Below are positions 1-64,000 of a stretch of DNA of 64,000 bases, piece after piece. The DNA is taken from the NCBI RefSeq assembly GCF_011326755.1, contig NZ_JAAOIE010000004.1:124001-188000 (forward strand), given 5' to 3'. This DNA comes from Cochlodiniinecator piscidefendens (GTDB lineage: Bacteria > Pseudomonadota > Alphaproteobacteria > Rhodobacterales > Rhodobacteraceae). A program made the position numbers and the translations under genes. How positions within the stretch are numbered: position 1 is the first letter of the stretch; the number at the start of each line of letters is the position of its first letter. The notes beneath the pieces are model-generated. The model worked only from the letters and a program-made list of their open reading frames with translations, did not search any database and was not told where the DNA came from.

Positions 1-775
1 ACAATGTACGATATTCTGCAGATTGAACTGCATCAATTTCGCCGGTCACAAGTGCAGTTGTTGCAGCGGCTGAATCTGAGATAAGAAGCACTTCGACGGT
101 ATCAAAGTGAGCAGCATTTTCTTTCCAGTAATCCGGGTTACGCTGCAGTACAGTTTTGATACCTGGATTCCAGTCTGCCAAAGTATACCCACCGGTCCCA
201 ACACCAGACATATCAAGTAGACCATCTGCGCCGACTGGCATAATTTGGAAATGGTAGTCTGACAGGATGAATGGGAAATCGGCATTTGGTGCATCGAGTG
301 TGATGCGTACTGCGCTGTCACCTTCAGCTGAGATGTCTGTTACACCAGCAAGCAATGACTTGGCGCCAGATGTACTATCTTCGCCACGGTGGAGATTCAG
401 CGAGGCAATAACATCTTCAGGAGACAGGGATTTTCCGTTGTGGAATGTTACGCCTTGGCGAAGTTGAAAAATCCACGTGGCCGCATCGTCAGATGACCAG
501 CTCGTCGCCAGTTCTGGGTGTAATGCATTGTCAGAGCCAATTTCCGTCAGATTGTTGCGCAGAGCCCAACCAACCATAATTTGCTGAGAGCCATTGGCCT
601 CTGCGGGGTTTAGGGTGTCGGTGGTGCCGCCTTGGTTTACAGACAGACGGAAAGTACCGCCTTTTTGCGCCTGCGCTCGAAGTGGTAGTGGCATATGTGC
701 CAAACCCACTGCCGCTGCAGAGCCCGCCAAAAAGCCCCGACGGCCGATTGATCCGTTTAGAAGTTTCAGTGTCAT
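1..775 (-). CDS. Family 5 extracellular solute-binding protein (peptide/nickel type), partial
   Basis: Reads from an ATG at 775 to the window edge without a stop, so only about the first 258 residues are visible. The N-terminus has a Tat-type signal (twin Arg in GRRGFLAGSAAA, residues 11-22). The mature part has family 5 features: TLNPAE, a W..R..V.FHNGK.L...DV pattern near residue 110, and GTGGY..........RNPDYW near residue 200. Such proteins bind oligopeptides, amino acid derivatives or metal chelates in the periplasm and pass them to an ABC permease, which would lie off the left edge. A GGAG ribosome site precedes the ATG. The oxygenase gene just upstream is co-directional with a 33-base gap, so the two are probably co-transcribed. 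The substrate is unknown. Confidence 0.88.
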   Translation of the reverse strand, partial: MTLKLLNGSIGRRGFLAGSAAAVGLAHMPLPLRAQAQKGGTFRLSVNQGGTTDTLNPAEANGSQQIMVGWALRNNLTEIGSDNALHPELATSWSSDDAATWIFQLRQGVTFHNGKSLSPEDVIASLNLHRGEDSTSGAKSLLAGVTDISAEGDSAVRITLDAPNADFPFILSDYHFQIMPVGADGLLDMSGVGTGGYTLADWNPGIKTVLQRNPDYWKENAAHFDTVEVLLISDSAAATTALVTGEIDAVQSAEYRTL

Positions 776-808
776 GGAAATAGTCTCCGTTGTTGGATGC
801 GAGACGGC

Positions 809-1675
809 TTAGGCCGTTCGTTTGTCGCGCGCATAGTGTTCTGGTGCTGCTTCGCCCCAAATGCGAATAGCTTTGTCAGATGTTGTGATGTCGTGCGGAT
901 CGGATACGTAGCTAAGCAACAGGCTTTGTCGCTCTTTGCCTTTCGGGGCAGTTACGCGGTGCAGAGTGTAGCCACCTTTGAATAGCTGCAAGTCACCGGG
1001 CCGTAGGACCAGCGAACGCAGATCGTCGCGTTTACCGTCAAGCACTGCACGTACCTGATCATAATTCTCATCGTCGACGCTTCGTAGGTTGGGAACATAT
1101 TCGAATTCGCCACCCTGTGCAGATTGCTTTAGCCCAAGCGAAACCGTGAATTCGTTGTTATCAAAGTGCCATGCAAATTCGCAGCCATCTGGTTGAACAT
1201 TCACGTTCACGCTGCCGTATGGGTCGCGGTAGGTATAGAGATGTTCATAGCCCAATGCATGAGCGACAAACCGACAAAGATCCTGATTTTGAAAAATGGC
1301 CCAGATGACTCCGTCGCGCGGAAACAAATCTGCACGTACCATACCGTGGCGCCGGGGGGAGAAACGTTTAAGCGGGTGATCTTCTGGCGTTTCTGCCGGT
1401 GCTTCGGAAAAATACGGGTTCAGGTTGGCTGAATGAAATACAGCCTGATCGCTTAGGCCCGTGGCCTCTTCTTGCATCTTTGCGACGATTTCTGGCCGGA
1501 TGAAATCATCAAGCTTTGCGCAGTTTACGCCATCTAATCCGTGGCGTGCCAGCTTTAGCAAATCTTGAAAGCCTTTGCTCTCTGGCTGATCAATCGGGTA
1601 TTGTGTCGTATCAAAAAGCTGATGCGTCGTATATTGCAATTCAGATGGTGGTGTTTGCGTAGTTTGAAGCGTCAC
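809..1675 (-). CDS. Fe(II)/2-oxoglutarate-dependent oxygenase, HalD/BesD-like
   Basis: 288 residues with the double-stranded beta-helix iron site H170-x-D172 ... H239, and R249 placed to bind the 2-oxoglutarate carboxylate. The fold-level pattern (FAWHFDNNEF, then GGEFEYVP, then GDLQLFKGGYTLHRV) resembles the family often annotated as ArpA or HalD/BesD amino acid halogenase. True halogenases of this group carry HxG; here the Asp ligand is present, so hydroxylation is the more likely reaction. It begins with GTG, supported by a GGGAGGA site a few bases upstream. It sits upstream of a peptide-type binding protein gene, which suggests that an imported amino acid or peptide derivative is the substrate. 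The exact substrate cannot be read from sequence. Confidence 0.8.
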   Translation of the reverse strand: MTLQTTQTPPSELQYTTHQLFDTTQYPIDQPESKGFQDLLKLARHGLDGVNCAKLDDFIRPEIVAKMQEEATGLSDQAVFHSANLNPYFSEAPAETPEDHPLKRFSPRRHGMVRADLFPRDGVIWAIFQNQDLCRFVAHALGYEHLYTYRDPYGSVNVNVQPDGCEFAWHFDNNEFTVSLGLKQSAQGGEFEYVPNLRSVDDENYDQVRAVLDGKRDDLRSLVLRPGDLQLFKGGYTLHRVTAPKGKERQSLLLSYVSDPHDITTSDKAIRIWGEAAPEHYARDKRTA

Positions 1676-2257
1676 TCTCTATCCTCCCGAAAATTCAGAC
1701 AATTGTACCCAGTCGAACTGGGACCCCAATTGATGCTCCTCACCATCAACGGGGTATCGTCAAATTTCGCTCAAGCTCCTCTTCGACAGCATTCAAAGCA
1801 ATCACAAAATATTCCAGTTTAGGTGAATGGATTTCATCTATGAAAATGAGGGCTCAGGAAAATCAGATGTGATGCAGTGACTTTGTATTCACTCAAAGAG
1901 ACCGTAAATATCAATGCAAAGGAAGCAGCCCAAATGCGCAAAATTTCCGAGTTAGGCTGCGATTGTATTCGTTAACGTGTGGAAAAACATGCACTACTTC
2001 GGCAGCGAAGACAGGGTAATATGAGCCGAATAATTTTGAAAAAGAGATGCTGAAAGAAGCCGAACATCCGTACCGCTTTAAGGTCTCTTTTGCATGTTAT
2101 TGTGACATCGTTAGAATTTTTTGTGGGGGGTAAAATTGAAATTTAACACGCTAAAAAATTGAAAAAACCATTTTTCGGGTGATCGAAACAACATGCAAGA
2201 ACAACTTACGTGTTAAGAAAACACGTAAGTTACTCCCACGAGTCGTCTAAAAATTCC
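1676..2257. other. 582-base intergenic stretch, no gene recognised
   Basis: No convincing reading frame on either strand. It should hold the promoter of the leftward oxygenase operon and the end of the hslV transcript. It is AT-rich toward 2100-2200. The only clear structure is the inverted repeat at 2203-2231, listed separately. Confidence 0.6.
2203..2231. terminator. 12-bp perfect inverted repeat downstream of hslV
   Basis: Arms AACTTACGTGTT (2203-2214) and AACACGTAAGTT (2220-2231) with a 5-base loop. It lies 27 bases past the hslV stop codon, in the direction of hslV transcription. It lacks a strong T-run on that strand, so a transcript-end stem or a protein-binding dyad are both possible. 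Confidence 0.45.
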
Positions 2258-2818
2258 CTATCTTGCGGCTATTTTTTCTACGGTCAGCCGGCCGTTTGTA
2301 TAAACGCAAATGTCGGACGCGATTGCCATCGCTTTGCGCGCGATGTCTTCGGCGGGCATTTCGGTGTCCATCAACGCACGCCCTGCGGCGAGGGCAAAGT
2401 TACCGCCAGAGCCAATCGCGGTGACATCGTGTTCGGGTTCTAACACATCGCCAGCACCCGTGATGACCAGCAATTCGGTGCCATCTGTCACAATGAGCAT
2501 CGCCTCTAGTTTCTGAAGGTATTTATCGGTGCGCCAATCTTTGGCCAGCTCAACGGAGGCGCGAGCCAGTTGCCCTGGTGTTGCTTCGAGTTTGGCCTCT
2601 AGGCGTTCTAGCAATGTAAAGGCGTCTGCGGTTGATCCGGCAAATCCTGCTACGACGTCATATCCACCGGGGGATAGGCGGCGGACTTTGCGGGCTGTGC
2701 CTTTGATCACGGTTTGGCCGAGGCTAACCTGACCGTCCCCTGCGATGACCACTTCGCCGCCTTTGCGAACGCCGATGATGGTTGTGCCGTGCCAGCCGGG
2801 GAATTGATCTTCTGCCAT
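2258..2818 (-). CDS. hslV: ATP-dependent protease proteolytic subunit HslV
   Basis: 186 residues, full length. HslV is the threonine peptidase of the HslVU (ClpQY) protease, a dodecamer capped by the HslU ATPase. The short propeptide ends in GWHG and the nucleophile is expected to be T12 of GTTI. This is followed by the family pattern [11 protein letters not shown] and [12 protein letters not shown], with a [10 protein letters not shown] motif in the C-terminal half. A GGAGG ribosome site precedes the ATG. In many related genomes hslU directly follows hslV; here no hslU is found downstream within the window, so the partner must be elsewhere. Confidence 0.97.
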
Positions 2819-3034
2819 GTGTGCCTCCGTTTTCTGAACCTAATATATGGGCGCTTTCGGTGGGTGCAATGCGTTTACCCCGATCGCCCGAAAAACCGTT
2901 TAATTCTTTGTTAAGCAGCTATGCAGCCTTTGCATCGCGGGGATGTTGTTTCAACAATTGTGGGAATCCTTTGCCAACCCTAGATAAGGCTCACAACCGA
3001 CGCTGGGTCGGCTGATGAAACAAGGAAGCGCGAT

Positions 3035-3226
3035 ATGACTACCAGAACCGTCACTGTGAATGTTCCCTTCGGAGCAGCTGCAACTCTCCAGGTTGGCAAC
3101 GTATTTGAAACTGCAAAAGCATCTCTGATTGCTTGGAACCAAGCCCGCGTAACACGCAAAGCTCTGGCCAACCTTTCAGACGCACAATTGGAAGATATCG
3201 GTCTGACTCGCGAATATTCTTTCTAA
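3035..3226 (+). CDS. DUF1127 (YjiS-like) small protein
   Basis: 63 residues. The C-terminal half has the DUF1127 pattern of a short basic helix followed by L..LSDAQLEDIGLTR. Small DUF1127 proteins are common in alphaproteobacteria, and some have been tied to RNA turnover and to phosphate or carbon metabolism, but the role of this one is not predictable. It is a single-gene transcript: hslV is divergent upstream and a strong hairpin follows at 3251-3280. Confidence 0.9.
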   Translation: MTTRTVTVNVPFGAAATLQVGNVFETAKASLIAWNQARVTRKALANLSDAQLEDIGLTREYSF

Positions 3227-3250
3227 ACTGCGAACTTTATGAGTTTCCGA

Positions 3251-3280
3251 AAAGCCGCCCATAGAGGCGGCTTTTTGTTT
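3251..3280 (+). terminator. Rho-independent terminator after the DUF1127 gene
   Basis: Stem AAAGCCGCC / GGCGGCTTT with a six-base loop followed by a T-rich tail. The A-run on the other side means it could also serve the leftward Lin0512 gene, whose stop codon is at 3279. Confidence 0.85.
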
Positions 3281-3644
3281 ATGCGCTTAGCACCCATTTT
3301 CCCGCCATATCAGGCACGAATGCCTCAATCGCGGCGGTGGCAATAACATGGCGTGTTCCGGCCTCTGGGTCAGCTACATCCAATCCACCCATAACGGCGC
3401 GAACTTCGGCGCGCCCCCGCGGTAATTCGGCCGTCACGATGGCTAGGTCTACTTCATCCGGGTTCTGCACACCGATTGTAACCTGTACCCGCATAGCAGT
3501 GTGATCAACATCGAGTTTGCTGAACAACGTGATAGAAGAATGATGCAGCGCGTCCTGAACAGCGCGGCAGGCCGCTTTGGTATAATCCTGACCATAGAGA
3601 TCATTACCCGTGCCCATTTCTAAAATGATGCGTTTTTCGGTCAT
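3279..3644 (-). CDS. Lin0512 family protein (second of a tandem pair)
   Basis: 121 residues. It matches the Lin0512 family by its start (ILEMGTGNDLYGQDYTKAACRAVQDAL), a central IGVQNPDEVD and a late GGLDVADP. The family is conserved but has no assigned biochemical role. It overlaps the preceding paralogue by four bases (ATGA), which implies translational coupling and perhaps a heteromer. The two copies clearly share the layout G.G..L...DYT.AA.RA..DAL.H.SI but have diverged. Confidence 0.85.
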   Translation of the reverse strand: MTEKRIILEMGTGNDLYGQDYTKAACRAVQDALHHSSITLFSKLDVDHTAMRVQVTIGVQNPDEVDLAIVTAELPRGRAEVRAVMGGLDVADPEAGTRHVIATAAIEAFVPDMAGKWVLSA

Positions 3645-3991
3645 TGCGCGCGCTCCATATCAAAAGACACAACAATCGCGGCGTTGGCGATCACGGTGCA
3701 ACCGTCGCTGTGCGGTTTATCGATGGTCAATCCACCCTCGACTACGGTGATGTTTGGTTGGCCATATGGGAAAATGGTTTTCAAAGCTTCGACATCGACC
3801 GCGTCTGGTTTTTGAACGCCTATTTCAGCATCAATAATCATAGCTTCCTTGGGGAAGTCGAACAATTCAGCCATGGAAATGGAGTTGTGCCAAAGCGCGT
3901 CTTTTAATGCGCGCCTTGCGGCTTCTGTGTAGTCTTCGCGGCGTAGGGATGTGCCCATCCCAAATTCCACCACAACCCGTGTTTTGGCCAT
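3641..3991 (-). CDS. Lin0512 family protein (first of a tandem pair)
   Basis: 116 residues, paralogous to the next gene downstream. Shared family features are FGMGTSLRREDYTEAARRAL at the N-terminus, IGVQKPDAVDVEAL in the middle and VVEGGL.I.KP near the end. It is a small soluble protein with no signal peptide or membrane segment. Function is unknown. It precedes its paralogue with a stop/start overlap, so the two form a two-gene operon. It lies about 95 bases downstream of trxA, in the same direction. Confidence 0.85.
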   Translation of the reverse strand: MAKTRVVVEFGMGTSLRREDYTEAARRALKDALWHNSISMAELFDFPKEAMIIDAEIGVQKPDAVDVEALKTIFPYGQPNITVVEGGLTIDKPHSDGCTVIANAAIVVSFDMERAQ

Positions 3992-4086
3992 GTGTTTCTC
4001 CTTGTTTTGGATAGTCTTGCGGTAAAACTAGACAAAAGAAAAGGGGCACCAACGGTGCCCCAAAACTCTTACCAATATGGGTACTC

Positions 4087-4407
4087 TCAGATGGATTCTT
4101 CGATCCATGACGTTAGGGCCGCCTTTGGAGCAGCGCCAACTTTGTTTGATACCACTTGACCATCTTTGAACATGAACAGGGCAGGGATGCCACGAACGCC
4201 CATTTGCGAAGGTGAATTTGGGTTTTCATCAACGTTTACTTTGACGATTTTGACTTTGCCTTCGTACACTTCGGACAATTCTTCTAGTGCCGGGCCGATT
4301 TGTTTACATGGGCCACACCATTCCGCCCAAAAATCAACCACAACAGGGATATCAGAGTTGCGGACTTCGGCGTCGAATGTAGCGTCGGTTACAGGAACAG
4401 TGGCCAT
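4087..4407 (-). CDS. trxA: Thioredoxin
   Basis: 106 residues, a standard single-domain thioredoxin. The active site WCGPC places the redox cysteines at C31 and C34, and the cis-proline motif GIPAL is near residue 75. It reduces protein disulfides in the cytoplasm with thioredoxin reductase. It is downstream of addA, same strand, 60 bases apart, a gene order common in Rhodobacterales. Confidence 0.97.
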
Positions 4408-4467
4408 GTGGGCTCTCCAGAATTTGCGTTGTTTCGGAAGGGAACCTAAGTGCGCTCCGGTGCAGCG

Positions 4468-7400
4468 TCAAGGTTGCTCGGCACGTCGTAACGCGCTTAT
4501 CACAGCGGCGTGAGGTAGAGGCATAAGCGAAGCTGTTTTGGTCCACAAAATGGCGGTTTCAATTGGGCGATCAGGGTAAATCCTTGAAAGCGCAGAAGAA
4601 TAGGCGCCCATTTGCCGCAAAACACCTTCGGGAACTTGGTCAGCTACCTTAGGAACGATAGCATTTGATTTAAAATCGACAGCTAAAATGCGACTAGGTT
4701 CTATTATTAATCTGTCGATTGCCCCCACGATTTGTGATCCATTTAGCTCTGGCAGTGCGGCTGTAATATCAACTTCGGCCAATGTTGTTTCTGCAAACAG
4801 AAATTTCAGATGTGCAGCCTGTAGGACGTTTTGCGCTTCGTGCAGAAGTGCATCAACTTCAGTTTGTGCGATAACGTCATCGTCTTCGGTCAATAAATCT
4901 TGGGCAAAGACAGGCCAAGACGCGGGTGGGTAGGACGGAAGATGTTCCAGAAGCCTGTGCAGTCGGGTTCCGCGCATCATTGCGGCCTCTTCGTCTAATC
5001 CTGAATCGCCAGAGAGTGCTTTCGCGCCGCCTAATCCCGAAGGCGTACGCGGTTTTTCGATCTCAACAGGGGCAGGGGCTTTGGTTCGCAACCAATCTGG
5101 CGTTGCAATTTTTTCTACTTTTTCAGGTGCGGTATCGCCTTCGATGGTTGCGGCCCAATCTCCGGTTTCGAACCGGGTTCCAACACCTCCCGCAAGCGGG
5201 TGTTCCTGCGCGCCTGCGCGCTCTAAACCCCGTGCGACTGTGTCGTACCAACTTGCGCCATCGCTGCCTAACTCACCAGCCGCAGCCACAATGAGCCACT
5301 TCTCAGCGCGTGTCATAGCCACATAAAGCAGGCGATCGCGCTCTTTCTCTTGCTGATCTTGCAGTTTCGCGTGGGCTAAGGCGACGGTTTGCGGACGTTC
5401 GTCTGAGGGGGCTTTCCAAATGACGCCGTTCTCAGTTGGGTATAATTCATCTTTGATGGTCACAAGGCGCCGCGCTGTGTCGGGCATAATCACGATTGGG
5501 GCTTCTAACCCTTTTGATCCATGCACCGTCATCACGCGCACCCGGTCGCTCGCGCTGTCCATTTGACGTTTGATTTCAACGTCGCCACTTTGCAGCCAGG
5601 TTAAAAAACCGGTTAAGCTGGGAACATCGTTGCGTTCGTAAACCAATGCCTGGTTCAAAAGCGCGTCGATCCCATCTTGGGCTTCGGTCCCCAAACGGGC
5701 AAGCAAATTGCGCCGCCCATCATGGCGGGTTAAAATGCGTTCAATCAGATCAAAGGGACGTAGAAAATCTGCATCTTTGCGGAGCGATTGAAGGACAGCA
5801 ATCGTCGCATCATATCGGGGATCACTGCGCAGGGCTTCCCACAGATAAACACCCTTTTTACGCGGTTGGGCCGAGGCATGCAGCATTTGCTGTGACCAGC
5901 CAAACAAAGGCGAACGCAACGCAGCTGCCAGTGAAAGATCGTCTTCGGGTGTTGCGAGAAACGATAGTAGGGCTGCGATGTCTTTAACCGCAAGTTCGCC
6001 GCCGATTTTCAATCTGTCCGCGCCGGCGATTGGGACGCCTTCTGCTTTGCAGGCTCGAATAATTTCGTGAAACAATTCTGACCGACGCTGAACGAGTATC
6101 AGAATATCGCCCGCGCGTACCCGGCGCATTTTATAAGAGCCGCTATGACCTATCTCTTCGGGGAGGGCGGCGTTGGTGATCATGTCGCGAATTTGCCGCG
6201 CAATGCGTTGCGCCAGAATCACCGTGTGGTGGTTTTCAGCGACCAAATCTATCGGATCAAACCAATCGCGGTCTTCGTCTGTCTCGGTTTTGGGCACGGC
6301 TGGCCACAGATCAACGCGTCCGGGCATGTCGTTTTTAAATGCAATGTGTTTGGTTTCGCCGCCCAATCCATTCTCGGGCTGAGTTTCAAAGGTGGTATCA
6401 ACCAATCCCAAAATGGGGCTGGCAGATCGAAATGAATACTGAAGCTCCATAGGCTGGAACGGCAGATTGACCTGTTCCAATTTCCCCTGAAAGTGGGATT
6501 TCATGCGGTCAAAACCATCAGGATCAGCACCCTGAAAGGAATAGATCGATTGCTTTTTGTCCCCGACCACAAAGATTGACCTCTGGGCACCCGAACGCGC
6601 GCCTTCACCGGATGTGAATTCTTGTGCGAGGCGTTCAATCACGTTCCATTGTGCGGGACTGGTGTCTTGGGCTTCGTCAACCAATATGTGATCAATACCG
6701 CCATCCAGCCGGAACAATACCCATTGCGCCACCAGTGGATCGTTCAAAAGGTCGCGCGCTTTTAGAATGAGATCGTCAAAATCAAGCCAACCATTTGCCT
6801 GTTTACGCGTCGCGTAGGCAGGTAGAAAATGCGCGGCGAATTGATACAAAATTAGACACTTTTCCGCAGAATAGAGACTAATTCGTTTCTCACGTGCCGT
6901 TTCAACGCGCCCCATTAAATCGTTTAGTTTTGGCTCTAATGGACCCAATGCTGCGCGCGTTGCTTTGGTGGGAAAGTTGCCTATTTTTGCTGCATATGGC
7001 CCCGCTTTGGCCGTGGCACCGTATAAGAATAATCCTTCAAGCGCTTTTAGATCGCTCACCCCTAGGTTTTCGATATCTAGGGCGTTTAGCTTTGCGGCTG
7101 CGGTGGCATCCGTTTTGCTGCCTGACTGTAAAATTGGAATGATGTCGCGCAGTAAATGGCCTTCGGAACCTAAAAACACCGATGCATGCAGATCGCTTTT
7201 GCCAAATCCCGGCGTTAGCCCGAATTGGGACCAAAGCTCTTCGGCTGTTACTGCGTTTCCTAAGGCATCTTTGTGTTTAACCAACTCTGCCGTGAGACGG
7301 CTGAAGTCTTCGCCAGAATAGACCTGCGCGATGGCGTCGATAATCCCTACCGTATCAGGGTTGTCTGCCAGCGTTTCGATGATTTCTTCGCGCAAAAGAA

Positions 7401-7860
7401 GCGCTGAGCGGTCGTCCATTTCAGAAAACTGGGGTGACACGCCGGCCTCAAGCGGGAAACGACGCAAAAGAGAGGCACAAAAAGAGTGGATTGTTTGAAT
7501 TTTCAACCCGCCCGGCGTTTCAATAGCACGCGCGAACAGACGCCGCGCATTCGCGAGCAATTCTTCGTCGATATTCTGTTCAACACCGAGCTGGATCAAA
7601 TCCTGTCTCAGCGCGCCATCATCGAGCATGGCCCAGCCACCCAAGCGTTTAAACAAACGGTTCTGCATCTCTGTTGCGGCGGCTTTGGTGTAGGTGAGGC
7701 AGAGAATATGCTGGGGCGAGACATCCCCAAGCAACAGGCGCGCAACGCGGTCGGTTAATACTCGGGTTTTACCTGAACCAGCATTCGCAGAGAGCCAGAC
7801 AGACCCACTAGGGTCTGCTGCGCGCATTTGGGCGCGGGATGCGTCATTTGGTGCGTTCAT
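4468..7860 (-). CDS. addA: AddA helicase-nuclease subunit of the AddAB recombination complex
   Basis: 1130 residues. This is a UvrD-like superfamily 1 helicase: Walker A GSGKT ends near residue 32, the DEAQD box lies near residue 400 (LVDEAQDTSP), followed by VGDKKQSIYSFQGADP and a late RLLYVAMTRAEKWL motif. The C-terminus carries a RecB-type nuclease domain with the catalytic AVDFKSN element. AddAB processes double-strand DNA ends for RecA loading. It overlaps addB by four bases (ATGA), so the subunits are translated together. Confidence 0.97.
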   Translation of the reverse strand: MNAPNDASRAQMRAADPSGSVWLSANAGSGKTRVLTDRVARLLLGDVSPQHILCLTYTKAAATEMQNRLFKRLGGWAMLDDGALRQDLIQLGVEQNIDEELLANARRLFARAIETPGGLKIQTIHSFCASLLRRFPLEAGVSPQFSEMDDRSALLLREEIIETLADNPDTVGIIDAIAQVYSGEDFSRLTAELVKHKDALGNAVTAEELWSQFGLTPGFGKSDLHASVFLGSEGHLLRDIIPILQSGSKTDATAAAKLNALDIENLGVSDLKALEGLFLYGATAKAGPYAAKIGNFPTKATRAALGPLEPKLNDLMGRVETAREKRISLYSAEKCLILYQFAAHFLPAYATRKQANGWLDFDDLILKARDLLNDPLVAQWVLFRLDGGIDHILVDEAQDTSPAQWNVIERLAQEFTSGEGARSGAQRSIFVVGDKKQSIYSFQGADPDGFDRMKSHFQGKLEQVNLPFQPMELQYSFRSASPILGLVDTTFETQPENGLGGETKHIAFKNDMPGRVDLWPAVPKTETDEDRDWFDPIDLVAENHHTVILAQRIARQIRDMITNAALPEEIGHSGSYKMRRVRAGDILILVQRRSELFHEIIRACKAEGVPIAGADRLKIGGELAVKDIAALLSFLATPEDDLSLAAALRSPLFGWSQQMLHASAQPRKKGVYLWEALRSDPRYDATIAVLQSLRKDADFLRPFDLIERILTRHDGRRNLLARLGTEAQDGIDALLNQALVYERNDVPSLTGFLTWLQSGDVEIKRQMDSASDRVRVMTVHGSKGLEAPIVIMPDTARRLVTIKDELYPTENGVIWKAPSDERPQTVALAHAKLQDQQEKERDRLLYVAMTRAEKWLIVAAAGELGSDGASWYDTVARGLERAGAQEHPLAGGVGTRFETGDWAATIEGDTAPEKVEKIATPDWLRTKAPAPVEIEKPRTPSGLGGAKALSGDSGLDEEAAMMRGTRLHRLLEHLPSYPPASWPVFAQDLLTEDDDVIAQTEVDALLHEAQNVLQAAHLKFLFAETTLAEVDITAALPELNGSQIVGAIDRLIIEPSRILAVDFKSNAIVPKVADQVPEGVLRQMGAYSSALSRIYPDRPIETAILWTKTASLMPLPHAAVISALRRAEQP

Positions 7861-10790
7861 GATACATCCTCTGAAACAGCGTCCATCGTTTCATCCCATT
7901 CGCCAAATCGCGCGAGGTGATCGTAATCACCGCCAAACCGAACGGTGGCCACTGCGCGACGGGATGTATATCCTTTGTCAGGCTCAAAATAGGCTCTAAT
8001 AAGGCTGTTTAGCTCTTCCCAAGTCTTTTCAATGCCGGGGTCGCCCATGGGTGCGTCGATTTCTTTTTGCGCACCAAGTCCGATATATGTCGCACCCGTT
8101 ACTTGGGGATGGCCGAGGTGTTTAAATCCGCCACGTTCGACTATTGCGGCCTCTAACAGTAGTTGCTTGTCAAAATACTTTTGTTCTTTAACGCTGGGCG
8201 GCGTACCGGTTTTGTAATCGTAGATATGAACGGTTCCGTCTTTTAGGCGATCAAAACGGTCTGCTTTGGCGGTTAGGGTGAAATCCATATCATCCAGCGG
8301 CGTATGCCCCATTTGTTCAGGCGCTTCGGGCGTGCCCTTGGTCTGGCGTTCGTGTTCTTTTGCGATGAACCACTCTGCGGCGCGCGCGAGCTTTGATCGC
8401 CAAATACGTCGTGTTGCGGGCCACGGGGCCTGATCGTTTAACACTGTATCTGCAATTTCCATCAGTTCATCGGTTGTTTGTCCGCCTTCTTTGATGAAAT
8501 CCTCCAGTACAGAATGCAAAATGGTCCCACGCAAGGGCGCATCCGGTTCCTGCCGAATAGGGTCGAGTGGTTTGAGGCCCAGAACATATTGGGCGTAGAT
8601 CGCATATGGATCGCGGATCAGGGTTTTTATGCGCGTTACCGAAAGCTGCCTTGGGCGCTGATCCGAAGGTGGACGGGGGGAAGGGCGCCGTTCTGGTGCA
8701 ACGGCGGCTTCTGGTGTTTCCAAAGCCTCGGCTAAAGAAAGCCAATAGTTGCCGCGGGTTTGCATTTCTTTGACCAATGCAGCGCCGTTTTGTTCCTTTA
8801 GCCCGTTCATTAAATTGAGCAGCCTGTTCACCCAACGTGATGGTACAGTTTCGGCCTCTGCATCGCGGATAGATCGTGTGATCCAGACCTCTGGCGATGC
8901 GGCGGCTTGTTGAAAGTCGTGCGCCGAAAGCCCAATGCGACGTTCAGGTAACAAAAGCCCTGCGTCTTTGCGCATTTGACGGTTTAGCCAAGGGTCAGGG
9001 GTGGGTTGTTCTGGCCAAGTCCCGTCATTCAAGCCGCCCAAAATCATGAGATCAGCACCTTGAACGCGTGCCTCTAGCGTGCCCCATATCATGATGTTTG
9101 GATGGGGGCGGGTTGGGTCACGGACCTCTGCCCGGCCCAAAACCGCAAGAAACAGAGAATTGTAATCAGCAGGCCCCATAACCCCACCTGCGTCCGCTTC
9201 TTGCATTAGGCCATCAATGCTATTTTTCGCGGTGCGCCCGGCCTGTTTTTCCCACAATTCGCCGCCGTTGTCGGGTGTAGGGCCTGCGGATAGGGTTTCA
9301 GCGATTTGGATGTGGTCGCTCAGGTGTTCTTTGAGATGCCGTTTTGCGATGAACTCAAGATCCCCCAGCAGATCGCATATCCATGTGACCCACGCAACGC
9401 GCCCATCATCGCCAGATTTTCGCGCGTTGGCCCAAGCAAGCAGGCTTTCGTGATCAGGAAACGGCGGGCCATGACGCCGAAGTTTTAACTCTAATTCCCG
9501 CGTCCATAGCAGGTGAAGCCCCCGTTCGCTGCCACCGGTATTGGTAAGCGGATGTTTAAGCAGGGTAAGCAATGCTTCTGAGGTGAGCTTTTGCCCAAAC
9601 AAAGCAGAGATATGACGCAAAAAACGTCCCGGTGCAGATAACTGAAGCGGGCGACCGGCGCTGTCGTCGGGTTCAATGCCCCATTGATCTAAGGCGGCAG
9701 TGACTTGTCGTGTCAGTTGGCGGTCGGGTGAAATCAAGGCAGCTGTTTCACCGGTTTTGGCGGCTTGACGCAAACGAAGCGCGATCGCTACGGCTTCGGC
9801 ACGCGCTGATGGGGCCTCCAACAGCGTTACGTTTTCAACGGCGCGGGGCAGATCCGTTAGGTGTTTTCCGTCGCGCATCCATTGATCGGTAACGGGTGCC
9901 GGGCGTAGCGCTAGCGACAACAATTGATTACGCTCTGGGCTTGGGGCGGGTTGATTATCCCACCGTTCGACTTTTCTGGGTTCAACCCCTGCGCCGCGCA
10001 AAAGCTTTGCAAATCGGTATTGCGGGTGATCTTCGGAAGTTAAGGCATCTTCCATGCGGGACCAAATGTGATCAGGTAGATCGAAGTCGAACCCCGGAAG
10101 AATAAGCGCGCCTTGGGGCAATTGCGCCGCTGCGAGCATCAATTGGTGGGTGGTTCCACGTGATCCGGTTGAACCTGCGATGATGATCGGGTGTTGTGGC
10201 GGATTTTTTTCCCACGATGCAATAAGCCGCCCAACCACGAGCCTTTGGCGTGCCTCTTTGTCGGGGGCGTGTTGCATGTCGGCTTCGAAAAACTGCTGAA
10301 CGAGGGTCACAAATTTCAGGGCGCGTTCCCAGTGGCCGGATTGATCGCTGATGTCCAATCCCGCGATTTTTTCTGGCGGTACATTTTCTCCCTGCATTTC
10401 ATCCATCAGCCCGGCCAGACTGTCAGCCAAATCGAACAACGCCGCACGTGGCGCAAGGTCTGGCTCTTGTTCAAGCAAATGCGAAATAAGCTGTGTTAAT
10501 TCAAGACGGCGGCGCAATGGGGGAACGGCTGGAGGAATATCACTAAGGGCGACATCGGTGGCAAGGTCTGTAATGAGCCGTAACCGTGGCAGTAAAAACG
10601 CACCACGCTGCGCAAAGAGTTCTTTTAAGCGTCGCTGCATTCTACGTGTGTTTACATAGACTTCAACACGAGCGAGTTCTTCTGGTGGTTGATCCGCACT
10701 GCGCGCGATTAAGCCATCCACAAGTGCTGAGGGAAAATCAACACCGGGTGGTAACGCAAAAATGCGCTGCGTGCTGTCGTCTTTAAACAT
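7857..10790 (-). CDS. addB: AddB nuclease subunit of the AddAB complex
   Basis: 977 residues, typical of alphaproteobacterial AddB. The N-terminal part is a degenerate helicase-like domain. The C-terminus has a RecB-family nuclease with GTILHSVLEDF and the catalytic HIYDYKTG element. I see essentially one cysteine (in WICDLL), so the 4Fe-4S staple described for Bacillus AddB appears to be absent here. It overlaps the nucleotidyltransferase gene upstream by eight bases and addA downstream by four, giving a tightly packed operon. Confidence 0.95.
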   Translation of the reverse strand: MFKDDSTQRIFALPPGVDFPSALVDGLIARSADQPPEELARVEVYVNTRRMQRRLKELFAQRGAFLLPRLRLITDLATDVALSDIPPAVPPLRRRLELTQLISHLLEQEPDLAPRAALFDLADSLAGLMDEMQGENVPPEKIAGLDISDQSGHWERALKFVTLVQQFFEADMQHAPDKEARQRLVVGRLIASWEKNPPQHPIIIAGSTGSRGTTHQLMLAAAQLPQGALILPGFDFDLPDHIWSRMEDALTSEDHPQYRFAKLLRGAGVEPRKVERWDNQPAPSPERNQLLSLALRPAPVTDQWMRDGKHLTDLPRAVENVTLLEAPSARAEAVAIALRLRQAAKTGETAALISPDRQLTRQVTAALDQWGIEPDDSAGRPLQLSAPGRFLRHISALFGQKLTSEALLTLLKHPLTNTGGSERGLHLLWTRELELKLRRHGPPFPDHESLLAWANARKSGDDGRVAWVTWICDLLGDLEFIAKRHLKEHLSDHIQIAETLSAGPTPDNGGELWEKQAGRTAKNSIDGLMQEADAGGVMGPADYNSLFLAVLGRAEVRDPTRPHPNIMIWGTLEARVQGADLMILGGLNDGTWPEQPTPDPWLNRQMRKDAGLLLPERRIGLSAHDFQQAAASPEVWITRSIRDAEAETVPSRWVNRLLNLMNGLKEQNGAALVKEMQTRGNYWLSLAEALETPEAAVAPERRPSPRPPSDQRPRQLSVTRIKTLIRDPYAIYAQYVLGLKPLDPIRQEPDAPLRGTILHSVLEDFIKEGGQTTDELMEIADTVLNDQAPWPATRRIWRSKLARAAEWFIAKEHERQTKGTPEAPEQMGHTPLDDMDFTLTAKADRFDRLKDGTVHIYDYKTGTPPSVKEQKYFDKQLLLEAAIVERGGFKHLGHPQVTGATYIGLGAQKEIDAPMGDPGIEKTWEELNSLIRAYFEPDKGYTSRRAVATVRFGGDYDHLARFGEWDETMDAVSEDVS

Positions 10791-11469
10791 GGGTTTCTTC
10801 TAACATTTTTTCGGCGGTTGTAATGCCTTCGGGGGTGCCAACATCACACCATTTTCCGGTGTAAGGCAGACCATAAACGCGCTGTGTTTTTATCATTTCA
10901 TCCCACAATACATTTAGCGAAAATGCAGTTTGTTCGATGTGTGCTAGGCCATCCGTTTTGATAATTTGCGCGCCAGAATATACATATCCAGCCCCCCGGG
11001 AAATGCGCTGTGCGGCATCAAGGGAAAAGTCACCATCTCCGGTATAGGAATGTGCATGTGATGGGGGAATAAGCAGTAACAATGCGTCCATTTTTTCGGG
11101 ATTCCATGCGTTTGCCAATTCAGTCAGAGGGTTCGGACCAGACCATACAACATCGGGATTAAAGGTATAAATGGGATCAGACCCCAGCAGCGGCAGCGCC
11201 TTTTTTAACCCGCCACCTGTTTCGAGAACCGCGTTTGTTTCGTCCGATATTTGCGCACGGTCTTTGACAGTTTCTTTTATCAAATTGCCTTTGTAGTGAA
11301 TGTTTACAACGGTATTTGCGATGTCCGCATCCACGACCCAATTCAGCGCACGATCAAGTAACGTTATGCCAGAGACCGGAATTAACGGTTTTGGCCTATC
11401 TTTGGTCAATTCACCCATACGGGTTCCAAAACCCGCTGCGAACAACATCAATGAATTGGGCTGACTCAT
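10783..11469 (-). CDS. Sugar-1-phosphate nucleotidyltransferase, MurU-like
   Basis: 228 residues with the nucleotidyltransferase signature AAGFGTRMGELT..RPKPLIPV at residues 11-34 and a late KWCDVGTPEG. It resembles N-acetylmuramate-1-phosphate uridylyltransferase (MurU) of peptidoglycan recycling and related mannose-1-phosphate guanylyltransferases. In the operons I recall from this class, a phosphotransferase gene (amgK type) lies between tsaE and this gene. Here only 15 bases separate them, so that kinase is missing from this position. Assignment to MurU rests on position and length. Confidence 0.78.
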   Translation of the reverse strand: MSQPNSLMLFAAGFGTRMGELTKDRPKPLIPVSGITLLDRALNWVVDADIANTVVNIHYKGNLIKETVKDRAQISDETNAVLETGGGLKKALPLLGSDPIYTFNPDVVWSGPNPLTELANAWNPEKMDALLLLIPPSHAHSYTGDGDFSLDAAQRISRGAGYVYSGAQIIKTDGLAHIEQTAFSLNVLWDEMIKTQRVYGLPYTGKWCDVGTPEGITTAEKMLEETHV

Positions 11470-11484
11470 GACTTTGCCTTTCGG

Positions 11485-11946
11485 TCAAACGACATCAAAT
11501 ATTTTATCCCATTGTGGTGACGACCCAGAAAAGGTGATTTTCCGATCTTGGTCATTTTCCAGCATTTCAAAGGAAAGTTGCAATGCGTTTTCGGGGGTTT
11601 CACTGCCCAGCCGATCTGCCCATTCGATCAAACACAATGAGGTCTCAAAAGCTTCGTCCAGCCCCAGTTCAAAAACCTCGTCGGGATGAGTTAGGCGGTA
11701 TAAATCACAGTGCCAAATATCAAAGTTCGAAGTTTCGTAAGTCTGAACCAATGTGAATGTGGGGGATGGGACGTCTTCTGCATAGTCCAGCAGGCTTTGA
11801 ATAAGGGCGCGAGCAAAATGTGTTTTCCCGGCGCCAATTGGTCCTTCTAGCAAAACCGCATCGCCTGTCCCAAGAGTTGGCGCAAGTTGCTGCGCCAATT
11901 CGGTGGTGGCTGTGTCGGATTGAAGGATCAGTGTTTTTGTGCGCAT
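11485..11946 (-). CDS. tsaE: tRNA threonylcarbamoyladenosine biosynthesis ATPase TsaE
   Basis: 153 residues. The P-loop GPIGAGKTHFAR, the conserved SPTFTLVQTYE motif and the HCDLYRL motif identify TsaE. TsaE energises the TsaBD complex that makes t6A37 in ANN-decoding tRNAs; tsaD is also in this window at 32114-33211. It is first in the compact leftward run tsaE - nucleotidyltransferase - addB - addA. Confidence 0.95.
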   Translation of the reverse strand: MRTKTLILQSDTATTELAQQLAPTLGTGDAVLLEGPIGAGKTHFARALIQSLLDYAEDVPSPTFTLVQTYETSNFDIWHCDLYRLTHPDEVFELGLDEAFETSLCLIEWADRLGSETPENALQLSFEMLENDQDRKITFSGSSPQWDKIFDVV

Positions 11947-11983
11947 ACGCCAGTTTTACTGGCTCATGCTACAGCCGCAAGTA

Positions 11984-13570
11984 CTATGATATATTGCTTT
12001 GCATCAACTGTGGTTCAGCGTCAGGCAAAATATTGGCCAGACGGCGAAATCTGACCGATGTTGACCCACCTTGAATTGCGGAAACACTACACAACAGACG
12101 GATACCGTCATGCGTTTGGATGTGGTCGCTCCACCCTTCGCGCGCTTCGGTTTGAGAGGCAAAAACCGTAAGTCGCGCCCACACATCCGATGGTTTACAC
12201 GCCTTACGCCAAAGGTTTGTTGCTTCGGTTATGTTGAATTCGCCTAATGTTGTGCTGGGATCGATACCCCAAATGTCTGCATAACCTGCGTTGGATAGCG
12301 TTAACGGGCCCGCGGAAGAAAACACAGCGATCGCCTCGGGAATTTCGTCTATGATGGCCTGAGATAGAGAAAGTTCGGCCCGAAAATGCCGTGTCAAAGA
12401 AATCTCAGTTGAGATATCTTCGATATGCATTGCGATTGAGCGATTGCTATGCGGCCGTACAATAATCCGGTAGGTGCGCCCGCTGGGCAATGACCACGTT
12501 TCCTCGTAGCCTTCGTCTGATTGATCTTCGCCCAACGCCAGAATCTGGTTGCGCCAATATTTGTAATTTTTGGGTTCCGGGATCATACGATCATTGCGCA
12601 GGCGATCTAGAAGTATTCTGAGGCTCGGTTTTGACGCAAGAAAATCTGCCGAAAGATTGGTCAAATTTGCCATTGCTGGATTGAACAATGTTAGCTTCTG
12701 TTTCTCGTCAAAGATCGCGATGCCGATGTGGAGGCTGGCAAAGGATTTTGAAACAGTTTGAACAAAGTCGCGAAGATTGCTTTCGGCTTTGATGACATCA
12801 TCAACTTCTTTCGCGAAAAACAGCTTACCTGCAGAGGTCTGGGCATATGAGCAGTCAAACCAAGTCTCTACACCTTGAATAGATTTAACGCGTTGCGTCG
12901 TGTTGTTGAATCTAAGGGACGCAGCATCAAATAGGGGTCTAGGGGGCCATCCATTTCGCCGTGACGGTTCTGTCTGACCTTCTGACGCGTCAAGATAGGC
13001 TTTGTTCGCCCACAGCAGATTACCCGCTTCATCCTGTTTCCAGGTCATGATGGGGGCGTGTTCCACAACGCGTCTCAGTGTGTCGACTTCAATCGATCTG
13101 GCGTCCTCAAGGGCATTTGTCCGATGTGCTTTTTGCTCTTTTAATTCTATGCGTGTGACACCGTTTTTTCGTAAAATTTCTAAAGAACCTGCATCCGCGG
13201 AGTCCTCGGCAAACAGTGTAATCGAACGGTTTTCCTGAGTTTGCGCGCATTCTTCGGTCAGCGATGGAAAGCGCCTATTGAGTGCGTGACATAGGCGAAC
13301 CAGCCCTGCTTTCTCCGGGGATCCCTTTTGGAAAAGGGTCATCGCTGATGCACTGGCATCAAGCAATGTGTTTCCTTCGAACAAAAATACTTTTGTTTCA
13401 TCTGCTGGAGGAGCGGCCAAAATATCATCGGGAGCACGATCTTCGGCTGCTGGGTTGCGGTATAAAGTGAACCAAATGCCAATGCTCGCACCAACAATTG
13501 AACTGATTAAAACTGTGAGAAGTACGGTAAGATCAATTTGTTCCACTGGAATCGCCTTTAAAGAAAGCAC
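11984..13570 (-). CDS. Membrane-anchored PAS-domain protein without kinase domain
   Basis: 528 residues. One N-terminal membrane segment (about residues 12-35, LTVLLTVLISS.. then GIWFTLYR) is followed by several PAS-like units: near 170-270 (ITWK-type MTWKQDEAGNLLWANKAYL), 285-395 (LHIGIAIFDEKQKLTLFNP) and 405-500 (IIDEIPEAIAVFSSAGPLTLSNAGYADIWG). There is no histidine kinase, GGDEF or EAL domain, so it would act by protein contact or as a sensor scaffold. It starts with GTG and has no strong ribosome site. It lies 52 bases downstream of regB, same strand, which suggests a role in the same redox or energy signal. Confidence 0.8.
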   Translation of the reverse strand: MLSLKAIPVEQIDLTVLLTVLISSIVGASIGIWFTLYRNPAAEDRAPDDILAAPPADETKVFLFEGNTLLDASASAMTLFQKGSPEKAGLVRLCHALNRRFPSLTEECAQTQENRSITLFAEDSADAGSLEILRKNGVTRIELKEQKAHRTNALEDARSIEVDTLRRVVEHAPIMTWKQDEAGNLLWANKAYLDASEGQTEPSRRNGWPPRPLFDAASLRFNNTTQRVKSIQGVETWFDCSYAQTSAGKLFFAKEVDDVIKAESNLRDFVQTVSKSFASLHIGIAIFDEKQKLTLFNPAMANLTNLSADFLASKPSLRILLDRLRNDRMIPEPKNYKYWRNQILALGEDQSDEGYEETWSLPSGRTYRIIVRPHSNRSIAMHIEDISTEISLTRHFRAELSLSQAIIDEIPEAIAVFSSAGPLTLSNAGYADIWGIDPSTTLGEFNITEATNLWRKACKPSDVWARLTVFASQTEAREGWSDHIQTHDGIRLLCSVSAIQGGSTSVRFRRLANILPDAEPQLMQSNIS

Positions 13571-13622
13571 TGGGCGAAAGTTTGCTTACTCAATGGTTAA
13601 CAGATCGTTAATTTTCTGAATT

Positions 13623-15017
13623 TTATGCTCGTATAGGTTGATTATTTCCCAATGGAACGCCGGGGTTATGGTGTTCAGGTCCTGTGTTTTCCCGGTTCCA
13701 GACAACTTCGACGATAGCGCCGCATTTTTCCGGACGATCGTCTTCATTTAGAAATGGATCGGATCCATTGGCGAAGGTTAGTTCAGCGCCGGAACGCTCT
13801 AAAAGCGTTTTTGCAATGAATAAGCCCAACCCCATTCCTTCGTATCCAGGTCTTTCAGACTTATGAGATGCTGATCGCCGCCGCCGCATAAATGGGTCTC
13901 CAATACGACCAATAACATGGGGCGCATAGCCTTTACCGTCATCAATGATCTGCAATTGTATGCGGTCGTGGTCCCACCATCCTTCGACCCAAACGTTGCT
14001 CTCGGCGAAATCGACAGCATTTTGTATGAGATTGCGGACACCATGAATCAGCTCGGGTTGTCGTTGTAAAATCGGTTGTGGATCATCCAAATCATCGGCG
14101 TAAAAATCAAAGTGAATGTGAATGCCGCGATTTATGTGTGGTTCGGCAGCTTCTTGGATAACAGCTTCGAAGGGAGCCGAGCGAAGATGCAGGTCGTCTT
14201 TGCCCGCGCGCCCCATAGAATGCAGAATTTCGCGACATCGGTTCGCCTGATCGCGGATCAGTTCGACATCTTCCAACAGCTCAGGTTGCTCTTTGACCTC
14301 TTCAATCAATTCAGCGCTGACCAATTTAATCGTAGCAAGGGGGGTACCTAATTCATGCGCGGCAGCGGCAATCACACCCCCGAGGTCCGTTAGTTTTTGT
14401 TCCCGAGAAAGCGCCATTTGCGTTGCGAGAAGGGCCTCTGACATCGAATGAATTTCAGATGTCACGCGCCTTGCGTAGATTCCTAGAAATACTGTGCCAA
14501 TAACGATTGCAACCCAAAAGCCCCGCAAAAATATGGTCGGCATGCGCAGGATAAAGCCCTCTTCGGTGCGCAACTGTATGTGATAAAACATGAGTAAGGT
14601 TATCAATACCAACGATATCGCGCCGAGAAGAACTGTTGAGCGAATATGAAGCACAGTGGCCGAAATCGTCACAGGCGCGACAATCAGCAATGCAAATGGG
14701 TTGTGCAAACCTCCGGTGAGGAACAACAACAAAGCAAGCTGCGTAATATCAAACAACAGCATCAACACCGATTGAAGCTCTGACAGACGCTTGTTTTCGG
14801 GAAACACGAAGATAAAAATCAGATTGGCTACAACGGATATGCTGACGACCAGATAAACAAGTCCAAGATCAAGCGTCAGGTTGAAAATGCGCTGCGCGAT
14901 GGTGATCGCGACGATTTGGCCGATAATCGCAACCCACCTTAGAACGATAAGCGTTCTAAGCCGGAGCCAATTGCTGTGAGTATCGCGGTCAAACAGTGCG
15001 GATTTTTGGTCAGTCAT
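13623..15017 (-). CDS. regB: Redox-sensing histidine kinase RegB/PrrB/ActS
   Basis: 464 residues from the ATG at 15017; an in-frame TTG at 15071 would add 18 unlikely residues. Six membrane helices fill residues 20-185 and include the quinone-linked heptapeptide GGLHNPF (102-108). The phospho-acceptor is H221 in HELGTP and the redox-responsive cysteine is C261 in NRCREIL. Both are offset by four from the R. capsulatus H225 and C265. The ATPase domain shows NLIQNAVDFA, DDGKGYAP and GMGLGLFI. It signals to RegA at 15807-16367 and is divergent from senC, the classic Rhodobacterales arrangement. Confidence 0.97.
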   Translation of the reverse strand: MTDQKSALFDRDTHSNWLRLRTLIVLRWVAIIGQIVAITIAQRIFNLTLDLGLVYLVVSISVVANLIFIFVFPENKRLSELQSVLMLLFDITQLALLLFLTGGLHNPFALLIVAPVTISATVLHIRSTVLLGAISLVLITLLMFYHIQLRTEEGFILRMPTIFLRGFWVAIVIGTVFLGIYARRVTSEIHSMSEALLATQMALSREQKLTDLGGVIAAAAHELGTPLATIKLVSAELIEEVKEQPELLEDVELIRDQANRCREILHSMGRAGKDDLHLRSAPFEAVIQEAAEPHINRGIHIHFDFYADDLDDPQPILQRQPELIHGVRNLIQNAVDFAESNVWVEGWWDHDRIQLQIIDDGKGYAPHVIGRIGDPFMRRRRSASHKSERPGYEGMGLGLFIAKTLLERSGAELTFANGSDPFLNEDDRPEKCGAIVEVVWNRENTGPEHHNPGVPLGNNQPIRA

Positions 15018-15106
15018 AAAAGGGCCTATTGCGTCACCATGTGCAATTGTTAGACAGCACTGTCTCTGCAATCAATGGCGGGCGCATTTCTGAAAAGGAA
15101 AACAGG

Positions 15107-15730
15107 ATGATCAGGACATATGCAATTGTTGCTTCAGCGGCAATTTTATCTTTACTTGCAGGGCTTTGGTACAGTTCCAGAGAAACATCTGATGACATAT
15201 TTGCCGCATGCCGCTCTGTGCGTGTTGCTGGCGGGATGAGCAGCATCGGCGGCCCATTCGAATTAGTAAATCAGGACGGTCAGGCTGTAACTGACGCAGA
15301 TGTGATCACGGAACCGACAATTCTGTATTTTGGCTATACGTTTTGCCCAGACATTTGCCCTGCGGATACCGCACGCAATGCCGAAGCTGTGGTTATACTC
15401 GAAGGCGAAGGCACTTTGGTTACGCCGGTCATGATTACGATTGACCCGGCACGTGACACACCTGAAGTGATGAAAGATTTTGCCTTTAACTTGCATGATC
15501 GGATGATTGGCCTGACCGGTACCGAAGAACAAGTCGCTGCAGCTTCGCGGGCTTACCGCGGTTACTTCCAAAAGGAAGAAAACGGTGATCCAGAGTTCTA
15601 TTTGGTGAGCCATTCTACCCAGAGCTACCTTGCTTTGCCGGAACACGGCGTGGTCGAGGTGTATAACCGGAGTACACCCCCGCAAGAAATGGCGGAAAGT
15701 GTTTCTTGCTTCGTCGATGCGGCCAGCTAA
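15107..15730 (+). CDS. senC: SCO1/SenC/PrrC family copper-thiol protein
   Basis: 207 residues from the ATG at 15107. An N-terminal membrane anchor (residues 5-22) is followed by a thioredoxin-fold domain. Copper ligands are C80 and C84 in TFCPDIC, and H169 in LVSHS. SCO proteins deliver copper to the CuA or CuB site of cytochrome oxidase; in Rhodobacter the homologue PrrC/SenC also influences RegBA signalling. The gene is divergent from regB and followed by regA. Confidence 0.95.
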   Translation: MIRTYAIVASAAILSLLAGLWYSSRETSDDIFAACRSVRVAGGMSSIGGPFELVNQDGQAVTDADVITEPTILYFGYTFCPDICPADTARNAEAVVILEGEGTLVTPVMITIDPARDTPEVMKDFAFNLHDRMIGLTGTEEQVAAASRAYRGYFQKEENGDPEFYLVSHSTQSYLALPEHGVVEVYNRSTPPQEMAESVSCFVDAAS

Positions 15731-15806
15731 TCCGCTGTTTCATCAAGAATTTGACCGTCTGTGCCCTTACGCCTAAAAAGGAATAAGGACGCAGGTTATA
15801 CAGGGG

Positions 15807-16367
15807 ATGCACATGGCTGAACAAGATATGGACCAGCTCGGCGAAGATCGATCACTACTGTTGGTTGATGACGATGAACCTTTTTTACGTCGCCTCACGC
15901 GCGCGATGGAAAAGCGTGGGTTCGAACCGGAAATGGCGGGATCCGTTGCAGCGGGCAAAGCGATCGCAACCGCGCGGCCGCCGGCGTATGCTGTGGTGGA
16001 TTTGCGGCTTGAGGATGGAAATGGGTTGGACGTAGTGGAAACGCTGCGTGAAAAACGCCCGGATGCGCGGATCATTGTCCTAACCGGATACGGCGCGATT
16101 GCGACGGCGGTTGCGGCGGTGAAAATGGGTGCGACGGACTATTTGTCAAAGCCTGCGGATGCCAATGACATTACTGCAGCGCTGTTGGCAAAGCCTGATG
16201 AACTCCCCCCGCCACCAGAGAACCCGATGTCTGCGGATCGGGTACGTTGGGAACATATTCAGCGCGTTTATGAGCTGTGTGATCGCAATGTTTCGGAAAC
16301 CGCACGGCGCCTGAATATGCACCGCAGAACATTGCAGCGTATTTTGGCAAAGCGGAGCCCACGCTAA
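15807..16367 (+). CDS. regA: Response regulator RegA/PrrA/ActR
   Basis: 186 residues. The receiver domain has the acidic pocket (LLVDDDEP), phospho-acceptor D65 in VVDLRL, and the conserved T and K of VLTGYG and LSKPAD. A proline-rich linker (PPPPENP) leads to a Fis-type helix-turn-helix at the C-terminus (NVSETARRLNMHRRTLQRIL). RegA controls photosynthesis, respiration, nitrogen and carbon fixation genes in response to redox. A second in-frame ATG two codons on is an alternative start. Its TAA overlaps the ATG of the next gene by one base. Confidence 0.97.
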   Translation: MHMAEQDMDQLGEDRSLLLVDDDEPFLRRLTRAMEKRGFEPEMAGSVAAGKAIATARPPAYAVVDLRLEDGNGLDVVETLREKRPDARIIVLTGYGAIATAVAAVKMGATDYLSKPADANDITAALLAKPDELPPPPENPMSADRVRWEHIQRVYELCDRNVSETARRLNMHRRTLQRILAKRSPR

Positions 16368-16867
16368 TGATACGGGCGGCAGCGTTATTCATATGTCTTG
16401 CGCTGTCGGCCTGTATGACTGCGGAAGAACCACCTGAAATCATTGGTGTTATTGGAGATTCTGAGGGATTGCATCCTGTCGGATCACAGCAGCGTATTGA
16501 TTTTGGGCGTGCGAAAATCGGTGTTGTTGATGCTATTTCGCGGCTGCTGGGCCGCGGTCCCACGGGTGAATTTTTCACCGAAGAATGCGGCGCTGGGCCA
16601 ATTACAGCCGTGTCGTGGGGGGATGATCTGAAATTGAATTTCATCGACGGTGCATTGCGCGGGTGGGTGATGCAAAGCGATGTGTTGCGCAGTGAAAATG
16701 GGCTGCGTGTTGGGCAAACACGCAGCGAATTAGAAGCGGCAGGCATTACTGATTTTGAAAACACGTCAATTGGTGTTGAGTTCGGATCAGAGGGTGTTTT
16801 CGGGTTGCTGAATGCGCAAAATGAACTGGCTTATGTGTGGTCCGGAGTAACCTGCTTTTACCGTTAA
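16367..16867 (+). CDS. Predicted lipoprotein of unknown function
   Basis: 166 residues. A type II signal peptide with lipobox LSAC puts the lipidated cysteine at residue 16. The remainder is a soluble domain with two further cysteine sites (EECGAG and VTCFYR) that could form a disulfide, and a repeated hydrophobic pattern around GLRVGQTRSELEAAG, which resembles small outer-membrane-assembly lipoproteins only in style. I do not recognise the family with confidence. Start/stop overlap with regA suggests co-transcription. Confidence 0.75.
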   Translation: MIRAAALFICLALSACMTAEEPPEIIGVIGDSEGLHPVGSQQRIDFGRAKIGVVDAISRLLGRGPTGEFFTEECGAGPITAVSWGDDLKLNFIDGALRGWVMQSDVLRSENGLRVGQTRSELEAAGITDFENTSIGVEFGSEGVFGLLNAQNELAYVWSGVTCFYR

Positions 16868-16910
16868 ACCGATGTATGGTTATTACGCATACGATTTGCG
16901 TGCGCGTCGC

Positions 16911-16951
16911 TTAGATCAATAATTGCCGAACGCCACTCAGTATTGATCTAA
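16911..16951. repeat. 10-bp inverted repeat at the edge of the decayed region
   Basis: TTAGATCAAT (16911-16920) and ATTGATCTAA (16942-16951) are perfect complements around a 21-base spacer. It lies 44 bases after the lipoprotein gene, just where conserved gene order ends. It could be a weak terminator or the trace of an insertion boundary. There is no T-run. Confidence 0.3.
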
Positions 16952-17049
16952 ACGTATGTTCCAAAGTCTGGCTTCAGATGAGGCTATCCGCCAGCCAACG
17001 ATACGACCTAAGTCAAGTTGCCCTAATGCGAAATCAGAACCGCGATATT

Positions 17050-17454
17050 TCATCTCTGTTCCGAACAATCTCGTTGGGCAATGAATGGGGAAATTCGAAT
17101 ATACTCCTGCAGGGCGAAATTGAATGGGATCTTACCATAAATAACTTGTTCTAAATACCATCCGTTGAAATCGCTAAAAGCACCAAAGTCTCCAGACAGT
17201 CTAGCCTGATAAGGTCTCTGGCCTGTGCTCTTTATGACTGCATCCATATATTGCGATATTTTGCCACCAAGCGCTGAATACTCATCATCAGCATAATCGT
17301 CTGAGTTGACTTCATGTCCAAGCTTCAAATCCGCGATGACCTCAGCGTTAGCGTGCAGGCCTTTAGCATAGAAGGTTATTAGATCGACGGAGATGAGCCG
17401 TTTTCTAGCCTCGCGAACAAAACTCTCACTACCGTAAAGCGCTGTCTTCAACAT
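17050..17454 (-). CDS. Hypothetical protein
   Basis: 134 residues, acidic to neutral, with no signal peptide or membrane segment. The N-terminal part is helical and basic (SESFVREARKRLISVDL), and the second half has aromatic patches (FSDFNGWYLEQVIYGKIPFNFALQEYI). I do not recognise it. It is flanked by sequence with no clear coding, in a stretch that contains several broken genes, so it may be an accessory cargo gene or itself a fragment. Confidence 0.45.
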   Translation of the reverse strand: MLKTALYGSESFVREARKRLISVDLITFYAKGLHANAEVIADLKLGHEVNSDDYADDEYSALGGKISQYMDAVIKSTGQRPYQARLSGDFGAFSDFNGWYLEQVIYGKIPFNFALQEYIRISPFIAQRDCSEQR

Positions 17455-17747
17455 CTTGCTCTTCTATTTTGGATATCAGTATGCCGTTGCTTTATACAGC
17501 TTTAGCTAAACCTTCTCAATTTACCAGTATTCCGCCCGGGTCGCTCAGACCCTAGCTGACATTCATTGATGGGTGCCGACTTGAGTTGGCTGCGTCCTCG
17601 CTCACAATATGCTCGGATTTCAGTATCGTGGGACAAATCAGCCTTGCGCACGCCGCTTCGCAGGTGCAGCGTGTCGCGGGTAAATTCGACCCGAGCTTCA
17701 AGCACTATCGTGTCAGATGACCAACAACTCGGTTTCAGTGCTACCAA

Positions 17748-18402
17748 TTAAGCTCCTGTACCCAGTGGACTTAAGTCCCTGTCTGCATAAGCTAGGATCA
17801 TGTCTGCAACCAATTCGGCGACCTGCGCGATACGCGTTTCATCAGTTTCCCTTCCGTTAATCCAAGTGATTCCAAGAAGCATAAGTGTCATTCCTTGGCG
17901 AGCGAGCGATATTTCCCCCAATCTGGGTCTTTCCAGATTCGCAAAGCCAGGATGCCGCTGTAATATTTCCGCCTCTCCATCAATGAGTTTGACGATTGTT
18001 TTTTCGTTTTCGTCAAATGCGTTATGATTGCTGCCATGCACTTCAGCGAAGTCATTGATTGACAGTCGCGCGATGCCACTTCTGGTGGCAAAGTATCGTG
18101 TGCAGCGCAGACAATATTCACGGATTGTAGATTCTGGATCAAGACCGGCGGGCATGTCCTTGAGTTCGATCTGTTCAGCAAGTGATCGCGCAATCAGGCT
18201 GTTCAGTGCCTCCCAATCCTTTGTAGTGATTGTAGATAGAAGCCGGTTCAACTCAGATCTCGGTTGCGATGTCGCTCATCTTCAGGCCGCTGGGGCCGTT
18301 TCGTGCAACAAGCCCTTTGGCCGCAAGAAAGATAGCCTCTCGCGTTGCATATATTGCGTATTTTTCGGTTATTCGACGTGGTTTACCAGCCTTGGGTTCC
18401 AT
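17748..18402 (-). pseudogene. TetR-family regulator, disrupted in the DNA-binding domain
   Basis: Two adjacent leftward frames make up the gene. The first (18402 down to a TGA at 18253-18255) gives about 49 residues with the start of a TetR helix-turn-helix (REAIFLAAKGLVARNGPSG, then LKMSDIATEI). The second, in another frame (18251-17748, 167 residues), looks like a TetR ligand-binding domain ending in an AQVAELVADMILAYAD helix. The recognition helix normally found between them (GVS.GTLY..F pattern) is missing, so a deletion with a frame change is likely. The C-terminal piece alone could be expressed from a TTG but could not bind DNA. Confidence 0.65.
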
Positions 18403-18428
18403 CCCAACGTGTCGTCTATTCTGCTGAT

Positions 18429-18866
18429 ATGTATGAGCGTAATGAGTTCACCATTCCGCAGTTCAAGGAAGACACCAATTTTGTCGGCGTTCGCGAAATC
18501 CTGAACGAAATGGTCGCATTGGATCCACTTTATGCCATCAACATTCGTGGTGATGGCAATAGCCTTGACGCGCTAAAGATTAAAGTGGTCATGATGAACG
18601 AGCTGTATGACGTGGTAAACGCCCGCTTTCAGGAAGCGTTTGCCTCTGACGATGGTCTCAAGCTTGGATCGTGGCCCCTAATTGCTGTCGCTCGTTCGAC
18701 TGCAGCATTATGGGCTCGTTCCTGCCATTCACAGCTTGGTTTTACCCAGCCTCTGCTGCGCACGAGCTCAAAACTTCCCAATTGGGGCTATTGTGGTGGC
18801 TCGTACCCCTCCAAAGCACCAATCCTGGGCGGAGCCCATTTCGAGGCAGAACACATCGGTAACTAA
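18429..18866 (+). CDS. Hypothetical protein or gene fragment
   Basis: About 145 residues from the ATG at 18429, divergent from the broken TetR gene. The first 90 residues look protein-like (FVGVREILNEMVALDPLYAI then ALKIKVVMMNELYDVVNARF), while the last 50 lose that character, suggesting a frameshift or truncation near 18690. I cannot assign it to a family. A gene divergent from a TetR regulator is often its target. Confidence 0.35.
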   Translation: MYERNEFTIPQFKEDTNFVGVREILNEMVALDPLYAINIRGDGNSLDALKIKVVMMNELYDVVNARFQEAFASDDGLKLGSWPLIAVARSTAALWARSCHSQLGFTQPLLRTSSKLPNWGYCGGSYPSKAPILGGAHFEAEHIGN

Positions 18867-19160
18867 GGTTGTGATCAAGAAATTTCCGTGTTCAGAGAGC
18901 TTTGGAGCTTCAATAGAAAGGGTAAATTCAAGTATCGCATTAACTCCAGTTACCTCACTGGTAAAAGGTTCACCGAGAAGCTCTCCGGTAAAATCTGTAG
19001 ATTGCACCCCGTTTTCAAAGATTGGGAAAGTTAACTTGAAAGCTGAAAGTACTTCTTCGGTATTCACTGTACCATCCGTGAGCAAGGGTACCCGAATAAC
19101 ATCCGCATACGACGGTTGCCCAGCAACAATACCTTCCAAAAGAACAAGAGTTAAGCGCAC
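18768..19160 (-). CDS. Hypothetical protein, possibly a fragment
   Basis: 130 residues. The central part has a beta-rich, acidic composition (VIRVPLLTDGTVNTEEVL, ENGVQSTDFTGELLGEP), like a fragment of an exported or surface protein, but no signal peptide is seen. The last part overlaps the rightward ORF ending at 18866, so at most one of the two overlapping ends is genuine. Family not recognised. Confidence 0.3.
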   Translation of the reverse strand: MRLTLVLLEGIVAGQPSYADVIRVPLLTDGTVNTEEVLSAFKLTFPIFENGVQSTDFTGELLGEPFTSEVTGVNAILEFTLSIEAPKLSEHGNFLITTLVTDVFCLEMGSAQDWCFGGVRATTIAPIGKF

Positions 19161-19389
19161 GCTTTTCAGCTTCCGATCAATCCAAAGCAGTCCCTAACGA
19201 CATAAGCCGATCTCTCAAAGGGTAAAGTTGCCACATTGTCCTGACTTCTCATATCGCTGTCATTCATCGGCTCTGCAGCATCAAGCAATTTTGAACCCGA
19301 ATTTACTGATGCTGCGCCAAGAATAAACTGGGGCTATCCACCGTAACCAATCATTCAGTCAATTTGGTCACTAGCTAATCTATAGGAGG

Positions 19390-19644
19390 AAATCCCAAAA
19401 ATAGGGTTGCCAAGCGTATCATAGACCATAAAGCTGAGTAACGCGATCACCGCGCACAGGTTGTCGATAGCGGCCCTGCGCGCTTTAGCGCAGCCAAATG
19501 TCCTGACAATGTTGACGGAACGATCCCACTGCGTTTGGAAATAGTGGTCGCAGTCAGCCCGTCTTGCCCGACGTTGACCAGCATCCGGTAGATTGCCAAG
19601 CGCGAGGTTTGTGCACGGGCAGAGAAGGCTTCGATTGTAGCATC
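19390..19644 (-). pseudogene. arsR: ArsR-family repressor remnant
   Basis: Reading leftward from 19644, the frame encodes the ArsR winged-helix core: AFSARAQTSRLAIYRMLV, then a GLTATTISKRSGI.PSTLSGHLAALKRAG recognition region. The frame meets TGA at 19447-19449; the continuation (RYSALWS-like) appears in a shifted frame to about 19390. There is no in-frame start codon: the codon before the first residues is TAG. Both lesions indicate a dead gene. It lies just upstream of, and divergent from, the arsenic operon whose regulator it presumably was. Confidence 0.65.
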
Positions 19645-19724
19645 CTAATTAATAATTCGTTAATCTCCGAACTATCAAATATTGACGATCCGGTGATGCG
19701 GGGAGTACTAATTGAATCAATTCG

Positions 19725-20215
19725 ATGATTCGCGAAATATCAAATCTGGTGCTCCTGTTGAAAACAAAACTTATCTCATCCGAAGTGGATTTCGACGCCA
19801 TTGGCAAACACGCAGGCTACTTGTGCGTCCCGCATTCTGTGCATTGCTCGGCCTATGGTTGGATACCTGTGCCGGTCGTATCGATCAGAAATGCCAGCGG
19901 TCCGATGCTGGTGATCATGGCGGGAAATCACGGCGATGAATATGAGGGGCAGATTGCAGAGTCTAACCTTGCGCGTGAATTGGAGGCCCGAGATATTCGC
20001 GGGCGGTTGATCTTTTTACCAACTGTAAATGCACTAGCAGCGCAAACCGGTTTACGCACTTCGTCAGTTGATGATGGCAACCTCAACCGGCTGTTTCCCG
20101 GCAATGCAATGGGTAGCCCTAGCGAAATGATTGCCATTTTATCGAGGCCATCTTGATGCCGCTGGCTGACTATTCGACTGATCTACATTCTGGCAGGCGG
20201 TCTCATGTCCACTGA
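19725..20215 (+). pseudogene. DoeB/AstE-type deacylase (aspartoacylase family), frameshifted and truncated
   Basis: The first frame (19725-20156) gives the N-terminal half of a zinc deacylase of the succinylglutamate desuccinylase/aspartoacylase family, with the metal motif GNHGDEYEG and the DDGNLNRLFPG motif. Near 20134 a one-base loss shifts the frame; the next frame then reads HFIEAILMPLADYSTDLHSG, which contains the second expected metal histidine, until a TGA at 20213. The remaining ~150 residues of the family are absent. It most resembles N-acetyl-diaminobutyrate deacetylase (DoeB) of ectoine breakdown. Confidence 0.7.
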
Positions 20216-20423
20216 CAACGAAACCCGTCCTTCAATGAGACTTGTATACAAGCGCTTTAAGTTCGTCTGCGAGCCGGGGTCAGTTGCAGGGCTTGCTGCG
20301 ATTCTGAATCGTAAGATCGAAACCAAAGGGCTGCAACGTCGACAGAAGTCGCTTTGCTAATTTGTTGGGCGACAAAACATGACACTGAATAATTTCTGTA
20401 AGAAAACTGCAAAAGGCAAACTT

Positions 20424-21476
20424 ATGACGGACGCTAATACACCCTCTGATGAAAAACTCGGCACTTTTGAACGCCTCCTGACCGTCTGGGTCGCCCTTGC
20501 GATGATTGGCGGGATTGCAATCGGTGCGTTCGCGCCGGATGTGGTCAATGCAGTGGCATCGGCGGAAATAGCGTCGATCAATTTGGTGGTCGCGGTCCTG
20601 ATTTGGGCGATGGTCTATCCGATGATGGTTGGCGTGGACCTCGGAGCGGTTGCGGGTGTGGCCCGTCAACCCAAAGGGCTGTTGGTAACCTTAACGGTAA
20701 ACTGGTTGATCAAGCCGTTCACGATGGCGTTTCTAGCTGTGTTGTTCTTTGATTACGTGTTTGCCCCGTTCATCGAACCGGAAGACGCTTCGCAATACAT
20801 CGCTGGGCTTATCCTGCTCGGCGCAGCGCCCTGCACAGCGATGGTGTTCGTATGGTCACAACTGACACGAGGGGATGCTACCTATACGCTGGTGCAGGTC
20901 TCTGTGAACGACTTGATCATGATCGTGGCATTTGCGCCGATCGTTGCGTTCTTGTTAGGTGTAACTGACATTGTGGTGCCGTGGGAAACACTTGTTTTGG
21001 CGACCATTCTTTATGTGGTATTGCCTTTGGTCGCAGGGTTGATCACCCGCCGCGTTCTGGGGTCGGAACAAGCTATCGAAGCATTCACGGCTAAGGTGAA
21101 GCCATGGTCCATCATCGGTCTGATCGCGACAGTCGTGATCCTGTTTGGTTTGCAAGGCGAAGTGATCCTTAATCGACCCCTCGTGATCGCCCTAATTGCG
21201 GTGCCGATAATAATTCAAAGCTATGGAATTTTCGCCATCGCTTATGGTGCGGCCTATGCTCTGAAAGTTCCGCATCGTGTTGCGGCCCCATGTGCAATGA
21301 TTGGTTCGTCAAACTTCTTTGAGCTCGCCGTCGCGGTGGCCATCAGCCTGTTCGGACTTCATTCTGGCGCGGCACTGGCGACGGTTGTTGGGGTGCTGGT
21401 TGAGGTGCCTGTAATGCTATCGTTGGTTGCCTTTGCCAACCGCACCCGCAATCGTTTTCCAGAGACTGCGTTATGA
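20424..21476 (+). CDS. acr3: ACR3-family arsenite efflux permease
   Basis: 350 residues from the ATG at 20424; an upstream in-frame ATG at 20379 adds 15 unconvincing residues. Ten membrane helices are expected. The helix with the essential cysteine is [15 protein letters not shown], and the [14 protein letters not shown] motif of the family is near residue 300. It exports As(III), and sometimes Sb(III), using the proton motive force. It is first in the arsenic operon; its stop codon overlaps the start of the ArsC fusion gene by four bases. Confidence 0.95.
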
Positions 21477-23080
21477 TCATTATCTACCATAACCCCGAAT
21501 GCGGTACTTCGCGCAATGTTGTGGATACTGTTCGCAAATCCGGTGACAGTTTTGACGTAGTGGAATACTTGACCGAGGGCTGGACTAGACATCAGCTAAA
21601 CACATTGTTTGCGGCGGCGAACCTGACGCCGCGAATGGCGCTTCGCAAGACCAAGTCTCCGGCGTTGGAAATGGGGCTTCTGGAAGACGGGGTCAACGAC
21701 GAGACAATCCTCAATACGATGCTGGAACATCCAGTTTTGGTGAACAGACCTATCGTTGTTTCGCCCAAGGGCGTACGGCTTTGCCGTCCTTCTGAGACCG
21801 TTCTAGAATTGTTGAATCAGTGGCCATCTGGTCCTTTGTACAAAGAAGACGGCGAGATGGTCCTGGACGATAAGGGGAAGCCAGCTAAATTGGACAGCTT
21901 CGATTTCGATAAGGAAATAGATCGGCGTGCGGTGCCTGCGCTAAAGGTCCATCCGATGGTGTTGGGTCACGATGGGACTGAGTTGTTCCCCGCCGGTGTT
22001 GCGGATATGGATTTTCCAGCGCCTCCCGCCGTGACGGAGGCTTTGGCAAACCGCGTCGCCCACGGCATTTTCGGCTATGAAGCAGTGCCGGATGGCCTGA
22101 TATCCACCTTGGTCGCTTGGCAAAAAAACCGGCATGGTTGGACGGTTGATCCTGATCACATTTTGCGTGCACCCAATGTGTTGAACAGCCTGTCGATGGC
22201 GCTGAACCTGTTCACAGATGTCGGTGATGGCATCATCGTGCAACCCCCGGTGTTTTTTGATTTTGCAGACATTATTGCCGAGAATGGCCGTCGTATGGTG
22301 CGTAATCCGCTGATCCTGCGTGAAGGACGTTATGAGATGGATTTTGACGGGCTGGAGATCATCGCCGCTGATCCATCGGTTAAAATGATGTTCCTGTGTA
22401 ATCCGCATAATCCTGTAGGGCGGGTCTGGGCCAAGTCGACTCTAGCGCAGATCGGAGAAATTTGCCGCGCCCATAACGTTCTGGTGGTGTCCGATGAAAT
22501 CCATGGAGACATCACTTTTACCGGCCACCGATACACACCCTTTGCCTCAATTTCCGAAGCTGACGCGCTCAATTGTATCAGCTGCCTGTCGCCCGCCAAA
22601 GCATTCAACATCGCGGCGTGTTGTTCGTCGTTTACCGTAATAGCAGACCCCAAACGCCGTGACGCATTCAAGGCTGAAAACAGCCGCCTGACCGTGAACA
22701 AGAACAACGCCTTTGCCAGCGCGGCAATGGAGGCAGCATATGACAGAGGCGCGCCTTGGCTTGATGCCGCGACTGACTACATCGAAGGTAACCTTGCACT
22801 GGTGCGCGTGCGGTTGGACACTGTTCCCGAAGTAACCTTGATCGAGCCCGAGGGCACGTTTCTGCTGTGGCTGGACTTTCGAGAACTGGGGTTTGCACCC
22901 AAAGATTTGACCCAGTTTCTGCGCCGGAAAGCTGGGTGGGCGATCACCCGTGGTGCTGCCTTTGACGAAGGCGGCGCAGGGTTTGGGCGATTGAACATTG
23001 CCTGCACGCGTGCGCGGCTCGACGCAGCACTGAATGCCCTAATCAATGCAATTTCTGAACATCGAAAGATACGAACATGA
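21473..23080 (+). CDS. Fusion: ArsC arsenate reductase + MalY/PatB-type C-S lyase/aminotransferase
   Basis: 535 residues in one uninterrupted frame. Residues 1-140 are a complete glutaredoxin-coupled ArsC: catalytic C10 in HNPECGTSR with R58, R92 and R105 matching E. coli C12, R60, R94 and R107 at a constant offset of two. From about residue 143 follows a complete PLP enzyme of the MalY/PatB class: [29 protein letters not shown] (N310), VVSDEIHGD (D341), the Schiff-base lysine K376 in SPAKAFNIA, and a C-terminal [11 protein letters not shown] arginine motif. PatB-type enzymes cleave cysteine and cystathionine C-S bonds. The operon setting (acr3 before, arsH after, four-base overlaps on both sides) ties both activities to arsenic handling. 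Confidence 0.92.
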
Positions 23081-23793
23081 CCGATACACCGCACCTCAAA
23101 GATGCCCATCTTCGCACTATTGACGAAAACCGTCTGTTCGCTGCCGAGCAACCGACCCATCCCCCACGCATCTTGTTGCTGTATGGTTCATTGCGCAAGC
23201 GGTCCTTCAGCCGTCTGATGACCGAAGAAGCAGCGCGCGTGTTGACCCGAATGGGTGCTGAAACAAAAACCTTCAACCCAAGCGGGCTGCCATTACCCGA
23301 TGATGAGGATGCTTCACATGCCAAAGTGCAGGAATTGCGCGATCTGGTCAGTTGGAGCGAAGGTATGGTTTGGTGTTCACCAGAGCGTCACGGGTCGATG
23401 ACCGGTATTATGAAATCCCAAATCGACTGGATACCACTGTCGATGGGGGCCGTGCGCCCAACGCAAGGCAAGACGCTGGCCGTAATGCAGGTCAACGGTG
23501 GATCGCAGAGCTTCAACGCTGTTAATCAACTACGTATATTAGGTCGGTGGATGCGGCTGTTGACGATCCCGAACCAATCTTCTACCGCCAAGGCGTTTCT
23601 TGAGTTTGACGACTACGACCGGATGAAACCGTCGCCATATTATGATCGGATGGTGGACGTAATGGAAGAGCTGATGAAGTTCACGATGCTAACACGGGGA
23701 CGGTCCGATTATCTGGTGGATCGTTATAGCGAGCGTAAAGAAACGGGTGAAGCTTTGATAGAGCGGGTCAATCTACAACGGGCCCAGACTTAG
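23077..23793 (+). CDS. arsH: ArsH, NADPH-dependent FMN reductase for organoarsenicals
   Basis: 238 residues. The flavodoxin-like fold has the FMN phosphate loop [13 protein letters not shown] near residue 35, and the [22 protein letters not shown] region is characteristic of ArsH. ArsH oxidises trivalent methylated and aromatic arsenicals and reduces quinones. It overlaps the ArsC fusion gene by ATGA and is the last gene of the operon. Confidence 0.95.
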
Positions 23794-24074
23794 TTTGGCG
23801 CATTTGCATTCGTTGCTAAGCATCAAAAGCAACTATGGGTGTGCCCGCAGCGAAATGACGTTTTATCCTAAACCTGAGCAATGTGAGCGCAGGTGCTGCC
23901 AATAATTGGTTTCCAGCCGACGCGCCCAAATGCAAGGACCGCATTGGGCTGACTGCGGTCAATCATGGAGGTGAAAGCAGCTCCATTTCTCCTCTGTCGA
24001 GACACAAGGTGACGCTGCAACGCCGCAAGTCGGCTTAGAGCCCATTTTACCAGATGCTGCACAACCCACCAACG

Positions 24075-24767
24075 TCAGCTTTGCATCCGTTTCGCTGTCG
24101 CTTCTTCCCATCCTTTGAGCAGCGCCGCCCGCCGTCCCGGGTACTTCTGGCCCAGTACTTTCAGCTCTTCGACCCTTTCTGTCTTGAAGTGCCGATAGTC
24201 GTCTCTGGCCTCGCACCATCCCACTAAGTATCGCGTTCGATCCAAGAATGCGATCAATAGCGGCCAGACAATCCTGTCAGTCGTGCTGCCATCGCGGTCC
24301 GTATAAATGAGTTGCAATTTGTACCTTTCCCGAATGGCATGGCGCAGCAGGGCGCTATCGAAACGTTCGGACACCCTAGCGCGCGTCTGAATAGGCTTTG
24401 TGCTGCCGTCCAGTACTACCGGGCGCAGTTCCTTCGGGATGGCCAAAGAGAGCTTTGACACCAAATCCCGTGCGGCCCGGGCCAGCGAAGGATCGGCCTC
24501 AGATGCTACCCATGCGGCACCAAGGGCCGCCGCCTCTAACTCATCTGCTGTGAGCATCAGGGGCGGCATGTCATAACCATCGTCAAGCACGTATCCGATC
24601 CCCGCCTCGCCCGTAATGGGGATGCGCTGTGCATGAAGCTCGGCCATATCGCGGTAAAGAGTGCTAAGAGATATTTCCAATTCATCGGCAAGTTCCCGTC
24701 CTGTGATCGGCGACCGGGTAGACCGCAATATCTGGATAATCTGAAACAACCGTTCTGTGCGACGCAT
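24075..24767 (-). CDS. YafY-type transcriptional regulator with WYL-like domain
   Basis: 230 residues. An N-terminal DeoR/HTH_11 helix-turn-helix (MRRTERLFQIIQILR, then ITGRELADELEISLSTLYRD) leads to a C-terminal WYL-type ligand domain with RYLVGWCEARDDYRHFKTERV. These regulators often control a neighbouring stress gene or themselves. It is divergent from the SRPBCC gene at 24879, the likely target. The 281 bases between arsH and this gene hold nothing I recognise. Confidence 0.88.
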   Translation of the reverse strand: MRRTERLFQIIQILRSTRSPITGRELADELEISLSTLYRDMAELHAQRIPITGEAGIGYVLDDGYDMPPLMLTADELEAAALGAAWVASEADPSLARAARDLVSKLSLAIPKELRPVVLDGSTKPIQTRARVSERFDSALLRHAIRERYKLQLIYTDRDGSTTDRIVWPLLIAFLDRTRYLVGWCEARDDYRHFKTERVEELKVLGQKYPGRRAALLKGWEEATAKRMQS

Positions 24768-24878
24768 TTTTCTGCACTCCCCTCACACTACTGTCATAAC
24801 GGTGAGAGCAGCACAGTTCTAGGACAGGATCAGAAATTGAAATGCGCCATAGCTGCGCAAACCTTACGGAGCCTGACA

Positions 24879-25325
24879 ATGATCCATCATGAACGTAGTC
24901 TTACGATTGACGCAGCCCCTGACACGGTATGGGCGGTGCTTAGCCGTTACATGCATATTGACGAATTCGCGCCACAGATCACGTCTGTCGACGCACTGAC
25001 AGACGGTGAAATTGGGGTGGGGTCCAAGCGGCGGAACAATTTTGCGAACAACACATCTTTGGTCGAAGAAGTGACCCATTGGCAGCCGGGCAAGGGGTAT
25101 ACAGTCAAGCTTTCTGAAATGGCGGCGATGCCTCTGAAAGAGGCCAGTTCCGAAATTCGCATCTCTCCAATTGGCGGGCAGTCAAAGGTGACGTGGACCT
25201 TCGATTATCGCGTCAAGTATGGCCCTTTGGGATGGCTGATGGGGCAATCAATGATGAAGATGATGATGGGCAAGATCATTGATAAAAACCTACAGGGTCT
25301 GTCGGACAAGGCGCTTGCTGGATGA
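24879..25325 (+). CDS. SRPBCC (START-like) family protein
   Basis: 148 residues from the ATG at 24879, with an ACGGAG ribosome site a few bases upstream. It is a polyketide-cyclase/START fold: an N-terminal strand ERSLTIDAAPDTVWAVLSRY, a middle GVGSKRRNNF, and a C-terminal amphipathic helix after YGPLGWLMGQSMMKMMMG. Such proteins bind small hydrophobic ligands; no catalytic residue can be named. It is divergent from the YafY regulator and probably controlled by it. Confidence 0.85.
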   Translation: MIHHERSLTIDAAPDTVWAVLSRYMHIDEFAPQITSVDALTDGEIGVGSKRRNNFANNTSLVEEVTHWQPGKGYTVKLSEMAAMPLKEASSEIRISPIGGQSKVTWTFDYRVKYGPLGWLMGQSMMKMMMGKIIDKNLQGLSDKALAG

Positions 25326-25603
25326 GCCTGATTTGACCTCTAATAACAAAGCAGTCGTTCGTCTGCACAAGGCGAAGGGCTGTTTTGTCCGCACTGCTGC
25401 CCTCTGGCCAACAAAAATGTTGCACGATGTGTCGAACGGCTGCTTTGGCTGGGTATTGTCATTGGTCACAACATATTCGAGTTTCAGCACTGTAGACAAA
25501 ACACCGTTCCGTTGGGGTCTCGCCAACGTCGGCTTTGCCCCGGTTAAGGAAAGCTGCCATATGCTCATGTATTGGTATGACAGTTTAATTTTAAGGAGCG
25601 GAA

Positions 25604-26107
25604 ATGAAGGTTGTGACCCAACGCCTTGTGCTAGAGCCATTTGCACCGAAACATCTAAAAGGTCTGCATGCTTTGGATCGTGACCCAGATGTCATGCGAT
25701 TTCTCGGCCCCTTAAAAACTTTGCAAGAAACAGAAGCGTCGATCACGCGGGTCTCCGAACGCTGGAAACAGCTCGGATATGCGTGGTGGGCTCTCGTTGA
25801 GAGGAAAAGCGACGCTATTATTGGCGCTGCATGTGTCCAGAATACGGCTAACGTACCCGGCGCACCGCTTGAAATTGGCTGGCGGTTGGCAACTGCCGCT
25901 CAGGGCAAAGGCTATGCAACAGAGGCAGGACAAGCTGCAATGGATTTCGCGTTTGAGAGTCTAGATGCAGAATATGTGATCGCTGTGGCCGATCAGAGAA
26001 ATATCGCATCACACAAAGTCATGCAGCGGCTTGGTATGACGTACCGAGGAATAGAGACACACTACGACGAATATCTGACGACGTACGTACGCTACCGACA
26101 CGCCTGA
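25604..26107 (+). CDS. GNAT N-acetyltransferase, RimJ/RimL type
   Basis: 167 residues with the GNAT layout. The start TQRLVLEPFAPKHL is typical of the RimJ/RimL group, the acetyl-CoA pyrophosphate loop is AAQGKGYATEAGQA (about residues 105-118), and the late motif is VADQRNIASHKVMQRLGM. The acceptor could be a protein N-terminus or a small amine. An AAGGAGCGG ribosome site precedes the ATG. It is a single gene; the 278 bases upstream look non-coding. Confidence 0.9.
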   Translation: MKVVTQRLVLEPFAPKHLKGLHALDRDPDVMRFLGPLKTLQETEASITRVSERWKQLGYAWWALVERKSDAIIGAACVQNTANVPGAPLEIGWRLATAAQGKGYATEAGQAAMDFAFESLDAEYVIAVADQRNIASHKVMQRLGMTYRGIETHYDEYLTTYVRYRHA

Positions 26108-26224
26108 GGCAAAATAGGTTTAGCAGAAATGATAGCTTACTTTTGCTAGCTCCAGACGCAATGACCTCAAAAGAGGTATTCTCTACGTGTCGCTCGAAGG
26201 GCGTTTTCCGTTTATCTTTGCGGC

Positions 26225-26839
26225 TTAGGTGGACATTTCTTTCAGCAATTCATGATGGCGCGCGGTGAATTCGGTTCGCACTGCGACAGGGGGACGTAGG
26301 TCAATGGACAGGCCTTTGATCACGTCAGGTTTTGGACGGGGGAAAAGCTTGTCTGCTTCTGTTTCGGTAAAGCCTGCGATCTGAGTGGCCTCAAGCCAAG
26401 CAGAAACGATATCAGCCTTTTTGATTTGCTTTTTGATCATCGCGGGTGTCACGGCGGGCAGGCCAAAGCGAATGTGGATAGCAGCGGTAAGGCGATCGTC
26501 AAGTTCACCGTAGCCGGGGCCAACGGCGGCCTTTACCGGGGAAATCATGTCTCCGATCACGTATTCAGGGGCGTCGTGCAAAAGCGCGGCCAGCCGCCAG
26601 CGCACGGCGGCGCCGGGGTTCATACGGGTGAAAATGCGTTCGACCAGTAAGGAATGTTCGGCAACTGAATAGGGAAAATCACCAAAGGTCTGCCCGTTCC
26701 AACGCGCAACAAAAGCGAGGCCGTGCGCGATGTCTTCGATTTCGATGTCCATGGGGGTTGGGTCCAGCAGATCAAGCCGCCGGCCAGAGAGCATTCTTTG
26801 CCATGCACGGGGTTGCGTGCGGGGGGCCTTTGGGGGCAT
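26225..26839 (-). CDS. HD-domain phosphohydrolase (YfbR-like)
   Basis: 204 residues. The HD metal site is formed by H in VAEHSLLV, HD in LLHDAPEYVIGD and a later D in KKADIVSAWLEA, in the spacing of YfbR 5'-nucleotidases. Related enzymes dephosphorylate deoxynucleoside monophosphates. The family assignment is good; the substrate is inferred. Confidence 0.88.
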   Translation of the reverse strand: MPPKAPRTQPRAWQRMLSGRRLDLLDPTPMDIEIEDIAHGLAFVARWNGQTFGDFPYSVAEHSLLVERIFTRMNPGAAVRWRLAALLHDAPEYVIGDMISPVKAAVGPGYGELDDRLTAAIHIRFGLPAVTPAMIKKQIKKADIVSAWLEATQIAGFTETEADKLFPRPKPDVIKGLSIDLRPPVAVRTEFTARHHELLKEMST

Positions 26840-26995
26840 GTTTTTGCCTTTTGTTTCCTATTCGTTCGCATGTTTAGCGCGCACCATCCGACCCTGTAAA
26901 GCGCGAATTACACGGGAATGTGTGGCGGAGTTGATAGGTCAATGCCGGGTCAGACCCCATATTTATTAGGAAACACGAATGAGAAAGGAAACGTC

Positions 26996-27310
26996 ATGTT
27001 TAAACGTGTTATCGGTGCTGCGCTGATCTTTGGCGCGGCTGCACTCGCCCCACCTGCAACGGCGCAAAACGCGCGGACCTACTGTGCGCCGCGTGATACA
27101 ATTGTGCAGACCCTTATGGGTCGGTATGCGGAAACGCTGTATGCGGGTGGATTGCAAAGTCAGAGCAATTTACTAGAGGTCTGGAGCTCTCCTGAAAGTG
27201 GGAGTTTCACGATTTTAATGACCCGGCCCAATGGGATCAGTTGCGTTATGGCCTCTGGTGAACATTGGCATTTTGAAACACAACGCCCTGCCGGTGAAGT
27301 GTCGGGATGA
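26996..27310 (+). CDS. Small exported protein of unknown function
   Basis: 104 residues from the ATG at 26996, preceded by GAAAGGAAAC. The signal peptide is MFKRVIGAALIFGAAALAPP with a likely cut after ATAQ. The mature part is about 80 residues with two cysteines (TYCAPRD and ISCVMASG) that could be disulfide bonded. It is 80 bases upstream of ahcY in the same direction. I do not recognise a named family. Confidence 0.75.
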   Translation: MFKRVIGAALIFGAAALAPPATAQNARTYCAPRDTIVQTLMGRYAETLYAGGLQSQSNLLEVWSSPESGSFTILMTRPNGISCVMASGEHWHFETQRPAGEVSG

Positions 27311-27389
27311 TTTATCCACATCCTACGTTGCCCCGGACGCCTGTGAATGGTATCTGCGCCCAAGAATATATGGGTAAGGAGCCAGATCA

Positions 27390-28781
27390 ATGGCAACGGA
27401 TTACATCGTTAAAGACATCTCTTTGGCCGAATATGGCCGCAAAGAACTGGATATTGCTGAAACCGAAATGCCGGGCCTTATGGCTTTGCGCACGGAATAT
27501 GGCGATAGCAAACCGCTAAAAGGGTCACGCATTGTTGGCTCTTTGCATATGACCATTCAGACGGCTGTTCTGATTGAAACGCTGGTTGCGCTGGGTGCAG
27601 ACGTGCGTTGGGCATCTTGCAACATCTTTTCAACCCAAGACCACGCAGCCGCAGCGATTGCAGCAGGTGGTACACCGGTTTTCGCAATCAAAGGTCAATC
27701 GCTCGAAGAGCATTGGGATTACTTGGATAAATCCTTTATGTTCCCTGAAGGCCCGAACTTGATTTTGGACGATGGCGGCGATGCGACGCTTTATATCCTT
27801 TTGGGTGCGCGTGTTGAGAACGGCGAAACTGGCCTGATCGAAACACCGACATCTGAAGAAGAAGTTGCAGTGTTTGCGCAGATCAAAAAGCGTATGGAAG
27901 CCAGCCCGGGTTGGTTCACCAAAATGCGCGCACAGATCCAAGGTGTTTCAGAAGAAACCACAACAGGCGTGCACCGTCTGTATGAATTGGTGAAAAACGG
28001 CCAGCTGCCGTTCCCTGCGATCAACGTGAATGATTCTGTCACCAAGTCGAAATTCGACAACAAATACGGCTGTAAAGAATCGCTTGTTGATGGCATCCGT
28101 CGTGCGACTGACACCATGATGGCCGGTAAAGTTGCGGTTGTGTGTGGGTATGGCGACGTTGGCAAAGGTTCTGCTGCATCTTTGGCCGGTGCAGGTGCCC
28201 GCGTGAAAGTCACCGAAATCGACCCAATCTGTGCGCTTCAGGCAGCTATGGACGGTTTTGAGGTTGTGACCTTGGAAGATGCTGTTTCAACGGCTGACCT
28301 GTTTGTCACCACCACCGGCAACAAAGATGTTATTCGTATCGAGCATATGCGCGAAATGAAGGACATGGCGATTGTTGGTAACATTGGTCACTTTGACAAT
28401 GAAATTCAGGTCGCAAGCCTGAAAAACCACAAATGGACCAACATCAAAGACCAGGTTGATATGATCGAAATGCCATCCGGCAGCCGTATCATTCTGTTGT
28501 CTGAAGGACGTTTGTTGAACCTCGGTAACGCAACAGGTCACCCATCATTTGTGATGTCTGCCTCCTTTACCAACCAAGTTTTGGCGCAGATCGAACTGTG
28601 GACCAAAGGCGACGAGTACAACAACGACGTTTACATCCTACCTAAGCATTTGGATGAAAAAGTTGCGCGTCTGCATTTGGATCGTATCGGTGTGAAATTG
28701 TCTACGCTCAGCACAGAACAAGCGAGCTATATCGGTGTGACACCCGAAGGCCCGTTCAAGCCTGAGCACTACCGTTACTAA
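27390..28781 (+). CDS. ahcY: Adenosylhomocysteinase
   Basis: 463 residues. It hydrolyses S-adenosylhomocysteine to adenosine and homocysteine, closing the methyl cycle. The substrate site includes [15 protein letters not shown], the NAD-binding loop is [16 protein letters not shown], and the C-terminus ends in the tetramer-swapping KPEHYRY. An AAGGAG site lies nine bases before the ATG. I looked for an SAH riboswitch in the leader and saw none. A strong terminator follows. Confidence 0.98.
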
Positions 28782-28800
28782 TTTGATCTAAAAAGAAAAT

Positions 28801-28843
28801 AACGGGCCGCCCCACTGTTCACTCACACTCGCGGCCCGTTTTT
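28801..28843 (+). terminator. Rho-independent terminator of ahcY
   Basis: Perfect 10-bp stem AACGGGCCGC / GCGGCCCGTT with a 20-base loop, followed by TTTTT. Confidence 0.88.
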
Positions 28844-28919
28844 AGTAGCAACATACTAACACGCTACATCTACATTAATGCGGCAAACACACTCAAAACA
28901 CGCCGCTTAAACCTTAAAA

Positions 28920-29336
28920 TTACTTGGTTGGAATTCTTAATACTTGGCCCGGATAGATTTTATCCGGATGAGACAACATTGGTTTGTTGGCTTCAAAAAT
29001 CTCGTGGTAGCGGTTTGCATTCCCGAGGGTTTTCTTAGCTACGGCTGACAATGTGTCGCCTTTTTCCACAGTGTGGAAATTTGGTTCGTCTTTGATGTCG
29101 GATTCAACCGAAGCAACACCTGCAACGTTCCCAACCGCCAAGATTACCTTTTCCTGTGCTTCAGCACTAAGGCCTTTGCCAGAAATTTTTACCTGATCGC
29201 CTTCAACAGAGATGTCTACACCTTCTGCCTCGAGTCCGAGATCGGTAATTTCTTGTTTCAGGGCCTCTTCGTTTGGGGTGTCATCACCGCCGAACAAAGA
29301 TTTCCCTGTGTCTTTCATAAAGCTCCAAAGGCCCAT
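28920..29336 (-). CDS. kbp: BON-LysM protein, Kbp/YgaU-like
   Basis: 138 residues. An N-terminal MGLWSFMKDTGKSLFG is followed by a BON domain (about 25-85: VDISVEGDQVKISGKGLS) and a C-terminal LysM domain (about 88-137: FHTVEKGDTLSAVAKKTLGNANRY... YPGQVLRIP). The E. coli homologue is a cytoplasmic potassium-binding protein. It is a single leftward gene. Confidence 0.92.
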   Translation of the reverse strand: MGLWSFMKDTGKSLFGGDDTPNEEALKQEITDLGLEAEGVDISVEGDQVKISGKGLSAEAQEKVILAVGNVAGVASVESDIKDEPNFHTVEKGDTLSAVAKKTLGNANRYHEIFEANKPMLSHPDKIYPGQVLRIPTK

Positions 29337-29497
29337 AGAATTTTCCTACTGTGTGTTTCCTGCATTAACTATGAAAAAACGTAGCGTAAAAAGTTAGGGG
29401 GAAATTCTGTGATATGTTTTCCTTTGTGAAATCTAAATTTGCGCTTAGGCTTCGCGCAATGGGGAAACCCGAACCTTTGAATGGGAGATTTTTAAAG

Positions 29498-29839
29498 ATG
29501 GGCAAGAGAGACGACCTGATCGCAAAATATGCGGACGATCTAAAAAACAAATGCGGCATGGATGCTGATATGGACCTGCTGACCAAGGTTACTATCGGAT
29601 GTGGCCCCGCGATTTATAATGCTGATGCGTCCACTGTGGCAGGGTCTGACCCATCTGAGCTGGAAACAGTGAAAAACAACTTCTTGATCAAAAAACTGGG
29701 CCTGTCCGATGGCGCAGAGTTGGATTCAGCGATCGAAAAAGCGATCGCAACCTATGGTCAATCTGAGCGCAACAAATACCGCGCGGTGGTTTATTATATG
29801 CTGACCAAACGTTTCGGCAAAGAAGCTGTGTACGGCTAA
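29498..29839 (+). CDS. DUF2853 family protein
   Basis: 113 residues from the ATG at 29498; an upstream in-frame ATG at 29414 adds 28 residues not typical of the family. A GGGAG ribosome site precedes the chosen start. Conserved parts are KCGMDADMDLLTKVTIGCGPAIY and a late SERNKYRAVVYYMLTKRF. It is a small all-helical protein of unknown function. A terminator follows at 29871. Confidence 0.85.
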   Translation: MGKRDDLIAKYADDLKNKCGMDADMDLLTKVTIGCGPAIYNADASTVAGSDPSELETVKNNFLIKKLGLSDGAELDSAIEKAIATYGQSERNKYRAVVYYMLTKRFGKEAVYG

Positions 29840-29870
29840 ACTTTGCGGTAACGTATCTATGTTATCTGAG

Positions 29871-29898
29871 GCGCCCATCATTTTGGTGGGCGTTTTTT
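29871..29898 (+). terminator. Rho-independent terminator of the DUF2853 gene
   Basis: Stem GCGCCCATC / GGTGGGCG (one mismatch) with a short loop and a TTTTTT tail. Confidence 0.85.
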
Positions 29899-29945
29899 GT
29901 TAAGAAATGGTTTCGGTAACATATTGAATTTGATGGTTAATAGAT

Positions 29946-29974
29946 TTGCTGAAAAGCATTCTGTGAGCTAATCT
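29946..29974 (+). promoter_or_regulatory. Sigma70-type promoter for a candidate small RNA
   Basis: TTGCTG (29946-29951) and TAATCT (29969-29974) are separated by exactly 17 bases. No open reading frame begins downstream; instead a structured segment with a terminator follows. Confidence 0.5.
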
Positions 29975-29980
29975 AAATAT

Positions 29981-30077
29981 ACGGCCAGGACGGCCCCTCA
30001 GATTACTTCGAACACGTGTGGTGCAAAGAGCACGTGGGGTGGGGGAGGGTTCCGTGGGGTCGGAGCCCTCCTTTTTT
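29981..30077 (+). ncRNA. Candidate intergenic small RNA, about 97 nt
   Basis: Between the DUF2853 terminator and the DUF1761 gene lies a promoter-like pair, then about 97 bases with three possible hairpins: GGCC...GGCC near 29983, CACGTG...CACGTG (inner GTGC/GCAC around AAAGA) near 30014-30036, and a GC-rich terminator GGAGGG...CCCTCC at 30044-30071 followed by TTTTTT (30072-30077). No coding frame is convincing. Promoter, length and terminator fit an independent small RNA. I cannot match it to SRP, 6S, tmRNA or RNase P RNA. Confidence 0.5.
30044..30077 (+). terminator. Rho-independent terminator of the candidate small RNA
   Basis: Stem of GGAGGG plus CCG paired with CGG plus CCCTCC, with G-T and A-T pairs between, then six T. 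It ends two bases before the stop codon of the convergent DUF1761 gene. Confidence 0.8.
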
Positions 30078-30078
30078 A

Positions 30079-30462
30079 TCAAAACAGCGTTAGCACGAGA
30101 CCCATGATGGCGCAGCCAATGGTGGCATAACCGCCGTCGATCAGCATCAGTTTTAACGGCCGCCCGGCAAAGCCGTAATTCGTCACGATCCACGGGGTCG
30201 CAATAAACAAACCAAGGCCCAAGCCGGATGTCAGGCCTTTGGCGACTTCATCAATCCCCGCCAGATTAAAGATGTGGCGCATCATGCCTGCAACCACCAC
30301 CGTGGCGACAAAGGAAATGATAAAGGGCGCGGGGGATTTGTTTTTCATGTCTTCTTCAGACACACCCGCGGCGGCCATCCAAGGTTTGGCAAGCCGCATG
30401 TACCAGATAGACCCAAAGGCATAAGCCGCAATGGCCGACACGAAAACTGCGATAAGTTGCAT
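30079..30462 (-). CDS. DUF1761 membrane protein
   Basis: 127 residues with four predicted membrane helices (about 2-20, 48-66, 77-95 and 107-126). The N-terminal AFGSIWYMRLAKPW is the family hallmark. Function is unknown. It is last in the leftward run tsaD - gpsA - YciI - EVE - DUF1761, with a one-base gap to the EVE gene. Confidence 0.88.
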   Translation of the reverse strand: MQLIAVFVSAIAAYAFGSIWYMRLAKPWMAAAGVSEEDMKNKSPAPFIISFVATVVVAGMMRHIFNLAGIDEVAKGLTSGLGLGLFIATPWIVTNYGFAGRPLKLMLIDGGYATIGCAIMGLVLTLF

Positions 30463-30463
30463 G

Positions 30464-30889
30464 TTATTTCCCCTCTGTGTAGCCGCCCATTTCGCACAGG
30501 ATTTTCCATTCGGCGTCTGAAACCGGCTGTACGGATAGGCGAGAGTTATTGACCAACACCATGTCTGTTAGGCGCGGGTCTGTTTTGCACATCTCTAGTG
30601 TGATGGGGGTGGCAAAGGATCCAAGGGCGCGAATATCAACGCATTCCCATCTGTGATCGTTGGTTTTGCTGTCTTGGTGCGCTTCTGCGCAGACCTCAAC
30701 AACGCCTACAATCGCCTTTTCCTTTAGCGAATGGTAGAAAAAACCTTTGTCTCCCAGTTTCATGGCGCGCATGTTATTGCGCGCCTGATAGTTGCGTACA
30801 CCGTCCCATTCTTCACCTACATCGCCTTTGGCGACCTGCTGATCCCAGCCCCAGGTGTTGGGTTCGGATTTAAATAACCAATAGGCCAT
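30464..30889 (-). CDS. EVE domain protein (PUA-like)
   Basis: 141 residues from the ATG at 30889, whose first base overlaps the TAA of the upstream YciI gene; an in-frame start seven codons earlier is less likely. Motifs are AYWLFKSEPNTWGWDQ, WDGVRNYQARNNMRAM and GDKGFFYHS. EVE domains bind modified nucleobases in DNA or RNA, and the human relative is THYN1. Its place in an operon with tsaD suggests a link to tRNA modification, which is only an inference. Confidence 0.92.
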   Translation of the reverse strand: MAYWLFKSEPNTWGWDQQVAKGDVGEEWDGVRNYQARNNMRAMKLGDKGFFYHSLKEKAIVGVVEVCAEAHQDSKTNDHRWECVDIRALGSFATPITLEMCKTDPRLTDMVLVNNSRLSVQPVSDAEWKILCEMGGYTEGK

Positions 30890-31161
30890 TAGCCGATAAC
30901 CTTTTTCCACTCCTGCAAGGTTACGGTGTCAAAAAGTCCGGCTTTTGCATAGGGGTCATTTTCAGCCCAAGCGTTCGCGGCAGCCATATCTGCAACGTCC
31001 AGGACTAAAAGTGACCCGCACATGCCGCCGTTTTCATCCAAAAACGGACCCGCCATTTCAACAACACCTGTGTCTGCGATATAAGCAAGATGGGCGTCGC
31101 GGTTGGCTTTGCGGATTTCAAGGGCGCCGGATTTATCTTTGGCAATAAGAGCAATGCGCAT
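30889..31161 (-). CDS. YciI-like protein
   Basis: 90 residues, ferredoxin-like fold. The conserved His-Asp pair of the YciI family lies in NRDAHLAYIADTG, and GPFLDENGGMCGSLLVLD follows. The biochemical role of standalone YciI proteins is unclear. It is two bases downstream of gpsA. Confidence 0.9.
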   Translation of the reverse strand: MRIALIAKDKSGALEIRKANRDAHLAYIADTGVVEMAGPFLDENGGMCGSLLVLDVADMAAANAWAENDPYAKAGLFDTVTLQEWKKVIG

Positions 31162-31163
31162 TG

Positions 31164-32117
31164 TTATTCCTTTTTCAATGGGCGTGAAAGAAGCGCGGTT
31201 ATTGCGGCTTCTACTGTGAGGTTTTGATCAAGTAGTGCGGCGATCGTTGTCGCGATGGGCAGGTCGATGTTTTGAGTTTTCGCCAAGTTTGAGACCGCTT
31301 TTGAGGTTGCAGCACCTTCGACGGTAACGGCGGCGTCAAAGGTTTTACCCTGTCCCAGAGACACACCAAAGCGGTAGTTGCGTGACTGTTCAGATGTGCA
31401 AGTCAAAGCGAGATCCCCGAACCCTGATAGGCCCGATAGTGTTTCGGAGCGCGCCCCAAGCGCAGCAGCAAGGCGCTGCATTTCGGCATATCCGCGGGTC
31501 ATAACCGCAGCGCGCGCGCTTTCGCCAAGGCCCGCGCCGATTGCGATACCGCAGGCGATAGCGACGACGTTTTTCAATGCGCCTCCAAGTTCCGCGCCGG
31601 TGGTGTCGGTGGTGCGATACAGCCGTAGGTTTGAGGTCGAAAGTTGCTGTTGCAATTCGTCGGTATCCGTTGCGCAAGCCAAAGTCAGCGCGGTGGGTAG
31701 TCCGCGTGCGATATCCGCAGCAAAGCTTGGCCCGGTTAAAATTGCAGCAGTTGCATTGGGGACGGTCTGAGAGATCAGCGCCGTAGGTCCGCGTAGGTTT
31801 TTTAGATCAATCCCCTTACAGCAAGCGACAAGTGTTTTGTGTGAAAAACAGTCTGAATTCGTCTCTAAAACGCTATTTAGAGACTGCATTGGCACCGCGA
31901 GCAGCAGCGTGTCAGCGCGCGTTGCTGTGGCAAAGTCACTGGTCACAGTAAGGCTATCTGGAAGGGGTACACCGGGTAGGCGTGCGCCGTTTTTACGCGA
32001 GGTCTGCATCGCCTCTGCGCCTTTGCGGGCCCATAGCGTGACAGGTTGTCCGTCGCGAGAAAGGGAAATCGCCAATGCTGTGCCGAATGCGCCTGCGCCG
32101 ATGATTGAAATGCTCAT
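31164..32117 (-). CDS. gpsA: NAD(P)H-dependent glycerol-3-phosphate dehydrogenase
   Basis: 317 residues. The Rossmann loop [10 protein letters not shown] is at residues 7-16. A VACCKGID motif and the catalytic lysine region [18 protein letters not shown] are present, with the late [10 protein letters not shown]. It makes sn-glycerol-3-phosphate for phospholipids. It overlaps tsaD by ATGA. Confidence 0.97.
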
Positions 32118-33211
32118 GCCTTGGCCCCTTTTTTGCCGGATCCCAACATAGATGGGCTGGATTGATCAAGTGGCCAACGCGGCCGAGCGGCAAGCGTCAT
32201 ATCGGAGCGATCCCCAGCACGAAACCGTTCCATTCCGGCCCAAGCGATCATGGCTGCGTTGTCGGTGCAAAGGGCGAGTGGGGGCGCAGTGAAGGCTGTG
32301 CCGTTTTCCAGTGAAACCGTTTCTAACACAGCGCGAATTTGGGTGTTTGCCGCAACGCCACCTGCCACAGCAAGCGTGGGTTCAACCGGGTTGAGCGCGA
32401 GATAATCGACCAATGCACGACGTGTCTTTTCGGCCAGTACATCGCTGACAGCGCGTTGGAACCCGGCGCATAGATCGTCGCGATCTTGTTCTGTCAGCCC
32501 ACCTTTTTCGGCAATCACGCTATCGCGTGCGCGCAAGACTGCGGTTTTTAAACCTGAAAATGACATATCACATCCGGGCCGATCCAGCAGCGGGCGCGGC
32601 AGACGGAACCGTTTTTCATCACCGTTTTGGGCGTGTCGTTCAACAATCGGTCCGCCGGGTTGCCCGAGTCCGAGAATTTTGGCGGTTTTGTCAAAGGCCT
32701 CACCGGGGGCATCGTCGATGGTGCCGCCAAGACGAGTGAAGTGATCAGACCCATGGACGATCAAAAATTGGCAGTGACCACCAGAAACCAACAGCATGAG
32801 GTAGGGAAAGCTGAGTTGATCAGTCAGACGCGGTGTCAATGCATGGCCCGCCAAATGATTGACGCCAACCATTGGCACGCCTGATCCGGCTGACAGCCCC
32901 TTTGCGCACATAACGCCTGACAACACACCACCGATTAGGCCCGGGCCTGCGGTCACGGCGATCCCATCTAATGACTTCAGCGCGATGCCGGTTTCGGCCA
33001 GCACCTGTTCAACACAAATATCCAGTCGTTCCGCATGGGCGCGAGCTGCGATTTCGGGTACGACGCCACCAAAATCTGCATGAAGCGCGGTCTGGCCCAT
33101 GACGACTGAACTGAGAATTTCGGGGGCCGCGCCGGGTGTGTGACGTACGATGGCGGCGGCCGTATCATCGCAGCTGCTTTCGATACCGAGAAAAGTAAGT
33201 GTATTTGTCAT
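32114..33211 (-). CDS. tsaD: tRNA N6-adenosine threonylcarbamoyltransferase TsaD
   Basis: 365 residues from the ATG at 33211; a GTG two codons earlier is possible. The ASKHA fold begins [14 protein letters not shown], and the iron site is the VNHLAGH motif, with a later LLVSGGHCQ. It transfers threonylcarbamoyl to A37 of tRNA together with TsaB and TsaE. It is divergent from hemD. Confidence 0.97.
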
Positions 33212-33283
33212 GGTCACGCCAGTTGCATCATCGTTCCTACGCAGGTAACACCGTTAGCATATACAGACAATCCCGGGGCTATT

Positions 33284-33997
33284 TTGCACTCTGATCGCTA
33301 CAACATTTTATTAACACGCCCGCAACTTCAAGCTGAGCGATTTGCGAAGATATTGCGCAATAGGTTTGGTGTTGAGCTGCCGATCATTCAAAGCCCGGTG
33401 ATGCGGATTGAAGATAACATCTTTGAATTGCGCCGGGGCATGTTTGAGGCTCTGATCTTTACCTCGGAAAATGCAGTGAATGCAGCAGCAGCCCAAGAGC
33501 ACCTGCGTGGGCTTCCTGCCTACTGCGTTGGTGCGCAAACTGCCAAAACTGCAGCGGAGGCCGGGTTTGATACTCGAACAGGTCGCGGTAATGCCGAAGA
33601 TTTGATTGGTTTTATTCAGGCGTCTGATCCGCGTGGATTATTGCTGCATGTGCGTGGAGAACACACCCGCGGGGATGTAACGCAAGGGTTGGAGCGCGTC
33701 GGTGTGCGGGCCCGCGAAGTGATCGCATACCGTCAGATCCCCGTCGCGATGAATGAAGCAGCGAAAGACGCATTGATGGGTGAAAACCTTGTGATTCTTC
33801 CCCTTTTCTCCCCTCGTAGTGCCGAGCTATTTTTAAAAGAAGCGGTGGAAATCCGCGCACCTTTGTCGATCGTAGCGATGAGCGAAGCGGTCGAAACGGT
33901 CGTTTCAGGCTCTATAAAGGCGCAAATCGTGGTGGCAAAGCGTCCAGACGCGGACAGTATAGTAGAAGCAATGGCAGGACTGTTGGACGCAGTTTGA
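33284..33997 (+). CDS. hemD: Uroporphyrinogen-III synthase
   Basis: 237 residues from a TTG at 33284, the only plausible start close to the conserved beginning NILLTRPQLQAERF; no ATG or GTG lies in the upstream leader of this frame near the family start. It has the two-lobed HemD pattern with FTSENAVNAAA, YCVGAQTAKTAAEAGF and LLHVRGEHTRGD. It closes hydroxymethylbilane to uroporphyrinogen III. The order tsaD/hemD/mitofilin/hemY is typical for the group. Confidence 0.92.
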   Translation: MHSDRYNILLTRPQLQAERFAKILRNRFGVELPIIQSPVMRIEDNIFELRRGMFEALIFTSENAVNAAAAQEHLRGLPAYCVGAQTAKTAAEAGFDTRTGRGNAEDLIGFIQASDPRGLLLHVRGEHTRGDVTQGLERVGVRAREVIAYRQIPVAMNEAAKDALMGENLVILPLFSPRSAELFLKEAVEIRAPLSIVAMSEAVETVVSGSIKAQIVVAKRPDADSIVEAMAGLLDAV

Positions 33998-34076
33998 TCG
34001 CTTGAGCACAAGGCGCGGCCTATATAGGCTGAGGTGAACATCCGCGCCAAACCCAGTAGCAAAGGATTAAGTTTCA

Positions 34077-35216
34077 GTGGCAAGCTCTAAACTTTCAACC
34101 GAAGATGAACCCCTTAAGGATGAGGCTGACCAGCCTGTTGAAGATGCCGAAGAGGTGGTTGAGGAAGTTGCTGAACCTGTCGAAGAAGACATCGCTGCGG
34201 ACACGGATGAGGAAAGGTCAGAAGAGTTAGAAAAACCTGCACAAGATCCTGCCGCAGAAACGCCAGAGCCAGTTACCGAGGCTGAGGAAAAACAATCGGT
34301 GTTTTTCCCTGCGTTGATGGGTGGATTATTGGCCGCCGGTGTTGGGTTCGGCGTGGCGAGCTATGTCGGTTTCGGCCCGGGTGCGCAAAACGCGGAATTG
34401 ATTGCGGCGCAAGCGGATCGGATTGCCGCGCTTGAGGACTCCGTTTCAACGTATGGGACAACACTGTCGTCCGCGATTGAGCAATCGACCACGGACCAGA
34501 ACCGCCAAGATGGTGCGTTGTCAGATGTGAATGATGCTTTGACCGGATTGGTTGCGCGATTAGATGCGATTGAGGCAAGCGCGCTGGAAGGCGACGGAAT
34601 TTCTGAGGCAACACTGGGCGCATTGCGCGATGATATTGCCGCGGTGAATACCGCTTTGTCAGGGCAGGCTGGCCAGATCGAGGCGATTATCGCTGCAAAT
34701 TCTGCCGAAGCCACACAAACTGCGGATGCTTTGGCTGCGCAAGCGGCTTTGTCGCAAATTCGTGCGGCGTTGGCTGGGGGTGGTAACTTTGCCAGTTCTG
34801 TTGATGAATTGGATCGACTGAACATCACTGTTCCCGACAGTTTACGCGCCTCCGTTGATGGCGTCGCAACCCAAGCAGGCTTGGCCGAAGGGTTTTCTGC
34901 ACCTGCGCGCGCCGCGCTGGACATGGCGCTTCAGCAATCGGCTGACGATGGGACAGCGTCACGCGTCACTGTGTTTTTGCGGCGGCAGACTGGGCTTAGA
35001 TCTTTGACGCCATCTGAAGGAAATGATCCAGATGCCGTTCTTTCACGTGCTGAGGCCGCTCTGGTTGAGGGCGATTATGCGAATACCGTTCAGGAAATCG
35101 CGCTGTTACCTGAAACAGCGCAGAACGCTTTTGCGGATTGGCTCACTGAATTACATACACGCACTGCCGCGCTTCAGGGGGTAGAAATCCTGTCGCAGAC
35201 GCTTTCCGGCAACTAA
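34077..35216 (+). CDS. Mitofilin-like inner membrane protein
   Basis: 379 residues starting at a GTG, with AAAGGA upstream. The first 80 residues are very acidic and disordered (Glu/Asp/Pro/Ala). A single membrane helix follows (about 83-103, FFPALMGGLLAAGVGF). Next comes a long coiled coil (about 105-240) and a C-terminal mitofilin-type domain. Alphaproteobacterial homologues of Mic60 shape intracytoplasmic membranes. It lies between hemD and hemY in the same direction. Confidence 0.88.
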   Translation: MASSKLSTEDEPLKDEADQPVEDAEEVVEEVAEPVEEDIAADTDEERSEELEKPAQDPAAETPEPVTEAEEKQSVFFPALMGGLLAAGVGFGVASYVGFGPGAQNAELIAAQADRIAALEDSVSTYGTTLSSAIEQSTTDQNRQDGALSDVNDALTGLVARLDAIEASALEGDGISEATLGALRDDIAAVNTALSGQAGQIEAIIAANSAEATQTADALAAQAALSQIRAALAGGGNFASSVDELDRLNITVPDSLRASVDGVATQAGLAEGFSAPARAALDMALQQSADDGTASRVTVFLRRQTGLRSLTPSEGNDPDAVLSRAEAALVEGDYANTVQEIALLPETAQNAFADWLTELHTRTAALQGVEILSQTLSGN

Positions 35217-35228
35217 GGAATTACAAAT

Positions 35229-36689
35229 ATGCTTTGGTCTCTTCTTAAAATTCTGATCTTTGTTGCGATTGTCGGTGCCTTGGCCTTTGGTGCGAGTCTG
35301 CTGATGGACGCCGGGTCTGGTATGTTGATTTCTGTGCCGGGCTGGTTCGAACTTACCCTCGGTCCGCTTCAGGGAATGATCCTGATTTTTGTACTATTTG
35401 CTGCGGTTTGGTTGGTGATCAAACTGGCGGGGTTGCTGGTGGCAGTGTTGCGGTTCCTGAAAGGGGATGAAACGGCGCTGTCGCGGTATTTTGATCGCAA
35501 CCGGGAACGCAAAGGATATGAGGCCATTGCAGATGGTCTGTTGGCGTTGGCCTCTGGCGAGGGCAAACAGGCCATGGCCAAAGCGGCCCGTGCAGAGCGG
35601 TATTTACAACGTCCTGAGTTGACCAACCTTTTGAATGCCCAAGCGGCTGAAATTGTTGGCGACAAGCGAAAGGCTGAACAAGTTTACAAAGCATTGCTAA
35701 CGGATGAACGGACCCGTTTTGTTGGTGTGCGCGGTTTGATGAAGCAAAAGCTTGAAGCTGGCGATACAGATATGGCGTTGCAATTGGCGAAAAAGGCCTT
35801 TGCGCTAAAACCGAAACACGAAGAAACCCAAGATACGCTATTGCGGTTGCAGGCCGAAGACGAAGACTGGACAGGCGCACGCGAAACGCTGGCAGCAAAG
35901 TTGCGCCACGGATCATTACCCCGCGATGTACATAAACGCCGGGATGCTGTTTTGGCGCTCTCTCAGGCGTCGGATGTGGTGGCCGACGGCAAGGACATTG
36001 AGGCCCGCGAAGTCGCAATTGAAGCAAATAGACTTTCGCCTGATTTGATCCCAGCTGCGGTCATGGCAGCGCGCGGATATATAGCCCAAGGCAAACCGAA
36101 ATACGCAATGCGTCTGGTCAAAAAGACTTGGGGTGTAACGCCACATCCTGATTTGGCAGCAGTTTTTGCGGAAATTGTGCCTGACGAAACAGCAGAAGCC
36201 CGGATCAAACGGTTTGGCGCATTGGTTAAACTACAACCAGACCACGCAGAAACCAAAATGTTGATGGCCGAACTCAATATCGCAGCTGAAGACTTCCCAG
36301 CTGCGCGTACTGCGCTGGGCGATTTGTATGAAAGCGAACCTACGGCCCGTTCGTTGACCATCATGGCGGCAATTGAGCGTGGTACAGGTGCCGATGATGC
36401 AATTGTGCGCGGTTGGTTGACCAAGGCTCTGACGGCATCGCGTGGCAAACAGTGGGTTTGCGACAATTGCAACACGGTTCATTCGGAGTGGGCTCCTGTT
36501 TGTAATCGTTGTACGAGTTTTGATACGCTCTCTTGGCGCGACAGCCCCGCCGGCGAAGTTTCAATGCCAGCCTCTACGGAAATGTTGCCACTGATTGTCG
36601 GTGCAATCGAAGACAAGAGTTCAGATGTTGCTGTGATAGAGGAAGCAGCGACATTGGAAGACGCGAAACTGACTAAGGAACAGACCTAG
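35229..36689 (+). CDS. hemY: HemY N-terminal domain protein with TPR repeats and zinc ribbon
   Basis: 486 residues. Two N-terminal membrane helices (about 5-25 and 40-65) belong to the HemY_N domain. TPR-like helical repeats occupy about 100-390. A C-terminal zinc ribbon has CxxC-x10-CxxC (CDNC ... CNRC), which is usual in alphaproteobacterial versions. It is not the HemY oxidase of the heme pathway, despite the name; it is a membrane scaffold of uncertain role encoded with heme genes. It is 12 bases after the mitofilin gene. Confidence 0.9.
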   Translation: MLWSLLKILIFVAIVGALAFGASLLMDAGSGMLISVPGWFELTLGPLQGMILIFVLFAAVWLVIKLAGLLVAVLRFLKGDETALSRYFDRNRERKGYEAIADGLLALASGEGKQAMAKAARAERYLQRPELTNLLNAQAAEIVGDKRKAEQVYKALLTDERTRFVGVRGLMKQKLEAGDTDMALQLAKKAFALKPKHEETQDTLLRLQAEDEDWTGARETLAAKLRHGSLPRDVHKRRDAVLALSQASDVVADGKDIEAREVAIEANRLSPDLIPAAVMAARGYIAQGKPKYAMRLVKKTWGVTPHPDLAAVFAEIVPDETAEARIKRFGALVKLQPDHAETKMLMAELNIAAEDFPAARTALGDLYESEPTARSLTIMAAIERGTGADDAIVRGWLTKALTASRGKQWVCDNCNTVHSEWAPVCNRCTSFDTLSWRDSPAGEVSMPASTEMLPLIVGAIEDKSSDVAVIEEAATLEDAKLTKEQT

Positions 36690-36721
36690 TCGGTCGATAA
36701 TTATGATGATTGATAGCTGTT

Positions 36722-36750
36722 ACTTATGCGCCCTATAAAGGCGCATAAGT
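36722..36750. terminator. 11-bp perfect inverted repeat between convergent genes
   Basis: ACTTATGCGCC (36722-36732) and GGCGCATAAGT (36740-36750) with a seven-base loop, between hemY and the leftward histidine kinase. No T-run on either side, so termination would be weak or bidirectional. Confidence 0.5.
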
Positions 36751-36848
36751 GTGGCATTTAATGTCTGAGAAAGCCGAAGTTAGGCGTATTTCTTGCGTGG
36801 GCAACCGAGCCCATTTCGAGTTCATGAGAAGCTTTGATTTGGGTGCGG

Positions 36849-38708
36849 TCAGCTCAGGTGTTTTGCAAGAGCTTTGGAGAGCTCCACCTTCGAAACGGGT
36901 TTGGCTAAAAAGCCATCCATACCTGCGTTTAGGCAACTTTCAATATCTTCTTTGAATGCGCTGGCGCTAAGACCCAAGATAGGCGTGTTAGCAGTCGATT
37001 CTGGACCACTTCGGATGCGCCTGGTCGTTTCGAGCCCGTCGATTCCTGGCATGTTCACATCCATGAGAATGAGGTCAAATTGCTGGTCCTGAAGTGTTGT
37101 CAGCGCATCGGTTCCGCTTTCGACTGCAGTGGCTTTGTGTTTCATCGATGATAGAATAACCTGTGCAATTTTAAGGTTAGTTTTGCTGTCATCTACGACG
37201 AGTATACTTGCAGATTTAGTGTCTTGAGGCTGTTTGCGGCGATCCTCTCCGGCTGCAATCGGTTGAGTATTCTTTCTTCTTTCAGGTGCTTTGAACGTGA
37301 GCGAAAAGTAAAATTTGCTGCCTTTCCCTTCTTGGCTTTCAATTTGCAGAGTACCGCCCATTGCGCCAACCAAGAGGTTGCAAATTGAGAGGCCAAGCCC
37401 ACTCCCTTGATATTTTCGATTGCTTCTATTGTCGACTTGCGTAAAGCGGTCAAATACTTGGCTTTGATCCTGTTCAGCAATGCCAATGCCGGTATCGGTA
37501 ACCTCAAAAAGCAAAGTTTGCTTATCTGTGTCAGTGTTTCGGCACGATACGTTTATTGTTATCCCACCGGTTTCGGTGAATTTAATTGCATTGCCGACGA
37601 GGTTGATCAAGACCTGACGGAGTCGGTCACTATCCCCAATTAAATAATCCCGACAGTCGGTTGATACATTCGCGTTGAGAAATAGATCGGCATTTTGCGC
37701 GGAAATCTGGAACATATTCGCTACGTTGTTAACCAAGCTCGCTACAGAAAATTCTTCGCTTCTGATTACAAACTTTCCCTCGTCCAATTTGGTGATATCG
37801 AGAATATCATCGATGATGGATTTCAGCGCCTTGCCGGATTCTCTGATTGTACCAGCCAAATCGGCTTGCTCAGCGGTGAGATCATCCTCAAGCAATAGTT
37901 CGGCGATGGGGATAACCCCATTGAGAGGCGTTCTTATCTCATGACTCATAGTGGCCAAGAACCGTGATTTGGCTTCCGCAGCTCGATGTGCCTCGTCTCG
38001 GGAAACGATCAGGGCCTGTTCGTTTTCTTTGATCGTCGACCGCATGGTACTAAAGCTATTGGTTAAAATGCCAATTTCATCCCGGCCACCTGAAGGAAGA
38101 AGGCCCTGATAGTTACCTTGAGCCATTTGTTCTGCGGCGGTTGCCAGCAGGGCTACCTTTCTGACGACCCACCGTTCTAGCGCTAAGCCCATAACCACCA
38201 AAGCACCAAGGAAAAAGATCGCGATCAAGAATGTCAGATCACGAACTTGACGTCGAATCTGATCGAGGTCACTGGAAATATCAACGCTTGCTGACAATAC
38301 TGCCAACTCGGTCCCATCAAACATGATTGCTTTTTGGGCACTAATTGTATCGGGGCCTTCCGCAACCTGGGGGGCGGACAAGGGATACAGTTGCCGACCG
38401 TCAACATCTGTTAATGTCAAAACGACCCAGGTTTCATGCTCTTGCTGCATACTGCCAAGGGTTTCGAATATGGCTCCAAACTGATTTTGAAGTAAAAACG
38501 GCACCAGTGCATCAGACAGAATGCTGACTTCGGTTTCTAGGCTCCGGATTTGGGCGTCCGACATTACATCTGTAACGCGCGGTTCCCAAATTAAAGATAG
38601 CCCCAGAACGCATATGACCATCATGCTGGCCATCAATGAGATAAAGCGCGTGCGTATTTTCAAGTGATGTCCAGTCGCGTATAATGGCGCTGTTTTTGCG
38701 TTCTGCAA
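36849..38708 (-). CDS. Hybrid sensor histidine kinase/response regulator
   Basis: 619 residues. Two membrane helices (about 22-42 and 157-176) flank a periplasmic sensor domain. Then come a HAMP domain, an H-box with phospho-acceptor H256 (MSHEIRTPLNG), and an ATPase domain (NLVGNAIKF, DTGIGI, GSGLGLSI). A C-terminal receiver has LVVDDSKTN, an Asp in LMDVNMPG and KP in FLAKPVS. No cognate DNA-binding regulator is adjacent. The gene for a PhnD-like periplasmic binding protein lies just upstream (14-base gap), which suggests the pair senses an extracellular ligand. Confidence 0.93.
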   Translation of the reverse strand: MQNAKTAPLYATGHHLKIRTRFISLMASMMVICVLGLSLIWEPRVTDVMSDAQIRSLETEVSILSDALVPFLLQNQFGAIFETLGSMQQEHETWVVLTLTDVDGRQLYPLSAPQVAEGPDTISAQKAIMFDGTELAVLSASVDISSDLDQIRRQVRDLTFLIAIFFLGALVVMGLALERWVVRKVALLATAAEQMAQGNYQGLLPSGGRDEIGILTNSFSTMRSTIKENEQALIVSRDEAHRAAEAKSRFLATMSHEIRTPLNGVIPIAELLLEDDLTAEQADLAGTIRESGKALKSIIDDILDITKLDEGKFVIRSEEFSVASLVNNVANMFQISAQNADLFLNANVSTDCRDYLIGDSDRLRQVLINLVGNAIKFTETGGITINVSCRNTDTDKQTLLFEVTDTGIGIAEQDQSQVFDRFTQVDNRSNRKYQGSGLGLSICNLLVGAMGGTLQIESQEGKGSKFYFSLTFKAPERRKNTQPIAAGEDRRKQPQDTKSASILVVDDSKTNLKIAQVILSSMKHKATAVESGTDALTTLQDQQFDLILMDVNMPGIDGLETTRRIRSGPESTANTPILGLSASAFKEDIESCLNAGMDGFLAKPVSKVELSKALAKHLS

Positions 38709-38722
38709 AATACTATTCCCTG

Positions 38723-39562
38723 TTATTCGACGGAGAATTCATCAAGGGACATATTTCTAAGAACGTCGTAGTCCGCAAGCGTTGCTGTTGTTGCTTCACG
38801 AATAGGAATCTGTTCCAGCATCTCACGCCCGTAACCTGTTCTCCACAAATCTAGAAAGGCTTGTGCTACCTTTTCGCGTGCTTCGTCTGAGACACGAGGA
38901 TGTGCGGTAACTGGATGTGGGGGAACGCGTGAAGTTTCATACAGCACCCGAAGTTGCTCAGAAATATCAATAGGTTGCGATCTGAATGTTCCCATGACGC
39001 CGCCAGCTGCGGCCGCTTGCCCAAGAATAACATTTAGATAGGCCGACCCATGTGTTGACACGTAAATGGGATCAAATTCTACACCATGCTGGTTTGTGAG
39101 ATCCGCGCGGATCATCAAAGACGCACCGAGGGCATTCGGAGCAGGAAACGCGATTGTTTGATCTTCTAGTTCCTCTACGGTTCTATATGGGCTGTCATCA
39201 CGGACCACGACGATACCGTACAACTGTCGCCCGCCGTCTCGTATGATAGGCTGGTATCCCTGCGCCTCAGCCGCGCGAATGGCATGATAAGGGTTCATGT
39301 AGGCAAAATCATATTCACCATCAAGGAACGCGGTTTCAAACTCAGGAATGCGTGGCGCGCCAACAATTTCGAAATCATACCCGGTTCGAGTTTCGATTTC
39401 TCGAATGATTGGTTCCCAAATACGCGCGAGTTTCCGCGCCTCAAACTGTGGGACAATACCGAAGGTATAGGTTTCGGCATGCGCAAATGTGGTGGCAAAC
39501 CCCAACGTGGCGGCCACAGCTAAAACTCGGCTGACAAAAAACTGGAGGCAACTCTTGATCAT
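38723..39562 (-). CDS. PhnD-like periplasmic binding protein, probably a sensor partner
   Basis: 279 residues from the ATG at 39562. An ATG five codons earlier overlaps the AGGGAAAG ribosome site of this one. The signal peptide ends near FATTFAHA. The fold is the phosphate/phosphonate binding type: YTFGIVPQFEARKLARIWEP, YDFAYMNPYHAI, FPAPNALGASLMIRA, and GGVMGTFRS. There is no permease or ATPase gene next to it; instead a hybrid histidine kinase follows. A role as ligand-sensing subunit is inferred from that. Confidence 0.85.
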   Translation of the reverse strand: MIKSCLQFFVSRVLAVAATLGFATTFAHAETYTFGIVPQFEARKLARIWEPIIREIETRTGYDFEIVGAPRIPEFETAFLDGEYDFAYMNPYHAIRAAEAQGYQPIIRDGGRQLYGIVVVRDDSPYRTVEELEDQTIAFPAPNALGASLMIRADLTNQHGVEFDPIYVSTHGSAYLNVILGQAAAAGGVMGTFRSQPIDISEQLRVLYETSRVPPHPVTAHPRVSDEAREKVAQAFLDLWRTGYGREMLEQIPIREATTATLADYDVLRNMSLDEFSVE

Positions 39563-39819
39563 TTGACTTTCCCTCATGGTTAAACGGGTGCGAATAGAAT
39601 CTTCCCCTTAACTTGGCGGCAAGCCGTTAATTTTTTGATAGCAGGAAAAGGTGAGAGGGTTTTCGTGACGTAAAGCTGAGCCAGAAAAAACAAATATTTA
39701 AGGCTTTTTTCACCATCGTTAACGAAGCGTAAATTTTTATGAAGTTGAGTTGGAGTTTCAACGCACAACCTTAAACCACATTTGCGGTAAGGTTAATTTT
39801 CTCAAAGGAAGCCCTGTTG

Positions 39820-40800
39820 ATGCCCTATTTTATGATCGGAACTCAGAGGTCTGGTTCGAATTTATTGCGGATCATGATCAATCAATCCCCTGAATTGGTT
39901 GCGCCGCATCCTCCCCATATTTTAGAAAGGTTAGGGCCACTTTTGCCCGAATATGGCAATTTGGAAAATCCGCATGCCTTTGCTCAATTGGTTGATGATG
40001 TTTGTACGCTTGTTGATACCAACCCAGTAAGTTGGCATCTGGGCACCATTGATCGGGAAAAACTGGCCGCAAAATGCTCAGAGAGATCGCTTGTAGCGAT
40101 TAACTTTGAAATCCATAATTTGCTTGCCGCGCAAAATGGCGCACGCAGCTGGGTCTGTAAATCACTGGCGAATGTGCATTACGCTGATGAAATTGACCGA
40201 TTTGGTGGAGAACAGGCAAAATTCATCCATTTGCATAGGGATGGACGCGATGTCGCGCTGTCTTTCCGCAAAGCGATTGTAGGTGAAAAAACGGCGTTCC
40301 ACATTGCAAAACAATGGAGAGATGAACAAGAAAAGGCGCTTGCCTTGGCGGCGAAACTGCCTGCAAACCGCGTTATTTCGGTGTCCTATTCTAACCTCGT
40401 CACCGACCCACGAAATGAATTAACAAAGCTTTGCGATTTCATGGATGTTCCGTTCCAAGAAGAAATGCTGGAATTCCAAAAATCGAGGGAAGCGACAGAT
40501 ACCTCCAAAGCTGGCAAGATGTGGTCAAATGTTCAAAAACCCATCATGTCTGAAAACGTCAAAAAGTTCATGGGAGAAATGAACCGCAAAGACATCGCGA
40601 TCTTCGAGGCAGTCGCCGGTGAAACATTGACCAAATTAGGTTATCCTTTGGTCAGCGGATTTGACGAAGAAAACGCACGTTTGAAAAAATATGCGCTTGA
40701 ACAGGCTGACCCCGCTGATCTGGAAAAACGTAAAGCTCAAGCTGGCGCGATGAATGAGATCAAAACTCGATTAATGAGCAGGCAAAGCAATGTCGCATGA
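39820..40800 (+). CDS. PAPS-dependent sulfotransferase family protein
   Basis: 326 residues from the ATG at 39820, with AAAGGAAG upstream. The 5'-phosphosulfate loop is IGTQRSGSNLLRIMI near the N-terminus and the 3'-phosphate motif is HLHRDGRDVALSF near residue 140. Such enzymes move sulfate from PAPS to sugars, lipids or small molecules. The acceptor is unknown. The last 11 bases overlap the chromate transporter gene. Confidence 0.9.
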   Translation: MPYFMIGTQRSGSNLLRIMINQSPELVAPHPPHILERLGPLLPEYGNLENPHAFAQLVDDVCTLVDTNPVSWHLGTIDREKLAAKCSERSLVAINFEIHNLLAAQNGARSWVCKSLANVHYADEIDRFGGEQAKFIHLHRDGRDVALSFRKAIVGEKTAFHIAKQWRDEQEKALALAAKLPANRVISVSYSNLVTDPRNELTKLCDFMDVPFQEEMLEFQKSREATDTSKAGKMWSNVQKPIMSENVKKFMGEMNRKDIAIFEAVAGETLTKLGYPLVSGFDEENARLKKYALEQADPADLEKRKAQAGAMNEIKTRLMSRQSNVA

Positions 40801-42022
40801 AGATACCCTAGCGCAGGCAGAAGGCCTGTCGCTCTGGCGATTGTTTCTGGTCTTTTTTAAGATCGGATGCATATCGTGGGGCGGGTATATGGCGTTAATT
40901 TCGGTTGTAAGATCGGAAATTGTCGACCGCCATAAGTTTCTAGACGACACCGAACTTATGGACGGTGTCGCGCTGGCGATGTTGTTGCCAGGCCCGGTTG
41001 CGGTGAATGTCGTGGCCTATGTGGGGAACAAAATGCGCGGTACCATTGGGGCCGCCATTTGCGCGTTTGCAGTTATTTTGCCCTCGTTTTTCTTTATGCT
41101 GGGGTTCGCCGTTCTTTATTTTACCTGGGGCGAATTGGTTATCGCGGACAAAGCGTTAGCCGGGGTTCTGCCAGCGGTAGCGGCGATTATTCTGAATGCA
41201 GCTTTGAAAATGCGTGGCAAGGCATTGCGCGGCCCACTGGATTGGGCTGTTGCTATTGCGGCGGCGACGTTGCTTTTGACAGTTGGTGGCATTTTGATGG
41301 TGGTTCTTATCATCGTTGGCGCGGCTACCATTGGAATGATGCGGGGATCACCTGAAGCTGAAGGCACTCAGTCGAATGAAAGTGTAAGTCACGCGACGCC
41401 GAAGTTTGGGACTGGAACTGCAATTTCGATTGCTTTTCTTGCGCTCTGTCTTGGGCTTTTCCTTGTGCTGCCGCAGTTAGATATCTCGTCGGTTCTGTTA
41501 CAATTGTTTTCAGTATTTTCTGGGATGAGCCTTCTGCTGTTTGGTGGCGGTTACATTTTCATTCCGATGATCCAAGAGGCGGTTGTTCATGCGCAGGCGT
41601 GGCTCACAACCGATGAATTTGCGGCGAGTATCGCATTGGGGCAGGTGACGCCGGGTCCTATCCTGATCAGTGCGACGTTTATCGGGTATAAGGTCGCAGG
41701 AATTGCTGGAGCGGTGCTGGCGACTGTTGCCATCTTTTTACCGCCTGCGGTGTTGATCATCGTGTTTTCCAACCAATTGGAACGCATTAGTCATATGGCA
41801 TATTTTAAGGCGGCCCAAGCGGGTATTCGTCCGGCGATATGTGGAATGATTGTTTCTGCTGCGGTTGGTCTGTTGTTGGCGATCAATTTTGGTGATGACA
41901 TGTGGCGTAACATGATCCCAGTCGCGATCTTCTTGGCGTCGCTGTTTACGCTTATTCAGCTTAAGAAGGACGAAGTTTGGGTCATTGTTGGCGCGGCGAT
42001 CTTGGGCATGTTGTTATTCTAG
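40790..42022 (+). CDS. chrA: Chromate transporter family protein
   Basis: 410 residues with two homologous halves, each of the CHR type. The first half starts LFLVFFKIGCISWGGYMAL and holds AMLLPGPVAVNVVAYVG; the second has FGGGYIFIPMIQEAVV and LGQVTPGPILISATFIGYKVAG. The two-half layout is the long form of ChrA, which exports chromate. Overlap with a sulfotransferase gene suggests that the native substrate here may relate to sulfate. A strong terminator follows. Confidence 0.92.
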   Translation: MSHEDTLAQAEGLSLWRLFLVFFKIGCISWGGYMALISVVRSEIVDRHKFLDDTELMDGVALAMLLPGPVAVNVVAYVGNKMRGTIGAAICAFAVILPSFFFMLGFAVLYFTWGELVIADKALAGVLPAVAAIILNAALKMRGKALRGPLDWAVAIAAATLLLTVGGILMVVLIIVGAATIGMMRGSPEAEGTQSNESVSHATPKFGTGTAISIAFLALCLGLFLVLPQLDISSVLLQLFSVFSGMSLLLFGGGYIFIPMIQEAVVHAQAWLTTDEFAASIALGQVTPGPILISATFIGYKVAGIAGAVLATVAIFLPPAVLIIVFSNQLERISHMAYFKAAQAGIRPAICGMIVSAAVGLLLAINFGDDMWRNMIPVAIFLASLFTLIQLKKDEVWVIVGAAILGMLLF

Positions 42023-42043
42023 GCCCGTGTCACAGAAATTAAA

Positions 42044-42086
42044 TTGCGGGGCGCTCTGAGGTTTCTGAGCGCCCCGCAATGTTTTT
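42044..42086 (+). terminator. Rho-independent terminator of the sulfotransferase-chrA operon
   Basis: Perfect 13-bp stem TTGCGGGGCGCTC / GAGCGCCCCGCAA with a 10-base loop, followed by TGTTTTT. It reaches the end of the convergent flotillin gene. Confidence 0.88.
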
Positions 42087-43770
42087 AGGCGTTGGTCTGT
42101 GCGTCGTCCGAATTACTTTTATCGTCGGTTGATGCCTGTTCGACAGCCGGGGTTGTCGGAACATCCAAAACATCATTCGCAACAGAGGCGACGCCGTTTT
42201 CAAGGCTTATACCGAGTTCTTTGCCGAGCGCCTGCATTGCGGGCATTTGCAGAGCCATGCCCAAGACGGAATCAAGCGCCTGATTAACCGGTGTGCCACC
42301 TGAAGTCCCAGCCGTACCCCCACCGTCGCGACCCATACCGGTAACTTGGTGGATCTTGATTGAGTCGATCTTCTCAGCGGGTTTAACCATTTCTGAGATG
42401 ATAGAAGGCATGGCTTCTAGGCTTGCCAAACGTATCTTCATCGCGATGATTTCTTCGCTCAGTTCGTTTTCTGAGTTGGCAATCGCAGTTTGGCCTTCGG
42501 CCGTCGCGAGCATGTCAGCCTTTTTCGCAGCGGCGCGCACAGTGATTGCATTTGCATCTGCTTGGGCTTCTTCCAGTTTTGCAGCTGCGCGGTCACTTGC
42601 GGCCTCTTTCTCGGCTGCAGCAGCGAGGCGAATGGCCGTCGCTTGGCGCTCCGCTTCTTTTTGAGCCTCAATAAGGGCAATCTGCTTTTGGCGTTCTGCT
42701 TCGGCCACGGCACGGGCTGTTTCAATAGCCTCTGAGGCCTTCTTCGCTTCGGCGCGGGCGTTATCCGCTGAAGCGCGCGCTTGGCTTTCTTCTTCGGATT
42801 TACGGGCCACGATGATTTGACGTTCTTGATCAGCCACTTCGAGTTCGCGTTCTTTGGCGATTTCGGCCTCGCGAATTGTGCGTTCGCGTTCAATTTCCGC
42901 TGCACGAACCGCCCGTTCGCGTTCAATGCGGGCCTGTTCTTTGGCCTGATCTGACGCCTCTTGATTGCGGGCAATCTCGGCCTCTTGGCTGGCTTGAAGT
43001 GTTTGAATTTCACGGATTTGTTCGATCGACGCTGCTTGTTTTTCGCGCTCGATCTGATACTTCAGCTTTTCAGCTTCCATTTCTGAACGGGCAACGGATA
43101 CATCAGCCTCGGCGGTGATTTCTGCACGTTCTTTACGTGATGTTGCGATAACAGCTGCCAATTTCTGCATACCCACCGCGTTAAAGGCGTTGTTTTCATC
43201 CAGAGTTTCAAAAGGCGTCTGATCAAGCGCGGTAAGCGATACGGCTTCGAGTTCTAGACCATTTTTCAATAGGTCTTCTGAAATGGCATTCTGGACCTCT
43301 TGGACAAAGCTTGCGCGGTTTTCATGCAATTCATCCATCGACATTTGTGCGGCAACCGCACGTAGGCCATCGACCAGCTTGCCCTCGATCATTTCGCGTA
43401 GTTGATCGACGTGGAAGGTCCGGTCACCCAGTGTTTGCGCAGCACGTGAAATGCCGTCATCGGTTGCATTCACGGAGACATAAAATTCAACGCCAACATC
43501 GACTCGCATCCGGTCTTTGGTGATCAACGACTGTTCGTTTACGCGGGCCACTTCCAACCGCAGGGTCTTCATGTTGACCATAGAAATTTCATGAAGGAAC
43601 GGGACAACAATTGTACCCCCATCCATGATGACTTTGCGGCCGCCAGAGCCGGTTTTAACGAGGCTGGTTTCACGGGTCGCGCGTTTGTAAAGGCGCGCCA
43701 TGATGAGGCTAATAAAAAGAAGCAGACCAACAATAATGAAGGCATAGACAATGATAGGTGTAATGATCAT
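42085..43770 (-). CDS. yqiK: Flotillin-like membrane protein (YqiK type)
   Basis: 561 residues. One N-terminal membrane helix (about 5-25) is followed by an SPFH/band 7 domain (about 45-210). A very long charged coiled coil (about 215-440) is rich in Glu, Arg and Ala, and a Gly-rich tail region (GMGRDGGGTAGTSGGT) precedes the C-terminus. Flotillins organise membrane microdomains. It is downstream of the YqiJ-type gene with a 51-base gap, the usual pair. Confidence 0.93.
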   Translation of the reverse strand: MIITPIIVYAFIIVGLLLFISLIMARLYKRATRETSLVKTGSGGRKVIMDGGTIVVPFLHEISMVNMKTLRLEVARVNEQSLITKDRMRVDVGVEFYVSVNATDDGISRAAQTLGDRTFHVDQLREMIEGKLVDGLRAVAAQMSMDELHENRASFVQEVQNAISEDLLKNGLELEAVSLTALDQTPFETLDENNAFNAVGMQKLAAVIATSRKERAEITAEADVSVARSEMEAEKLKYQIEREKQAASIEQIREIQTLQASQEAEIARNQEASDQAKEQARIERERAVRAAEIERERTIREAEIAKERELEVADQERQIIVARKSEEESQARASADNARAEAKKASEAIETARAVAEAERQKQIALIEAQKEAERQATAIRLAAAAEKEAASDRAAAKLEEAQADANAITVRAAAKKADMLATAEGQTAIANSENELSEEIIAMKIRLASLEAMPSIISEMVKPAEKIDSIKIHQVTGMGRDGGGTAGTSGGTPVNQALDSVLGMALQMPAMQALGKELGISLENGVASVANDVLDVPTTPAVEQASTDDKSNSDDAQTNA

Positions 43771-43821
43771 TTGATACTCCGATAATGTACTAATATTTTG
43801 AGGGATTGCGTCGCGCAGTGC

Positions 43822-44496
43822 CTAGATGACAAAGAACTTGTCGCCGCGTTTGCGGATAAGGGTGACATCGCTGCCTTGCGGGAAAACGCCATCGTCGTCC
43901 AATGGTTCAACCCGTAGGTAATGCATGTTTCCATGCCGATCTTTGATTTTCGCCTCAGCGGGTTTGCCGCGTGTGGCCGTGCCTTGGGTTATGATGCCGC
44001 GATGCCCGTTTAGAGAACGGGTGCGCATCGCACTGGTTTCGGTTTTAGGCATGATGAGTCCGACCCAATTAGCAATAACGCGTGTTACGCCTAGGGCGGG
44101 TATCATCGCCAGAACAACCGCGATTGACGTGTATAGAGGTGCCCCTATGAGGCCCGTCGCGACAGATTGAATGGTGAGCCCAAACAGCCCAAACATCGTG
44201 AGAAATAAGACCATCCAAATGAGGAAAGGAACGTCTTGTATGCCCAACCATCCCAATAATCCTGATGGACCACTGGGGATTTCCATGGTTTCGGCGGAAA
44301 CGTCAGGTGCATCAATATCGATGCCCGCGGATAGATCAAAATCCGTATCTATGTCGATATCTGGCCCTTCGCCGCCCAACCCTAGAATCGTCGCGCCAAG
44401 CAATGAGCTTAAGATTTCAAGAATGAAAAGACCCGCTGTTACAGCAAGTGCGATAGAGAATGGCAGGGACTCTGGGGCAGTAAATGTTTCTAACAT
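43822..44496 (-). CDS. yqiJ: YqiJ-like membrane protein with OB/NfeD-like domain
   Basis: 224 residues. Three membrane segments are visible (about 15-38, 90-112 and 118-140). An acidic loop lies between the first two (GEGPDIDIDTDFDLSAGIDID). The C-terminal domain has the OB-fold pattern GIITQGTATRGKPAEAKIKDRHGN. Proteins of this type partner with flotillins. It is co-directional and upstream of the flotillin gene. Confidence 0.88.
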   Translation of the reverse strand: MLETFTAPESLPFSIALAVTAGLFILEILSSLLGATILGLGGEGPDIDIDTDFDLSAGIDIDAPDVSAETMEIPSGPSGLLGWLGIQDVPFLIWMVLFLTMFGLFGLTIQSVATGLIGAPLYTSIAVVLAMIPALGVTRVIANWVGLIMPKTETSAMRTRSLNGHRGIITQGTATRGKPAEAKIKDRHGNMHYLRVEPLDDDGVFPQGSDVTLIRKRGDKFFVI

Positions 44497-44648
44497 AGAT
44501 TCCCTTTCAATTATTACATAGGGATTACTTTTAATAATGTTAGGTATATATATGCAAAAAAATAAAAAAACGTAGTGTAATATTGAAAAATATATATGTT
44601 TCGGCTATTTTGTTACATAGATTTCGCAACGAATGCGAAAGGAGAGCC

Positions 44649-45095
44649 ATGCCAGACTTTATGCAGCGTAGACGTTGGGCGCGGATGCTAGACCGCAACG
44701 CAGAGCGCCTGTCAGGGGTAGACGTCCCTGAAAAGGGCTGGATCGCAACCATGAGGTTGGCCTTAGGCATGTCTGCCGAACAGGTCGCTTTACGCAAAGG
44801 GGTGAGCCGCAATGCGGTGTATCAGGCTGAACGCAGCGAAAAAGAAGGTGCGGTTTCATTAAAGCAGATGGAAAACCTAGCTGCCGCAATGGGGGGGACA
44901 TTTGTTTATGCTATCATCCCAAACGATCAAATTGAGCAACTTAAATTTCGCCAAGCGATGCGCAAAGCGCATTACCTTTCCAGAGAAGAGCCTGATTTCG
45001 GAAGCTGGTCAAAAGATGAGCAGAGCGATTGGATAGACGACACCGCCGCTGAGCTACTGCACAAGTTGCCAAGCGATTTTTGGGATGATTGTTAA
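44649..45095 (+). CDS. Mobile mystery protein A (HTH), orphan
   Basis: 148 residues from the ATG at 44649, with a GGAGAG ribosome site. The family pattern is clear: a basic helical start, GWIATMRLALGMSAEQVALRKGVSRNAVYQAE as a helix-turn-helix (about residues 30-62), and GAVSLKQMENLAAAMGG.FVYA. In most genomes it is encoded beside 'mobile mystery protein B', a Fic-domain protein. No Fic gene is present here; the next gene is an unrelated monooxygenase. The C-terminal extension after residue 110 is acidic and includes DWIDDTAAELL. Confidence 0.82.
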   Translation: MPDFMQRRRWARMLDRNAERLSGVDVPEKGWIATMRLALGMSAEQVALRKGVSRNAVYQAERSEKEGAVSLKQMENLAAAMGGTFVYAIIPNDQIEQLKFRQAMRKAHYLSREEPDFGSWSKDEQSDWIDDTAAELLHKLPSDFWDDC

Positions 45096-45264
45096 ACTTT
45101 ACAGTATCTTATGGAGTGTGATTTTTAGTCAATTGTTTGATTAGACTATTCCGAAGCCACAATAAGCGAGAGCTTTCTTTCTCTTTCCTATCAGATAACA
45201 GACCTTAGCCCTTGAATGAACGCCACGCGTGTTGGCGGCATTGTCAAATTTCAAAGAGGCGAAA

Positions 45265-46539
45265 ATGGTTGGCATCACAATTGAAAAAATAGACACACTT
45301 GTTGTTGGTGCTGGCCAGGCTGGTGTGGCGATGAGCGAACACCTAAGCAACAATGATGTGCCGCATTTGGTGTTGGAGCGCAGCCGCATTGCAGAGCGTT
45401 GGCGCACGGGTCGTTGGGATTCTTTGGTTGCCAATGGTCCGGCATGGCATGATCGGTTTCCGGGGATGGAATTTTCTGATGCCGACCCAGAAGCCTTCGT
45501 ATCAAAAGAAAAGGTCGCGGATTACTTCGAAGAATATGCTAAAAAATTCAAAGCTCCAATCCGGTGCGGTGTTGATGTGACCAAGGTGACCCGCAATGCC
45601 GGACGTGCGGGATTTACGGTGGAGACATCGGAAGGTGTCATTGAAGCGAATAACGTTGTTGCAGCCACTGGTGCGTTTCAAAACCCGGTTATCCCGCCCG
45701 TTGTGCCGAAAGATGCGAGTGTCATGCAGATGCATTCGTTTGACTACCGCAACCCTGGGCAACTGCCGGATGGGGCCGTTTTGGTGGTTGGCGCGGGGTC
45801 ATCTGGCGCGCAAATTGCCGATGAATTGATGCGCTCAGGCAAAAAAGTCTATTTGTCTGTTGGCCCGCATGACCGCCCGCCGCGCGCTTATCGCAATCGT
45901 GATTTTGTTTGGTGGTTGGGTGTGTTGGGTCTGTGGGATGTTGCCGCCATTACACCGGGCCGGGAACATGTGACCATTTCCGTTAGTGGCGCACATGGTG
46001 GTGTTACCGTAGATTTCCGTGAACTCGCGAATGAGGGCATGACGCTCGTGGGGATGACGCAGACGTACAACGATGGTGTCATGCGTTTTGCGTCTGATCT
46101 CGTCGACAATGTGAACAACGGTGACGCGAACTATCTCTCGATGCTTGACGCGGCGGACGAGTATATTGAGCGCAATGGGCTCAACTTACCTGAGGAACCG
46201 GAGGCGCGTGTCATTGGTGCGGATCCTCTTTGCATGACAGATCCCTTGCAGGAACTGGATCTTGCTGCTGCAGGCGTCACATCAATCATCTGGGCAACAG
46301 GATTTTCGCAAGACTTTAGCTGGCTTGAGGTTGATGCATTGGATGATGCAGGGCGCCCAAAACACCAACGCGGTGTGTCCTCAGAGCCGGGAATCTATTT
46401 TCTCGGCTTGCCGTGGCAATCGCGTCGGGGGTCTACCTTTATTTGGGGTGTATGGCATGACGCAAAGCATGTGTCAGATCATATCGCGACGCAGCGCAAA
46501 TATGTGTCTTATTCCAACCCGGCTGATGAACAAGGCTAG
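45265..46539 (+). CDS. Flavin-containing monooxygenase-like NAD(P)/FAD oxidoreductase
   Basis: 424 residues from the ATG at 45265, after AGGCGAAA. The FAD loop is VVGAGQAGVAM near residue 10 and the NADPH loop is VVGAGSSGAQI near residue 170. Where typical FMOs have FxGxxxHxxxY, this protein has the His and Tyr (MHSFDY) but not the Phe and Gly, so it is a divergent member. It begins the block FMO - RidA - DUF1028 - aldehyde dehydrogenase. It might N-oxidise or deaminate an amine, or oxidise an aldehyde intermediate. Confidence 0.85.
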   Translation: MVGITIEKIDTLVVGAGQAGVAMSEHLSNNDVPHLVLERSRIAERWRTGRWDSLVANGPAWHDRFPGMEFSDADPEAFVSKEKVADYFEEYAKKFKAPIRCGVDVTKVTRNAGRAGFTVETSEGVIEANNVVAATGAFQNPVIPPVVPKDASVMQMHSFDYRNPGQLPDGAVLVVGAGSSGAQIADELMRSGKKVYLSVGPHDRPPRAYRNRDFVWWLGVLGLWDVAAITPGREHVTISVSGAHGGVTVDFRELANEGMTLVGMTQTYNDGVMRFASDLVDNVNNGDANYLSMLDAADEYIERNGLNLPEEPEARVIGADPLCMTDPLQELDLAAAGVTSIIWATGFSQDFSWLEVDALDDAGRPKHQRGVSSEPGIYFLGLPWQSRRGSTFIWGVWHDAKHVSDHIATQRKYVSYSNPADEQG

Positions 46540-46612
46540 GCAGCGCCTTTCCCCATCTATCGGAATTCGCGTCTAACCGCGTCACAACAAAGCACACACT
46601 ACGGAGTATAAA

Positions 46613-47029
46613 ATGGCCCATACCCGCATTCGTAAATTCAATACCAAAGAAACCTATCCAGAACAGAACCTTGATAATGATTTGTGTCAGGCCGTGGTCA
46701 CGCAAGGCGGTAAAACCGTTTATCTACGTGGCCAGTGCCCGCAAAACCTAGATGATGCCGTAAATATCGACAGTCACGATCCTGTCGAGCAAACCCATAA
46801 GGTTATGCAAAACATCAAGCAGTTGATCGAAGAGGCCGGCGGATCAATGGAGCATCTGGTAAAGGTTGTTGTCTACATTACTGATGTGCGTCATCGTGAA
46901 GATGTTTATCGCACCATGGGGGAATACATCAAAGGGGTGTATCCCTGTTCAACCGGGCTTGTTGTTCAGGCTTTGGCGCGGCCTGATTGGTTGGTTGAAA
47001 TCGACGGCACAGCCGTAATTCCGGAATAA
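46613..47029 (+). CDS. RidA/YjgF-family protein
   Basis: 138 residues, about 10 longer than E. coli RidA at the N-terminus. The fold pattern is present: VVTQGGKTVYLRGQCPQ, IKQLIEEAGGSMEHLVKVVVYITD, and YPCSTGLVVQALARPDWLVEIDGTAVI. The carboxylate-binding Arg of true enamine deaminases (in VARLP of E. coli) appears to be replaced, since VVQALARP does not put an Arg at the same place. That suggests a Rid subgroup outside the classical deaminase. It is co-directional with the monooxygenase and DUF1028 genes. Confidence 0.88.
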   Translation: MAHTRIRKFNTKETYPEQNLDNDLCQAVVTQGGKTVYLRGQCPQNLDDAVNIDSHDPVEQTHKVMQNIKQLIEEAGGSMEHLVKVVVYITDVRHREDVYRTMGEYIKGVYPCSTGLVVQALARPDWLVEIDGTAVIPE

Positions 47030-47034
47030 GTGGT

Positions 47035-47709
47035 ATGACATTTTCATTGGTCGCGCGTTGCGCGGAAACGGGTATGTTTGGTGTCGCAATTGCGTCGTCT
47101 TCCCCAGCTGTGGCAGCGCGGTGTTCTTATACGCGCGCTGGTGTTGGCGCGGTGGCTTCGCAGAATGTGACGGATCCGTTATTGGGGCCAAAGACGCTTG
47201 ATCTTATGCAAAATGGGCTGACAGCCGCAGAAGCGATCAGCGAAATTCAGGCCACCGGGAAATTTGTTGAATATCGTCAGGTGCTGGCGGTGGATCGTGC
47301 GGGCGGAACCGCCATCCATTCTGGCCCCAATTCACTGGGCATCTGGACGCAAGCCATGGGGGACAATGTCGCCTCTGGCGGGAATCTTTTGGCGAACGCG
47401 GACGTGCCCCAAGCGATAGTAGACGGGTTTACCACAGCCAAAGGGCATATCGGGGATCGTTTGATTGCCGCAATGCGCGCTGGGCTGGCGGCAGGTGGCG
47501 AAGCGGGGCCGATCCATTCGGCAGGCATGCAGATATGTGACGGTGTCAGTTGGCCCGTTGCGGATCTACGATGCGACTGGAGCGAAGACTGCCCGATTGA
47601 GGTAATTGCGACCGCTTGGGATGTCTACAAGCCCCAGCTGGATGCCTACATCCAACGCGCGTTGGACCCGAGAGAAGCGCCGTCATATGGCGTTCCGGGC
47701 GACGAATAA
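47035..47709 (+). CDS. DUF1028 family protein (Ntn-hydrolase-like)
   Basis: 224 residues. It begins MTFSLVARCAETGMFGVAIASSSPAVAARC, the DUF1028 hallmark, followed by GGNLLANADV and ERLIAA-type GDRLIAAMRAGLAAGGEAGP. The family is thought to share the Ntn-hydrolase fold, and its members often sit in amino acid or amine catabolic clusters. It starts five bases after the RidA gene, so the two are translated together. Confidence 0.88.
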   Translation: MTFSLVARCAETGMFGVAIASSSPAVAARCSYTRAGVGAVASQNVTDPLLGPKTLDLMQNGLTAAEAISEIQATGKFVEYRQVLAVDRAGGTAIHSGPNSLGIWTQAMGDNVASGGNLLANADVPQAIVDGFTTAKGHIGDRLIAAMRAGLAAGGEAGPIHSAGMQICDGVSWPVADLRCDWSEDCPIEVIATAWDVYKPQLDAYIQRALDPREAPSYGVPGDE

Positions 47710-47724
47710 ATTCAGGAGAGTACA

Positions 47725-49221
47725 ATGCTTGACTACACCCATGATGATTGGAAATCCCGCGCCGCAGCCCTGAGCTTGCGCAACAAGGCCTTTATCGATG
47801 GGCAGTTTGTTGATGCTGCGTCAGGTGCAACATTTGACTGCATAAACCCCGCGACGGGTGAAATTTTAACGCAGGTTGCATCATGTGACGAAGAGGACGT
47901 GAATCGTGCTGTTGGCGCGGCGCGCAAAGCCTTTGACAGCGGTGTGTGGTCGCGCGCAGCCCCCGAAGATCGCAAGGCGGTTTTGCTGAAGCTGGCTGAA
48001 TTGATCCGTGCAAATCTCGAAGAAATGGCGCTTCTTGATAGTTTGGATATGGGGAAGTTGGTGACGGATGCCGTAACGGTTGACGCACCTGGGTCGGCGC
48101 ATTTCTTTCAATGGCATGCTGAGGCGATCGACAAGATATATGATGAGGTTGCCCCCAACGCCCCCGGTGATTTAGCTATTGTAAAGCGCGTTCCGTTGGG
48201 TGTTGTTGGGGCGGTGACGCCTTGGAACTTCCCGCTGGATATGGCAACGTGGAAAGGTGCTGCGGCGCTTGCGGCGGGCAATTCTGTGGTCTTAAAACCG
48301 GCTGAACAATCGCCGCTATCGGCATTGCGATTGGCGGAGCTGGCGGCAGAAGCAGGCGTTCCTGATGGTGTGTTTAACGTGGTCCCGGGGTTCGGAGTGA
48401 CCGCCGGCAAAGCGCTGGGTCTGCATATGGATGTGGATACTCTGGCCTTCACTGGATCAACCCAAGTCGGCAAGATATTTATGCAGTATTCCGGGCAATC
48501 AAACCTGAAATCCGTCTGGCCTGAAACCGGCGGCAAAAGCCCGAACCTTGTGTTTGGGGATTGCAAAAACTTGGATGCTGCTGCGAATATGGCTGCCTTT
48601 GGTATTTTCTTTAACCAAGGCGAAGTTTGTTCCGCCAATTCAAGGTTGTATGTTGAACGCTCTGTCAAAGATGAACTGGTTGAAAAGTTGATTGAACGTG
48701 CGGCAGCGTTGCAGCCGGGCGATCCGTTGGACCCTGCATCAAAGATGGGTGCGATTGTAGATCAGCGGCAAACCGACGGGATTATGCAAAGTATTGAGGC
48801 TGGTAAGGCGACATCAAATTTGGTGGCGGGCGGCGAACGCGTATCTGTGAATGGCAAAGGGTGTTTTGTGCAGCCAACCATTTTCGACGATGTCGATCAC
48901 AATGACCCATTGGCCCGCGACGAAATTTTTGGCCCGGTTCTGTCGATCATTCCATTTGATAAAGAAGAAGACGCAGTTCGTATGGCGAATGATTCAGTTT
49001 ATGGGCTGGCAGCATCTGTCTGGACGGATGACCTGAGCCGCGCTTTGCGGGTTTCAGATGAGCTTCAGGTGGGGACTGTTTCGGTCAATACTGTTGATGC
49101 GTTATCGGCCAAAACACCGTTTGGTGGGATGAAGCAATCCGGTTTTGGTCGCGACTTGTCGCTGCACTCCTTTGATAAATACACTGCGCTTAAAACCACT
49201 TGGATCAAATATAACGCTTGA
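47725..49221 (+). CDS. Aldehyde dehydrogenase (PuuC/betaine aldehyde dehydrogenase type)
   Basis: 498 residues, full-length NAD(P)-dependent aldehyde dehydrogenase. The cofactor region has TPWNFP and GSTQVGK, the general base is E267 in WPETGGKSPN and the nucleophile is C302 in GEVCSANSR. Relatives oxidise gamma-glutamyl-aminobutyraldehyde or betaine aldehyde. In this cluster it would oxidise the aldehyde left after amine oxidation. A ribosome site (AGGAGAG) precedes the ATG. Confidence 0.95.
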   Translation: MLDYTHDDWKSRAAALSLRNKAFIDGQFVDAASGATFDCINPATGEILTQVASCDEEDVNRAVGAARKAFDSGVWSRAAPEDRKAVLLKLAELIRANLEEMALLDSLDMGKLVTDAVTVDAPGSAHFFQWHAEAIDKIYDEVAPNAPGDLAIVKRVPLGVVGAVTPWNFPLDMATWKGAAALAAGNSVVLKPAEQSPLSALRLAELAAEAGVPDGVFNVVPGFGVTAGKALGLHMDVDTLAFTGSTQVGKIFMQYSGQSNLKSVWPETGGKSPNLVFGDCKNLDAAANMAAFGIFFNQGEVCSANSRLYVERSVKDELVEKLIERAAALQPGDPLDPASKMGAIVDQRQTDGIMQSIEAGKATSNLVAGGERVSVNGKGCFVQPTIFDDVDHNDPLARDEIFGPVLSIIPFDKEEDAVRMANDSVYGLAASVWTDDLSRALRVSDELQVGTVSVNTVDALSAKTPFGGMKQSGFGRDLSLHSFDKYTALKTTWIKYNA

Positions 49222-49253
49222 ACGAATGTGAACCGTAGGGGAATATTGTGTGT

Positions 49254-50192
49254 ATGACGCTGCGGTTTACTCTTCGCCAACTTGAATATTTTGTCGCCGT
49301 CGGTGAGGCGGGTTCAATTGTGTTGGCCTCTGCCAAGGTGAATGTTTCGTCACCATCGATTTCTGCGGCTATTTCCCAATTAGAAAGCGAATTCGGCTTG
49401 TCGTTGTTTGTGCGTAAACACGCGCACGGGCTTTCGCTAACGCCCGCCGGGAAAGAATTAATGCTGCGCGCCAAAGCATTGCTAGACGACGCGGATCAAC
49501 TGAACAGCGTTGCTGGGGATATTTCCGGTAAAATTCGGGGCCCGCTTTCAATTGGGTGCTTGTTGACCTTTGCGCAGTTGATCGTGCCTAATTTACGGCG
49601 AAAATTCGAAGAGAAATATCCCGAGGTTCAAGTGAGCCAATCGGAGCTTTTCCAATCCGATATTTTTGATCGTTTGCGTCAGGCCGAAATTGATATCGCG
49701 CTGACGTATGATCTCGATATCCCATCTGATCTCGTCTTTGTACCTTTGGCCGAATTACCGCCCTACGCACTGGTCGGGGAAGAGCACCCTCTGGTGAATT
49801 TACCTGCAGTATCGGTGGATGAGCTAAAAGATTATCCGATGGTTTTGTTGGATTTACCGCACAGCAGCACGTATTTCATGTCGTTCTTTTCCGAAATTGG
49901 GGTCAAGCCGCAAATCGCGGAACGCACCAAAGATATGGCTGTTATGCGTAGTCTTGTGGCGAATGGATATGGGTATTCGATTGCGAATGTGCGACCTTTG
50001 AATGACCTTTCTCCTGATGGGCGAAAACTGAGGTTTATCCCGCTTTTGGGTGATGTTCGACCTATGAAAATGGGGTTGGTTATGACCCAAGGGGCGAAAA
50101 GTATCCTTACGGTTCAGGCTTTTGCTGAACATTGCAAAGAAACGATTACCCAAAGCAGCGTTCCGGGTTTGAATGTGAAAAAATCGGATTAG
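49254..50192 (+). CDS. LysR-family transcriptional regulator
   Basis: 312 residues from the ATG at 49254; a GTG two codons earlier is also possible. The winged helix is at the N-terminus (LRQLEYFVAVGEAGSIVLAS, then SSPSISAAISQLESEFG), and the effector domain follows from about residue 90. It lies inside the catabolic block in the same direction as its neighbours, between the aldehyde dehydrogenase and the flavoprotein, so it probably controls them. The effector would be the imported amine or a product. Confidence 0.93.
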   Translation: MTLRFTLRQLEYFVAVGEAGSIVLASAKVNVSSPSISAAISQLESEFGLSLFVRKHAHGLSLTPAGKELMLRAKALLDDADQLNSVAGDISGKIRGPLSIGCLLTFAQLIVPNLRRKFEEKYPEVQVSQSELFQSDIFDRLRQAEIDIALTYDLDIPSDLVFVPLAELPPYALVGEEHPLVNLPAVSVDELKDYPMVLLDLPHSSTYFMSFFSEIGVKPQIAERTKDMAVMRSLVANGYGYSIANVRPLNDLSPDGRKLRFIPLLGDVRPMKMGLVMTQGAKSILTVQAFAEHCKETITQSSVPGLNVKKSD

Positions 50193-50286
50193 TTTGTTTC
50201 TAAGTCACGGTTACCTAAGCGCGACTTTAACCTGACGCCCTTTTGCAAGACACTGGCCGGAACCCTCTGCCTGAAGGAGCCGAAAA

Positions 50287-52356
50287 TTGCGCGATCCACG
50301 ATATGACATCCTATTTGAACCCATGGCCATTGGTCCGGTCACGGCGAAAAACCGGTTTTATCAAGTGCCGCATTGCAACGGTGGCGGGTATCGTGACCCT
50401 TCTGCTGCGGCCGCAATGCGCGGGATCAAAGCCGAAGGTGGTTGGGGTGTCATTTTCACAGAGCAGTGCGAAATGCACCATACCTCGGAGATTACGCCGT
50501 TTATCGAACTTCGGCTGTGGGAAGACAAAGATATTCCACAGCTTCGCAAAATGTCGGAAAAAATGAAAAGCCGTGGCGCGCTTGCTGGAATTCAGTTGGC
50601 GTATTCAGGGATCAATGGTCCGAACCTGTATACCAAAGAGGTGCCCTTGGCGCCGTCGGCCTTGCCAATCCGTACGTTTACCAACGATCCGGTGCAGGCC
50701 CGCGCTTTGGATAAAACTGACATCAAAGATTTGCGCCGCTGGTTTGTGAATGCTGCTAAACGGTCAAAAGATGCAGGGTTTGATCTGATCTGTCTTTATG
50801 GCGCGCATGGTTTTGGCATCTTCCAGCACTTTCTTTCCCGCGCAACCAATCAGCGGTCTGATGAATATGGCGGGTCGCTTGAAAACCGGTCGCGTTTTGC
50901 GAATGAAGTGATCGCAGACATGCGGGACGCCGTGGGGGATACGATGGGTATCACGCTGCGAGTGTCACTGGATGAAACCATCGGTGAGCTTGGATTTTCA
51001 AACGCCGAGGTGCGTGACTTTATCGAGATGAACAAAGGTCTGCCGGACCTTTGGGATTTGGCCCAAGGGACGTGGGAAGATTGTTCAGGTCCGAGCCGCT
51101 TCAAGGAAGAGGCGGCGCAGGAACAACTGGTGCGCGGTATTCACGAACTCACTGACAAACCCATTGTTGGTGTCGGGCGGTTTACGTCCCCCGACGTGAT
51201 GGCAAAAATGGTCAAAACCGGGACGCTTGATTTCATCGGATGCGCGCGCCCTTCGATCGCGGACCCGTTTTTGCCAAACAAAGTGGATGAGGGCCGTATC
51301 GAAGATATTCGCGAATGCATCGGCTGCAATATCTGTGTGACCGGTGACATGACCATGTCGATCAGCCGCTGCACGCAAAATCCGACCTTTATGGAAGAAT
51401 GGCGCAAGGGTTGGCATCCGGAAAACATGAATGCCAAAGGGACCAGTGAAAATGTACTGGTCGTTGGGTCAGGCCCTGCTGGGCTTGAGGCTGCTTGGGC
51501 CTTGTGTCGCCGTGGATATCAGGTTGCCGTTGCAGAGGCGCGGTCAGAAATTGGTGGACGCGTCGCACGTGAAAGCAAACTGCCTGGCCTCAGCGCGTGG
51601 GGTCGTGTTGCGGATTATCGGCAGTATCATCTGTCCCAGCGTCCAGATGTTGATATCTACCTTGAAAGCGAACTGAGCGCTGACGACATCATGGAATTCG
51701 GGTTCGAAAACGTTGTTATCGCCACCGGGGCCACTTGGCGGCGCGACGGGGTGTCGCGACAGCATGTTGTGCCGATGAAGATCGATGCAGGCATGCCGCT
51801 TTATACACCTGATGATTTGATGGATGGGACCGTTCCGACTGGAAATGTCGTCGTCTATGATGACGATCATTACTATATGGGCGGCGTTTTGGCTGAGCTA
51901 TTGGTGAAAAACGGTGCCAAGGTGACGTTGATAACACCCGCTGCTTATGTCTCTGATTGGACCAACAACACGTTGGAACAGGCGACAATCCACGCCCGTT
52001 TGGCTGACATGGGCGTGGATATCGTACTAAATCGCGGTGTTGCTGAGATCGCTGCCGATCATGTGGTGAGCGACTGTGTCTATACCGGACGTACACAAGA
52101 TTTCACGGCAGATGCTGTTGTTATGGTGGCGTCACGTCAGGAAAACAATGAGCTCTTTGACGGATTGAAAGCACGCGAAAGCGAATGGGCAGACGCTGGG
52201 ATCAAATCGGTGAAAATCATCGGTGACGCCAATGCACCGGGGCCAATTGCATGGGCGACCTATGCGGGTCACAGATATGCGCGGGAACTGGATGGTGACG
52301 ACATTGGGGATGATTTACCATTCCGCCGTGAAATCACCGAGTTAGCGATCGACTAA
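50287..52356 (+). CDS. Iron-sulfur flavoprotein of the trimethylamine/dimethylamine/histamine dehydrogenase family
   Basis: 689 residues from a TTG, supported by AAGGAG seven bases upstream and by alignment of the first residues with trimethylamine dehydrogenase (TMADH). The N-terminal barrel has C30 in VPHC (site of covalent 6-S-cysteinyl FMN in TMADH) and a YGAHGFG motif (Y171, H174). The 4Fe-4S cysteines are C344, C347, C350 and C362. An ADP-binding domain follows (VVGSGPAGLEAAW near 395). TMADH Y60 and W355 correspond to Q60 and D354 here, so trimethylamine is an unlikely substrate. The family oxidatively cleaves amine C-N bonds to an aldehyde. The M20 gene starts immediately after the stop codon. 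Confidence 0.9.
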   Translation: MRDPRYDILFEPMAIGPVTAKNRFYQVPHCNGGGYRDPSAAAAMRGIKAEGGWGVIFTEQCEMHHTSEITPFIELRLWEDKDIPQLRKMSEKMKSRGALAGIQLAYSGINGPNLYTKEVPLAPSALPIRTFTNDPVQARALDKTDIKDLRRWFVNAAKRSKDAGFDLICLYGAHGFGIFQHFLSRATNQRSDEYGGSLENRSRFANEVIADMRDAVGDTMGITLRVSLDETIGELGFSNAEVRDFIEMNKGLPDLWDLAQGTWEDCSGPSRFKEEAAQEQLVRGIHELTDKPIVGVGRFTSPDVMAKMVKTGTLDFIGCARPSIADPFLPNKVDEGRIEDIRECIGCNICVTGDMTMSISRCTQNPTFMEEWRKGWHPENMNAKGTSENVLVVGSGPAGLEAAWALCRRGYQVAVAEARSEIGGRVARESKLPGLSAWGRVADYRQYHLSQRPDVDIYLESELSADDIMEFGFENVVIATGATWRRDGVSRQHVVPMKIDAGMPLYTPDDLMDGTVPTGNVVVYDDDHYYMGGVLAELLVKNGAKVTLITPAAYVSDWTNNTLEQATIHARLADMGVDIVLNRGVAEIAADHVVSDCVYTGRTQDFTADAVVMVASRQENNELFDGLKARESEWADAGIKSVKIIGDANAPGPIAWATYAGHRYARELDGDDIGDDLPFRREITELAID

Positions 52357-53505
52357 ATGACAACAACCGTTGACATACTGGAGCGTCTGATCGGATTTAA
52401 TTCGGTCAGCGCCAACAGTAACCTGGATATCATCGCTTATATCGAAGGTTTCTTGAAGGAGCGCGGTTTTTCAGTTCACCGCCTTCCTGATGCTACAGGC
52501 GAAAAGGCTGGGATTTTTGCGTCAATTGGCCCGGCTGGTGCTGGTGTTTTGTTGTCGGGGCATACGGATGTTGTGCCTGTGACTGGGCAAGTGTGGACAA
52601 AAGATCCGTTTAAGCTGACCAAAGAAAACGGGCGCCTCTATGGGCGCGGCACAACTGACATGAAGGGCTATGTTGCAAGCGCGCTTGCGCTTGCTGATCG
52701 CGCGTCGCGTGCTGAATTGAAGGAACCTCTTAAGCTCGCGTTTTCTTATGACGAAGAGGTTGGATGCGTCGGTATAAAACACATGATCGGCGCGTTGGAG
52801 GATACCATTGGTCTACCACGTATGTGTTTTGTCGGCGAACCTACTGAGATGAATGTCGCCATTGGTCACAAAGGCAAAGCAGCTCTGAGAGTGACTTGTC
52901 ACGGGACCAGCGGCCACTCTGCTTTGGCACCGAAGTTTGTGAATGCGCTTCATCTCGCGACAGAATTTGTTTCTGAGCTGCGCCATATGCAGGATAAGCT
53001 AATACAGGATGGTGCTTATGATGCTGCATATGATTTCCCGCATTCAACTGTTCACGTCGGGAAATTAACGGGTGGAGTTGCGTTAAACATTGTACCTGAT
53101 CAGGCTGTGTTGGACTTTGAATACCGCCATTTGCCAGGCGATTCACCGGAAATGCTGTTTGCGCAAATAAAAGATCGTGCTGACCGGGTGAGCGCAAAGT
53201 TTGATGCCCAATCCGGTCAAATTGGGATTTCAGTGGATCAATACAATGCTTATCCCGGTCTTGATGTTAGTCCAGATGCGCATGTGGTGAACTATGCTCA
53301 GAATTTGGTCAAATCCAATACCTGCACTAAGGTGCCGTTCGGTACCGAGGCTGGATATTTTCATAATCTGGGCATTCCCACAATCGTGTGTGGGCCCGGA
53401 TCAATGGATGGGCAGGGCCATCAACCGGATGAATATGTGAGCGAAGGTCAGATTTCAAAGTGTGATCAAATGATGGATCGCCTTTTGGTGGACTTAACTC
53501 ACTGA
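52357..53505 (+). CDS. argE: M20 family deacylase, ArgE-like
   Basis: 382 residues. Zinc site elements are in order: SGHTDVVP, YGRGTTDMKGY, DEEVGCVG (catalytic Glu), GEPTEM, and a final GQGHQPDEYV. The length and motifs fit acetylornithine deacetylase or a related N-acyl hydrolase. The ATG follows the flavoprotein stop codon directly. Given the neighbours, it may remove an acyl group from an imported or N-acylated amine rather than serve arginine synthesis. The substrate is inferred only. Confidence 0.9.
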   Translation: MTTTVDILERLIGFNSVSANSNLDIIAYIEGFLKERGFSVHRLPDATGEKAGIFASIGPAGAGVLLSGHTDVVPVTGQVWTKDPFKLTKENGRLYGRGTTDMKGYVASALALADRASRAELKEPLKLAFSYDEEVGCVGIKHMIGALEDTIGLPRMCFVGEPTEMNVAIGHKGKAALRVTCHGTSGHSALAPKFVNALHLATEFVSELRHMQDKLIQDGAYDAAYDFPHSTVHVGKLTGGVALNIVPDQAVLDFEYRHLPGDSPEMLFAQIKDRADRVSAKFDAQSGQIGISVDQYNAYPGLDVSPDAHVVNYAQNLVKSNTCTKVPFGTEAGYFHNLGIPTIVCGPGSMDGQGHQPDEYVSEGQISKCDQMMDRLLVDLTH

Positions 53506-53626
53506 TAAAAATAATAAACTATCGTTGGTTAGGAAATGGCTAATCTGCCATGAGGAACTCCGTTCTTAGTGATCCTCGTTCTTAAAACTATACTTCTAAA
53601 AACCCAGTCGATGCCAGGGAGGGATC

Positions 53627-54718
53627 TTGTCTGTGACCGATACAATAGCAATTGACGTGCGAAAAGCCGTTAAACGGTATGGTGATTTCACCGCGCTTCA
53701 ACCGATTTCGTTATCGATCCACGACAACGAATTTTTCACGCTGCTTGGGCCGTCCGGGTGCGGGAAGACAACTTTGCTCCGTATGATTGCGGGTTTTGAG
53801 GATGTGACCGAAGGGGAAATTTTCCTATTTGGCGATGAAATCAAAACACTGCCCCCACATAAGCGCCCTGTGAACACCGTGTTCCAGAACTATGCGCTTT
53901 TTCCGCATCTTACGATTTTGCAGAACGTCATGTTTGGCGTTGAGATGCAGGGTAAACCTAAATCCGAGGCGAAAGCGCGCGCAGGCGAAATGTTGGAGCT
54001 GGTTCAGCTATCGCAGTTTGCCCATCGTAAACCTTCCCAGCTCTCAGGTGGGCAACAACAACGGGTCGCTTTGGCGCGCGCTTTGGCACCACAGCCCAAG
54101 GTACTATTGCTGGATGAACCGCTGTCTGCGCTTGATCTGAAACTGCGTCAGGCGATGCGGTTTGAATTGAAGGAAATTCAACGCGAAACGGGGATTACCT
54201 TTATTTTCGTGACCCATGATCAGGAAGAAGCCCTGACCATGTCTGACCGGATTGCGGTTATGTCTGCGGGACGATTGCAACAGTTGGGCAACGCGCAAGA
54301 TATCTACGAACGTCCCCATAATATGTTTGTTGCGGATTTTATTGGTGAAACCAATCTTCTGGAAGTGTCCGTTGATGCGATTCAAGATAAGCGCGCGATC
54401 TGCCACCTTGGGGGCGGGCATGAGCTGACCTGCGATGCTGTGGATAATATTGGCATTGGTAGCAAGGTGCATATGTCGCTAAGGCCAGAGCGGTTATTTT
54501 TGTCAGACGATCCTACCGAAAGCGAAAGCCTCGCTGGAACTATCCGTGAAAACATATTTGTTGGCACTGATATTCAAACGCTTGTCACTTTAGAAAACGG
54601 CCCGCAGATGACAATCAGAACTTCGAACTCTGATCGTGGTAACAAACGCATATTTGAACCAGGTACGCCTGTGTATGTGAACATGGAGATGGGCGCAGGC
54701 CGCCTATTGGTTGACTGA
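53627..54718 (+). CDS. potA: Polyamine-type ABC transporter ATP-binding protein
   Basis: 363 residues from TTG (GTG two codons later is an alternative; a GGGAGGG site lies upstream). Walker A is GPSGCGKTT, the Q-loop [10 protein letters not shown], the signature LSGGQQQR, Walker [12 protein letters not shown] and the switch [10 protein letters not shown]-terminal TOBE domain (about 285-360) is typical of PotA. It energises uptake of polyamine-like cations. Confidence 0.93.
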
Positions 54719-55647
54719 TGGCGGCCGGGGCATCATCAGGCGGAAGCGCCAAATCAGATACATATGCAGAGGCACGCAACTGGCTGCTGTTGCCATCTTG
54801 GATTGTGATCGGGATCTTTGTTCTAATTCCCGTTATATTGATGCTGATCTATTCTTTCCTGACCAAAGAATTTAGGGGCGGCGTTATTTGGGAATTTTCG
54901 CTCGCGGCCTACGATCAGTTCTTTTTCGATCGCGGACTGTTTGGGGATTCTCCCCCCGTTATTGAATGGACCTATATTAACATTTTTTGGCGTTCGATCT
55001 GGCAGGCTGGGCTTGCCACGTTACTGAGCTTGGCAATCGGATTTCCCACTGCTTACTTCATTGCTACACGGCCTGAGAAAATCCGCCCGGCATGGGTGTT
55101 TTTGATCACGATACCCTATTGGGTAAACCTTCTGATCCGTACAGTTTCTATGAAATTCTTGTTGCGCGATCAGGGGCCACTGAATGATTTTCTGCTTTCT
55201 ATAGGCGTAATCAGCGATCCAATTCATATCGTAAACACCAACTTCGCCGTGCAATTGGGCCTATTTTATTCTTACTTACCATTCATGGTTTTGCCGATCT
55301 ATGCGTCGGTTGAGCGGTATAATTTCGCCCTGAGCGAAGCAGCTGCCGATCTCTACGCCACAAAGTGGGTAACTCTGCGCCGTGTACTGCTGCCAGCCGT
55401 GAAACCGGGCGTTATTGCCGGCTGTATACTTGTATTCGTGCCCTCTCTCGGATCGTTCCTTGCGCCTGATTTGTTGGGCGGTGCCCGGAACTTTATGATC
55501 GGGTCACTGATCGAAGAGCAATTCAAGGGAAATGCCGGAAATTGGCCCTTTGGTGCCGCTGCGTCGATGATCCTGCTGTCAATGGTTTTGGTGATCTTGA
55601 TGATCTTTGCCCGCCAACAGGCCAAGGCAAACAAGGGAGATGCGTAA
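54718..55647 (+). CDS. potB: Polyamine-type ABC transporter permease, PotB-like
   Basis: 309 residues, six membrane helices. The EAA-type loop is [26 protein letters not shown] (about 210-240). The ATG shares one base with the potA stop codon (TGATG). It is the first of two permease subunits of the transporter. Confidence 0.92.
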
Positions 55648-55648
55648 A

Positions 55649-56458
55649 ATGGCCAGTTCCAAAAACGATGTACGACACTATACGGGGTTCTTCCCGATTA
55701 CTGTCCTGTGTTTGGTCATCCTATATGCACCATTGTTGGTCGTGACGATCTATTCATTGAACGACTCAAATTCGATTACAAATTGGGAAGGCATCAGTTT
55801 CCGGTGGTATGTGGATGTTTTTACGGGACCGGAATCCGATAAGTTCAAAACAGCGGCTTGGAATTCTTTTACCATTGCGCTTATGGCATCGGTCATGGCG
55901 ACGACAATTGCCACGCTAGCCGCTACGGCGATGGTGCGTGGTGGATCATTCAGGGGGCGTGGGCTGTCATTGGGCTTGATCAGTCTGCCGTTGATGGTGC
56001 CTGAGATTGTGACTGCGGTTGCGACCTTGATCTTCTTTAGCATGATCGACTTTACTCGGGGTTATTTGACCATCCTCGTTGCGCACACAGCATTCTGTAT
56101 TCCCTTTGCCTACTTGCCGATTTCGGCACGAATGCAGGGAATAGACGATAATTTTGAACAGGCTGCGATGGATCTATATGCATCAAAACGCCAAGCCTTT
56201 ACCAAAATTTTGCTGCCACTTATGGCGCCGGGAATTGTCTCGGGTCTTCTACTGGCCTTCATCGTTTCGCTGGATGATTTCATCATTACCAACTTTGTCA
56301 AAGGGGCCGGAGTTGAAACGTTACCGACCGCAATCTTTGGTTCGGTAAAGCAAGGGATAAAGCCAAATATCATGGCGATTTCCACTATGCTTTTAGGCTT
56401 TTCGATCGTTTTGGTCACCATTTCGTTTTTGATCAGCAAATCAGACAATACAAAATAG
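55649..56458 (+). CDS. potC: Polyamine-type ABC transporter permease, PotC-like
   Basis: 269 residues from the ATG at 55649 after a GGGAG site; in-frame starts a little upstream overlap potB and are less likely. Six membrane helices, with the EAA loop [27 protein letters not shown]. It pairs with PotB to form the channel. Confidence 0.92.
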
Positions 56459-56470
56459 GGAGAAGAAGAA

Positions 56471-57520
56471 ATGAAACCAACGTTAAACTCGATTCTTAAA
56501 TCCGGAACCGCAGCGTTGGCCCTGACTTTAGGGGCAAACGCTGCTGTCGCTGATGAGCAAGTGGTTGTGTACCATTGGTTCGAATATATGCCGCAAGAGC
56601 TGGTGGATAAATTCACGGAAGAAACAGGTATCGAAGTTGTCATCGATACGTTTGATTCCAATGAATCATTGCTGGCATCCTTGAAGGCTGGCGCGCTTGG
56701 GACATATGACGTTGCTGTGCCGGGCGACTACATGGTTGCCATCATGAACAGCGAAGGCATGCTGGATACTCTCGAAGAGGGCGAATTGACCAATCGGGCC
56801 AATATTTCCGAAGAGTGGGCAAACCCAAGCTTTGACCCAGGTCGCCAGCATTCTATTCCCTACCAGTGGGGCTCAACCAGCTTCGCGGTGAATCGCGATG
56901 CATACTCTGGTGACATCAATACCACTGATATTCTCTTTAATCCGCCAACCGAACTGCAAGGCCGGATCAATATGTTCGATAGTCAGGGCGAAGTGATGGC
57001 ATTGGCCTCCCTGCATCTTGGGATACCTCAATGTTCGACAGATCGTGCAGAATTGAGCGCGCTAAATGACCTGTTGCAAGAGGCTAAGCAGCACTGGATA
57101 TCTTTCAATTCAGACACAGCAAAAGAAGTGCTGGTCTCAGGTGATGCGGCCGCAGGTATGATTTATGATGGCTTTAACGCTAAAGCACGCGAAGAGGGTG
57201 CAAATACGGAATATGCGTTCCCAACCCAAGGCTATGTTGCGTGGATGGATAACGTTGTTCTTTTAGAAGATGCACCGAACCGCGAAAACGGCATTCGGTT
57301 CATGGACTTTTTGTTAGAACCTGAAAATGCCGCAATGCTAACCAACTGGACCGCTTATGCGTCTGGTGTAGAGGGTGTGACACCTTTGCTGGACGAAGCA
57401 TTACGAACACTTCCTGAGGCGAATCCACCAGCTGAGGCGGGTGCCGCGGTGTTCATTGAAGTGTGCGATCAAGAGACGCAAGCCGTTTACGATACGATTT
57501 GGACCAACCTAAAGAACTAA
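56471..57520 (+). CDS. potD: Polyamine-type periplasmic binding protein, PotD/PotF-like
   Basis: 349 residues. The signal peptide ends at ANAAVA (about residue 27). The mature start VVVYHWFEYMPQELVDKFTEETG is typical of spermidine/putrescine binding proteins. A VPGDYMVAIM motif and a conserved Trp in YVAWMDNVVLLEDAPN follow. Acidic and aromatic residues in this family bind cationic amines. It is the last gene of the four-gene transporter operon. Confidence 0.92.
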   Translation: MKPTLNSILKSGTAALALTLGANAAVADEQVVVYHWFEYMPQELVDKFTEETGIEVVIDTFDSNESLLASLKAGALGTYDVAVPGDYMVAIMNSEGMLDTLEEGELTNRANISEEWANPSFDPGRQHSIPYQWGSTSFAVNRDAYSGDINTTDILFNPPTELQGRINMFDSQGEVMALASLHLGIPQCSTDRAELSALNDLLQEAKQHWISFNSDTAKEVLVSGDAAAGMIYDGFNAKAREEGANTEYAFPTQGYVAWMDNVVLLEDAPNRENGIRFMDFLLEPENAAMLTNWTAYASGVEGVTPLLDEALRTLPEANPPAEAGAAVFIEVCDQETQAVYDTIWTNLKN

Positions 57521-57606
57521 CCTTAGGAAGATGCCGTAGGTAGGTTTATCTGCGGCATCTTCCAATCAGTGGATTTCGAGGTAAAACTTGGCGATTGAGG
57601 GTAAGT

Positions 57607-58608
57607 CTATTGGTTTGGGTTTCGCTTTGCTGAGCGGACTTCAGTAGGGGAACAGCCAAATTCCTTCCGATACGCGCTAGACAAAGATGACGTGGATGCA
57701 AAACCGGTCGCCATCGCAATGTGGATAAGACCCATTTTAGATCCATCAATCATTTCACGGGCTTTATTCAGGCGTAGTTTTTTGTAAAAGCGCGCTGGAG
57801 ATACGCCCAAGGTTAATTTGAACATACGTTCCAAATGCCGCAAAGAAATTCCAACTTCATCGGCAATTTCATGTGTCGGCAAAGCTTCGGTCAGGTTTTG
57901 TTCCATTATGTGAATGGCTTGGCCAATGTTGCGATCAAACATCGCTGAATTGTAGCTGACGCCTTTTGGTTGTTCGCTCATCCCGTTGCGAATGGTTTCC
58001 AACAGAAACTGACTTCCCAACTCGGCCAATTCATAATGGGTCATGTGTTCTGCAATACTGCTGAGAACAAATTCAATTGTTGCGCCGGAACCTGCAGACG
58101 TTGTTATGCACTTGCTTGTTTCCGAAAGTCGCGTGGAAAGCTTTGGGAAATACCCGGCCTCTTTTAAAACGATTATATCGCGCCAGTGGGTGGTTGCAGC
58201 GTGTTCAGAACTTTGGGTGCCACGAATGTAGGCGGTTGCTGCATCTGACAAAAGTGCCACGGGTCGATTGACGCGCTGCATGGCCCGTAAACGGCTTAGC
58301 CACGCTTTGGGATCGCAATGTTCAGAGCCAATTATTATCATCCAATCGGCTAACCCATAATCTACGATAGAAGGCTCTGCACGAATGATCATACCGCCGT
58401 TACCTTGTAGCAAGCCGGGGTGATCAGAAACGAAGCGCCAAGAAAATACAGTTTCACCTCTTATTTTGTTGGCTGCTTGTAACACTGTTACGATTGAGGA
58501 CAGCTCCAGGGGTGCAAAGGATTTCTGCACAAATATCTCAACTTTTATAGTGTCGAGATTGTCGTCACCTGTTTGGGCGTGCGTTGGAGATGTATCATTT
58601 TTCTTCAT
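57607..58608 (-). CDS. GlxA-family AraC regulator with DJ-1/PfpI-like domain
   Basis: 333 residues. The N-terminal half (about 25-190) is a DJ-1/PfpI-like sensor domain of the GATase1 type, and the C-terminal half (about 235-325) has two AraC helix-turn-helix units (LPTHEIADEVGISLRHLERMF and LIHIAMATGFASTSSLSSAYRKEFG). Regulators of this class include GbdR, CdhR and ArgR, which sense glycine betaine, carnitine or arginine. Its place next to an amine transporter and dehydrogenase fits that pattern. It is convergent with potD. Confidence 0.92.
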   Translation of the reverse strand: MKKNDTSPTHAQTGDDNLDTIKVEIFVQKSFAPLELSSIVTVLQAANKIRGETVFSWRFVSDHPGLLQGNGGMIIRAEPSIVDYGLADWMIIIGSEHCDPKAWLSRLRAMQRVNRPVALLSDAATAYIRGTQSSEHAATTHWRDIIVLKEAGYFPKLSTRLSETSKCITTSAGSGATIEFVLSSIAEHMTHYELAELGSQFLLETIRNGMSEQPKGVSYNSAMFDRNIGQAIHIMEQNLTEALPTHEIADEVGISLRHLERMFKLTLGVSPARFYKKLRLNKAREMIDGSKMGLIHIAMATGFASTSSLSSAYRKEFGCSPTEVRSAKRNPNQ

Positions 58609-58692
58609 GTTGGACAGAACTTAGTACAGCGCTTGTCGGATTGGAATGCCCGGAAACGGCATCTCAATTGACTTTAGCTAATTCCCTTATAT

Positions 58693-58704
58693 GTTAGCGC
58701 TAAC
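58693..58704. promoter_or_regulatory. 12-bp palindrome GTTAGCGCTAAC upstream of gap
   Basis: A perfect palindrome that ends 22 bases before the gap ATG, in the divergent region between the GlxA-family regulator and gap. Palindromes with a central CG, like TTAGCGCTAA, are typical of LacI-family operators. At this location it would overlap or follow the gap promoter and repress it. No LacI gene is in the window. Confidence 0.5.
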
Positions 58705-58726
58705 TTAACTTCATGCTGAGGGCATC

Positions 58727-59725
58727 ATGACCACAAAAGTCGCAATCAACGGATTTGGCCGCATCGGGCGTTGTGTGCTGCGTTCTCTTATTGAATCTGG
58801 ACGCTCTGATATTGAAGTGGTTGCAATCAACGATCTCGCGCCGGTGGAAACCAATGCACACCTCCTGCAATATGATACCGTGCATGGCCGTTTGAACTGC
58901 CCAGTGGCTGTGGTGGATGGGGCATTGAAGCTTGGCGATAGCATGATCCGCGTTACGGCAGAGCGGGACCCGAGCAATTTACCTTGGTCGGATGTGGATA
59001 TTGCGCTCGAATGTACGGGGTTATTCACCAGCCGGGACACTGCTGCAAAACATCTACAAAACGGATCAAAGAGGGTGTTGATTTCCGCGCCGGGAAAAGA
59101 TGCGGACAAAACGATCGTTTATGGTGTGAATCATAACACGTTGACGGCCAAAGATTTGATTGTTTCAAATGCGTCGTGCACGACCAATTGCCTGTCTCCG
59201 GTTGCGCAAGTGTTGGATGATACATTTGGTATCGAAACCGGATACATGACCACGATCCATAGCTATACAGGGGATCAACCAACATTAGATACAGCACATA
59301 AAGACCTGTATCGTGCGCGCGCAGCGGCGATGTCCATGATACCGACTTCAACAGGTGCAGCGCGCGCCGTGGGGCTGGTTCTACCGCAGTTGGTTGGACG
59401 TTTGGATGGTTCAGCAATTCGCGTACCAACGCCGAATGTTTCGGCGGTTGATCTGTGTTTTATGCCAAAGACTGCAACAACAGTTGATGCGGTGAATGAT
59501 GCGATGCGTGCTGCTGCTCGGGGTCCTTTAAAAGGGGTGTTGGACGTGACCGATGCGCCGTTGGTGTCTTCGGATTTTAATCATGATCCGCATTCATCAA
59601 TATTTGCCACCGATCAAACACGTCTTACCGATGGCGGCATGATCCGCGTATTGTCGTGGTATGATAACGAATGGGGTTTCTCGAGCCGGATGTTGGATAC
59701 AGCGTCGGTTATGGCCAATCTCTAA
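58727..59725 (+). CDS. gap: Type I glyceraldehyde-3-phosphate dehydrogenase
   Basis: 332 residues. The Rossmann start is VAINGFGRIGR, the nucleophile is C151 in SNASCTTNC, and the phosphate site HSYTGDQ and C-terminal WYDNEWGFSSRM are intact. It interconverts glyceraldehyde-3-phosphate and 1,3-bisphosphoglycerate with NAD. It stands alone, with no pgk beside it; roseobacters often have several gap copies. A strong terminator follows. Confidence 0.96.
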   Translation: MTTKVAINGFGRIGRCVLRSLIESGRSDIEVVAINDLAPVETNAHLLQYDTVHGRLNCPVAVVDGALKLGDSMIRVTAERDPSNLPWSDVDIALECTGLFTSRDTAAKHLQNGSKRVLISAPGKDADKTIVYGVNHNTLTAKDLIVSNASCTTNCLSPVAQVLDDTFGIETGYMTTIHSYTGDQPTLDTAHKDLYRARAAAMSMIPTSTGAARAVGLVLPQLVGRLDGSAIRVPTPNVSAVDLCFMPKTATTVDAVNDAMRAAARGPLKGVLDVTDAPLVSSDFNHDPHSSIFATDQTRLTDGGMIRVLSWYDNEWGFSSRMLDTASVMANL

Positions 59726-59755
59726 GATTTGAGGTCTATCCATATAGAGATAGAA

Positions 59756-59788
59756 AGAGGCTCTAAACTGCATTTTAGAGCCTCTTTT
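59756..59788 (+). terminator. Rho-independent terminator of gap
   Basis: Perfect 12-bp stem AGAGGCTCTAAA / TTTAGAGCCTCT followed by TTT. It also faces the convergent Rieske oxygenase gene ending at 59793. Confidence 0.85.
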
Positions 59789-59792
59789 GTCA

Positions 59793-60815
59793 TTATTTTG
59801 CTTCAGCTTCAATTGCGCGGTTTAATAGAAGTCGGAATTGTTTAGCACCGGCATCAAGTCCTAGGTCGATATACGGTGTCGCAGGTGTTTTCATACCTGT
59901 GTGCACTTTCTCCAACACTTGGCGATCTTCTTCAAAGGCCATGTATGCGCCGGCATTCATTTTCTCTGAGACTTCTTTGTTGTTTGGGTCCGTGTTGCGA
60001 TGCTGGAACCAGAAGTAACGTGTTTGATCTTCGTTGATCGGGGTCATGAAGTTATAAGAAATATTGATGTATGTCTTATCCACCGGATCTTTGCCCGGTC
60101 CGCCTGTACCCTCCGGGGTGTAGATGGACTTGTTTAGGCCAATGGCGGGATAACACATTTCGTAATGCTGCAGGCGGTCGCAGCTCCCTTCGAACTGAAC
60201 CAAATCCGCGTAATATGGCGAAGGTGGGTTGCCATGGATCCAGCGTGACACCACAACACCGCGATCAGTTTTTTCTACGGAAAGTGGTTCGTCATCGGTA
60301 CCGGCACCAGCAAAGGACGTGACATGCACCCAAGCGACGTGGCTGGGATCGAGTAGATTGTCACAAACCCATAGGTAGTTGCAGTCGATGTCCAAAACGC
60401 CACCATCGGTGTATCCCCAGGTGTCATTATCGAAGTTTTCGACTGGGAAAATCTTATCAGGGTCTGCAAGTTCTGGATCGCCCATCCAAATCCATAGCAA
60501 ACGATACCGGTCAACAATAGGGTAAGAGCGAACAACAGCACGGCGGGGGATTTGGCCCTGTTGTGTTGGTGCAGCGACACATTTACCGGAACAATTGAAA
60601 GTGAGGCCATGATAGCCGCATTCGACGTTGTCACCAATAAGACGCCCTTCAGAAAGGGGGAGCTTACGGTGAGGGCATGCATCCTCCAGAGCGACGGGTT
60701 GACCATCTTCTTGACGATAGATGACAATGTTTTCACCAAGGTATGTTTCAGCCTTTAACTCACGGCCATAGTCTTTGCTCCAGCCTGCAACATACCAGCA
60801 ATTTCTTAAAAACAT
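59793..60815 (-). CDS. Rieske non-heme iron oxygenase, VanA-like
   Basis: 340 residues. Rieske ligands are C47, H49, C66 and H69 (CPH ... CGYH), and the mononuclear iron region is DNLLDPSHVAWVH. The length and single-subunit form match vanillate O-demethylase oxygenase and relatives that remove methyl groups from aromatic ethers or N-methyl compounds. No reductase (VanB-type) gene is adjacent, so the electron donor is encoded elsewhere. It may respond to the LysR gene upstream on the same strand. Confidence 0.9.
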   Translation of the reverse strand: MFLRNCWYVAGWSKDYGRELKAETYLGENIVIYRQEDGQPVALEDACPHRKLPLSEGRLIGDNVECGYHGLTFNCSGKCVAAPTQQGQIPRRAVVRSYPIVDRYRLLWIWMGDPELADPDKIFPVENFDNDTWGYTDGGVLDIDCNYLWVCDNLLDPSHVAWVHVTSFAGAGTDDEPLSVEKTDRGVVVSRWIHGNPPSPYYADLVQFEGSCDRLQHYEMCYPAIGLNKSIYTPEGTGGPGKDPVDKTYINISYNFMTPINEDQTRYFWFQHRNTDPNNKEVSEKMNAGAYMAFEEDRQVLEKVHTGMKTPATPYIDLGLDAGAKQFRLLLNRAIEAEAK

Positions 60816-60921
60816 TGTTCTCTCCGCTTCAATTTCGTGGCTGGGTAATTATTGCAATGCCTTGGATCAGATTCCTACAGTGAATCGTTTATGTATGGTA
60901 TTAGCAAACCTAATCACTCTC

Positions 60922-61848
60922 CTAGATAACGTCAGGAATTGGGCGCTGATTATCTGCCTCGAGTTTAATCCACCTTATGAATTCTTTTATCTTCCGAGAT
61001 TCCTTGGCCCGATGTGGATAAACTAGCCAATAAGCCAGTGGTGAATCTGCGACTTGGGAAAAAGGGCGCACGAGACGCCCGTCATAAAGCGCATCAATCA
61101 CCAAAGGTTCTCGCCCTAAGGCAACACCAAGCCCTTCGATAGCGGCCTGAATAACCATATTTGATTGCCCAAACCTGCGCGCTTTGGCGCCCGAAGGGAG
61201 GCTCAGATCGTTTTGCTTGGCCCAATATTCCCAATCTGGTTTTGCGCCATGAAATCTATCGATCTCGTCGTGCAACAATGTTTGTGTGCTCAGGCTTTCT
61301 AAATCAGTTATGGGGGAGGCACCTTCGAGCAGGGATGGCGCGCACACGGGAAAAATTCGCTCTCCCATCAGGCGCTCCACCTCAAATCCGGGATTGTCAC
61401 CATATCCATAACGAATTGCAATATCGGCATTATTCGCTGAAAACGGAGCTTGTCCAGTATCCGTCGTGATGGAAATCGATAAGTCCGGGTGTGCTACGTC
61501 AAATCTGAGCAAGCGTGGAAACAACCAAGTAAAAGCAAAGCCAGGTAAGCAGCTAATAACAATGGTGTTGTCGGTTCGTTTCTGATCACGAAGTTCATTG
61601 CAAACTTCGGAAATACGTCCCAATCCCTCTGAAATGGCACGCGCCAATTTTTCGCCTTCGCGGGTCGGTGTCGAAAGACGGGCACCTCGAACAAGCAGCT
61701 CAATACCTAGCCATTGCTCGAGCGAGCGGACATGCTGACTGACGGCACTTTGACTTACCCCCAACTCGTCGGCGGCAGCACTGAAATTAGATTTGCGAAC
61801 AACGGCTTCGAAGGCGCGTAACGTTGTGTATGGCAGGTTCAGGATCAT
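60922..61848 (-). CDS. LysR-family regulator, GcvA-like
   Basis: 308 residues from the ATG at 61848; in-frame starts at 61872 (ATG) and 61884 (TTG) are possible. The winged helix is LRAFEAVVRKSNFSAAADELGVSQSAVSQHVRSLE. The effector domain follows a GcvA-like layout (AIRYGYGDNPGFEVERLM). It is divergent from the M29/NicX-like gene and upstream of the Rieske oxygenase; either could be its target. Confidence 0.92.
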   Translation of the reverse strand: MILNLPYTTLRAFEAVVRKSNFSAAADELGVSQSAVSQHVRSLEQWLGIELLVRGARLSTPTREGEKLARAISEGLGRISEVCNELRDQKRTDNTIVISCLPGFAFTWLFPRLLRFDVAHPDLSISITTDTGQAPFSANNADIAIRYGYGDNPGFEVERLMGERIFPVCAPSLLEGASPITDLESLSTQTLLHDEIDRFHGAKPDWEYWAKQNDLSLPSGAKARRFGQSNMVIQAAIEGLGVALGREPLVIDALYDGRLVRPFSQVADSPLAYWLVYPHRAKESRKIKEFIRWIKLEADNQRPIPDVI

Positions 61849-61939
61849 ATTAGTAAGGCTAATGATTTTCATAATATCTTTCAAATGGTTTCACAACTCT
61901 GTGAAGGCGAGAATGAGGCATTCTGAGGAGAGTCCCCTA

Positions 61940-63025
61940 ATGTCTGAAATTACCCCTGAAAAAGGCGCGGAAAATCTATTATTGAACTGTGCGAAGGCGC
62001 AGGAAGGTGATCGTTTGCTTATTGCTTATGAATCGCCTGATTTTGGATACTTCGATGCTGGTTCTGTTGCTTGTGTTACACGTGCAGCCCATACGTTGGG
62101 TTTAAAAGTTGATGCCATTGATGTTGGTTTTAACCCTGAAGACCCTCAGTTGACTCCGGAGCTTTTGAAAAGCTTTGAAAAAGCAGACATCATTCTTTTC
62201 CTTGCGCGTCTTGGTGACCAATTGCGGTTTTCCGACATGCCCGTTGGGAAAAAGATTATTGTAAGTTTTGCCGTAACGCAGGAACTGTTTGGATCTGGTT
62301 TCAGTAACGGGCACCACGACGCATTTATGAAGTTAAAGGAGCTCGTGAACCAAACTTTGGCCACAGCGAAAGAAGTGCGAGTAACCTGTCCGCTGGGAAC
62401 TGATTTTTTCGGCGTGCCGGAAATGAACATGACCGCATCTGGCGATACATCGATTTTACGGTTCCCAATGTCGGTCTTTACGCCCGTTCCTGCACACAGT
62501 TTTTCGGGCAAAGTCGCGATGTCGTTTTTAACTGGGACGGGCTCCAGATATTACGACAACTATAATGTTGAATTCGATGGTCCGGTGTTTGCGCTTTTGT
62601 CAAAAGGGCGTTTGACTGGATTTGATGGTTCTCCATCTGATGTTGAGAAGGCGGAACAGCACTACGATTATGTGTCGAACCTGTTTAATATTGATCGGAA
62701 CTTTGTGCATTCTTGGCATGCCGGGATTCATCCTGGGTGCGGTTATCCGTGGGATATGAGAGAGAATTATGAACGTTGGGGTGGGGCCGCGTTTGGAAAT
62801 CCACGGATTTTGCATTTTCACACCTGCGGTGCGTATGCCCCCGGTGAAATTTCATGGAATGTCGTTGACCCCACAATCGTTGTAGATGGCATTACCCTGT
62901 GGGAAAATGGCGTTTTCTATGCGGATCGTGTTGTGGGTGGATCAGCTGTGCTTGCGGATTACTCGTGCGCTGCGGATCTATTTGCAGACCCGGACAAAGA
63001 TATCGGTTTCCGTAAAGCTAGTTAA
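61940..63025 (+). CDS. M29 aminopeptidase/NicX-superfamily protein
   Basis: 361 residues from the ATG at 61940; the frame extends upstream but that part overlaps the divergent LysR gene. It resembles the COG2309 group, which includes thermophilic aminopeptidase T and NicX (2,5-dihydroxypyridine dioxygenase): GDRLLIAYES, then VRVTCPLGTDFFG, a HSWHAGIHPGCGY region and HFHTCGAYAPGEISWN. As I recall, NicX binds iron with one His here and an HxD pair later; the first His is present but the later pair is not obvious. It may act on a peptide or nitrogen ring compound. Confidence 0.7.
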   Translation: MSEITPEKGAENLLLNCAKAQEGDRLLIAYESPDFGYFDAGSVACVTRAAHTLGLKVDAIDVGFNPEDPQLTPELLKSFEKADIILFLARLGDQLRFSDMPVGKKIIVSFAVTQELFGSGFSNGHHDAFMKLKELVNQTLATAKEVRVTCPLGTDFFGVPEMNMTASGDTSILRFPMSVFTPVPAHSFSGKVAMSFLTGTGSRYYDNYNVEFDGPVFALLSKGRLTGFDGSPSDVEKAEQHYDYVSNLFNIDRNFVHSWHAGIHPGCGYPWDMRENYERWGGAAFGNPRILHFHTCGAYAPGEISWNVVDPTIVVDGITLWENGVFYADRVVGGSAVLADYSCAADLFADPDKDIGFRKAS

Positions 63026-63047
63026 TTATTGAATGAATGGAAGAATG

Positions 63048-63080
63048 AAAAAAGCTGAGGCGATTGCCTCAGCTTTTTTT
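63048..63080. terminator. Bidirectional terminator between convergent genes
   Basis: Stem AAAGCTGAGGC / GCCTCAGCTTT with a GATT loop, a T-run on the right and an A-run on the left. It can end both the M29/NicX-like transcript and the leftward ABC permease transcript. Confidence 0.9.
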
Positions 63081-63082
63081 GT

Positions 63083-63955
63083 TTAACTTTTTGTTTCCAG
63101 TTTTCGGAACAGCATAGATAATCCAAAGCATAATATAAAATAGAATGCGGCGGTGGTTATCCAGGCTTCGAAGATCAAGCGTGTGGAGGCAACTAGTTCA
63201 ACCGTTTTGTAGGTCAGCTCCTGTACCGAAATCAAAGAGATGATAGAGCTATCTTTGATCAAAGTAATGAACTGGTTTGCCATAGGTGGAACCACTTTTT
63301 TCAGCGCTTGAGGTAAAACAATATACCGCAACTCTTGCATATGAGACATGCCGATGGAACGCGCGGCTTCTCTTTGGCCTTTGCCTACGGATTGAATGCC
63401 TGCACGAACAATTTCGCCCACAAATGCGCTTTCGAACAGGGCCAAAACAATAACACCTGACACCAACGATGGGAACTGGCGCATGTTGCCAAAGAAGAAT
63501 TCCCATATGCCGCGATTTTCTTGTCTGGCGATGCTGCGTGACCAAGCCTCTAGGTTTAGGGCCTCGATCAACTGTTGAGATAGGAAGAAAAAGAAGATGA
63601 ATACGATAACAACCGGTGGGATGTTGCGTAAAAATTCAAGATAAGTTCTCGCGAGCATTCTGATTGTCAGATTGGCGGAACATCGGGCAACGCCCAGTAT
63701 AGTCCCTAAAATCAGCGCAAGTATACTTGCGTAAATGCTGATGCGGACGGTTGCAGCTAACCCTTGAAGGAGAAGATTTGCAAACCACTCTTCACGACCA
63801 GTGTGCCAGCGCAAAATGTAGTTTGGGATAAGTTCCCAACGCCAAGCATAGTTGAGCGTTCCTTCGATTGTGAACCAGATGTAGCCAACAAATGTAGCCA
63901 AAACTACAAGGATTACATAGTCTAACCAACGAAGTTTTTTGTAGAAGCTGAGCAC
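63083..63955 (-). CDS. Amino acid ABC transporter permease (HisM/GltK family)
   Basis: 290 residues with several membrane helices. The EAA loop of the polar amino acid family is QREAARSIGMSHMQELRYIVLPQALKKVVPP (about 185-215). The extended N-terminal loop with a helix at 14-32 resembles the glutamate/aspartate-type permeases. It is the last gene of a leftward transporter operon that starts beyond the right edge. Confidence 0.93.
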   Translation of the reverse strand: MLSFYKKLRWLDYVILVVLATFVGYIWFTIEGTLNYAWRWELIPNYILRWHTGREEWFANLLLQGLAATVRISIYASILALILGTILGVARCSANLTIRMLARTYLEFLRNIPPVVIVFIFFFFLSQQLIEALNLEAWSRSIARQENRGIWEFFFGNMRQFPSLVSGVIVLALFESAFVGEIVRAGIQSVGKGQREAARSIGMSHMQELRYIVLPQALKKVVPPMANQFITLIKDSSIISLISVQELTYKTVELVASTRLIFEAWITTAAFYFILCFGLSMLFRKLETKS

Positions 63956-63981
63956 TGCTCGTACCTTTCTATTCGCGTGCG

Positions 63982-64000
63982 GAGGGCGCTTTTCGCCCTC
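63982..64000 (-). promoter_or_regulatory. Intercistronic stem-loop upstream of the ABC permease
   Basis: Perfect 7-bp arms GAGGGCG / CGCCCTC with a five-base loop; it may extend beyond the window. Stem-loops between a binding-protein gene and its permease genes commonly lower expression of the downstream part. The upstream gene is not visible. Confidence 0.45.

Follow-up and report, generated by a model that had tools for sequence, protein, structure and literature searches.

The arsC–patB fusion and its operon

The window, by which we mean the whole 64,000-nucleotide stretch of roseobacter DNA analysed here, carries a 535-codon frame at 21473–23080 whose translation contains no internal stop and which joins an arsenate reductase (ArsC) to a PLP enzyme. 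The frame overlaps the acr3 gene (end 21476) and the arsH gene (start 23077) by four bases each. The single open frame and the two overlaps had been described in the original prediction, with which the translation and the coordinates of the open reading frames agree. The intact features of the locus are the following:

20379–21476, forward strand: acr3 arsenite permease gene (TIGR00832, 386.5 bits, above cut-off)
21473–21886, forward strand: ArsC half of the fusion, residues 1–138, with C10, R58, R92 and R105
21893–23077, forward strand: PatB half of the fusion, residues 141–535, with K376 (PLP lysine), D341 and R506 and the clade-specific F261, C383, C384 and W489
22619–22624, forward strand: Cys383-Cys384 codons (computed from the start of the open reading frame), 7 and 8 residues past the PLP lysine
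23077–23793, forward strand: arsH gene, organoarsenical-oxidase-type flavoprotein (TIGR02690, 401.8 bits, above cut-off)

Co-directional, overlapping genes for an As(III) permease, an arsenate reductase and ArsH identify this as an ars operon, and the complete fusion lies inside it with acr3 and arsH flanking in overlap, as had been claimed. The operon has no intact ArsR gene of its own, the local one being decayed. Translation of acr3 may in fact begin at the ATG at 20424, since the Acr3 match from L043 (L numbers denote related loci) begins at residue 16. A scan of promoters and terminators gave counts no different from shuffled sequence. An S-adenosylhomocysteine hydrolase gene at 27390–28781 on the forward strand, about 3.6 kb past arsH, is probably unrelated.

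Both halves were recognized by profile searches. Pfam placed ArsC at residues 5–112 (53.1 bits, cut-off 24) and Aminotran_1_2 at residues 183–523 (116.4 bits, cut-off 19.7), and the NCBIfam model TIGR04350, ‘PatB family C-S lyase’, matched residues 145–527 with 401 bits, above its cut-off of 340, in a protein from which the canonical active-site Tyr and Trp are absent. The ArsC half passed the cut-off of PF03960, and its 94.6 bits with TIGR00014 (arsC) were 11 short of the equivalog cut-off of 106.05; the nearest separate ArsC, that of L017, scored 112.7 bits with the same model. Using phmmer, residues 2–138 were matched to R773-type ArsC structures (1.2e-35) and residues 144–524 to B. subtilis PatB 6qp3 (2.1e-100). 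The complete glutaredoxin-type ArsC and the complete PLP enzyme of the original prediction were borne out residue by residue, with C10, R58, R92 and R105 in the former and N310, D341 and K376 in the latter found as numbered. The catalytic Cys and three Arg of R773 ArsC are presumably C12, R60, R94 and R107, and the ArsC half is predicted to reduce arsenate to As(III). There is almost no linker, as ArsC aligned to residue 136–138 and PatB from 144, with related PatB rows starting at 141. The full-length model of the fusion was poor (pLDDT 58.6), and the PatB half modelled alone gave a confident fold (pLDDT 90.8, pTM 0.91).

In each half, third codon positions carried most of the substitutions relative to separate relatives, with divergences by codon position of 0.29/0.16/0.63 for the ArsC half against L017 and 0.18/0.16/0.60 for the PatB half against L016. 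This bias, together with the four-base overlaps on both sides, the intact frame and the location of the locus inside its contig, at 145 kb of C16, argues against an assembly or sequencing artefact, which we regard as extremely improbable even though the genus was represented by one genome in the comparison. The fusion is confirmed as a real, intact gene joining ArsC to a complete PatB-type PLP enzyme.

Fused forms of ArsC have been described before, and the available text of PMC6205960 lists Acr3-ArsC of M. tuberculosis, AqpS-ArsC of Salinispora tropica, ArsR-ArsC, and ArsN fused with ArsC or ArsD. As in those proteins, ArsC shares its chain with another arsenic-operon product, but where their partners in that text are a permease, a channel, a repressor or ArsN, the partner in the window is a PLP lyase. 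The fused ArsC is not the only candidate arsenate reductase of the genome, because a second, separate ArsC (133.6 bits) is encoded on contig C4; one low-molecular-weight-phosphatase-type protein is encoded on C15. Searches for acr3 (E 0.001) and arsH (E 1e-60) each returned one match in the genome.

The clade of the lyase half

The PatB halves of the 80 best relatives and of three added plasmid loci were 60–74% identical to that of the window. In the tree, 84 sequences grouped in a single clade (support 100/100) that excluded 13 canonical PatBs, a set of 11 proteins encoded on plasmids together with 6qp3 and 4dgt; the canonical PatB of the window's own genome, encoded on C17 and 33% identical to the fused PatB, stood outside this set. 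We refer to the clade as CC-PatB, a name given in this analysis.

The whole fold is that of the PatB/MalY C-S beta-lyases. The best structural matches of the modelled PatB half were PatB-type and related C-S lyases, with Z scores of 55.3 to 4dgt (the highest) and 54.6 to B. subtilis PatB 6qp3, and a range of 47.9–55.3 at an rmsd of 1.3–1.6 over 6qp3, 4dgt/4dq6, T. denticola cystalysin 1c7n and E. coli MalY 1d2f. The PLP lysine, the Asp and the C-terminal Arg are common to these enzymes and the fused lyase, and K376, D341 and R506 were conserved in 84/84 clade rows and 13/13 canonical rows.

In contrast, the clade departs from the canonical proteins at a defined set of positions. Position 175 was Gly in 83/84 clade members and Trp in 12 of the 13 canonical proteins, while position 261 was Phe in all 84 and Tyr in all 13; we take both the Trp and the Tyr to be active-site residues of canonical PatB, and the lost Tyr is presumably the catalytic one of cystalysin and MalY. 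Cys was found at position 383 in 83/84 members and at position 384 in 79/84, and at neither position in any canonical row, where Leu-Gln mostly stands instead. Position +8 after the PLP lysine binds the PLP phosphate in related aminotransferases. Pro or His is replaced by Asp263 and Val, Ile or Leu by Trp489, and an invariant loop, SxLTVNKN, occupies residues 404–411. All or nearly all of the 84 have G175, F261, D263, C383, W489 and this loop, features that are lacking or rare among the 13, and E203, R232, N235 and F262 are also clade-specific. The original prediction had described the lyase as of the MalY/PatB type; as judged by the alignment and the tree, it is no ordinary member but part of a distinct PatB clade with a remodelled substrate site.

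The Cys383-Cys384 pair was considered as a signature of arsenic operons and rejected, because it also occurs in members without ars genes, and because L011, L028 and L030 have ars genes yet Ser at 384. Since the pair occurs with and without ars genes, the clade members probably share one reaction. An in-frame stop was seen in the CC-PatB of Phaeobacter marinintestinus (L058, PatB at 6001–7167) and in that of genome G213.

These differences bear on a first alternative, according to which the lyase would free H2S or a thiol from cysteine-type amino acids, and the sulfur would either combine with ArsC-made As(III) into thioarsenicals or supply a reducing thiol. The presence of ArsC in the same chain, the structural matches to C-S lyases and their relatives, and the passing of the cut-off of TIGR04350, a model that names C-S lyases, all accord with it. 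However, the window's genome and 12/12 sampled carrier genomes already have a canonical PatB, and simple cysteine cleavage would thus not call for a new active site; the clade also differs at positions where the 13 canonical proteins show little or no variation. We therefore consider a sulfide or thiol generator unlikely.

Gene neighbourhoods and the origin of the fusion

Relatives numbered 126 in the genome_contigs collection; the best 80 were retained, and three plasmid loci were added to these. No ArsC-PatB fusion was found among the best 80 of the 126, nor in 394 family, 385 class and 398 phylum genomes (overlapping samples), and no phage record covered 80% of the fusion query. Two plasmid records (H4 and H6) covered at least 80% of it. 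H4 (L125) was rejected as a fusion because its PatB gene follows a separate transporter gene, and the match of H6 begins at query residue 78. Neighbourhoods were counted at 83 loci (L009–L091, with L001–L008 and L092–L102 left out), a set that retains near-copies such as L053/L054, L023/L090 and L009/L012 and in which the marker identity limits were our own choice. A separate arsC was present at three of them. L017 and L026 have the order PatB-ArsC-ArsH, and their ArsC proteins share 68% and 60% identity with the fused one; L081 has the order ArsC-ArsH-ThrD-aquaporin-PatB, and its ArsC shares 59%. The original prediction had named two things that would count against it, one being resequencing that reveals a stop codon or frameshift between the halves, the other being homologous operons that always keep the two separate, with a fusion unique to this assembly. 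The latter applies by half: in all other cases examined the two genes are separate or arsC is missing, and a single genome, the only one of its genus in the comparison, carries the fusion. As an event the fusion appears to be private to this genome, and the lyase's link to arsenic survives this privacy because it does not rest on the fusion.

A strict ars gene (ArsH, A, D, C, B or Acr3) lay within 7.5 kb of PatB at 44/83 loci and was absent from that distance at 39/83. Counting ArsM, 45/83 loci were ars-associated, and 57/83 when aquaporin or ArsR was counted too. The remaining 26 had no ars marker whatever; 14 of these, some on short contigs, had no marker of any kind, and 12 had only AstE and/or ThrD (AstE as sole marker in nine, AstE with ThrD in two, ThrD alone in one). 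Because lyases from loci without ars genes share the active-site residues, the substrate need not contain arsenic.

The common layout consists of ArsR and, beside it, genes for an AstE-like deacylase, a dehydratase-like (ThrD) or CysM-like PLP enzyme, an aquaporin and PatB, followed by arsH or arsD-arsA. The annotation of the Ruegeria YS9 plasmid gives it as ArsR beside a succinylglutamate desuccinylase/aspartoacylase family protein, threonine/serine dehydratase, aquaporin, MalY/PatB and arsH, and this gene set, when its genes were used as queries, recurred across many loci. In a second common layout arsD-arsA follows PatB, often with the CysM-like enzyme replacing the dehydratase. Among the 57 loci, ArsH (20) and ArsA (22) were mutually exclusive, as were ThrD (29) and the CysM-like fold-II PLP enzyme (13; L059:938–1978, reverse strand, and 12 further loci), and ArsA was present at 13/13 of the latter. 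The arsenite permease or channel beside PatB came from one of three unrelated families, being an aquaporin at 43/83 loci, ArsB at 3/83 and Acr3 at 2/83, never two at one locus; ArsB directly precedes CC-PatB in L029 and L031 and lies downstream on the opposite strand in L047. In a Chloroflexi MAG, an arsenite methyltransferase gene (L046:4945–5814, forward strand; NF008823, 309.7 bits, cut-off 263) precedes the CC-PatB match by 184 bases. In the nearly identical L023 and L090, CC-PatB stands beside a phosphonate-type ABC transporter (phnD, phnC, phnE, phnE) without ars markers.

As described in the available text of PMC6205960, the AqpS-type ars operon of S. meliloti has an aquaporin in place of the permease, as do the 43 loci above; compared with it, the related loci add AstE-like, dehydratase-like and PatB genes, and the window has Acr3.

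As a control, 12 family genomes were used that each carry one canonical and one clade PatB at E 1e-60. Strict ars genes lay near 5/12 clade and 0/12 canonical PatBs (Fisher p = 0.037), a p-value that is too small, since the loci share ancestry and near-copies remained in the set; one control contig was only 4.8 kb long and three more were 10–11.8 kb, and the 12 family loci (L103–L114) overlap the 83. Genome-wide, ArsH was not enriched (4/13 clade carriers vs 105/381 non-carriers). Where it is a separate gene, the lyase is also tied to arsenic genes at the level of the locus, with ars genes at 44/83; at the level of the genome, ArsH is no commoner in carriers.

Upstream of acr3, three decayed genes were found in the window:

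19396–19644, reverse strand: decayed ArsR/SmtB-type repressor gene, with an in-frame stop and a gap
19770–20212, forward strand: decayed AstE/AspA-type deacylase gene, located by tblastn, with a PF24827 AstE_AspA_cat match at window:19725–20153
20187–20376, forward strand: decayed C-terminal piece of a dehydratase-like PLP gene, located by tblastn with ThrD of L024, L011 and L014

The repressor remnant showed 44–49% identity, with the stop and the gap, in tblastn with the ArsR of L016, L010, L024 and L089, and in the whole-genome search it contained one TGA and one TAG. Of the deacylase, residues ~5–126 lie in one frame (64–77% identity) and ~127–152 in another, and the remainder is missing. 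Residues 253–300 of ThrD were clear (to 20330), and residues 309–324, in another frame, were weak (E 0.06). The aquaporin of related loci had no match in the window's genome at E 1e-20. An intact ArsR homologue, 64% identical to that of L016, is encoded on contig C18, not beside ars genes, and the repressor role may have moved to it. At that site (L130:6452–8962) the homologue and a BhcD-like reductase gene are convergent, and the reductase gene follows a BhcC-like aldolase gene.

The sister group of the window's PatB comprised seven PatBs (L009, L010, L012, L013, L014, L016 and L021; support 99/94), and the gene order at each of their loci is AstE, aquaporin, PatB, arsH, with an ArsR gene in view at six, L013 being a short contig. 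The decayed ArsR, AstE and dehydratase genes upstream of acr3 mark the fusion as a derived form of that operon. Judged from these remnants, the window's operon is a descendant of an operon with ArsR beside AstE, dehydratase-like, aquaporin, PatB and ArsH genes. We infer that ArsR, AstE, ThrD and the aquaporin disappeared from the ancestral operon, that it gained acr3 and arsC, which now occupy the place of the lost genes, and that arsC became joined to patB. The original prediction was right in seeing an arsenic operon here; it did not mention the three decayed genes.

A deletion could also have joined arsC to patB by accident, in which case the ArsC half alone would matter and the lyase would be a passenger; the decay of three genes upstream and the restriction of the fusion to one genome would be expected in that case. 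The state of the lyase speaks against it. Its 395-codon frame is open, it keeps K376, D341 and R506, and it retains 134 of 136 nearly invariant clade columns, the two departures falling within the clade range of 0–7. It has been preserved, and joined to arsC, while AstE, ThrD and ArsR decayed around it, and we consider a passenger lyase quite improbable.

Proposed role of the lyase

The original prediction had offered three possible roles for the lyase: releasing sulfide or thiols near the reductase, cleaving a cysteine or glutathione conjugate of arsenic, and acting on an arsenic-containing amino acid. From the neighbourhoods and the altered active site, its most likely function lies in arsenic detoxification, on a substrate that we infer to be an amino acid linked to arsenic or bearing sulfur. 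As a more specific reading, to which we assign a probability of roughly 40%, the fusion joins two parts of one arsenic-detoxification operon and the lyase carries out beta-elimination on an arsenic-carrying amino acid. The ArsC half would convert arsenate to As(III), and the PLP half would act on an arsenic-bearing amino acid, the simplest being a cysteine-type (As-S-Cys) adduct formed by As(III) or an organoarsenical, yielding pyruvate, ammonia and an arsenic species freed of the amino acid. This species would leave via the neighbouring permease or be oxidized by ArsH. The fusion would couple arsenate reduction to the lyase step or hold the two halves at a fixed ratio. In the full operon, preparing or removing related amino acids would fall to the AstE-like deacylase and the second PLP enzyme, both of which could be lost. 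Aspartoacylase-family enzymes can deacetylate mercapturates, and an AstE-like deacylase would therefore pair with a cysteine-conjugate lyase. PLP enzymes can release arsenite from arsonoalanine.

Alternatively, the AstE-like deacylase, the dehydratase-like enzyme and CC-PatB could form a catabolic module that degrades an N-acylated, perhaps sulfur-bearing, amino acid, with the ars genes joined to it by chance or shared mobility. The 12 loci that carry AstE, ThrD or both as their only markers fit such a module, and so do the best NCBIfam matches of its members, although these scores stand well under the equivalog cut-offs: the AstE-like partner was closest to the ectoine enzymes DoeB/EutE (230.9 of 402.7 bits), and the dehydratase-like partner to hydroxyaspartate ammonia-lyase, BhcB and EutB (291.1 of 452 bits). 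That the intact ArsR homologue of this genome has BhcD-like and BhcC-like genes for neighbours, and no ars genes, points the same way, as does the lack of genome-wide enrichment of ArsH. Chance linkage is harder to reconcile with the swapping of permease types beside PatB, the alternation of ArsH with ArsA/D and the arsM gene preceding the lyase in the Chloroflexi MAG; moreover, it was the lyase alone of the module that survived in the window, fused to arsC. We judge a purely catabolic module to be rather unlikely.

Known arsenic enzymes reduce, oxidize, methylate, demethylate, acylate or export arsenic. Extending the arsenic-detoxification reading to the whole clade, a bolder and doubtful but conceivable proposal is that CC-PatB is a PLP-dependent arsenical lyase which, by beta-elimination, frees an amino acid of arsenic bound via sulfur or directly via carbon, and that with the AstE-like deacylase and the fold-II PLP partner it forms an unrecognized route for organic or thiol-bound arsenic, chiefly in Alphaproteobacteria, which ArsC would feed directly in the window. 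If this is true, a dedicated PLP lyase that recurs in ars operons with swapping permeases would tie arsenic detoxification to amino-acid or thiol chemistry through an additional step; if the substrate is without arsenic, the module sets apart a PatB subfamily all the same. Separate and fused forms of the lyase, with and without AstE and ThrD, provide a clear test set. More than the fusion, it is the presence of this lyase clade in arsenic operons that merits further work.

Neither an ArsC-lyase fusion nor a PatB-type enzyme in ars operons was described in the open-licence literature searched, which is weak evidence of absence, and the available portions of PMC9751042, PMC12607644, PMC5360009, PMC6205960, PMC7965956 and PMC5930303 contained nothing on either. 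The available portion of PMC9751042 does report a malY gene beside etf and ldh genes.
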